A stretch of 37,789 bases of DNA from Actinomycetes bacterium. GTDB taxonomy: Bacteria; Actinomycetota; UBA4738. The notes under the pieces are model-generated. The model was not told the origin of the DNA and made no database searches. It worked only from the letters and a program-made list of their open reading frames with translations. Shown here piece by piece: positions 1 to 37,789 of the stretch. Position 1 is the stretch's first letter, and every line of letters begins with the position of its first letter. Made by a program: the position numbers and the translations under genes. The stretch lies in contig JAJYHN010000168.1 in assembly GCA_021784765.1 (NCBI GenBank), positions 1 through 37,789 on the forward strand, written 5' to 3'.

Positions 1-1
1 G

Positions 2-190
2 GCGAGGTTCCTGCCCGCCGCCGAGCTCCGCGCCCTCGGGGCGCGCCACGGCCGGATCGCCCTGCGATCGGTCCTGTTCGCGCCGGGCGCGATGCCGGGG
101 CTCGCCGCCCTCGGCCCGGCGCTCGAGCGGGCGGGGCGCCTCGCGCCGGCATTCGGGGCGTTCCGGGTCCTCGCCGTCGACCGGAGGTAG
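2..190 (+). CDS. C-terminal fragment of an upstream gene, possibly a class I SAM-dependent methyltransferase (truncated by window start)
   Basis: Open frame from nt 2 to TAG at 188-190, ...ALERAGRLAPAFGAFRVLAVDRR*, two nt before the next start; the methyltransferase assignment is a weak inference from the C-terminal style. Confidence 0.4.
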   Translation, partial: ARFLPAAELRALGARHGRIALRSVLFAPGAMPGLAALGPALERAGRLAPAFGAFRVLAVDRR

Positions 191-192
191 CC

Positions 193-435
193 ATGGAGGT
201 CACCTGCCAGTTCGCCCTGTACCCGCTCGGCGCCGCGCACCTCGGGCCGGCGATCGACGCCGCCCTCGCTGCGGTCCGAGACCGCGGGCTCGCGGTCGAG
301 CCCGGCGCCATGAGCAGCATGGTCGCGGGACCCCTCCGGGAGGTCTTCGCGGCGCTCGCCGACGCCTTCGAGCGCGCGGCCGAGGGCGACTGCGTCCTCG
401 TCGCGACCGTGTCGAACGCCTGCCCGGTCCCCTGA
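193..435 (+). CDS. YkoF/thiamine-binding-like small protein
   Basis: 80 aa ORF, MEVTCQFALYPLGAAHLGPAIDAALAAVRDRGLAVEPGAMSSMVAGPLREVFAALADAFERAAEG, resembling YkoF/MTH1187-type thiamin/HMP-binding domains. Confidence 0.65.
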   Translation: MEVTCQFALYPLGAAHLGPAIDAALAAVRDRGLAVEPGAMSSMVAGPLREVFAALADAFERAAEGDCVLVATVSNACPVP

Positions 436-497
436 CCTCACCCCGACCCGACGGACCCCGCGGCGGACGCGCGCGGCGCCACGCCGGCGCCGCGCGG

Positions 498-1475
498 TCA
501 GCGCGCGCCGGCGGCCTTCGCCCCCACGCCCTGCTCCCGCATCCAGGCGACGGTCTCGGCGAGCCCGTCCTCCAGGTGCGTCCATGGCCGCCATCCGAGG
601 ATCCGGCCGGCGGCCTCGCAGTCCAGCGCGATCCGGCGGAGCTCCCCGCCGGCCCCGGGGGTGAACCGCGGCTCGCCGCGGTAGCCGATGACGGCGGCGA
701 GCAGCTGGAAGATCCGGTTCACGCTGGTCTCGAGCCCCGTGCCGATGTTCAGCAGGTGGCCCGACCCCTTGTCGGCCGAGAGTGCGACCGCGTGGACGAC
801 GTCGTCGACGAACACGTAGTCGCGGGTCTGGTTCCCGTCGTCGTTGATGGTCGGCTGCCTCCCGGCCAGCATCAGCTCGGAGAAGATCGCGACCACCCCG
901 GCCTCGCCATGCGGATCCTGTCGGCGGCCGTAGACGTTCGCGAGCGCGAGGATCGTGTAGTCGAGCCCCCGCGCCTCCCGGTAGAACTCCAGGTAGTCCT
1001 CCGCCGCCTTCTTGGTGATCCCGTACGGCGAGACCGGGTGAGAGCCGTGGCGGGCCCGCTCCTTCACCGGGAGCGTCCGCGGCTCGCCGTAGATGGTGCC
1101 CCCGGAGGTCGTGAACACGACCTTGCGCGTCCCAGCGACCGCCGCCGCCTCCAGCACGTTCAGCAGCCCGAGGACGTTCACGCTGGCGTCGAACTGCGGG
1201 TCGCGGACCGACGGCCGAACTCCGGCCTGGGCCGCGAGGTGCACGACGATCTCCGGCCCATGGCGCTCGACCACCGTGCGCAGCGCGTCGGCGCGGATGT
1301 CCACGTTGTAGAAGGTGAACAGCGGCCCGTAGCCTCGCGCCTCCGCGAGGTTCGCGATCCGTCCGGTCGACAGGTCATCGACGGCGATCACCCGGCGGCC
1401 CTCGGCGAGCAGCCGGTCGCAGACGTGGGAGCCGATGAACCCGGCGCCCCCGGTGACGAGAACGGTTCCCTGCAT
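498..1475 (-). CDS. galE: NAD-dependent epimerase/dehydratase, UDP-glucose 4-epimerase-like
   Basis: VTGGAGFIGSHVCDRLL Rossmann motif, YGITKKAAEDYL (YxxxK), DYVFVDDVV. Confidence 0.8.
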   Translation of the reverse strand: MQGTVLVTGGAGFIGSHVCDRLLAEGRRVIAVDDLSTGRIANLAEARGYGPLFTFYNVDIRADALRTVVERHGPEIVVHLAAQAGVRPSVRDPQFDASVNVLGLLNVLEAAAVAGTRKVVFTTSGGTIYGEPRTLPVKERARHGSHPVSPYGITKKAAEDYLEFYREARGLDYTILALANVYGRRQDPHGEAGVVAIFSELMLAGRQPTINDDGNQTRDYVFVDDVVHAVALSADKGSGHLLNIGTGLETSVNRIFQLLAAVIGYRGEPRFTPGAGGELRRIALDCEAAGRILGWRPWTHLEDGLAETVAWMREQGVGAKAAGAR

Positions 1476-1546
1476 TCCGGGACGATGCTACGCGCCGGGC
1501 GCGCCGCTTCCCGGCCCATCCGGGCCGAGTTTTCCCTCGGACGAAC

Positions 1547-1577
1547 GGAGGCCCGCGGCCATCGGCCGCGGGCCTCC
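1547..1577 (-). terminator. Strong stem-loop downstream of acs
   Basis: Perfect 14-bp inverted repeat GGAGGCCCGCGGCC-ATC-GGCCGCGGGCCTCC just past the acs stop (1605). Confidence 0.6.
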
Positions 1578-1604
1578 GCCCCTCTGCCCGGCGGGCCGCC
1601 CCCG

Positions 1605-3572
1605 TCAGTCCTCCGTCGGGGTCACCGTGGCCCGCTCCTTGATCTCCTCGACCACGCTCGCGTCCGCAAGGGTGGTGGTGTCCCCGAGGGCGCGGTTCTC
1701 CGCCACGTCGCGCAGCAGGCGGCGCATGATCTTGCCCGAGCGGGTCTTCGGCAGCTCGGGCGTGAACACGATGTTCGCCGGCTTCGCGATCGGGCCGATG
1801 ACCTTCGCCACGTGGTCGCGGAGCTCGGTCATCTTCTCGGGCGAGCCCTCCTTGCCGCCCTTCAGCGTCACGAACGCGACGATCGCCTGTCCGGTCATCG
1901 GGTCGTTGCGTCCGCACACGGCGGCCTCGGCCACCTCGGGGTGGTCGACCAGCGCGCTCTCGACCTCGATCGTCGAGATGCGGTGCCCCGACACGTTCAT
2001 GACGTCGTCGACGCGGCCCATCAGCCAGAAGTCGCCGTCCTCGTCCTTGCGGGCGCCGTCGCCCACGAAGTAGACGCCGGGGAACCGGCTCCAGTAGGTC
2101 TGCTGGTACCGCTCGGGGTCGCCGTAGATGCCGCGCAGCATCGCGGGCCACGGGGTCTTGATGACCAGGTAGCCGCCGCCGCCGGGGGGCACCTCGTTGC
2201 CGTGGTCGTCGTAGACGGCCGCCTCGACGCCCGGGAAGGGCTTCGTCGCCGAGCCCGGCTTCAGCGTGGTGAGCCCCGGAAGCGGGGTGATCAGGATCAT
2301 CCCGGTCTCGGTCTGCCACCACGTGTCGACGACGGGGGTCCGTCCACCGCCGACGTGCTCGCGGTACCAGATCCACGCCTCGGGGTTGATCGGCTCCCCG
2401 ACCGAGCCGAGCAGCCGCAGCGACGAGAGGTCGTGGCTCGCCGCGTACTCGGGCCCCCACTTCATGTGGGTCCGGATCGTCGTCGGGGCCGTGTACAGGA
2501 TGCTCACCTTGTAGCGCTCGACGATCTGCCACCACCGATCTCGGTCGGGGAAGTCCGGCAGGCCCTCGTACATCACCGACGTCGTGGCGTTCGCGAGCGG
2601 CCCCACCACGATGTAGCTGTGGCCGGTGATCCAGCCGATGTCGGCCGCGCACCAGAACACGTCGTCGGGCTTGACGTCGAAGATGTAGTGGTGCGTGACC
2701 GACGTGCCGACCAGGTAGCCGGCCGTGGTGTGCATGATGCCCTTCGGCCTCGCCGTGGTCCCACTCGTGTACATCAGGAAGAACAGGTCCTCGGCATCCA
2801 TCGCCTCGGGCGGGCACGACGACGGGTCGTCGCTCTCGTGCTCGACCACGTCGTGCCACCAGTGGTCGCGGCCCTCCTGCCACCCGATCTCGTTGCCACC
2901 GCGGCGCAGCACCACGGCGGCCTTCACCGTCGGCGCCATCTCCATCGCCTCGTCGGCGTTCTTCTTCAGGTCGAAGATCCTGCCGCGGCGCCAGGCTCCG
3001 TCCTGGGTGATCAGGTACTCGCACTGCATGTCGTTCAGCCGTCCCGACAGCGAGTCGGGGCTGAAGCCGCCGAACACCACGGTGAAGGGCGCGCCGATGC
3101 GTGCCAGGGCGAGCATGGTGATCGGCAGCTCGGGCACCATGCCCATGTACACGCCGACGTGCGTGCCTCGCTCGATCCCGAGCTTCCTGAACCCGTTCGC
3201 CGCCTTCACGACGAGCCCCTGCAGATCCGCGTAGGTGATCACCCGGCGGTCGTCGACCGGCTCGCCCTCCCAGTAGTAGGCGACCTTGTCGCCGAGGCCG
3301 TTCTCGACGTGCCGATCGACGCAGTTGTAGGAGATGTTGAGCTTGCCGCCCAGGAACCACTTCGCATACGGAAGGTCCCACTCGTAGAGGCTGTCGTAGG
3401 GCGCCAACCAACTGACGCGCGCCTTGGCCTCCGTGTCCCAGAACTCCTCGAAGTTCCGATCGTAGATGTCCGCCTGGGCGTTCGCCCGGGCGGTGAACTC
3501 CGGCTGCGGCGGATACCGCCGTTCCTCCGCGAGCAGCGCGTCGATCGCCCTTGCGCCGGCCTCCTCGGTCAT
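1605..3572 (-). CDS. acs: Acetyl-CoA synthetase (AMP-forming)
   Basis: LMYTSGTTARPKGIMHTTAGY, WWQTETGMILITPLPG, GRVDDVMNVSGHRIST, C-terminal PKTRSGKIMRRLLR; start chosen at MTEEAGARAID preceded by GGAGGACCGGAAC. Confidence 0.93.
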   Translation of the reverse strand: MTEEAGARAIDALLAEERRYPPQPEFTARANAQADIYDRNFEEFWDTEAKARVSWLAPYDSLYEWDLPYAKWFLGGKLNISYNCVDRHVENGLGDKVAYYWEGEPVDDRRVITYADLQGLVVKAANGFRKLGIERGTHVGVYMGMVPELPITMLALARIGAPFTVVFGGFSPDSLSGRLNDMQCEYLITQDGAWRRGRIFDLKKNADEAMEMAPTVKAAVVLRRGGNEIGWQEGRDHWWHDVVEHESDDPSSCPPEAMDAEDLFFLMYTSGTTARPKGIMHTTAGYLVGTSVTHHYIFDVKPDDVFWCAADIGWITGHSYIVVGPLANATTSVMYEGLPDFPDRDRWWQIVERYKVSILYTAPTTIRTHMKWGPEYAASHDLSSLRLLGSVGEPINPEAWIWYREHVGGGRTPVVDTWWQTETGMILITPLPGLTTLKPGSATKPFPGVEAAVYDDHGNEVPPGGGGYLVIKTPWPAMLRGIYGDPERYQQTYWSRFPGVYFVGDGARKDEDGDFWLMGRVDDVMNVSGHRISTIEVESALVDHPEVAEAAVCGRNDPMTGQAIVAFVTLKGGKEGSPEKMTELRDHVAKVIGPIAKPANIVFTPELPKTRSGKIMRRLLRDVAENRALGDTTTLADASVVEEIKERATVTPTED

Positions 3573-3670
3573 GTTCCGGTCCTCCTTCGCCAACGAGTGG
3601 GCTGAATTGTGCCCCGGACCGAAAAGGCACCGCAAGTGGGGGTCCGTCCGCGCCCCCCACATGAACGAAC

Positions 3671-3689
3671 CGGGGGCGGGGCCCCCGGC
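3671..3689. terminator. Hairpin between the acs start and the end of the DsrE/TusA operon
   Basis: CCGGGGGC-GGG-GCCCCCGG inverted repeat downstream of the minus-strand stop at 3718. Confidence 0.45.
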
Positions 3690-3717
3690 TCGTGGCTGCG
3701 CCGTCCCCGGCGCCTGT

Positions 3718-4251
3718 TCAGATGAACAGCGTGATGGCGTCCTGGGCCTCCATCAGCATGGTGGCCGCTCCGGCCGGCTCGCCGAGGCCGTCGATCAGGT
3801 CCTCGCGCTTCAGGCCCAGCATGTCCATGCTCATCTGGCAGGGGACGAGCTTCACGCCGAGGTCGACGGCCATCTGGAGCATCTCGCTCGGGCTCGCGAT
3901 GTTGTGATCCTTGGCGAGGTGCTTCATCATGGCCGGCCCGGCCCCGGCGAAGTTCATCTTGCCGAGGGCGAGGTGGTCGATGCCGGGGCGGTCCATCATC
4001 GAGACCATCCGCTGCATCCAGTTCTCGCCGGTGATCCGCTTCTCGTCCTTCACCAGCGCGAACAGCCCCCAGAAGGTGAAGAAGAGCGTGGTCTCCATGC
4101 CCATGGCCGCCCCGGCCGTGGCCATGATCATCTGCGGCCACACCTTGTCGAGGTCGCCGCTCCAGGCGATGATCACGAGCTTCTTGTGGGGCGCGTGGTC
4201 GTGCTCGTGCGGCGCGACCTTCGTCTCGACCTCGGCCTCCGACGTCGCCAT
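3718..4251 (-). CDS. DsrE/DsrF/DrsH-like family protein (DsrE2-type)
   Basis: KKLVIIAWSGDLDKVWPQMIMATAGAAMGMETTLFFTFWGL ... KLVPCQMSMDMLGLKREDLIDG with the conserved Cys region; start at MATSEAEVETKV. Confidence 0.82.
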   Translation of the reverse strand: MATSEAEVETKVAPHEHDHAPHKKLVIIAWSGDLDKVWPQMIMATAGAAMGMETTLFFTFWGLFALVKDEKRITGENWMQRMVSMMDRPGIDHLALGKMNFAGAGPAMMKHLAKDHNIASPSEMLQMAVDLGVKLVPCQMSMDMLGLKREDLIDGLGEPAGAATMLMEAQDAITLFI

Positions 4252-4256
4252 CACCC

Positions 4257-4490
4257 TCACCCCTTCTTCTTCACGACGAACCGGTAGACGCCAGCCTCCT
4301 CGCTCTGCTCCACCAGCTCGTTCCCGGTCGACTTCGTCCACGCGTTGAAGTCGGGCACGGCGCCGGGGTCGGTCGCGAGGATCTCCAGCAGGTCACCGGC
4401 CGCCAGCTCCTTGATCGCCTGGGCGGTCTTGACGATCGGCAGCGGGCAGTTCAGCCCCTTGACGTCCAGCGTCTTGGCGACGGCGCTCAT
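4257..4490 (-). CDS. TusA-family sulfurtransferase/sulfur carrier
   Basis: LDVKGLNCPLPIVKTAQAIKELAAGDLLEILATDPGAVPDFNAWTKSTGNEL, with CPxP motif. Confidence 0.88.
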   Translation of the reverse strand: MSAVAKTLDVKGLNCPLPIVKTAQAIKELAAGDLLEILATDPGAVPDFNAWTKSTGNELVEQSEEAGVYRFVVKKKG

Positions 4491-5653
4491 CCGGCCCTCC
4501 TCTTGTCGCCCGGCATCTCGGGGATCCGCCCCTGCGGGAGCGTCACCCAGTAGATCCGGTTGAACATCCACTTTCCGATGTGCCAGAAGGTCGACGGCTT
4601 CGGGGGCGTCGGCGGGTTCTCGTAGTCGAACCGCAGCACCGTCGACTTCCGGTTGCCGGTCTCGAGGAAGCACATCACGCGGCCGCCGTAGTTCGCCTTG
4701 GGCGCGGTGCCCTTGATGAGCGAGGCGATCCGCGAGACGACGACCGGGGCCTCGAAGTGCGCCGTCGAGCCGGACTTGCTGATCGGCAGGTTCGTGGCAT
4801 CCCCGATCGCGAAGACGTTCTCGAACCCCTCCCGCTGCAGCGTCATGCGATCGGTCGGCACCCAGCCGCCCGCGTCCCCGAGCCCGGAGGCCTCGACCAC
4901 CGCCGAGCCGCGGTGTGGGGGCACCAGCACCAGCAGGTCGGACTCGAGCTTCTGCCCCTCCAGCGACGTGACCGTGCCGGAGGAGGGGTCCACGGACTCG
5001 ACGTTGAAGAAGGTCTCGATCTTGACGCCCCGCTGCTCGAGGATCGGCGTCACGAGCTTCGACGCCGACTCGATCGTGAACGCCCGGTTCAGCGGCGAGA
5101 GCAGCGTGATCTCGCTGCGGTCGCGGATCCCGCGCTTGCGCAGGTACTCCTCGACCATGAACGTGAACTCGATCGGCGCCGGCGGGCACTTGTAGGGGAT
5201 GCCCGCGATGCCGATGTGGATCCGGCCGCCGCGGAACTGCCGCAGCGCCTCGCGCAGACGGATGGCGCCCTCGAGCGTGTAGAAGTGGTAGGAGCCCTCG
5301 ACCAGGCCGGGGACCTGCTCGGGGACGACCCGCGAGCCGGTCGCGACGACCAGGTGGTCATAGGGGAGACTCCCCCCCGCCCTCAGGTGGACGATGCCGG
5401 CGTCGGTGTCGACCCGCTCGGCCGCGTCGACGACCAGGTCGACGTCACGGCGCAGCAGCGTCCGCTCGTCACGCGAGAGCCACTGGCCGTTCGCCTGCCC
5501 GAGCGCGACGTACAGGTACCCGGGCTGGTAGACGTGCATGCCGGTCGGGTCGACGATCGTGACCTTCGCGTCGCGACCGAGCTCCTTGGTGAGGAGGTTC
5601 GCCGCGAGGGTGCCGCCGACGCCGCCGCCCAGGATGACGATCCGGGCCGGCAT
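4487..5653 (-). CDS. FAD-dependent oxidoreductase, sulfide:quinone oxidoreductase-like
   Basis: RIVILGGGVGGTLAANLL, YDHLVVATGS, GIPYKCPPAPIEF (Cys156), FAIGDATNLP, MCFLETG (Cys328), C-terminal amphipathic FWHIGKWMFNRIYWVTLP. Confidence 0.85.
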   Translation of the reverse strand: MPARIVILGGGVGGTLAANLLTKELGRDAKVTIVDPTGMHVYQPGYLYVALGQANGQWLSRDERTLLRRDVDLVVDAAERVDTDAGIVHLRAGGSLPYDHLVVATGSRVVPEQVPGLVEGSYHFYTLEGAIRLREALRQFRGGRIHIGIAGIPYKCPPAPIEFTFMVEEYLRKRGIRDRSEITLLSPLNRAFTIESASKLVTPILEQRGVKIETFFNVESVDPSSGTVTSLEGQKLESDLLVLVPPHRGSAVVEASGLGDAGGWVPTDRMTLQREGFENVFAIGDATNLPISKSGSTAHFEAPVVVSRIASLIKGTAPKANYGGRVMCFLETGNRKSTVLRFDYENPPTPPKPSTFWHIGKWMFNRIYWVTLPQGRIPEMPGDKRRAG

Positions 5654-5659
5654 CGTGCC

Positions 5660-5899
5660 TCACCTCACCTTCCGGACGTAGAACTTCGCGTAGTCGGCTT
5701 CCTGCTCGACCGCGACCATCTCCTGCCCGGCCTTCGCGACCCAGGCGGGGATGTCGATCTTCGAGCCCTCGTCGCTCGAGATCACCTCGATGACCTGCCC
5801 GACCTGCCCCTCGCGGATGGCGCCGATCAGCGACATCAGGGGCCCGGGGCACGGCATGCCGCGCGCGTCGATCTCGCGGTCCACCTGCTCAACGCCCAT
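5660..5899 (-). CDS. TusA-family sulfurtransferase/sulfur carrier
   Basis: REIDARGMPCPGPLMSLIGAIREGQVGQVIEVISSDEGSKIDIPAWVAKAGQEM, with CPxP motif. Confidence 0.88.
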   Translation of the reverse strand: MGVEQVDREIDARGMPCPGPLMSLIGAIREGQVGQVIEVISSDEGSKIDIPAWVAKAGQEMVAVEQEADYAKFYVRKVR

Positions 5900-5912
5900 T
5901 GTCCTCCACCTC

Positions 5913-6335
5913 CTAGATGAACACGACGGGGCCGTCCGCCTCGAGCATGAAGCTCGCGACCCCCCATACGCCGTCGATCAACGGGTCGAGATCGTCCTTG
6001 GTGATCCCGAACATCTCCATGGAGAGGGCGCACGCGTACAGGTGCACGTCGCCGATCTCCTTGGCCTGGCGGAACGTGTCCGCCCAGTGCTGCGTGCTGC
6101 CCTGCTCGCGCATGAGGCGCATGAGCGAGGCGCCCTCGGGCTCGGCGTCCTTGCTGACGCCGTGATCCTTCGCGATGCGATCCTTCTGGAAGTTCTCGAG
6201 CGCCCAGTACTGCAGGAACAGGTTCACCTTCCGCCCGAGTGCGGCCGCGCCGGCGGTGAGGATCGACGCCGACGACAGCTTGTCGTCGGTCCCCGAGAAC
6301 AGCACCAGGGACAGCGTGCCCTGCGAGTCATCCAT
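5913..6335 (-). CDS. DsrE family protein
   Basis: LSLVLFSGTDDKLSSASILTAGAAALGRKVNLFLQYWAL ... DVHLYACALSMEMFGITKDDL; start at MDDSQGTL. Confidence 0.82.
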   Translation of the reverse strand: MDDSQGTLSLVLFSGTDDKLSSASILTAGAAALGRKVNLFLQYWALENFQKDRIAKDHGVSKDAEPEGASLMRLMREQGSTQHWADTFRQAKEIGDVHLYACALSMEMFGITKDDLDPLIDGVWGVASFMLEADGPVVFI

Positions 6336-6368
6336 GTGTGTCCCCCTCTGCATCCACCTTCACCGGGC

Positions 6369-6434
6369 AGCGTCCCAGGCGGCAATGGCACCCCTCAGGG
6401 TCCGGGGACCCGGCCTCGCAGGGCCGATCGACCT
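6369..6434 (-). promoter_or_regulatory. DosR-like tandem boxes plus -10 for the DsrE/TusA/SQR-like operon
   Basis: Minus strand: AGGTC-GATC-GGCCC (6434-6421) and GGGTC-CCCG-GACCC (6411-6398), centres 23 bp apart; 23 nt spacer; GACGCT (6374-6369) as weak -10; ATG at 6335. Confidence 0.5.
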
Positions 6435-6514
6435 TCCTCGGCAGTTCACAAGCCCATCGGCGTGCGCCGGCGGGCGCTTGAGGCCGCACTCGATCCGACG
6501 CCGCCAGGCGGTCG

Positions 6515-6580
6515 AGGCCGTTCGGCCCCTGTCGGAGGGGACACGGGGCCCATGGCGCTGCCGCGCGGCGCTCATACCGT
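6515..6580 (+). promoter_or_regulatory. DosR-like tandem boxes plus -10 for the CBS-BON/hydrogenase operon
   Basis: AGGCC-GTTC-GGCCC (6515-6528) and GGGAC-ACGG-GGCCC (6538-6551), centres 23 bp apart; 23 nt spacer; TACCGT -10 (6575-6580); ATG at 6610. Confidence 0.55.
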
Positions 6581-6609
6581 CGCTGCAGGGACCGGGACAG
6601 GAGGCCGCC

Positions 6610-7293
6610 ATGCGGGTCAAGGACATCATGACCGCCCCGGTGATCACCGTCCGGCCGGACATGCCGATCAAGGAGGCGGCGGCCCTGCTCGTCGAGCGCG
6701 CCATCAGCGCCGTGCCGGTCGTGGACGAGGCCGGCATCCTGATCGGAATCGTCTCCGAGGCCGACTTCGTCCGGCTCGAGACCGAGCCCGACCCCCGCGC
6801 GCACGCGATTCCCGTGTCCCACCGGGACCGCGTGGTGCCGCGCACCGTCCGGGAGATCATGACCCGGGAGGTGATCGCGGCCCCGGAGGACGCGGACGTG
6901 GCAGAGGTCGCGCGCCTGATGCTCGAGCACCACGTCAAGCGCCTCCCGGTCGTCGCCGACGAGCGTGTCATCGGCATCGTGAGCCGCCGCGACATCCTCC
7001 GGATGCTCACCCGCAGCGACGCCGAGATCCGCGCCGAGGTGGAGGAGCTGCTCGACGACGAGATCCTGATGATCGGCGCCCTCCGCGTCGAGGTCACGGG
7101 CGGGCTGGTCACCCTGACCGGGCGAGTGCGGCCGACGGCCCGCCGACTCGCCGAGATCCTGACGCGGAGCGTCCCCGGGGTGCTCGGGGTGCGCTTCGGC
7201 AACGGCGACCAGGGCACGGGCGACCGCCCAGGGAACGACCGGCCGGGAGCCGGGGAGCCCGACGAGATCGAGCCGGAGGGCGTGCCGCGATGA
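6610..7293 (+). CDS. CBS-pair and BON domain protein
   Basis: MRVKDIMTAPVITVRPDMPIKEAAALLVERAISAVPVVDEAG...VREIMTREVIAAPEDADVAEVARLMLEHHVKRLPVV; C-terminal BON-like RVEVTGGLVTLTGRVRPTARRLAEILTRSVPGVLGV; AGGAGG upstream. Confidence 0.88.
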   Translation: MRVKDIMTAPVITVRPDMPIKEAAALLVERAISAVPVVDEAGILIGIVSEADFVRLETEPDPRAHAIPVSHRDRVVPRTVREIMTREVIAAPEDADVAEVARLMLEHHVKRLPVVADERVIGIVSRRDILRMLTRSDAEIRAEVEELLDDEILMIGALRVEVTGGLVTLTGRVRPTARRLAEILTRSVPGVLGVRFGNGDQGTGDRPGNDRPGAGEPDEIEPEGVPR

Positions 7294-8408
7294 GGTTCCT
7301 CGACCGGGAGGGGCTCGGCTCGCTGCTCGCCCGCCTGGTCGCAGAGGGCTACGAGCTGATCGGGCCGACCGTCCGCGACGGCACCATCGTGCTCGACCGG
7401 ATCGAGGCCGTCGATGACCTCCCGGCGGGCGTCGGGGAGGTGGAGGGCCCCGGCACGTACCGCCTCGTCCGTCGGGACGACCGGCGGGTCTTCGGATTCG
7501 CGCACGGGCCCGATGCGGGAAAGCGGTTCCTGTTCCCCTCCAGCGAGGTTCTCGGGACGATCGGGCGGCGAAACGGCCACCTCACCGCACCACCGGCCGA
7601 GGCCGGAGCCGAGGGGCGGCGCGCGTTCGTCGGCCTTCGCCCCTGCGACCTGCACGCCATCGAGGTCCAGGACCGCGTGTTCCGCGGTGGGCCCGAGCCC
7701 GACGCCGCCTACGCCGCTCGCCGGGACGGGGCGTTCGTGATCGGCGTCAACTGCACGGCGCCGGGGGGCACCTGCTTCTGCGACTCGATGGGGACCGGGC
7801 CCGTCTGCACGGTGGGGTTCGACGTCGCCCTGACCGAGCTCGACCACGGCTTCCTGGCGACCGCGGGGACGGCCCGCGGCGGAGACCTCCTCGAGGAGGC
7901 AGGATCGCGCGAGGCGACCCCGGGCGAGGCGGCCGAGGGCCACCGCCTGCTCGCGAACGCCCGGGTCCACATGGGGCGCTCGCTCGACACGTCGGACCTG
8001 CCGGGACTCCTCTACCGGAACCGCCGGCACCCGCGGTGGGCCGACGTCGCCGAGCGCTGCCTCGCATGCGGGAACTGCACGTCCGTCTGCCCCACGTGCT
8101 TCTGCCACGACGTGGTCGACGACGTCGACCTCGCCGGCGAGACGGCGACCCGCGTGCGGGAGTGGGCGAGCTGCTTCTCGGTGGAGTTCTCCCACACGGC
8201 CGGCATGGAGGTTCGAACGAGCCGCGAGGCGCGCTACCGGCAGTGGCTGACCCACAAGTTCGCGTCCTGGATCGACCAGTTCGGCACCTCGGGGTGCGTG
8301 GGCTGCGGGCGGTGCATCACCTGGTGCCCGGTCGGGATCGACGTCACCGAGGAGGTCGCGGCCATCCGCGCCGACGACGGGGCCGTCGCTCTGGAGGTGG
8401 GCGCATGA
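7290..8408 (+). CDS. hydB: Group 3b-type [NiFe] (sulf)hydrogenase beta subunit, 4Fe-4S protein
   Basis: GLRPCDLHAIEVQDRVF; CLACGNCTSVCPTCFC and CVGCGRCITWCPVGIDVTEEV ferredoxin-like clusters; ATGA overlap with the CBS-BON gene. Confidence 0.85.
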   Translation: MRFLDREGLGSLLARLVAEGYELIGPTVRDGTIVLDRIEAVDDLPAGVGEVEGPGTYRLVRRDDRRVFGFAHGPDAGKRFLFPSSEVLGTIGRRNGHLTAPPAEAGAEGRRAFVGLRPCDLHAIEVQDRVFRGGPEPDAAYAARRDGAFVIGVNCTAPGGTCFCDSMGTGPVCTVGFDVALTELDHGFLATAGTARGGDLLEEAGSREATPGEAAEGHRLLANARVHMGRSLDTSDLPGLLYRNRRHPRWADVAERCLACGNCTSVCPTCFCHDVVDDVDLAGETATRVREWASCFSVEFSHTAGMEVRTSREARYRQWLTHKFASWIDQFGTSGCVGCGRCITWCPVGIDVTEEVAAIRADDGAVALEVGA

Positions 8409-9280
8409 ACGTCGTCGCGCCCGACCTCCACCGCGAGCGGGCCGAGGCCGTCCCCATGCGGATCGCCGTCGTCCGCCGCATCGTGCAGGAGACGCCCGAC
8501 ACCGCGACCTACTGGATGAACCTGCGGCGGCGGGCCGATCGGCTTGCCTATTCGTTCGCCCCCGGGCAGTTCAACATGGTCTATGTGTTCGGCGCGGGCG
8601 AGGTGCCGATCTCGATCTCCTCCGACCCGGCGCGCCCAACCTGCCTCGCGCACACGGTGCGGGCGACCGGTCGCGTGACGAACCTGTTCCCGTCCCTGTC
8701 CCTGGGCGACGAGATCGGTGTGCGCGGGCCGTTCGGGCGCCCGTGGCCGATGCGCGAGGCGGCCGGAGGGGACCTCGTGATCGTGGCCGGGGGGCTCGGG
8801 TTCGCCCCCGTGCGGCCCGCCCTGTACGCGGCCATGCGGAACCGGGCGCACTACCGCCGGGTGATCATCATGGTCGGGGCGCGCGGCCCGCAGCACATGC
8901 TGTTCGCGCGACGGCTCGGGACCTGGACCCACACGCTGCGGGCGCGCGGCGTGGAGCCCCACCTCACGGTCGACATCGCCGACGACGCCTGGCCGTACGG
9001 CCACGGCGTGGTGACCACGCTCTTCGACCCGGCCCACCTCGATCCCCGCATGACGACGGCGTTCGTCTGCGGCCCGGAGATCATGATGCGCTTCGCCGTC
9101 CACGAACTCCTGGAGCGTGGCATGGGAACGCACCGCATCTACGTCTCGATGGAGCGGAACATGCAGTGCGCCGCGCGGATGTGCGGGCACTGCCAGCTCG
9201 GACCGGCGTTCGTCTGCGCCGACGGACCGGTCTTCCGCTACGACGAGGTCGCCGAGCTGCTCGAGGAGGAGGAGCTGTGA
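8405..9280 (+). CDS. hydG: Group 3b-type (sulf)hydrogenase gamma subunit, FAD/NAD(P)-binding, ferredoxin reductase-like
   Basis: SFAPGQFNMVYVFGAGEVPISISS; GGLGFAPVRP; CGPEIMMRFAVHELLERG; C-terminal CAARMCGHCQLGPAFVC [2Fe-2S] motif. Confidence 0.87.
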   Translation: MNVVAPDLHRERAEAVPMRIAVVRRIVQETPDTATYWMNLRRRADRLAYSFAPGQFNMVYVFGAGEVPISISSDPARPTCLAHTVRATGRVTNLFPSLSLGDEIGVRGPFGRPWPMREAAGGDLVIVAGGLGFAPVRPALYAAMRNRAHYRRVIIMVGARGPQHMLFARRLGTWTHTLRARGVEPHLTVDIADDAWPYGHGVVTTLFDPAHLDPRMTTAFVCGPEIMMRFAVHELLERGMGTHRIYVSMERNMQCAARMCGHCQLGPAFVCADGPVFRYDEVAELLEEEEL

Positions 9281-10125
9281 GTGCCGTCCAGGCCGACGCG
9301 CGCGCGGACGGGCGTGAGGCCGGAGCGCCGGCGCGGCCGCGGGTCGCGGTCTTCAAGCTCTCGTCCTGCGACGGCTGCCAGCTGCAGCTCCTCGACGCCG
9401 AGGAGGCGCTGCTCGAGCTCGCGGGGGCCGTCGACATCGTCCTCTTTCGCGAGGCGCGGGGCCGGAGCGAGCCGGGCCCCTACGACCTCGCGATCGTCGA
9501 GGGCTCGATCTCGACCCCCCGGCAGCTCGAGGAGATCAAGGAGATCCGGGCGAGCGCCCGGTTCCTGATCGCCGTCGGGGCATGCGCGCTGTCCGGTGGC
9601 ATCCAGGCGCTCCGCAACGCCGTCGAGTACGGCGACACGGTCGCCCGGGTCTACCCGACCCCCGCGTACGTGCGGGCCCTCGCGACCTCGACGCCGGTAT
9701 CCGACCACGTGCGGGTCGACCTCGAGCTTCCCGGGTGTCCCGTCGACCGCGGCCAGCTGCTCGGAGCCCTCGCCGCCCTGCTCGGCGGCCACCTTCCCCG
9801 CCGCTCGACCGCGCCCGTGTGCGCCGAGTGCAAGCGGCGGGGCTACGTGTGCGTGGTCGTGGCGAGGGGCGAGCCGTGCCTCGGCCCGGTCACGAACACC
9901 GGCTGCGGGGCCATCTGCCCCGGGATGGGGCGAGGCTGCTACGGCTGCTTCGGCCCGTCGCAGCCCCCGAACGTCGCCGCGCTGGTCCGCCGCTTCGAGG
10001 AGCTTGGGGACGCGCCCGAGCGGGCGCGCGACCGGTTCCGGCTGATCACGAGCTCCGCGCCGGCGTTCCGCGACGGGCTCGCCGCCTCCGCCGGCGAGCC
10101 CGGACGGACGGAGGTGACACCGTGA
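9277..10125 (+). CDS. hydD: Group 3b-type [NiFe] hydrogenase small (delta) subunit
   Basis: GTG start in a GTGA overlap; VFKLSSCDGCQLQLLD, GACALSGGIQALRN, ELPGCPVDRGQLL, EPCLGPVTNTGCGAICPGMGRGCYGCFGP; no Tat signal. Confidence 0.88.
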   Translation: MSAVQADARADGREAGAPARPRVAVFKLSSCDGCQLQLLDAEEALLELAGAVDIVLFREARGRSEPGPYDLAIVEGSISTPRQLEEIKEIRASARFLIAVGACALSGGIQALRNAVEYGDTVARVYPTPAYVRALATSTPVSDHVRVDLELPGCPVDRGQLLGALAALLGGHLPRRSTAPVCAECKRRGYVCVVVARGEPCLGPVTNTGCGAICPGMGRGCYGCFGPSQPPNVAALVRRFEELGDAPERARDRFRLITSSAPAFRDGLAASAGEPGRTEVTP

Positions 10126-11447
10126 CCCACACGGTCGCCCGCACGCCGAACCGGGTGGTCGAGATCCCCTCGATCGCGCGCGTCGAGGGCGAGGGCGCGT
10201 TGCACCTGAAGCTCTCGGGCTCGCGAATCCTCGACCTGCGTCTGGAGATCTACGAGCCGCCGCGGTTCTTCGAGTCCTTCCTGGTCGGGCGTCGCTACGA
10301 CGAGGTGCCCGACATCGTCCCGCGAATCTGCGGGATCTGTCCGGTCGCCTACCAGATGAGCGCCGTCCACGGCATCGAGCGGCTGTTCGAGACCGACGTG
10401 CCGGCGGGGACCCGAGAGCTCCGCCGCCTGCTGTACTGCGGCGAGTGGATCGAGAGCCACATGCTCCACGTCCACCTGCTGGCCGCGCCCGACTACCTCG
10501 GCTGCGAGAGCGCGATCACGATGGCCGCCACCGAGCGGGAAGCGCTCGAGCGCGGGCTCGCGATCAAGCGTCTCGGGAACGACCTCATGGCGGCGATCGG
10601 CGGGCGCGAGATCCACCCGGTCTCGCCACGGGTCGGCGGCTTCTCGAAGGCCCCCGCGACTCGCGAGCTCCGGTCGTTCCTGCCTCGGCTCGAGGAGGCG
10701 CTCTCCCGGACGGAGGAGGTCGCCGCGTGGGTGGCCGGGTTCGATCCGCCGGCCTTCGCGCGTCCGGCCGAGCTGGTCGGGCTGTGGCATCCGGACGAGT
10801 ACCCGATGAACGAGGGCGCGGTGCGCTCGACGCAGGGGCGCGAGTTCCCGGCCGAGCGGTTCGAGGACGTGGTCGAGGAGCTGCACGTCCCGCACTCGAA
10901 CGCACTGCACGCGCGGTTCCGGGACGGGGGAACGTTCGGCGGCGGGTCCTACGTCGTCGGTCCGCTCGCCCGCGTGAACCTGAACGCCGACACGCTGACG
11001 CCGGTCGCGCGCGCTCTCGCCACGAGGCTCGGCCTCACGGTCCCGCAGGCCGACCCCTTCTGGTCGACGGCGGCCCGCGTCGTCGAGACGGCGCTCGCGG
11101 TCGAGGAGGCGATCCGCCTGATCCGCGACTACGAGCAGCCAGCCCCGCCCGCGGCCGACGTGCGACCGCGGGCCGGACGGGCGACGTGGGTCACCGAGGC
11201 GCCCCGCGGCATCCTGTACCACCGCTACGACCTCGACGACGAGGGGATCGTCCGCGAGGCGCGGATCGTGCCGCCCACCTCCCAGAACCTGCGCCACATG
11301 GAGGACGACCTCCGGGCGTTCCTCCCAAGCGCCCTCGACCGCGACGACGACGAGCTCGGACGGCTTGCGGAGATGATCGTGCGGACCTACGACCCCTGCA
11401 TCTCGTGCGCGACCCACTTCCTCACCCTGGAGGTGCAGCGAACGTGA
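10122..11447 (+). CDS. hydA: Group 3b-type [NiFe] hydrogenase large (alpha) subunit
   Basis: GTG start in a GTGA overlap; L1 motif RICGIC, L2 motif DPCISCATH followed by FLTLEVQRT C-terminal extension; IARVEGEGAL. Confidence 0.92.
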   Translation: MTHTVARTPNRVVEIPSIARVEGEGALHLKLSGSRILDLRLEIYEPPRFFESFLVGRRYDEVPDIVPRICGICPVAYQMSAVHGIERLFETDVPAGTRELRRLLYCGEWIESHMLHVHLLAAPDYLGCESAITMAATEREALERGLAIKRLGNDLMAAIGGREIHPVSPRVGGFSKAPATRELRSFLPRLEEALSRTEEVAAWVAGFDPPAFARPAELVGLWHPDEYPMNEGAVRSTQGREFPAERFEDVVEELHVPHSNALHARFRDGGTFGGGSYVVGPLARVNLNADTLTPVARALATRLGLTVPQADPFWSTAARVVETALAVEEAIRLIRDYEQPAPPAADVRPRAGRATWVTEAPRGILYHRYDLDDEGIVREARIVPPTSQNLRHMEDDLRAFLPSALDRDDDELGRLAEMIVRTYDPCISCATHFLTLEVQRT

Positions 11448-11472
11448 GCGGGGCGCCGGCGCGGAGGGGGGG

Positions 11473-11964
11473 ATGGCGATGAGGCGGGTGCGCGTGATCG
11501 GGTGCGGGAGTCCCGACGGCGCCGACGACGCCGCCGGGCTGCTCGCCGCCCGAGCGGCCGCGAGGCGGCTGGCCGGCGTCCCCGGCATGGAGGTCGTGGA
11601 GGCCGGCCCCGCGATTCGCGTGCTCGACCTCCTGGCCGGCGTCGACGCGGTGGTCGCCGTCGACGCGGTCCGGACGCGCGGAGGCGCCCGCCCTCCGGGC
11701 CGGCTGGTGCGCGTCGACGGGGACGCGGATGTGCTCGGCCGCGCCCTCCCCGGCACGGCCTCGTCTCACGGCGTCGGCCTCGCCGACGTCGTCCGGCTCG
11801 GCGCGGCGCTGGGGTTCGCGCCGCAGGTGGTGTTCGTGGGCGTGGAGGCGGGCCGTGTCGGCGCCGGCGCCGGCCTGTCCGCCGAGGTTCGCCGGGCGCT
11901 CCCGGCCCTGGTCTCGATGGTCGAGGCAGAGGCCCTGAGCCTGTCCGAGGAGGTCCGCAGGTGA
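11473..11964 (+). CDS. Hydrogenase maturation protease (HyaD/HycI family)
   Basis: VRVIGCGSPDGADDAAGLLAARAAARRL near the N-terminus, TASSHGVGLADVVRLGAALG; directly follows the large subunit. Confidence 0.82.
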   Translation: MAMRRVRVIGCGSPDGADDAAGLLAARAAARRLAGVPGMEVVEAGPAIRVLDLLAGVDAVVAVDAVRTRGGARPPGRLVRVDGDADVLGRALPGTASSHGVGLADVVRLGAALGFAPQVVFVGVEAGRVGAGAGLSAEVRRALPALVSMVEAEALSLSEEVRR

Positions 11965-14276
11965 CCGGAGCGACCAGCAGGGAGCGGGCCGCCGCCCGGG
12001 GACGCGAGGCCGCCGCGCGCCCCAGGGCCGCCCGCCGCATGGAGGTCCACGGCGTCGTGCAGGGGGTCGGCTTCCGACCGTTCGTGTGGCGCCTGGCCCA
12101 GCGATTCGGGATCGACGGCTGGGTGCGCAACCGCAGCGGAGTCGTCGAGATCCTGGCGGAGGGTCTGCCCGATTCCCTGGCGGCCTTCTGCTCGGCCCTC
12201 GCGGAGGAGGCGCCACCGCTCGCCCACATCGAGGACGTCCACTGCGAGGAGATCGCGGTCGCGGGGCTCGCGGGCTTCGAGGTCGACACCAGCCTCGATG
12301 GGCCCGCCGGCGGCCGGCTGGTCTCCCCCGACATCGCCACGTGTCCCGTCTGTCTGCGAGAGCTGTTCGACGAGCGCGACCGCCGCTACCGCCATCCGTT
12401 CATCAACTGCATGGACTGCGGGCCGCGGTTCACGATCATCGAATCGCTGCCCTACGACCGCGAGCGCACCAGCATGCGGACCTTCCCGATGTGCGACGAG
12501 TGCGCACGCGAGTACGCCAACCCGGGCAACCGTCGGTTCCACGCGGAGCCGGTGGCGTGTCCGACGTGCGGCCCAGCCCTGACCCTGCTCGACCGCCGGG
12601 GCCGACACGTCCACGGGGACCCGATCGAGCGAGCGGCCGCGCGCCTGCGCGCCGGGGGCATCGTCGCGGTGAAGGGTCTCGGCGGGTTCCAGCTCGCGTG
12701 CGACGCCACCAACGAGTCCGCCGTCGCGGAGCTGCGCCGGCGGAAGCACCGGCCGGACAAACCGTTCGCCGTGATGGCGCCGGACCTCGCCGCCGCGCAG
12801 GCGGTGGCCGACCTCACCCCCAGCGAGGCGGCCGTGCTGTCGTCCTGGCAGGCACCGATCGTGATCGTCCGCGACCGCGGGACCCTCGCGCCCTCGGTCG
12901 CGCCCGGGCATCGCCACCAGGGCCTGATGCTGCCCTCCACGCCGCTGCACCACCTGCTGCTGCAGCAGGTCGGCGGCCCGCTGGTCATGACCAGCGGGAA
13001 CGCGGCCGAGGAGCCGATCTGCATCGACAACGACGTTGCCCGCGATCGGCTCGCCGGGATCGCCGACCTCTTCCTGCTGCACGACCGGGACATCGTGGCG
13101 CGCTACGGTGACTCGGTCGTTCGCGTGTGGCGGGGGGAGCCGGTGTTCGTGCGCCGTGCGCGGGGGGTCGCCCCATCCTCGATCGACCTGCCGGCGCGTG
13201 TGACCCCGACGCTCGGCGCGGGCGCGCTCCTCCAGGGCGCCTTCTGCCTGGCCGCCGGCGAGCGCGCGTTCCTCTCCCAGTGCCTCGGGGACCTCGACAC
13301 CGAGGAGTCGATGGGCGCGTACCACGAGGCCCTGAACCGGTACCGGACCGTGTTCGGCATCGCGCCGGAGCTCGTGGCGCACGACCTGCACCCCGACTTC
13401 CCGACGACGCGGTTCGCGGAGACGACCGGCCTGCCGACGATCGGCGTGCAGCACCACCACGCCCACGTCGCCGCCGTCATGGCCGAGCACAACCTGGAGG
13501 GACACGTCATCGGGGTCGCCTTCGACGGCTTCGGGCTCGGCGAGGACGGCACCGTGTGGGGCGGGGAGTTCTTCATCGCCGACTGGGCGAGCGCGCACCG
13601 CGCAGGGCATCTGCGACGGATCCGCCAGCCCGGCGGGGACACCGCCGTGCGCGATCCCGTCCGAATGGCGCTCGCGCACGCGGCCGACGCGGGGGTCCTC
13701 GACGCGGCCCGGCGGCTCCTCGGGAACGCGGTCGACGACGAGAAGGCCGGCGTGGTCCTCGGACAGGTCGCGACCGGGCTCGGCTCGCCGGAGACCACCT
13801 CGGCCGGACGCCTGTTCGACGCCGTGGCCGCGCTGACGGGAGTGTGGCGAGGGCTGACGAGCTACGAGGCGCAGCCGGCGATCCTCCTCGAGCAGGCGGC
13901 CGACCCCTCGGCGACCTCCGAGTACTCCTTCGACCTCGACATCGAGGAGGACCGGCTGGTCATCGACACCCGCCCGATCGTCGTGGCGGTGGTGAGGGAC
14001 CTCGTTCGCGGGCGCGCCCCCGCGGTCGTCGCGGGAAGATTCCACCGAACGATGGCCGCGGCAGTCCTCGAGGTGGTGCGCGTGCTCCGGGGCCAGACGG
14101 GATTGGAGCGGGTCTGCCTGGGCGGGGGGGTGTTCAACAACGACCTGCTGGTGTCCGACCTCGTGGCCCGCATCGAGGCCGTCGGGATGGAGGTGTACCT
14201 GCCACGCCGGGCGCCGGCCGGCGACGGAGGGATCGGCCTCGGCCAGGTTCTGGTGGCACACGCGCGGACGTCCTGA
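11961..14276 (+). CDS. hypF: Carbamoyltransferase HypF
   Basis: Acylphosphatase GVVQGVGFRPFVWRLA; zinc fingers CPVCLRELF...CMDCGPRFT and CDECAREY...CPTCGP; YrdC-like KGLGGFQLACDATN; VGVQHHHAHVAAVMAEH; GTG start in a GTGA overlap. Confidence 0.93.
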   Translation: MTGATSRERAAARGREAAARPRAARRMEVHGVVQGVGFRPFVWRLAQRFGIDGWVRNRSGVVEILAEGLPDSLAAFCSALAEEAPPLAHIEDVHCEEIAVAGLAGFEVDTSLDGPAGGRLVSPDIATCPVCLRELFDERDRRYRHPFINCMDCGPRFTIIESLPYDRERTSMRTFPMCDECAREYANPGNRRFHAEPVACPTCGPALTLLDRRGRHVHGDPIERAAARLRAGGIVAVKGLGGFQLACDATNESAVAELRRRKHRPDKPFAVMAPDLAAAQAVADLTPSEAAVLSSWQAPIVIVRDRGTLAPSVAPGHRHQGLMLPSTPLHHLLLQQVGGPLVMTSGNAAEEPICIDNDVARDRLAGIADLFLLHDRDIVARYGDSVVRVWRGEPVFVRRARGVAPSSIDLPARVTPTLGAGALLQGAFCLAAGERAFLSQCLGDLDTEESMGAYHEALNRYRTVFGIAPELVAHDLHPDFPTTRFAETTGLPTIGVQHHHAHVAAVMAEHNLEGHVIGVAFDGFGLGEDGTVWGGEFFIADWASAHRAGHLRRIRQPGGDTAVRDPVRMALAHAADAGVLDAARRLLGNAVDDEKAGVVLGQVATGLGSPETTSAGRLFDAVAALTGVWRGLTSYEAQPAILLEQAADPSATSEYSFDLDIEEDRLVIDTRPIVVAVVRDLVRGRAPAVVAGRFHRTMAAAVLEVVRVLRGQTGLERVCLGGGVFNNDLLVSDLVARIEAVGMEVYLPRRAPAGDGGIGLGQVLVAHARTS

Positions 14277-14316
14277 CCGGCGGGGTCGCGCCGCGCAGGA
14301 AAAGGAGGTGGTCGCC

Positions 14317-14820
14317 GTGACCGCCGTGGAGGAGTACCTGCAGATGCGTGGGGTCGAGTTCGAGGTGATCCCGCACGAACGGACGCTCTCGACCGTCGAG
14401 GAGGCGCGTGCGCTGGGGGTGGCCGTCGACGAGGCGCTGAAGACCCTCGTCATGGACACGTCGGCCGGCCACGTGCTGGTGGTCATCCCGGGCTCGCGCA
14501 GGGTGGACCTGCACAAGGTGCGGGATGCGCTCGGCGACCACCACGCCCGCCTCGCCAGCGAGGAGGAGCTCGGCGCCGACTTCGTCGGCTACGAGCTTGG
14601 CGCGATGCCGCCGCTCGGCTCGCTGGTCGGAGCCCGGACGTTCGTGGACCCCGAGGTGCTGACCCACGAGACCGTGGTGTTCGCTGCCGGCTCCCAGACC
14701 CGATCGCTGAAAGCCCGGACGGCGGACCTGTTCCGGGACGAGCAGATCACGGTCGCGCCGGTGGCCTCGCACCCGGGGGAGGAGACCGCGCCAGACCCGC
14801 TGGTCGACCGCTTCACCTAG
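14317..14820 (+). CDS. YbaK/prolyl-tRNA editing-domain protein
   Basis: YLQMRGVEFEVIPHERTLSTVEEARALGVAVDEALKTLVMDTSAGHVLVVIPGSRRVDLHKVRDALG; AGGAGG 9 nt upstream of the GTG at 14317. Confidence 0.8.
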   Translation: MTAVEEYLQMRGVEFEVIPHERTLSTVEEARALGVAVDEALKTLVMDTSAGHVLVVIPGSRRVDLHKVRDALGDHHARLASEEELGADFVGYELGAMPPLGSLVGARTFVDPEVLTHETVVFAAGSQTRSLKARTADLFRDEQITVAPVASHPGEETAPDPLVDRFT

Positions 14821-14855
14821 CCAGCCGCGGCGCACCGAGCTCGGCGTCGTTCCTG

Positions 14856-14861
14856 TAGGCT
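14856..14861 (+). promoter_or_regulatory. Putative -10 (TAGGCT) for pncB, possibly leaderless
   Basis: TANNNT hexamer ending 9 nt before the ATG at 14871; no obvious Shine-Dalgarno. Confidence 0.4.
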
Positions 14862-14870
14862 CGCCGGTCG

Positions 14871-16211
14871 ATGACGGCGAGCGCGAGCGGGCTGCTGACC
14901 GACCTCTACGAGCTGAACATGGCGGCGAGCTACCTCCGCCGCGGGATGCGGGGCCTCGCCACGTTCAGCCTGTTCGTGCGGAGCCTGCCACCCTCCCGCG
15001 GCTTCCTCGTCGCGGCCGGCCTCGAGCCGACGCTCGAGTTCCTGGAGGGCTTCCGCTTCGAGGAGGACGAGCTCCGGTTCCTCGGTGAGGAGCTCCGGTT
15101 CACCGACGCCGACCTCGAGGCGTTCCGGTCGGTGCGCTTCACCGGCGACGTGTGGGCCATGCCGGAGGGGACCGTCGCGTTCGCCGGCGAGCCGCTCCTC
15201 GAGATCACGGCCCCGATCGCCGAGGCCCAGCTCGTCGAGACCGTCGTCCTGAACCAGCTCACGCTGCACACGACGATCGCGTCGAAGGCGGCGCGGGTGG
15301 GGATCGCGGCAGCCGGGCGGGAGGTCGTCGACTTCGCGTTCCGCCGCACGCAGGGCGTCGAGGCGGCGATGGCCGTGGCCCGCGCGACCGCGATCGTCGG
15401 GTTCGGGGGCACCAGCAACGTCGAGGCCGCGCGGCGCTACGGGCTCCGTCCCGTGGGAACGATGGCACACTCGTACGTGCAGTCGTTCCCGACCGAGGCC
15501 GACGCCTTCCGCGCCTTCGCCGCGGACTTCCCGCACCGCACGACGTTTCTCGTCGACACCTACGACACGTCCTCGGGGGTGCGCGCCGCCATCGAGACGG
15601 TCCGCGCCCTCGGCTTGACCGACCGCCTCGGCATCCGTATCGACAGCGGCGACCTCGACGAGCTCTCTCGCGAGGCACGCCGGATCCTCGACGAGGCGGG
15701 GCTGCCCGGCGTGCGGATCTTCGCGAGCGGCGGGCTCGACGAGCACGACGTCGACGAGCTCGTGCGCGGTGGGGCACCGATCGACGCCTTCGGGGTCGGC
15801 ACCCGGGTCGGCGTCTCGGCCGACGCCCCCTTCCTCGACACCGCCTACAAGCTGGTGGAGTTCGAGGGGCGGCCGCTCATGAAGCTCTCCCCGGCGAAGG
15901 TGTCGGCGCCGGGCGCGAAGCAGGTGTTCCGCGTCCCCGGGATGTCCGACGAGGTCGTCGCGCTGCGGGACGAGCCGGTCCCGGCCGGCGCGCGGGCCCT
16001 GCTCGCGCCGGTGATGCGCGGGGGCCGGCGGGTCGCGCCGACGGAGGACATCCCCCGAGCGCGGAGGCGCTTCGAGGTCGACCTCGCCGAGCTCCCCGAG
16101 CAAGCCCGCGACGTGCGGGCCCCGCGACCGGTCCCGGTGCGCCTCTCCCTGGCCGCCGCGCGCCTCCTGGATCGGTCCCGCGCGGACATCCTGCGTCGCG
16201 TGGGCGGCTGA
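14871..16211 (+). CDS. pncB: Nicotinate phosphoribosyltransferase
   Basis: LLTDLYELNMAASYLRRGM, TSNVEAARRYGLRPVGTMAHSYVQSFPTEADAFRAFA, RIDSGDLDELSREARRILDEAG, VGTRVGVSADAPFLDTAYKLVEFEGRP. Confidence 0.93.
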   Translation: MTASASGLLTDLYELNMAASYLRRGMRGLATFSLFVRSLPPSRGFLVAAGLEPTLEFLEGFRFEEDELRFLGEELRFTDADLEAFRSVRFTGDVWAMPEGTVAFAGEPLLEITAPIAEAQLVETVVLNQLTLHTTIASKAARVGIAAAGREVVDFAFRRTQGVEAAMAVARATAIVGFGGTSNVEAARRYGLRPVGTMAHSYVQSFPTEADAFRAFAADFPHRTTFLVDTYDTSSGVRAAIETVRALGLTDRLGIRIDSGDLDELSREARRILDEAGLPGVRIFASGGLDEHDVDELVRGGAPIDAFGVGTRVGVSADAPFLDTAYKLVEFEGRPLMKLSPAKVSAPGAKQVFRVPGMSDEVVALRDEPVPAGARALLAPVMRGGRRVAPTEDIPRARRRFEVDLAELPEQARDVRAPRPVPVRLSLAAARLLDRSRADILRRVGG

Positions 16212-16239
16212 CCCCGCCTCCTTCCACCGGATCCCGACC

Positions 16240-16306
16240 GGACCACCCGGTCCCGGGGCCCGAGGGACTCCCGTCCGTGGTCACCTCCGCGACCCCGAAC
16301 TACCGT
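16240..16306 (+). promoter_or_regulatory. DosR-like box(es) plus -10 for carbamate kinase
   Basis: GGACC-ACCC-GGTCC (16240-16253) and GGGAC-TCCC-GTCCG (16264-16277), centres 24 bp apart; 23 nt spacer; TACCGT (16301-16306), identical to the -10 of the CBS-BON/hydrogenase operon. Confidence 0.5.
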
Positions 16307-16368
16307 CAAGGCGACAAGCGCGGAGGTGATTCGATGCGCGTCTCGTCCGACCCCGGCGGAGCGGGCGA

Positions 16369-17274
16369 ATGAGGATCGTGGCGGCCCTCGGCGGGAACGC
16401 CCTGCTGCGACGGGGCGAGCCCGCCGAGGCGGCCACACAGCGACGAAACGTCGACGAGGCGGTCCGCTCGCTCGCCGATCTCGCGGCCGATCACGAGCTC
16501 GTCGTCACCCACGGCAACGGGCCGCAGGTCGGGCTGCTGGCCCTCCAGGCCGAGGCCTACCGGGAGGTCGGGCCGTACCCGCTGGACGTCCTCGGGGCCG
16601 AGAGCGAGGGGATGATCGGCTACCTGATCGAGCAGCGACTGGAGAACGAGCTGCCCGGCCGGGACGTGGCCACCCTGCTCACCCAGACCCTGGTCGATCC
16701 CGAGGACCCCGCATTCCGCCGTCCGACCAAGCCGATCGGGCCGGTGTACCCCGGGCACGAGGCGCGGCGGCTCGCGGCCGAGCGGGGCTGGGTCGTCGCC
16801 CCGGACGGGGAGGGCGTGCGTCGAGTGGTCCCCTCCCCCGACCCCATCGGCATCGTGGAGCTCCGTACGATCCGTCGGCTGGTCGAGGCCGGGGTGCTGG
16901 TGATCTGCGCGGGCGGCGGGGGGATCCCCGTCGTCGTCGACGAGGAGGGCGGGCTGCGCGGCGTCGAGGCGGTGATCGACAAGGACCTCGCCGCGTCGTT
17001 GCTCGCGAGGCTCCTCGCGGCCGACCTCTTCCTGATGCTGACCGACGTCCCGGCCGTCCTCCGCGAGTGGCCCGGTCCCGCCGCGCGACCGATCCGCCGG
17101 GCCCGCCCCGCCGTGCTCCGCGCGATGGCCTTCGCCGCGGGATCCATGGGGCCGAAGGTCGAGGCGGCGTGCCGCTTCGTGGAGGCGACCGGCCGGCGGG
17201 CGGCGATCGGTGCGCTCGGCGACGTGCGGGCGATCCTCGACGGCGAGGCCGGGACCCTCGTGATCCCCGCCTGA
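16369..17274 (+). CDS. arcC: Carbamate kinase
   Basis: [98 protein letters not shown]. Confidence 0.92.
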
Positions 17275-17405
17275 TCCGAGGTCCGGCCCGACCCCGATCC
17301 GGCGGGACTTTACCGTTTGCTGCCTCCACCTTTGGCGTGGCGTGACCGATGCCTCCGTACGGTGGAGAGCGTCCGGTCCGCGGGGGTTGCGCTGGGAGGT
17401 GCGGG

Positions 17406-17738
17406 ATGAAGAAGCGGTCCGCGATCACGTTGGCGGGCGGGCTCGTCGGGGCACTGGTCTCGGGGCTCATCGGGTACTCCCTGCGCGTCGGCGCCGAGGC
17501 CTCGTCCACGGCCACGCCGGCGACGCTCCGGCAGTCCCAGCCGGGCCCCATCGTCAAGACCATCACCACCACGATCACGATCCACCGCAAGGTCAAGCCG
17601 AAGGCACCCGCCGGCGTCCGGATCGTTCCGGCGACCGTGGTCGCAGCCCACCCGGCGACCCAGCCCGTGACCCACACGGGCGCCTCGGCGACCGGCGGCG
17701 ACGACAGCGGCGAGGGTGGCAGCGGTGGCGATGACTGA
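17406..17738 (+). CDS. Small hypothetical protein with N-terminal membrane/signal segment and low-complexity tail
   Basis: MKKRSAITLAGGLVGALVSGLIGYSLRVGAEASST...PVTHTGASATGGDDSGEGGSGGDD; overlaps the next gene start. Confidence 0.65.
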   Translation: MKKRSAITLAGGLVGALVSGLIGYSLRVGAEASSTATPATLRQSQPGPIVKTITTTITIHRKVKPKAPAGVRIVPATVVAAHPATQPVTHTGASATGGDDSGEGGSGGDD

Positions 17739-18060
17739 GCCCACCTCGCGGAGACGGCGGATCTCGAAGGGGGCCCTTCGCACCCTCGCGTGGATCGGGG
17801 GCGCGGTCGGCTTCCTTTTCCCGTGGGCGGCCCTCAGCCTATCCCCCAAGCCGGCCGCGACGGCCGGCATCCAGGTCCTGCCGGGGAACCAGCCCCGGGA
17901 GATCGTCGTCCGGCACGTGATCCGCCGGATCGTCGTCGAGGAGCCGGGGCCGGCGAGCGGCGCGGGGGTCGCGTACGTGACCTCCGGAGGATCGGCGACG
18001 GCCCCGGTCGCCGCGCCGCCGCCCCCCGTGACCACCGGCGGCTCGACGCCGCCCCCGTGA
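17731..18060 (+). CDS. Small hypothetical membrane-anchored protein
   Basis: MTEPTSRRRRISKGALRTLAWIGGAVGFLFPWAALSL...GSATAPVAAPPPPVTTGGSTPPP; overlaps the upstream stop and the downstream apbE start. Confidence 0.65.
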   Translation: MTEPTSRRRRISKGALRTLAWIGGAVGFLFPWAALSLSPKPAATAGIQVLPGNQPREIVVRHVIRRIVVEEPGPASGAGVAYVTSGGSATAPVAAPPPPVTTGGSTPPP

Positions 18061-19001
18061 CGAGCATGGACGCCGTCCTCGAGATCGCGGACGGCCGCCG
18101 GGTCCGCCGCCACACGTTCGGCGCGATGGGGACCCGGGTCCGCGTGATCGCCCCCGAGGCCACTCCGCGCGCGCGCGACGGCTTCGCCGACGCGGTGGCG
18201 ATGGTCGAGCGCACCTTCGCCCGGCTCGAGGGTCGCTTCACCCGGTTCCGGTCGGACAGCGAGCTGATGGCGGTGAACGCCGCGGCCGGCCGGCCGACCC
18301 GGGTCTCGGCGGAGTTCATGACCCTTCTCGAGCTGTCGATGGACGCCGCACGGCGCACGGGCGGGCTCTTCGACCCCACGGTGCTGCCGGCGCTCCTCGC
18401 TGCCGGCTACGCCCGCGACTACGCGGACGTCGCGCGCGAGCCGCGCGCCCCGCGCCCGACGCCGAGGGCGGCTGGCCGCTGGTCGGACCTGCAGGTCGAT
18501 GCGGAGAGCGTGCTGCTGCCCGAGGGGGTGGCCCTGGACTTCGGCGGGATCGCCAAGGGCTGGACGGCCGACATCGCGGCCGAGCAGGCGGCCCACCTGC
18601 TCCCGTGGATGATCGTGGACGCCGGGGGCGACCTCCGCCTGGTCGGCGAGCCACCGGTCGGCGGGCTCGACGTCGGCGTCGAGGACCCGTTCGACCCGTC
18701 GCGAGAGATCCTGCGGCTGAAGCTCGCGTCGGGCGCGCTCGCCACCTCGTCGGTCACCCGCCGATCGTGGGGCCCTGGCCTGCACCACCTGATCGACCCG
18801 AGGACCTGGCGCCCGGCCGCGACCGGCATCCTCCAGGCGACGGTCTGGGCCGAGTCGTGCACCGAGGCCGAGGTCCGCTCGAAATGGGCCCTGCTCGCGG
18901 GGCACGGCGCCCTCGACGAGATCCACGCGTTGCTCGTCACCGACGAGGGCCGGCTCGCGACGAACCTCGCCGCGCTCGATGGCGCGGAGGTGGGGGCGTG
19001 A
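18057..19001 (+). CDS. apbE: FAD:protein FMN transferase, ApbE family
   Basis: GAMGTRVRVIAPE, FTRFRSDSELMAVNAAAG, GLFDPTVLPAL, LDFGGIAKGWTADIAAE, VDAGGDLRLVG, HHLIDPRTWRPA. Confidence 0.9.
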   Translation: MTSMDAVLEIADGRRVRRHTFGAMGTRVRVIAPEATPRARDGFADAVAMVERTFARLEGRFTRFRSDSELMAVNAAAGRPTRVSAEFMTLLELSMDAARRTGGLFDPTVLPALLAAGYARDYADVAREPRAPRPTPRAAGRWSDLQVDAESVLLPEGVALDFGGIAKGWTADIAAEQAAHLLPWMIVDAGGDLRLVGEPPVGGLDVGVEDPFDPSREILRLKLASGALATSSVTRRSWGPGLHHLIDPRTWRPAATGILQATVWAESCTEAEVRSKWALLAGHGALDEIHALLVTDEGRLATNLAALDGAEVGA

Positions 19002-19711
19002 CGACCTGGATCGTGCTGCGGGCCGCCGGGATCGGCGCCTACCTCATGCTGTGGGCGTCGGTCACCTGGGGGCTGATCGCGACGACGTCGCTGTTCGGCA
19101 AGCGCATCGCCAAGCAGACCGCGACGACCGTCCACCAGTTCCTGTCGACGGTCGGGCTCGTCCTGCTCGGCGTGCACCTCGGAGGGCTGCTGCTCGACAC
19201 GTTCATGCCGTTCAGGCCGATCGACCTGCTGGTCCCGCTGCACGGTCGGTTCAAGCCGGTCTCGGTGGCCTTCGGCATCGCCGCCATGTACGCGATGGCC
19301 GTCGTGGTGTCGACCTCGTGGATCCGCAAGCGCCTCGGCACGACGTGGTGGCGCCGGATCCACCTGCTCGCCGTGCCGGCGTTCATCCTCGCGCTGGTTC
19401 ACGGGGTGTTCACGGGCACGGACAGCGTGCGGCCGTGGATGTGGTGGAGCTACGTGGCGACCGGTGCCGTGGTCCTGTTCCTGGTGCTGGTGCGGGGGCT
19501 GACGTCGGGCTACCGGCCGCCGCGCGCGGCGCCTCCCCCGCACGCCCGGCCTCGCCCCACGACGAGGGCGGCGGCCGGGACGACGGCGTCCGGCAAGGCA
19601 CCGACGGCCCATCCCGCGCCGGCGTCGAGGGTCCCGGCGCGCGCGGCGGCCGCCGATGACCCGCCGCCGGCGGTGGCCGCCCGGGGACGCGCGCGCCCCG
19701 AGGACAACTGA
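18998..19711 (+). CDS. Ferric reductase-like transmembrane (FRD-type bis-heme) protein
   Basis: Multiple hydrophobic helices with HQFLSTVGLVLLGVH (H-X13-H) and HLLAVPAFILALVH (H-X12-H); Pro/Ala/Arg-rich C-terminal tail; GTG start in a GTGA overlap with apbE. Confidence 0.82.
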   Translation: MTTWIVLRAAGIGAYLMLWASVTWGLIATTSLFGKRIAKQTATTVHQFLSTVGLVLLGVHLGGLLLDTFMPFRPIDLLVPLHGRFKPVSVAFGIAAMYAMAVVVSTSWIRKRLGTTWWRRIHLLAVPAFILALVHGVFTGTDSVRPWMWWSYVATGAVVLFLVLVRGLTSGYRPPRAAPPPHARPRPTTRAAAGTTASGKAPTAHPAPASRVPARAAAADDPPPAVAARGRARPEDN

Positions 19712-19773
19712 CGAGCGGCCACCGGGCCGCGTCGCCCCCGTCGACGCCAGGGGGCGGCGGGTCCTCCCGCCGG

Positions 19774-20484
19774 CTACGGCCTGACCCCGAGCCCGTGGCC
19801 CGTGGCAACCCAGCCGACGCGCTGCGCCGCCGTGGGCCCCGTGTCGTCGATCGCGTAGGTCAGGCGGCTCTCCACGGCGACGACCCCGTCGACCCCCCGC
19901 ACCAGCCCGGCGACGACCGGCAGCATGCTCCGCCGCTCGACCTGCCCCTCGAGCGTGACCACGCCGTCCCGGACATCGGCCCGCACGGTGCCCGGCTCGA
20001 CCACCAGCACCCGCCCGAGGACCTCGTCCCGGACCTCCGCCAGGATGTCGGCGTCGTCTCGGAGGAAGACCCGCAGCAGGTCGCACCGGCTGACGATGCC
20101 GACGAGGCCCCCCGCCGCGTCGACGACCGGCAGGCGCTTGACGCCCCGCTCGTGCATCAGCCTGGCCGCCTCGGCCACTCCGGCCTCCGGGGCGATCACC
20201 GTCACGGGACTGGACATCACGTGCGAGGCCACGGTGCCCGCGGCCTTCGCCCGCGCCGCCCGGCGCTCCCGGCCCTCGAAGATCCTCGGCCCCCCGTCCC
20301 GCCCGAACCCCTCCTTCGTCAGAAGGTCGGCCTCGGTGACGATCCCGACGACGTGACGCTGCTCGTCGACCACCGGCAGCGCGCTCACGCGGTACTCGTG
20401 CAGCAGCTCCACGATCCTCTTGAACGGGGCGGCCTTGTCCACGACGACCACCGTCTTGGTCATCACATCCCTCACCGCACGCAT
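19774..20484 (-). CDS. CBS-pair and BON domain protein (second copy)
   Basis: MRAVRDVMTKTVVVVDKAAPFKRIVELLHEYRVSALPVVDEQ...VMSSPVTVIAPEAGVAEAARLMHERGVKRLPVVDAAGG; BON-like VRADVRDGVVTLEGQVERRSMLPVVAGLVRGVDGVVAVE; AGGAGG 6 nt upstream. Confidence 0.87.
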   Translation of the reverse strand: MRAVRDVMTKTVVVVDKAAPFKRIVELLHEYRVSALPVVDEQRHVVGIVTEADLLTKEGFGRDGGPRIFEGRERRAARAKAAGTVASHVMSSPVTVIAPEAGVAEAARLMHERGVKRLPVVDAAGGLVGIVSRCDLLRVFLRDDADILAEVRDEVLGRVLVVEPGTVRADVRDGVVTLEGQVERRSMLPVVAGLVRGVDGVVAVESRLTYAIDDTGPTAAQRVGWVATGHGLGVRP

Positions 20485-20534
20485 CCGCATCCTCCTCGCG
20501 AGGCCCCTTCTCGTCGCACGCTCTCCTCGCATCG

Positions 20535-20600
20535 ACGCTACCGCCGCGGGCCAGGCCGGCTGAGGGTCGACCGACCCCTCCACGCCGGCCCGGACGACCC
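20535..20600 (-). promoter_or_regulatory. DosR-like tandem boxes plus -10 for CBS-BON 2
   Basis: Minus strand: GGGTC-GTCC-GGGCC (20600-20587) and perfectly palindromic-armed GGGTC-GGTC-GACCC (20577-20564), centres 23 bp apart; 23 nt spacer; TAGCGT (20540-20535). Confidence 0.58.
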
Positions 20601-20604
20601 CGCA

Positions 20605-20670
20605 GGGGCGCCAGGCCCCCGGCGTGGATGCCCTTCGTCCCGTGGCGGCCCTCCCGCCACGACGGACCAT
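20605..20670 (+). promoter_or_regulatory. DosR-like tandem boxes plus weak -10 for the P-type ATPase
   Basis: GGGGC-GCCA-GGCCC (20605-20618) and ATGCC-CTTC-GTCCC (20628-20641), centres 23 bp apart; 23 nt spacer; GACCAT (20665-20670). Confidence 0.4.
20642..20660. repeat. Short inverted repeat in the CBS-BON 2/ATPase intergenic region
   Basis: GTGGCGG-CCCTC-CCGCCAC, 7-bp arms. Confidence 0.5.
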
Positions 20671-20756
20671 GAACGCATGCCCCTCACCGAACGACGCGAT
20701 GCCGCCCCGCCCCCGGGCCCGTGCCTGCACGCCGCCACGGAGGAGGACGGGTCCCC

Positions 20757-23294
20757 ATGACCCCCGCCGTGGAGGGCCGGGAGGCGGGGCTCACGCCCCC
20801 GCCGGGCCTCGACGGGCTCTCGTCGGACGAGGCCCGGCGCCTGCTGGTCGAACACGGCGCGAACGCGCTCGTTCCCGAGCGGCACCGGACCGGGATGGCA
20901 TCGACGCTCGTCCGCGCGGCCACCGACCCGATGGCGCTGCTCCTGCTGGTGGCCGGGCCCACCTACCTGTTGCTTCGCGACGTGTCGGACGCGGCGATCA
21001 CGTTCGCGGCGCTCGTGCCGATCGTCGCCGTCGGCCTCGTCCTCGAGGTTCGCGCCGAGCGGGCGCTGGAGGGGTTGAAGCGCCTCACGGCCCCCACCGC
21101 CACCGTCTGGCGCGACGGGCGACGGCAGACGGTCCCGACCCTCGAGATCGTGCCGGGCGACCTCGTCTTCCTGCAGGAGGGGGACGTGATCCCGGCCGAC
21201 GGGGACTTCGCGGCCGGGACGCAGGTGATGGTCGACGAGTCGGCCCTCACCGGGGAGTCGGTTCCGGTCGGGAAGGCCGTCGGCGGGAGCGAGGGGGAAC
21301 GGACCGTCCTGGCCGGCACGACCGTGCTCTCCGGCCGGGGCATGTTCCGGGTCACGGTCACCGGCGCGGCCACCGGCTACGGGCGAATCGGGACCCTGGT
21401 CGCCGGCATCAAGGAGCAGCCGACTCCCCTCCAGCGGCTGATCGGGCGGCTGGTCCGCCGCCTGGGGCTCGTGGCCCTTGCGTTCTGCGTCGCGGTCATC
21501 GGGATCCAGCTCTCCTACGGGAAGGGATGGGGCGCCGCCGTCATCGCCGGCGTCAGCCTGGCCATCGCCGCCATCCCGGAGGAGTTCCCGATGGTCTTCA
21601 CGCTGTACCTCGCGCTCGGAGCGTGGCGGCTCGCTCGCGAGCGGGCGCTGGTCCGGCGGCTGGCCGGCGTCGAGACCCTGGGGGCCACGAGCGTCATCTG
21701 CTCGGACAAGACCGGGACCCTGACGCTCGGCCGGCTCGAGGTGGCCGGCCTCACCGGTCCCGGTGAGGAGCCGATCCTTGCCGACGATGGGCCGCCGGGG
21801 GACCTCGGGACGTGGGGCCGATCGCTGCTCGAATCGGCGGTCCTCGCCTCGGAGCCGTCGCCGTTCGACCCGCTCGAGCAGGCCATCGTGCGCTTCGCGT
21901 CGGCGAACGGCGTCGACGTCGACGCGTTGCACGCGCGCCGCTTCGTGCACGACTACGCGTTCGATCCGGCCACCAAACGCGTCACGCACGTGTGGGCGGC
22001 CGACGGCGGCAGCGAGGTGTTCGCCAAGGGGGCCATCGAGGGCATCCTCGAGGTCTGCGGCGCCCACGAGGACGTGCGTCGGGAGGCGCTCAGCGCGAAC
22101 CACGAGCTCGCCTCGCGCGGGATGCGGGTCATCGCCGTGGCGTCGGGCCCGCTGCCCGAGCCGACCGGGGACCGAGACCGCGACGAGCGAGCGCTGCGCT
22201 TCGATGGCCTCGTCGCGCTGTCCGACCCTCCGCGCCCGGGGGTGGCCGAGGCGCTGGCGGAGTGCCGGCAGGCCGGCATCCGCGTCGTGATGATCACCGG
22301 CGACCACCCGATGACGGCACACGCGGTGGCCGAGCACCTCGGGCTGCCCGACGACGGCGACCGCATCGTGACGGGGGACGACCTCGACGCGGCGAGCGAC
22401 GAGGAGCTCGACGCGATCGTGGCCCGCGCGAACGTGTTCTCACGAACCCGGCCGGAACAGAAGCACCGGCTGGTGGGGGCGCTCAAGCGACAGGGGCACG
22501 TGGTCGCGATGACCGGGGACGGGATCAACGATGCGCCGGCGCTCCGAGAGTCGGACATCGGCGTCGCGATGGGCCAGCGAGGCACCGAGGTCGCCCGCGA
22601 GGCGGCGACCATGGTCCTGCTCGACGACAACTTCGCGACGATCGTCGGGGCGGTGCGGGACGGCCGACGCATCTTCGAGAACCTGCGCCGCGCGTTCGCC
22701 TTCCTGATCGCGTTCCACGTGCCGCTGCTGCTCGGCGCGCTCGTCGTGCCGCTCACCGGGACGCCGCTGCTGCTGCTGCCCGTCCACCTCGTCCTGCTGG
22801 AGCTGATCCTGCACCCCACGATCTCGCTGGTGTTCGAGGCAGACCCTGCGGCGCCCGACCTCATGCGCCGGCGTCCCCGACCGTCGACGTCGGGGCTGCT
22901 CGGCCGCCGGGACCTCGTGGGGGCGACGGCACTCGGCCTCACGCTCGCGGCCGCCGTCCTCGCCGTGTACCTGGTGCGAATCCACCAGGGCGTCCCGGTG
23001 AACGAGGCGCGAGCCCTGGCCTTCACCACGATGGTCCTCGGCCAGCTCTTCCTGGTCTTCGTGGGGCGCTCGCCCGAGCTCCCGGTGTGGCGCGCCTCCT
23101 ACCGCGACAACCGCGCGCTGCCCTGGATCGCCGTGGGGACGCTCTTGGTGGTCTTCGCCGCCGATGACCTGCCCGGCGTGGCCGAGGTGATGCGGCTCGC
23201 GCCGCTGTCGCTCGCCCAGTTCGGGCTGGCGTTGCTGGTCGCGGCGGCCGCGACGCTCTGGCTCGAGCCCTTCAAGCGACGGGCGGCGGCCTGA
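20757..23294 (+). CDS. Cation-translocating P-type ATPase
   Basis: VDESALTGESVPVG, SVICSDKTGTLTLG, MTGDGINDAPALRESDIGVAMG, M4 motif AIPEEFPMVFTLYLALGAWR. Confidence 0.93.
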   Translation: MTPAVEGREAGLTPPPGLDGLSSDEARRLLVEHGANALVPERHRTGMASTLVRAATDPMALLLLVAGPTYLLLRDVSDAAITFAALVPIVAVGLVLEVRAERALEGLKRLTAPTATVWRDGRRQTVPTLEIVPGDLVFLQEGDVIPADGDFAAGTQVMVDESALTGESVPVGKAVGGSEGERTVLAGTTVLSGRGMFRVTVTGAATGYGRIGTLVAGIKEQPTPLQRLIGRLVRRLGLVALAFCVAVIGIQLSYGKGWGAAVIAGVSLAIAAIPEEFPMVFTLYLALGAWRLARERALVRRLAGVETLGATSVICSDKTGTLTLGRLEVAGLTGPGEEPILADDGPPGDLGTWGRSLLESAVLASEPSPFDPLEQAIVRFASANGVDVDALHARRFVHDYAFDPATKRVTHVWAADGGSEVFAKGAIEGILEVCGAHEDVRREALSANHELASRGMRVIAVASGPLPEPTGDRDRDERALRFDGLVALSDPPRPGVAEALAECRQAGIRVVMITGDHPMTAHAVAEHLGLPDDGDRIVTGDDLDAASDEELDAIVARANVFSRTRPEQKHRLVGALKRQGHVVAMTGDGINDAPALRESDIGVAMGQRGTEVAREAATMVLLDDNFATIVGAVRDGRRIFENLRRAFAFLIAFHVPLLLGALVVPLTGTPLLLLPVHLVLLELILHPTISLVFEADPAAPDLMRRRPRPSTSGLLGRRDLVGATALGLTLAAAVLAVYLVRIHQGVPVNEARALAFTTMVLGQLFLVFVGRSPELPVWRASYRDNRALPWIAVGTLLVVFAADDLPGVAEVMRLAPLSLAQFGLALLVAAAATLWLEPFKRRAAA

Positions 23295-23298
23295 GCGG

Positions 23299-23330
23299 CC
23301 TTCGGCGCCCGGGCGCCCGGGCGCCGAAGG
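23299..23330. terminator. Perfect 32-bp palindrome downstream of the P-type ATPase
   Basis: CCTTCGGCGCCCGGGC|GCCCGGGCGCCGAAGG, 16-bp arms, 4 nt after the stop codon; no T-tract. Confidence 0.6.
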
Positions 23331-23563
23331 TGGGACCCGGGCACGCGAAAGGCCGGGCCCGGCGGCGGAGTCGCGAAGCGTGGGGGGTGGGTGGGGACCA
23401 GAATCACGCGCGCGACCCCGCCGTCGAACTCGGCCTCTCGACCCCTCCTCGTCTCCGGGCACCCGCAGGCGCCTACCACTCTCGATCGGCGGGGATCCGG
23501 GAACATCCGACTGTCGCCCACCCGCAACACATGGACCTTCTCACCGGGCGGCCGGAGTCGGCA

Positions 23564-23651
23564 GGGCCGGACGTCCCGTCTCGACCGGGACGTACGGGCC
23601 TTGGTCCGGGGCCTGCTGCCACCCGTCGAGGGTTGGGCACGGACGTACGAT
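23564..23651 (+). promoter_or_regulatory. Three tandem DosR-like boxes plus -10 for the GNAT/ADP-forming ACS gene
   Basis: GGGCC-GGAC-GTCCC (23564-23577), GGGAC-GTAC-GGGCC (23587-23600), GGGCC-TGCT-GCCAC (23609-23622), centre spacings 23 and 22 bp; 23 nt spacer; TACGAT (23646-23651). Confidence 0.58.
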
Positions 23652-23658
23652 GACGCGC

Positions 23659-26361
23659 ATGGGTGTCCCCTACCCCGCGCACCGGGAGGCCGACGTCGCG
23701 CTCCGCGACGGCTCGACGGTCCGGGTGCGGCCGGTCCGTCCCGACGACCTCGAGGGGGTCCGCACGTTCCTCGCCGGCCTGTCCAAGGAGAGCCTCGCCC
23801 TGCGCTTCTTCTCCGCCTCGATCGACCTGGAGCGCGAGGCCCGACGGGGCGTCGAGGTCGACTACGAGAACGAGTTCGGGCTGGTCGCCACCATCGAGGG
23901 CCGGATCGTCGGCCACGGGGTCTGGTTCCGGACCGGCCCCGACCATGCCGAGGTGGCGCAGACCATCGCCGACGCGTACCAGGGCATGGGGCTCGGGACG
24001 ATCATGCTCGGCCACCTCGCCGAGGCCGCCGCCGAGCGGGGCATCACGGTCTTCACCGCCCAGACCCTGCCGGAGAACCACCGCATGGTCGGGGTGTTCC
24101 GCGAGAGCGGCCTGCCGGTCACCATGCGGACCCAGCCCGGGGTGATCGAGATCGAGATCGGGACCTCGATCTCCCCCGAGGCCCTCGAGCGCTTCGAGCG
24201 CCGGGAGCAGCTCGCCGCGGCCGCCGCCGTGCGGTCGTTCCTTCGTCCTCACGCCGTCGCGGTCATCGGCGCCGGGCGCGAGCGCGGCACCGTGGGCGCG
24301 GAGATCTTCCACAACCTGCTCGCGTACGGGTTCAACGGGCCGGTGTACCCGGTGAACCCCAAGGCCGAGGTCGTGCAGTCGGTGCGCTCCTATCCCTCGA
24401 TCCTGGACGTCCCCGAGGCGATCGACCTCGCGATCGTCGCGGTGCCGGCCGAGGAGGTGGTCGACGTCGCGCTCGAGTGCGCCGAGCGCGACGTGCCCTC
24501 GCTGGTCGTGGTGTCCGCCGGCTTCGCGGAGCTCGGCGAGGCGGGTGCCGCCCGACAGCGCGAGCTGCTGCGCGTGTGCCGCGAGACCGGCATGCGCCTC
24601 GTCGGCCCGAACTGCATGGGGGTGCTGAACACGGCCACGGACGTGCGGCTGAACGCGACCTTCGCGCCCGTGGCCCCGCCGCGAGGGCGGGTGGCGTTCC
24701 TCTCCCAGAGCGGCGCGCTCGGGCTCGCCGTCGTCGACTTCGCCCGCGTCCACGGTCTCGGGCTGTCCTCGTTCGTGTCGGTCGGCAACAAGGCGGACCT
24801 GTCCGGCAACGACTTCATCAACTACTGGGAGTCCGACGAGGACACCGACGTGATCCTGCTGTACCTGGAGTCGTTCGGGAACCCGCGAAAGTTCGCCCGG
24901 ATCACGCGCCGGGTCGGCAAGCGCAAGCCGATCGTCGCGGTGAAGAGCGGGCGCTCGGGCGCGGGCGCCCGGGCCAGCTCGTCACACACCGGCGCGCTGG
25001 TCGCGGCCTCCGACGTGACGGTCGAGGCGCTGTTCCACCAGGCCGGGGTGATTCGCACCGACACGCTCCAGGAGCTGTTCGACGTCGCCGCCCTGGTGGC
25101 CGACCAGCCGCCGCCGGCAGGGCCCCGGGTCGGGATCGTCACCAACGGCGGAGGGCTCGGCGTGGTCTGCACCGACGCCTGCGAGTCCGACGGCCTGGTG
25201 GTCCCGCCCCTCGGCGAGGCGGTCCGCGCGAAGCTCGCCGGGTTCCTGCCCCCGGAGGCCTCGGTCGCCAACCCGGTCGACATGGTCGCCTCGGCGACGG
25301 CCGAGGACTACGGCCGCGCCCTCTCGCTGGTGGCGGCGGAGGGGAGCGTCGATGCCGTCGTGGTGATCTTCATCCGGCCGCTCGCGACCCGGGCGCAGGA
25401 CGTCGCCGCGGCCGTCGCCGAGGCCGTCCGGCGACTGCCGCGGCCGATCCCGGTCCTCACGGTCTTCATGAGCTCGCAGGGGGAGGAGGCCGTGCGGGCC
25501 CTCCGGGCACCGGACGTGCGCATCCCCGTCTACTCCTTCCCGGAGGAGGCGGCGCGGGCCCTGTCGCGGGCCGTCCGCTACGGGCAGTGGCGCGCCCGCC
25601 CGGAGGGGAGCGTCGTGGAGTTCCCCGAGGTCGACCGCGACGAGGCGGCGGCCCTGCTCGCGAAGGCCCTCCGGCAGGGGCCGCGCTGGCTCACGCCCGA
25701 CGAGTCGGCCGAGCTCCTCTCGTGCTGGGGGTTCCCGCTGGTCGAGCAGCGGACGGTGCGAACCCCGAAGGAGGCGGAGCGGGCTGCGGCGGCGATCGGG
25801 CCGCCGGTCGCGCTGAAGGTCCTCGCCCCCACCCTGATCCACAAGGCCGACGCCGGGGGCGTCCGGATCGGCCTCGTGCCCGAGGAGGTCGCGGAGACCG
25901 CTCGCCGGATGAAGGGCGACGTGACGGGCGTGGGGCATCGCGTGGAGGGCTACGTCGTGCAGCGGGCCGTCCCGCCCGGGGTCGAGATGCTGGTCGGGGT
26001 CGTCCACGACCGGCTGTTCGGCCCGGTCGTCGCGTGCGGGGCCGGCGGAGCGGCCGTCGAGCTCGTGAAGGACGTCGCCGTGCGGATCACGCCGCTCACC
26101 GACCGGGACGCCGGCGAGATGGTCCGTTCGCTCGCGACGTTCCCGCTGCTCGACGGCTTCCGGGGAGCCCCGAAGGCCGACGTGGCCGCCCTGGAGGAGA
26201 TCCTCCTGCGGGTCGGGGCGATGGTCGAGTCGCACCCCTCCGTCGCAGAGATGGATCTCAACCCGGTCATCGTCCACCCGCACGGCGCCGTCATCGTCGA
26301 CGCCCGGGTCCGGGTCGAGCCCGAGCCGGCGCGGCCGCCGATCGCGGCGCGCCGGACCTGA
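23659..26361 (+). CDS. Fusion of N-terminal GNAT acetyltransferase with ADP-forming acyl/acetyl-CoA synthetase (PatA-like); alternative ATG at 23650
   Basis: GNAT region VRVRPVRPDDLEGVRTFLAGLSKESLALRFF...YQGMGLGTIMLGHLAEAAAERG; CoA-binding VAVIGAGRERGTVGAEIFHNLLAYGFNGPVYPVNP; SSSHTGALVAASD; ATP-grasp GPPVALKVLAPTLIHKADAGGVRIGL. Confidence 0.9.
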   Translation: MGVPYPAHREADVALRDGSTVRVRPVRPDDLEGVRTFLAGLSKESLALRFFSASIDLEREARRGVEVDYENEFGLVATIEGRIVGHGVWFRTGPDHAEVAQTIADAYQGMGLGTIMLGHLAEAAAERGITVFTAQTLPENHRMVGVFRESGLPVTMRTQPGVIEIEIGTSISPEALERFERREQLAAAAAVRSFLRPHAVAVIGAGRERGTVGAEIFHNLLAYGFNGPVYPVNPKAEVVQSVRSYPSILDVPEAIDLAIVAVPAEEVVDVALECAERDVPSLVVVSAGFAELGEAGAARQRELLRVCRETGMRLVGPNCMGVLNTATDVRLNATFAPVAPPRGRVAFLSQSGALGLAVVDFARVHGLGLSSFVSVGNKADLSGNDFINYWESDEDTDVILLYLESFGNPRKFARITRRVGKRKPIVAVKSGRSGAGARASSSHTGALVAASDVTVEALFHQAGVIRTDTLQELFDVAALVADQPPPAGPRVGIVTNGGGLGVVCTDACESDGLVVPPLGEAVRAKLAGFLPPEASVANPVDMVASATAEDYGRALSLVAAEGSVDAVVVIFIRPLATRAQDVAAAVAEAVRRLPRPIPVLTVFMSSQGEEAVRALRAPDVRIPVYSFPEEAARALSRAVRYGQWRARPEGSVVEFPEVDRDEAAALLAKALRQGPRWLTPDESAELLSCWGFPLVEQRTVRTPKEAERAAAAIGPPVALKVLAPTLIHKADAGGVRIGLVPEEVAETARRMKGDVTGVGHRVEGYVVQRAVPPGVEMLVGVVHDRLFGPVVACGAGGAAVELVKDVAVRITPLTDRDAGEMVRSLATFPLLDGFRGAPKADVAALEEILLRVGAMVESHPSVAEMDLNPVIVHPHGAVIVDARVRVEPEPARPPIAARRT

Positions 26362-26411
26362 GCACCGCAAGCGGCGAGAACGACCCGAGACGGCGGTCCG
26401 GCGGGCGGACC

Positions 26412-26891
26412 TCAGGATCGGGAGGCGGCCGCGATCAGGGCGGCCAGTGCCTGCCCCGTGCGATCGAGGAAATCCTTCACGGTGGCCTCTGCCACCCGAT
26501 GCAGCATGGTCTTGTCGACCACTCGCCCGATCGCCCCGAGCGGTGGCCGGTACCGGACACTCAGCGCCAGCTGGGTCCGCCGGGCGCCGAGCGGCGCGAT
26601 CTCGAGGTCCCCCTCGAGCGCCGGGAACAGCCCCTGGGACCCGGTGGCCTTCCAGCTCATCGGCAGCAGGGACTTCGACGGCAGGCGGATCGGCTCGCCG
26701 AAGTCGACCTCGACCCGCTTGTCGATTCGCCGCCGGCCGTCCACGGGGAAGCCGACCTCGATCAGGAGCCGCTGGCCCCGCTCGTCGGCGTCCTGCGCGA
26801 GCCCGGCCAGCCAGTCACGCGGTGACCGCAGCAGGAACGGCTCGGCTTCGTCGAAGGCAGCCTCCAGCTCCACGAAGTAGCGCACAAACAT
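26412..26891 (-). CDS. SRPBCC/polyketide-cyclase-like protein
   Basis: MFVRYFVELEAAFDEAEPFLLRSPRDWLAGLAQDADERG...IRLPSKSLLPMSWKATGSQGLFPALEGDLEIAPLGARRTQLALSVRYRPPLGAIGRVVDKTMLHRVAEATVKDFLDRTGQAL. Confidence 0.65.
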   Translation of the reverse strand: MFVRYFVELEAAFDEAEPFLLRSPRDWLAGLAQDADERGQRLLIEVGFPVDGRRRIDKRVEVDFGEPIRLPSKSLLPMSWKATGSQGLFPALEGDLEIAPLGARRTQLALSVRYRPPLGAIGRVVDKTMLHRVAEATVKDFLDRTGQALAALIAAASRS

Positions 26892-26927
26892 GCGGCAAGG
26901 ATCCGGGCGCGGCCGCGACCGCGCCCA

Positions 26928-26964
26928 CGGCCGAAAGTCCCGTTCGACACGGGACGGGCGGCCC
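26928..26964. promoter_or_regulatory. Two DosR-like boxes in the SRPBCC/sensor-kinase divergent region
   Basis: Plus strand CGGCC-GAAA-GTCCC (26928-26941; reverse GGGACTTTCGGCCG) and GGGAC-GGGC-GGCCC (26951-26964), centres 23 bp apart. Confidence 0.55.
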
Positions 26965-26978
26965 GATCCGACAGGATG

Positions 26979-26984
26979 TACGCT
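26979..26984 (+). promoter_or_regulatory. Putative -10 (TACGCT) for the GAF histidine kinase, possibly leaderless
   Basis: TANNNT hexamer ending 9 nt before the ATG at 26994. Confidence 0.35.
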
Positions 26985-26993
26985 GCCATTGGC

Positions 26994-28616
26994 ATGGCCG
27001 CAGAGGGTGATCGGAAGGACCTCCTGATCGAGGCGGGGCTGGTCCTGTCCTCGGAGCTCTCGCTGCCGGTGGTGCTTCAGCGCATCGTCGACCTGGCCAC
27101 CCGCCTGACCGGAGCCCGATACGGGGCGCTCGGGGTGACCGGACCGGGCGGCCGGATCGTGGAGTTCGTCACGGCTGGGGTCTCGGAGCGGGAGCGGGCC
27201 GCCATCGGCCACCCGCCGCAGGGACACGGGATCCTCGGCCTGCTGATCCGTGACCCACGTCCTCTGCGACTGGCCCGGATCTCGGACGACCCGCGCGCGA
27301 TCGGGTTCCCGCCGGGGCACCCGGTCATGCACTCGTTCCTCGGCGCGCCGCTGATGGCGCACGGTCGGGTCTTCGGCAACGTCTACCTCGCCGACAAGGA
27401 GGGCGGCGCCGAGTTCAGCGACGAGGACGAGCGCACCCTGTCCGTGCTCGCGTCCCAGGCCGGGATCGCCATCGCGAACGCGCGCCTGTACGAGGACACG
27501 CAGCGGCGCCAGCGGTGGCTCGAGGCCGTTCGCGAGGTCACCGGCTCGATCCTCGCCGGGGCCGAGTCGACCGAGGTGCTCCGCCTGGTGGCGAGGCGGG
27601 CCCGGGAGCTCGTCGGTGGGGACGTGTCCACGATCGTCGCCGAGCACGAGGGGCAGACGGACCCGCTCCGCGTGCTCGCCTCCGACGGGCACCGGGCCGA
27701 CGAGATGCTCGGGGCCGAGGTCCCGCTCCGGGGCTCCCTCTCCGGCGAGGTCGTCCGCAACGGGGTCGCCGTGGCGGTCGCCGACGCCGCAGAGGACCCT
27801 CATGGGTCCCAGCCGCTGGTGTGGCTCCGCGACATCGGGCCGGCCGTGCTCCTGCCACTCGTCGTGCGCGGGCGCCCGTTCGGGACCCTCGCCGTCGGAA
27901 GGCTCCGCGGACGCCCGCCGATCGGTGAGGAGGACCGCCGGCTGGTCGAGACCTTCGCCGAGCAGGCGTCGCTCGCCATCGAGTTCGGACGCGCGCAGGA
28001 GGACCTGAAGCGCCTGGCGCTGATGGAGGACCGCGAGCGCATCGCGAAGGAGCTGCACGACGGCGTGATCCAGTCGCTGTTCGCCGTCGGGATGGGGCTG
28101 CAGGGCACCGCGATCCTCGCCTCGGACGACGAGCTGGCGCAGCGGATCGAGGGCGCGGTCGAGGACCTCGACCGCGTCATCCGCGATCTGCGCAACTACA
28201 TCTTCGGCCTGCGTCCCGGGATCCTCGCCGACCGGCAGCTCGACGAGGCCCTGCAGCACCTCGCCCGCGAGTTCGAGGAGAAGACCGGCGTGGTGACGGT
28301 CGTCGACATCGACCGTGAGGTCGCGGCCGAGCTCTCCGGCAACGCCGCCGACCTCGTGCAGCTGACGCGCGAGGCGCTCTCGAACGTCGGGCGTCACGCG
28401 GCCGCCTCGACCGTGCGGGTGAGCCTGTCGCGGGCGGAGGGCGGCGCGCTGCTCTGCGTGGACGACGACGGGCAGGGGTTCGATCTCGCCGAGGTCGACG
28501 GGCGGGGCAGCGGCCTGCGGAACATCCGGGAGCGGACCTCGGCGCTGGGCGGCGAGGTCCGGATCGCCTCGATACCCTCCGAGGGCACCACCGTCGAGTT
28601 CCGCATCCCGCTCTGA
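26994..28616 (+). CDS. DevS/DosT-like sensor histidine kinase (two GAF domains, HisKA_3, HATPase)
   Basis: GAF-A with IGFPPGHPVMHSFLGAPLMAHGRVFGNVYLADKEGG; second GAF; MEDRERIAKELHDGVIQSLFAVGMGLQ H-box; VDDDGQGFDLAEVDGRGSGLRNIRERTSALGGEV. Confidence 0.88.
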   Translation: MAAEGDRKDLLIEAGLVLSSELSLPVVLQRIVDLATRLTGARYGALGVTGPGGRIVEFVTAGVSERERAAIGHPPQGHGILGLLIRDPRPLRLARISDDPRAIGFPPGHPVMHSFLGAPLMAHGRVFGNVYLADKEGGAEFSDEDERTLSVLASQAGIAIANARLYEDTQRRQRWLEAVREVTGSILAGAESTEVLRLVARRARELVGGDVSTIVAEHEGQTDPLRVLASDGHRADEMLGAEVPLRGSLSGEVVRNGVAVAVADAAEDPHGSQPLVWLRDIGPAVLLPLVVRGRPFGTLAVGRLRGRPPIGEEDRRLVETFAEQASLAIEFGRAQEDLKRLALMEDRERIAKELHDGVIQSLFAVGMGLQGTAILASDDELAQRIEGAVEDLDRVIRDLRNYIFGLRPGILADRQLDEALQHLAREFEEKTGVVTVVDIDREVAAELSGNAADLVQLTREALSNVGRHAAASTVRVSLSRAEGGALLCVDDDGQGFDLAEVDGRGSGLRNIRERTSALGGEVRIASIPSEGTTVEFRIPL

Positions 28617-28702
28617 CGCGCCACCGGCCCCGCACACGGCGTTCCGCAGGATCCCCTCGGGGGAGTTGAGGGGCGGCGCTCGCCGTGCGAGCATGGGGGC
28701 CG

Positions 28703-29359
28703 ATGGGAACGCCGCTCCGCGTGATGCTGGTCGATGACCACGAGGTCGTTCGCAAGGGCGTGAAGGCCCTGCTCGATGCGGCCGACGACATCGTGGTGGC
28801 CGGCGAGGCGGGATCGGTCAAGGAGGCCATCGAGGAGGCCGAGCGGACCCGCCCCGACGTCGTCGTGATGGACGTCCGGCTGATCGACGGCAGCGGCATC
28901 GAGGCCACCCGCGAGATCCGCGCTCGCCGCCCCAAGATCCAGGTCCTGATGCTGACCTCGTTCGCCGACGACGAGGCGCTGTTCGCCTCGATCATGGCCG
29001 GCGCCTCCGGCTACGTGCTGAAGCAGATCAAGGCCGGCGAGCTCATCCGCGCGATCCGGGCGGTCGGCGAGGGCAAGAGCCTGCTCGACCCCGACGTCAC
29101 CAAGACCGTCCTCGAGCGGCTGCGCCGCGGCAAGCACCTCATCAAGGACGAGAAGCTCGCTCGGCTGTCGCCGCAGGAGGAGCGCATCCTCTCGCTGGTC
29201 GCCTCCGGCAAGACCAACAAGGAGATCGGCGAGGAGCTCCACCTCGCCGAGAAGACCGTGAAGAACTACGTCTCGAGCATCCTCTCCAAGCTCGAGGTCG
29301 CCCGTCGGGCCGAGGCCGCCGCCTACCTCGCCCGTCACACCACCACCCCCGGCGCCTGA
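28703..29359 (+). CDS. DevR/DosR-like NarL/LuxR-family response regulator
   Basis: LRVMLVDDHEVVRKGVKALLDAADDIVVAGEAGSVKEAIEEAERTRPDVVVMDVRLIDGSGIEATREIR...LSPQEERILSLVASGKTNKEIGEELHLAEKTVKNYVSSILSKLEVARRAEAAAYL. Confidence 0.92.
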   Translation: MGTPLRVMLVDDHEVVRKGVKALLDAADDIVVAGEAGSVKEAIEEAERTRPDVVVMDVRLIDGSGIEATREIRARRPKIQVLMLTSFADDEALFASIMAGASGYVLKQIKAGELIRAIRAVGEGKSLLDPDVTKTVLERLRRGKHLIKDEKLARLSPQEERILSLVASGKTNKEIGEELHLAEKTVKNYVSSILSKLEVARRAEAAAYLARHTTTPGA

Positions 29360-29368
29360 GCGGCGACG

Positions 29369-29406
29369 GGGGCCTCCGGGCCCCGCCGGCGTTCCCGGGG
29401 ACGCCG
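29369..29406. terminator. Paired hairpins between convergent devR-like and regX3-like genes
   Basis: GGGGCC-TCCG-GGCCCC (29369-29384) and CGGCGT-TCCCGGGG-ACGCCG (29387-29406). Confidence 0.5.
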
Positions 29407-29416
29407 CAGGCCGGAT

Positions 29417-30145
29417 TCAGGAGGCCGAACGCGCCTCGTCGTCCAGGAACCGGTAGCCGAGCCCCCGGACGGTCACGAGATGGACGGGGCAGTGCGGGTC
29501 CTGCTCGATCTTCTGGCGCAGGCGCTTCACGTGGACGTCGAGCGTCTTGGTGTCGCCGAAGTAGTCGGGGCCCCAGACCTCCTCGATCAGCAGCTCCCGG
29601 GTGAGCAGGCGGCCCCGGCGGCGCAGGAAGACCTCCAGCAGCTCGAACTCCTTCGGGGTGAAGGCGACCGGCTCGCCGCGGACCCGCGCCTCGTGCCGCG
29701 CCACGTCCAGCACCACGGGGCCGGCCCGCAGGACCTCCGGCTCCGGCGTCTCGGCCGGGACCCCCGGCATCCCCGCGCGGCGGAGCTGGGCGCGCACCCG
29801 CGACACCAGCTCGCGCATCGAGAACGGCTTCGTGACGTAGTCGTCGGCGCCGAGCTCGAGCCCGGCGACCTTGTCGGCCTCGGCGTCCTTCGCGGTCAGC
29901 ATGACGATCGGGACCGTGGACTCGGAGCGGATGAGCCGGCACACGTCGAGACCGGAGAGCTTCGGGAGCATCAGGTCGAGCAGGACCAGCGACGGGCGCT
30001 CGGCGCGGAATCGCTCGAGGGCCTGCTCGCCGTCCGAGGCGACCAGCACGTCGAGCCCCTCGCGCTCGAGGGCGTACTGGACGCTCTCGGCGATGGCACC
30101 CTCGTCCTCGACCACCAGGACCGGGCCGACGGCGCTAGGAGCCAT
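29417..30145 (-). CDS. OmpR/PhoB-family response regulator (RegX3/PhoP-like)
   Basis: VLVVEDEGAIAESVQYALEREGLDVLVASDGEQAL..LLDLMLPKLSGLDVCR..MLTAKDAEADKVAGLELGADDYVTKPFSMRELVSRVRA; winged helix FTPKEFELLEVFLRRRGRLLTRELLIEEVWG. Confidence 0.9.
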   Translation of the reverse strand: MAPSAVGPVLVVEDEGAIAESVQYALEREGLDVLVASDGEQALERFRAERPSLVLLDLMLPKLSGLDVCRLIRSESTVPIVMLTAKDAEADKVAGLELGADDYVTKPFSMRELVSRVRAQLRRAGMPGVPAETPEPEVLRAGPVVLDVARHEARVRGEPVAFTPKEFELLEVFLRRRGRLLTRELLIEEVWGPDYFGDTKTLDVHVKRLRQKIEQDPHCPVHLVTVRGLGYRFLDDEARSAS

Positions 30146-30821
30146 CGGTCAGGGGCTCCTTGTGCGAGGAATCGACGAACTCCCGGAACTCCCCGGTCAG
30201 AAGGAACCCCACCTGCTCGCCGACGTCGACCGCATGGTCGCCGACCCGCTCGAGCTGGCGGGCCACGGTGTTCATGCGGATGCCCCACTCGAGGGCGGCC
30301 GGGTCGCCGGCGAGGTTCAGCACCTTCCGGTACATCCCGCGGTTCAGCACGTCGACGGGGTCGTCGAGCGCCGGGAGCTTGAGGCACAGCTCGAGGTCGC
30401 GGCGCGTGAACGCCTCCAGCGAGATGCGGAGCATGCCGCGCACGATGTCGGACATCTCCTGGAGGTGCTCCAGGATCGTGGGGTCGTGCGGCAGCTCCTG
30501 GGTGATCGTGGCGATCTTCGCGATGTTCACCGCGCCGTCGCCCACCCGCTCGAGGTGCAGGTTGATGTGGAGGATCGCGGAGAGCAGCCGGAGGTCCGAG
30601 GCCACCGGAGTCTGCAGCGCGATGAGGTCGAGGATGCGTCGCTCGATGTCGAGGTAGGCGCCATCGACCTCATCGTCCCGCGCGATGACGGCGGTCGCGA
30701 GTCCCGCGTCCCGCCGTGCGAGGGCAGCCACCGCATCGCCGATCTGGCGCTCGACGATGCCGCCGAGCTCCTCGACCTCGGCCTCCAGCGCGGCGAGGTC
30801 CTCGTGGAAGCGCTGCCGCAT
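30135..30821 (-). CDS. phoU: Phosphate transport system regulatory protein PhoU
   Basis: MRQRFHEDLAALEAEVEELGGIVERQIGDAVAALARRD...HINLHLERVGDGAVNIAKIA...NTVARQLERVGDHAVDVGEQVGFLLTGE. Confidence 0.92.
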   Translation of the reverse strand: MRQRFHEDLAALEAEVEELGGIVERQIGDAVAALARRDAGLATAVIARDDEVDGAYLDIERRILDLIALQTPVASDLRLLSAILHINLHLERVGDGAVNIAKIATITQELPHDPTILEHLQEMSDIVRGMLRISLEAFTRRDLELCLKLPALDDPVDVLNRGMYRKVLNLAGDPAALEWGIRMNTVARQLERVGDHAVDVGEQVGFLLTGEFREFVDSSHKEPLTDGS

Positions 30822-30829
30822 CTCCACGA

Positions 30830-31675
30830 CTAGCCGAACCTTCCGGTCACGTAGTCCTCCGTGCGCCTGTCGTCGGGCGCCCGAAAGATCTTGTCGGTCG
30901 GGCCGAACTCCACGAGCTCCCCCGACAGCAGGAAGGCCGTGTCCTCCGAGACGCGCGCGGCCTGCTGCATGTTGTGGGTCACGATCACGATCGTGTACCG
31001 CTCGGCGAGCCGCTGCAACAGCTCCTCGATGCGAGTGGTCGCCGAGGGATCGAGGGCCGAGGTGGGCTCGTCGAGCAGGATCACCTCGGGGTCCACGGCC
31101 AGCGTCCGGGCGATGCACAGCCGCTGCTGCTCCCCGCCGGAGAGCGCCGTCGCCGGCTTGCGCAGCGTGTCCTTCACGACGTCCCAGAGCCCGGCGTCGC
31201 GCAGGCTCGACTCGACGACGCGGTCCAGCTCGCTCCGCTTGGCGAGGCCGTGCAGCCGCGGGCCGTACGCGACGTTGTCGAAGATGCTCATCGGGAACGG
31301 CGTCGGGCGCTGGAAGACCATGCCGACCCGGCGCCGCAGCGTGACGGGGTCGACCGACTGACCGTACACGTCGTCGCCCTCGAAGAGGACCTTCCCCTCC
31401 ACGCGCATGCCCGGCACCCGGTCGTTCATCCGGTTCAGGCTGCGCAGCAGCGAGGACTTCCCGCACCCGGATGGTCCGATGATGGCCGTCACCTGGTTGC
31501 TCGGGATCTCGAGCGTGATCCCCTTCAGGATGTGCGCTCGCCCGAAGTACAGGTCGAAGCCGTCGAGCACGAACATGGCCCGATTCGCTCTGGGCTCGTC
31601 CACGGGTTCCTCCGGTAGCGACACGATCCCCGGATCTCGGTGCTCGCGCCCGGTCGCGTCCTCCTCGCGGATCAT
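30830..31675 (-). CDS. pstB: Phosphate ABC transporter ATP-binding protein PstB
   Basis: [75 protein letters not shown]. Confidence 0.95.
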
Positions 31676-32565
31676 CGCGCCTCCTCCGTGTGGCGAACGA
31701 TCACCCGGCGCACCACGACGTTCAACAGCAGGACCAGGATCATAAGCAGGAACGCCGCGGCGTACGCGAGGGCATGCGCCTCGGCGAACGGCTGGTTGAT
31801 GAACGTCCACACCACGTAGGTGAGGTACCCGACGGGGTTGTGCGTGAACGAGGGCAGGAGGCCCCAGTAGTTCGACCAGCCCGCCGTGTAGAGGAGCGGG
31901 GCGGTCTCCCCCAGGGCGATCCCGACGGCGAGCAGGGCCCCGGTGACGATCCCGGACAGCGCGGAGCGGAGGATGACGCGCCGCAGCGTAGCGGCCTGGG
32001 TGGCGCCGAGCGCCGTCGAGGCGTCCCGAAGCTCCTCCGACACGCGGCCGATCGCGAGGTCGGTCGCCCGAAGGACGTAGGGGAGCATGATCACCGCCAG
32101 GGCGAGGGCGCCGGCGAGGAGCGAGAACCCCCACCCGAGCCAGGTGACCATCGTGACGTAGCCGAAGTAGCCGATGACGATCGAGGGGACGCCGGCGAGC
32201 ACGTCGGCCGCCAGGCGCACTGGGAACGCGGCCCGGGGCGACGCGAACTCGCGGACCCAGATCCCTCCAAGCACCCCGAGGGTGACCGCCGCCACCGTCG
32301 CGAGGACGACGAGTTGGATCGTCCCGACGATCGCGTTCTCGAGTCCCCCGGCGACCCCCGCCGTCGAGGTGGTGAAGAGCTTGGGCGAGAGGGCGCGCAC
32401 GGCGTGTGAGGTCACCATCGCGAACATGTGGGCGAGCGGCAGCAGCACGATCGCCACCGACAGCCACACCAGCACGACGGCGGTGCGGTGACGGACCCGG
32501 CGCCCGAGCGAGATGCCCGTCCGCGCCCTCCCGGCGGCGCCCTCCGCGGGCCGGGCCGCGATCAC
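31672..32565 (-). CDS. pstA: Phosphate ABC transporter permease PstA
   Basis: [76 protein letters not shown] start at 32565. Confidence 0.92.
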
Positions 32566-33596
32566 TCCGTCTCCCGTTCCGCCCACAGCAGCACGGGGCT
32601 CTGCTCGAGGGTGCGCACGATGCGCTTCACGAGCAGGTTCACCAGCACCGTGATCAGGAACAGCACCACGGCGAGCTCGGCGAGCGCGTGGACGGCCATG
32701 CCGGTCGCGTCGGTCATGGCGCTGTCGAGCTGGGCCGCGATCGTGGACGCCATCGTCGAGATCGGGCTGTAGAGGTTGTGCGGCAGGGAGTTCACCGCGC
32801 TGCCGCTCACCATCAGCACCGCCATGGTCTCCCCGAGCGCTCGGCCGAGACCGAGGATCACGGCCCCGATGACGGCGGGGCGCGCGACCGGCAGCGACAG
32901 ATCGCGGACGATCTCCCACTCGGTGAGGCCGAGCGCCCGGCCCTGCTCGAGCAGCTCCCGCGGGACCTTGGCGAGCGCGTCGCGACTCACCGCCGTGATG
33001 ATCGGGACGATCATGACGGCCAGCACGATGCCCGAGGCCAGCAGGCCGAGCCCCGTCTGGGCCTGGCCCCCGAAGAACGGGATGAACCCCAGCACCTTGC
33101 TCATCCCGGGGCCGACCGTCGCGCCGATCCACGGCACGAGGACGGTGAAGCCCCACAGCCCGAACACCACGCTCGGGACACCGGCGAGCAGCTCGACGAA
33201 GAACGAGACCACGGTCGCGAGGCCCCGGGGAGAGAAGCTCGTGAGGGCCACGGCGACGCCGATGCCGACCGGCACGGCGAGCACGATCGCGATGGCCGAG
33301 CTGAGCAGGGTGCCGGTGACGAACACGAGCATCCCGTACTCGGCGCCCTGCGGCGCCGCGATGCCGTGGCGGACGACCAGCGAGCCGCCGTACAGGTTGC
33401 CGAGGTTCCACTTCGTGCTGGTGAAGAACCCGAGGCCGTTCCAGACGACGGAACGCCAGGCGAAGATCGCGAGGACGACGAGGATCGTCAGGAGAATGAG
33501 CGGGGTGGCGGCGGCCGCGAGGCCGCTCGCCACCCCCCAGGCCCGCGAGGACACGCGCCCGCGGCGCGGCCTCGCCGATACGGTGGTCTCGCTCAC
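32562..33596 (-). CDS. pstC: Phosphate ABC transporter permease PstC
   Basis: [85 protein letters not shown] start overlapping the pstS stop. Confidence 0.92.
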
Positions 33597-34714
33597 GAAC
33601 CGATCTTGGAGATGAGCTGCTGGCTCAGCTGGACCGTGTTGCTCGGCAACGGCTGGAAGTGTACCTGGTCCAGGAATGTCGCCGCGTTGCCCTGGGTGAT
33701 GCACCAGGTGAGGAACGCCTTGATGGCCGAGGCCACCGCCGGGTCCGACTGCTTGGTGTTCACGATCGCGTACTCGTAGTTGATGATCGGGTACGAGGTC
33801 GCGCCGGGCGAGAGGATCAGCGAGACCGCCCCGCTCGCCGGGACGTTCCCCGCGCTCGCCGCGGCGGCCGCCTTGATCGTGTCCGAGCTCGGCAGCACGA
33901 ACTTGCCGTCCCTGTTCTGCAGCGCCGCGTACCCGAGCCCGGCCTTGTCGGTCTGGTCGAGGTAGCTGATGCCGACGTAGGCGATCGCATACGGCGTCTG
34001 CTGCAGCGCCTGAACCATGCCCGAGTTGCCGTTCGCGCCGATCGCGCTCGGCACCGAGGGCCAGTTGGGGGTCGTGCTGAACCCGACCGACTTCGACCAC
34101 GACGGGGTCGTGTCGGACAGGTAGCTCGTGAACAGGAAGCTGTCGCCGCTGCCGTCGGCGCGGTGGACCGGCACGATGCCCTTGTGCGGCAGCGCCAGGC
34201 CGGGGTTCAGCGCCTTGATGGCCGGGTCGTCCCAGTACCGGATCTTCCCACCGTAGATCCCCGCGAGCACCGCGCCGCTCAGGTTCAGGTGCTTGGAGTT
34301 CAGCCCCGGGAGGTTGTAGTTGACCTGCTGGGCCGAGATCGCCAGCGGGATGTTCTCCATCGTGGGGGTCTGCTGCACGATCGCCGGGGCGAGGTAGGCG
34401 TCCGAGGCGCCGATCTGAGCCGCGCCGGAGGTGGCCTCGGCGATGCCCGTGCCGCTGCCAGTGCCCGCCGTGGTGATCTGGACGCTCGTGGTGGCCTGCT
34501 GGTAGGCGGGCACCCACAGGTTGAACAGCGGGTAGAGCAGCGTCGAGCCGGTCTCGAGCAGCTTGACCGTGCCGCCGCCGCCGGGGGTGCTGCCGCCGCC
34601 GGGGGTGCTGCCGCCGCCACCGCCACCGCCGGGGGTGCTGCTGCAGGCGCTCGCGACGAGCCCGAGCGCCACCAGCGCGGTGACCGGCGCCGCGAGCAGT
34701 CGAATCCTCTTCAC
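33593..34714 (-). CDS. pstS: Phosphate-binding lipoprotein PstS
   Basis: Lipobox-like LGLVASACSS; GSTLLYPLFNLWVPAYQQA, TTAGTGSGTGIAEATSGAAQIGASDAYL, VPVHRADGSGDSFLFTSYLS; GTG start with GAGGAGGAAAC. Confidence 0.93.
   Translation of the reverse strand: MKRIRLLAAPVTALVALGLVASACSSTPGGGGGGGSTPGGGSTPGGGGTVKLLETGSTLLYPLFNLWVPAYQQATTSVQITTAGTGSGTGIAEATSGAAQIGASDAYLAPAIVQQTPTMENIPLAISAQQVNYNLPGLNSKHLNLSGAVLAGIYGGKIRYWDDPAIKALNPGLALPHKGIVPVHRADGSGDSFLFTSYLSDTTPSWSKSVGFSTTPNWPSVPSAIGANGNSGMVQALQQTPYAIAYVGISYLDQTDKAGLGYAALQNRDGKFVLPSSDTIKAAAAASAGNVPASGAVSLILSPGATSYPIINYEYAIVNTKQSDPAVASAIKAFLTWCITQGNAATFLDQVHFQPLPSNTVQLSQQLISKIGS
34575..34640. repeat. 18-bp tandem repeat in the PstS post-lipobox linker
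   Basis: CCGCCGCCGGGGGTGCTG at 34575-34592 and 34593-34610, degenerate third copy ending at 34640; encodes the repeated (S)TPGGG linker. Confidence 0.75.
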
Positions 34715-34751
34715 GTTTCCTCCTCGTTCGTCCCTCGTTCGGACGCCTCGC

Positions 34752-34806
34752 ACGCTACCGGCGAGGCATGAACGAGCCCCGGCGCGAAGGTGAACGCCGG
34801 GTAAAC
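34752..34806 (-). promoter_or_regulatory. PHO box-like direct repeats and -10 upstream of pstS
   Basis: Minus strand GTTTACC-CGGC-GTTCACC (34806-34789; 11-bp period), further in-phase GTTCATG (34773-34767), then TAGCGT -10 (34757-34752). Confidence 0.7.
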
Positions 34807-34896
34807 GTTCTGGTCCAGCCGGTGCAAACGGCGTGCGGGCGCTCTCGCGGGGTGCCGCCCGGGATCTACACTCAGGCCGTCCCCCTCCCGCATGCC

Positions 34897-36207
34897 ATGG
34901 ACCGACCGAGCCCCCCGCCTCCAGATCGCACCACCCGGACGATCGCCACGGCCGCCGCCGTCGCGGTGCTCGCCGGGCTCGCAGCCGCGTTCGCCCCCGC
35001 CGGTCTCGCCGTGCGGGGCACCCTGGCAGCGGCCCTGATCGCAGCCTCGGCCATCGCCTGGCGGGCCTGGTGGGTGGGACGGCGCCGATCGCGGGAGGCC
35101 GCCGGCGCCGCCGAGCGCGCCGAGCGCGCGCGCCGGGACCAGGCGGAGCGGCTCCGGTCGGAGGTGCAGGCGCGGGATCTGGTCCTCGGCGCGATGGCCG
35201 ACGGCGTCGTGCTGTTCGCCCCCGACGGTCGCACGCTCTACGAGAACGACGCCGCGCGGAGCCTGCTCGGGCGGCGGTTCGACACCACCAAGGAGCTCAC
35301 CCCGAGCCGCCTGCGCGAGGCCGTGGCGGCGGCGCGGGCCGCAGACGCACCGGTCGAGAGCGCGCTCGAGGTGTCCGGGCGGTCGCTCGCGGTGGCGGCC
35401 GTGCCCTCCACCCCGCCCGGGGCCGTGGTGCTCCTGGTCCGCGACGTGACGGCGGCGCGACGGGTGGAGGCGCTGCGGACCGACTTCGTGGCCAACGCGT
35501 CCCACGAGCTGAAGACGCCCGTGGCCGCCATCCTCGCCCTGGCCGACGCGCTGCAGGGGGCGGCCGCCGACGGGGACGCGGCGGCGCTCGCCCGGTTCCT
35601 CGTCCGGCTGGAGGAGGAGGCGAACCGGCTGAACCTGATCGTGAGCGACCTGCTCGACCTCTCGCGGCTGGAGGGCGGGAGCCCGAGGCGAGCCCGCGTG
35701 CGCCTGGACGCCGTGGTCGCTCGCGAGTGCCGGCGCCTCGAGGCGCGCGCCCGCGAGCGCGCGCTGCGGATGACGATCGACGAACTCGCGGCAGCGGAGG
35801 TCCTGGGGTCCCGGGCCGATCTCGGGCTGCTCGTCCACAACCTGGTCGACAACGCGATGCGCTACACGGACGCCGGCGGGGAGGTGCGCGTGTCGGTCCG
35901 GGTCGGCGAGGGATGGGCCGAGCTCTCCGTGGAGGACACCGGGGTCGGCATCCCGACCCGTGCCCTCGACCGCGTCTTCGAGCGCTTCTACCGCGTCGAC
36001 GCCGCCCGGTCGCGCCAGACCGGCGGGACCGGGCTCGGCCTCGCGATCGTGAAGCACGTGGCCGAGGGCCATGGGGGAACGGTCACGGTGCGGAGCGTGC
36101 TCGGCGCCGGCTCCACCTTCACGGTCCGGATCCCACTCGCCACGGCCGCGGCCGGGGAGGGCGAGGTCGCCGCGGCCGAGCCTCAGGCCGGCGGCGGTGG
36201 CAGGTAG
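34897..36207 (+). CDS. PhoR/SenX3-like sensor histidine kinase
   Basis: Two N-terminal hydrophobic segments, PAS-like LGAMADGVVLFAPDGRTLYENDAARSLL, FVANASHELKTPVAAILALADAL, LVHNLVDNAMRYTDAGG, RFYRVDAARSRQTGGTGLGLAIVKHVAEGHGG. Confidence 0.92.
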   Translation: MDRPSPPPPDRTTRTIATAAAVAVLAGLAAAFAPAGLAVRGTLAAALIAASAIAWRAWWVGRRRSREAAGAAERAERARRDQAERLRSEVQARDLVLGAMADGVVLFAPDGRTLYENDAARSLLGRRFDTTKELTPSRLREAVAAARAADAPVESALEVSGRSLAVAAVPSTPPGAVVLLVRDVTAARRVEALRTDFVANASHELKTPVAAILALADALQGAAADGDAAALARFLVRLEEEANRLNLIVSDLLDLSRLEGGSPRRARVRLDAVVARECRRLEARARERALRMTIDELAAAEVLGSRADLGLLVHNLVDNAMRYTDAGGEVRVSVRVGEGWAELSVEDTGVGIPTRALDRVFERFYRVDAARSRQTGGTGLGLAIVKHVAEGHGGTVTVRSVLGAGSTFTVRIPLATAAAGEGEVAAAEPQAGGGGR

Positions 36208-36644
36208 CGGCCCCGGACGATCGCCGACCCGTCGCGCTCGAGGACCCAGGTCGAACCCTTCTGCGGGATCTCCGGGCCGTCCATCGGGACCCCCCGGACC
36301 GCCAGCGCCTCCACGAGCAGCATGATCACGTCCCCGTGGCTGCACAGGGCGGCCGGCTCGGTGAGGCGCTCCACCAGGTCGAGCGCCCGCGGGCCCGAGG
36401 TCCCCTCGGCGAGGTCGTCGGTCATCTCGAGCGGCAGGCCCCGGACGGCCGCGAGGGGCGCCAGGGTCTGCACGCATCGCACGAACGGGCTGGAGACCAG
36501 CCGAGAGATGGGATGGGGCGCCAGCATGCCGATCAGGCCCTCGGACTGTGCGCGGCCGCGCCTCGTCAGCGGGCGCAGGTCGTCCGGCTCGGCCCAGCCA
36601 TCGCGGCCCTTCGCCTTCGCGTGACGGACCACGAAGAGGGTCAC
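36183..36644 (-). CDS. SixA-like histidine phosphatase family protein
   Basis: VTLFVVRHAKAKGRDGWAEPDDLRPLTRRGRAQSEGL..ALCSHGDVIMLLVEAL; GTG start overlapping the NUDIX stop. Confidence 0.85.
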   Translation of the reverse strand: MTLFVVRHAKAKGRDGWAEPDDLRPLTRRGRAQSEGLIGMLAPHPISRLVSSPFVRCVQTLAPLAAVRGLPLEMTDDLAEGTSGPRALDLVERLTEPAALCSHGDVIMLLVEALAVRGVPMDGPEIPQKGSTWVLERDGSAIVRGRYLPPPPA

Positions 36645-37057
36645 GACAGCAAGCCCTCGATCGAGGCCAGGAACGCCCGGTCGTGGGCGTAGGACAGCAC
36701 GGGCAGCGCGCGGTCGACCGGGAGCCACCGGAGCAGGTCGACCTCCGCCCCGGGGACGAACGTCCCGCTCTCCGGGTCCATCAGCCAGTAGCGAACGAGC
36801 TTCGGCCTGCCGCCGTCGACGTAGGAGACGCTGCCAGCCTCGTCGCCGATCCGGCAGCGCAGGCCGGTCTCCTCCTCGACCTCGCGCAGGGCTCCGGCGG
36901 CCGGGTCCTCGCCGGGATCGAGCTTCCCCTTGGGCAGGCTCCAGTCGTCGTAGCGCGGCCGGTGGACGACGGCGATCTCGGTGCGCCCGTCGCGGGTGCG
37001 GCGCACGACGCCGCCCGCCGCGAGCACCGGGCGCGTCCCCTGCCCGCTCACAGCCAT
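36641..37057 (-). CDS. NUDIX hydrolase (MutT1 N-domain-like)
   Basis: Nudix box GKLDPGEDPAAGALREVEEETGLRCRIGDE. Confidence 0.9.
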   Translation of the reverse strand: MAVSGQGTRPVLAAGGVVRRTRDGRTEIAVVHRPRYDDWSLPKGKLDPGEDPAAGALREVEEETGLRCRIGDEAGSVSYVDGGRPKLVRYWLMDPESGTFVPGAEVDLLRWLPVDRALPVLSYAHDRAFLASIEGLLS

Positions 37058-37789
37058 CCCGAGACCTTCCGCCGGGAGAGCTCGTGCCAGGCCGCCGGCC
37101 ACGCGGCGCGAGCTGCGCGGGCGGCCTCCAGCTCGAGGCCGGCCAGCTCGCCGGTGACGAACGCGAGCCGGGCGGCCGCGGCCGGCTCGGCCTCCTCCGT
37201 GCAGGCCCGATCCGCCCGCTCCCGGAGCCACGCCTCTGCCACGACGGCGTCGTGGTGCTCGCCGAGCACGTCCTGCAGCCCGGCGGCGGCGGCGGCGAGG
37301 CGGGCGGCCCGCCCGCCGAGGGCGGGCGCGGCGTCCTCGGCCGCATACCGGCAGCGCTTCGCGAGGATCCGGACCCGATGGAGCTCGTCGTCGGGCGGCT
37401 CCTCCCCGAGGTCCCGAACGGCCCGCCGCAGGTGGGCCAAGGGGCGGGCCAGGACCTCGCCGAGGCTCCCGGCGGCCGGCCGGCCGGCCTCCGGCGCGAG
37501 CGGCGGCGCAACCGCGGCCTCCACCAGCCGGTCGAGCAGCCGATCGAATCGCTGATCGCGGCGGGCGGCGAGCAGTGCCTCGCGGGCGGCGTCGCGAGCC
37601 CCCGCGAGCTCGGCGAACAACGCGTCGGCCGCGATCCGGTCGGTGGACGGGAGACCCGCCGAGCGGGCGCGCAGGCGCTCCAGCAGGACCTCCGAGTCCC
37701 GCACGGCGCCCAGGCGAGCGCCGAGCCACCGCAGCTCCTCGCGGAGGGCGGCCGTCCACTCCGGCTCCAGGATCGAACGGAAGGTCCGC
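37048..37789 (-). CDS. CHAD domain protein (5' end beyond window)
   Basis: RTFRSILEPEWTAALREELRWLGARLGAVRDSEVLLERL...ELHRVRILAKRCRYAAEDAAPALGGRA..LQDVLGEHHDAVVAEAWLR; frame open to the window edge. Confidence 0.87.
   Translation of the reverse strand, partial: RTFRSILEPEWTAALREELRWLGARLGAVRDSEVLLERLRARSAGLPSTDRIAADALFAELAGARDAAREALLAARRDQRFDRLLDRLVEAAVAPPLAPEAGRPAAGSLGEVLARPLAHLRRAVRDLGEEPPDDELHRVRILAKRCRYAAEDAAPALGGRAARLAAAAAGLQDVLGEHHDAVVAEAWLRERADRACTEEAEPAAAARLAFVTGELAGLELEAARAARAAWPAAWHELSRRKVSGWL

Follow-up and report, generated by a model that had tools for sequence, protein, structure and literature searches.

Two back-to-back DevR class-II promoters, both served by the single regulator encoded at 28685–29359, very probably occupy the 274-bp interval between a sulfur-carrier operon and a divergent hydrogenase operon in the DNA analysed here, a 37,789-nt stretch of an Actinomycetes bacterium (contig JAJYHN010000168.1, hereafter the window). 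This reading draws on a pair of palindromic DevR-type boxes in each direction, on the conservation of their geometry in genomes of the same order, and on a DevS/DevR system encoded in the same window.

Architecture of the divergent interval

The interval and the two operons that flank it comprise the following features:

3718–4341, minus strand: dsrE2-like gene, start uncertain (Pfam DrsE_2, 1.6e-46)
4257–4490, minus strand: tusA-like gene 2 (Pfam TusA, 9.3e-25)
4487–5653, minus strand: sulfide:quinone oxidoreductase (SQR)-like flavoprotein (Pfam Pyr_redox_2/FCSD_central)
5660–5899, minus strand: tusA-like gene 1 (Pfam TusA, 9.4e-22), conserved in relatives
5913–6335, minus strand: dsrE-like gene, first of the sulfur-carrier operon (Pfam DrsE_2/DsrE)
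6369–6374, minus strand: GACGCT, the -10-like hexamer for dsrE, separated from the proximal box by 23 nt
6398–6411, minus strand: gene-proximal DevR-type box of the dsrE promoter, GGGTCCGGGGACCC, a near-perfect palindrome
6421–6434, minus strand: distal DevR-type box of the dsrE promoter (box 2), GGGCCGATCGACCT
6515–6528, plus strand: distal DevR-type box of the CBS-BON/hydrogenase promoter (box 3), AGGCCGTTCGGCCC
6538–6551, plus strand: gene-proximal DevR-type box of the CBS-BON/hydrogenase promoter, GGGACACGGGGCCC
6575–6580, plus strand: TACCGT, the -10-like hexamer for CBS-BON and the hydrogenase, separated from the proximal box by 23 nt
6610–7293, plus strand: CBS-BON protein 1, heading the hydrogenase transcript (Pfam CBS, BON)
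7290–8408, plus strand: hyhB, 4Fe-4S beta subunit of a group-3b-type [NiFe]-hydrogenase/sulfhydrogenase
8405–9280, plus strand: hyhG, FAD/NAD(P)-binding gamma subunit
9277–11447, plus strand: small and large [NiFe]-hydrogenase subunits, exact starts unsettled (Pfam Oxidored_q6, NiFeSe_Hases)

Both tusA-like genes are missing from the list of long open reading frames (at least 80 aa). The flavoprotein matches the curated NCBIfam type III SQR model (selenoprotein subtype) at 4e-112, and its 375 bits fall below the cut-off of 525, so that it is classed as SQR-like only. Among 398 genomes of the phylum, this dsrE is limited to the order and one further family. On the plus strand, the stop of CBS-BON 1 overlaps the hyhB start (7290), and the four subunits of a group 3b [NiFe]-hydrogenase are present (Fe-S beta, FAD/NAD(P) gamma, small and large); we take the subgroup to be 3b from sulfhydrogenase-type matches and general knowledge, without a tree.

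An earlier note, made from the sequence alone, had placed two boxes in each direction, with centres exactly 23 bp apart and 23 nt separating each pair from a -10-like hexamer. All four boxes are present at those coordinates, the centres lie at 6404.5/6427.5 and 6521.5/6544.5, and the gap is exact on both sides when measured from the gene-proximal box. Every box matches 7–8 of the 8 core positions of the palindrome GGGNC...GNCCC, characteristic of the DevR/OsdR consensus, and the arrangement of 23-bp pairs with a -10 at 23 nt reproduces the closely packed boxes, the proximal one at -35, of DevR/DosR-type promoters. The -10 hexamers are weak, GACGCT being poor, and a good -35 hexamer is lacking on both sides of the interval, in keeping with dependence on an activator. 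A G-rich RBS makes 6335 a better dsrE start than the longest-ORF start at 6353, and CBS-BON starts at ATG 6610; from these two starts, leaders of about 25 nt are predicted on both sides, which fits the promoter placement.

Conservation of the module in relatives

The spacing value of 23 was first taken from this window, so that the independent test lies in the relatives. The full module, defined as box, 23 bp, box, 23 nt, xANNNT, was scanned for before every dsrE and hyhB orthologue. The dsrE orthologues of the order share 62–69% identity, and analysis of their 160-bp upstream stretches in 12 relatives revealed a 23-bp box pair in 10 (0.06 expected); over the other pair distances from 14 to 45 bp, 24 bp occurred in three promoters and all others in at most two. 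The full module precedes dsrE in 10 of 12 relatives, plus the window itself, and hyhB in all seven other genomes of the order, counts which are not independent events since relatives share ancestry. Among the dsrE modules, nine were reached by none of 300 shuffles and that of L007 by 3 of 300, which is weak; each hyhB module was reached by at most 1 of 300. The exact dsrE module is missing in two relatives, one with none (L008) and one whose best pair is at 24 bp (L011). In a hand-picked, not unbiased, sample of 21 gene-directed promoters, 18 had xANNNT exactly 23 nt past the proximal box and at most one had it at any of 49 other offsets.

No module was detected in any of the 12 sqr promoters that lie within the sulfur operon, in any of four devR promoters or, at the 23-nt offset, in any of 69 hyhB promoters of other phyla; this last result indicates that the module does not accompany this hydrogenase in general. 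Outside the order, among actinobacteria or the same phylum, 8 of 30 hyhB promoters have a single box with a -10 at 23 nt, which suggests that DevR control of this hydrogenase may be wider than the order. Single DevR-type boxes with TAGCGT or TAGCCT exactly 23 nt off occur in the hyhB promoters L087, L154, L160, L163, L172 and L184, all from outside the order.

In one relative, G008, dsrE and hyhB are adjacent and divergent, and both have a module of their own; no CBS-BON gene takes part in this layout, and the CBS-BON1 orthologue lies elsewhere, behind a 16/16 pair with TAGCTT. Since all three genes keep theirs, the modules travel with the genes. Conservation of both pairs in orthologous regions, proposed earlier as a check, is thus borne out before dsrE and hyhB and, for both together, in G008. 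The earlier note had also seen the divergent region as the link between the operons: G008 shares this layout, but the link is unneeded, as the operons lie apart in most relatives, each with its own module. That the dsrE and hydrogenase operons belong to one regulon, rather than being linked at one region, is well supported by these sequence comparisons.

The same separation favors a reading in which one regulator serves both promoters and these are nevertheless not co-induced, owing to extra factors or box affinity, the shared region being an accident of gene order. In its favor, too, the Hyh hydrogenase of M. smegmatis was not CO-induced while other dos genes were (PMC8125079). Against it, the two modules of the interval are equally strong (18.0 of 19 each) and G008 keeps the divergent layout. 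We consider this reading unlikely, though with an appreciable chance of being right; it is a variant of the two-promoter, one-regulator explanation and compatible with it.

A probable regulator

About 20 kb downstream of the interval, the window encodes a two-component system:

26976–28616, plus strand: DevS/DosS-type sensor kinase (GAF-GAF-HisKA_3-HATPase)
28685–29359, plus strand: DevR/DosR orthologue, a NarL-family response regulator (NarL-type receiver and GerE domain)

The best PDB match of the regulator is M. tuberculosis DevR (3c3w, E 2.6e-55), with which it shares an identical recognition helix, LAEKTVKNYVS. The phospho-Asp and the T82 equivalent are kept, so that the receiver, the GerE domain, the phospho-Asp and the recognition helix of a DevR/DosR response regulator are all in place. 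The five best PDB matches of the kinase are GAF domains of the DevS/DosT type (~1e-40), and the HP-M-FLG haem-pocket stretch is conserved in its GAF-A, identifying it by sequence as a DevS/DosS.

The DevR sequences of 17 other genomes in the order are 78–86% identical to it, and with one 55% match counted the gene is present in 19 of 27. The orthologue occurs in all 12 dsrE-bearing and all eight hyhB-bearing genomes, and the eight genomes of the order without DevR have neither gene. Fisher tests of this co-occurrence gave p = 0.003 for dsrE and 0.06 for hyhB, values uncorrected for kinship and for MAG incompleteness. The regulator can thus likely be named as the DevR/DosR orthologue at 28685–29359, and the earlier proposal of one regulator for both operons gains support from the shared box type and geometry, their order-wide conservation and the presence of DevS/DevR in the window.

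The boxes might instead be bound by another NarL-family response regulator, or by several of which DevR is only one. NarL-family regulators can share similar half sites, and the genome contains nine GerE-domain matches; however, the DevR recognition helix is found in the window regulator only, among independent motifs the DevR/OsdR consensus matches best, and the presence of DevR tracks dsrE and hyhB in the order. Taken together, these observations make a different regulator improbable and leave DevR as the preferred candidate.

No module was found upstream of the window devR. A 23-bp box pair lies just before devS (26928–26964), with no -10 at 23 nt. Several relatives (L046–L051) have CBS-BON2 and devS in divergent orientation, and box pairs lie in the region that separates the two genes. 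At L043 (G004:C51), CBS-BON1, an OsmC-like protein, a universal-stress-type protein and devS share one neighborhood, which, read by eye, would be a further dormancy-island layout.

Chance and signal in the window and the genome

Single boxes prove little, because the loose box pattern RGGNCNNNNGNCCY is near background in this GC-rich DNA, with 19 matches in the window against 12 expected. The full module behaves differently: with xANNNT required, five modules of at least 17 of 19 were found in the 37.8-kb window, whereas 100 shuffles averaged 0.02 per window. The dsrE and CBS-BON/hydrogenase promoters account for two of the five. As an outside motif we used the S. coelicolor OsdR consensus AGGGCCGATCGGCCCT, which was published without this window (PMC5069765). 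Its top match in the window falls on box 2 (6420–6435) at 14/16, with 0.2 expected, followed by one match at 13/16 and five at 12/16, including box 3. With the M. tuberculosis 20-mer consensus TTSGGGACTWWAGTCCCSAA, window matches were not above background and none fell on the boxes, a failure attributed to its AT-rich core, unsuited to this genome.

Genome-wide, 23-bp pairs with at most one mismatch numbered 128 against 152 with a reversed-pattern control, and this lack of excess indicates that boxes alone are not specific in a GC-rich genome. Seven exact 23-bp pairs occur in the genome outside the window, only some of them intergenic, and their -10s in the gene direction were not convincing. 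At L191 and L194 (C98 and C169 of the same genome), exact 23-bp pairs lie near 2-oxoacid:ferredoxin oxidoreductase and PLP-dependent decarboxylase genes. Chance palindromes in GC-rich intergenic DNA would account for the near-background single boxes and the missing genome-wide excess of pairs, but this explanation has a vanishingly small probability given the module count in the window, and we regard it as refuted by the conservation of spacing and -10 position in relatives.

Other modules and boxes in the window

A second divergent region (20476–20720) contains two DevR-type modules, the first of which is listed here by its box pair:

20564–20600, minus strand: box pair at 23-bp spacing, followed by TAGCGT, in front of CBS-BON 2

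This pair (20564/20587) points to CBS-BON2, and the pair 20605/20628 with GACCAT points to a P-type ATPase on the plus strand, whose start is uncertain. A weaker module with TACCGT (16241–16306) lies before an amino-acid kinase gene (16369). Another 23-bp pair (23564–23600) precedes a GNAT/acyl-CoA synthetase (ADP-forming) gene; toward the gene, a -10 is missing at 23 nt, and TACGAT lies about 45 nt downstream. No module was found in NAPRT promoters, including that of the window, though NAPRT adjoins hyhB in several relatives.

Proposed mechanism

From the sequence features we infer DevR binding, phosphorylation, activation, a signal and co-expression of both operons. First, the DevS-type kinase (26976–28616) would sense a redox or gas signal, low O2, NO, CO or sulfide, at its haem-GAF domain and would phosphorylate DevR. 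Secondly, cooperative binding would place DevR dimers next to each other on the two palindromic boxes in each pair. Thirdly, with the proximal box next to or overlapping the -35 position, DevR could act as a class-II activator and recruit RNA polymerase carrying the main sigma factor; as this box ends where a -35 element would begin, DevR should contact the polymerase there. Transcription in the minus direction would then yield dsrE-tusA-sqr-tusA-dsrE2, for sulfide oxidation and sulfane-sulfur carriers, and in the plus direction CBS-BON with the group-3b-type, NADP(H)-linked hydrogenase.

Comparison with known systems

In M. tuberculosis, DevR binds cooperatively at adjacent, closely packed sites, the proximal one overlapping -35 (PMC3029386). 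Its promoters, including the divergent tgs1-Rv3131 (PMC3029386), share with the interval the paired boxes, the proximal box at -35, divergent targets and a DevS/DevR-type system, whereas the boxes of the window are GC-richer and one target is a sulfur-carrier/SQR operon. The two tgs1-Rv3131 promoters share one P+S pair; a single pair serving both operons in that style is ruled out in the window, where each direction has its own.

Rv2626c of M. tuberculosis is a CBS-domain protein. The DosR regulon of that species lists ctpF and Rv2626c (PMC4082495) as well as pncB2 (PMC11203133), and thus has target kinds in common with the window, namely a CBS-domain protein and a cation ATPase (ctpF; PMC4082495), the likeness to Rv2626c, ctpF and pncB2 being one of protein kind.

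The Hyh-type [NiFe]-hydrogenase of M. smegmatis belongs to the dos regulon and is DosR-controlled (PMC8125079); unlike it, the hydrogenase transcript of the window is headed by a CBS-BON gene. As far as checked, that report (PMC8125079), on a different bacterial group, does not describe a DsrE-TusA-SQR operon in the regulon. OsdR, the DevR orthologue of S. coelicolor (PMC5069765), has the same box consensus in a host that is also GC-rich, and the word hydrogenase is absent from the main text on its regulon.

M. tuberculosis DosS, which regulates DosR, binds H2S at its ferric haem, which raises Dos gene expression (PMC9062744). The window DevS is a putative haem-GAF kinase of the same family; the H2S is host-made for M. 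tuberculosis (PMC9062744), whereas the regulon predicted here includes the bacterium's own sulfide-handling genes. Because DosS binds H2S, a sulfide-removal operon in the regulon is attractive. We put forward, tentatively and as somewhat less probable than its negation, that DevS/DevR forms a sulfide/redox circuit in this order, in which the haem would sense H2S or low O2 and DevR would switch on SQR-TusA-DsrE, for sulfide removal, together with the NADP(H)-linked hydrogenase.

Biological significance

DosR control of Hyh in M. smegmatis and DevR-type paired boxes are already known. A DevR-controlled DsrE-TusA-SQR operon appears to be new, and so, as far as checked, does the putative order-wide promoter grammar; no relevant paper linking DosR with TusA, DsrE or SQR was found in a search covering few subscription journals, which makes this absence weak evidence.

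DosR/DevR is the regulator that takes tuberculosis bacteria into low-oxygen dormancy. The present analysis would extend its regulon beyond mycobacteria and Streptomyces to an uncultured order that includes the MAG Bacterium HR12, with a promoter grammar (box, 23 bp, box, 23 nt, xANNNT) that is rigid and easy to search. Bacterium HR12 corresponds to relative G026, whose contig sequence is identical, and is listed by NCBI under unclassified Bacteria; judged by the DevS/DevR system and by the relatives, the phylum is probably Actinomycetota. It would add an independent case of a DosR-controlled Hyh-type hydrogenase and bring a sulfide/sulfane-sulfur operon into the regulon. Together with H2S binding by M. 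tuberculosis DosS, this leads to the testable idea that sulfide may be an old, native signal of DosS-type sensors. If the sulfide/redox circuit is true, the dormancy regulator known from tuberculosis would, in this order, be wired to sulfur metabolism.
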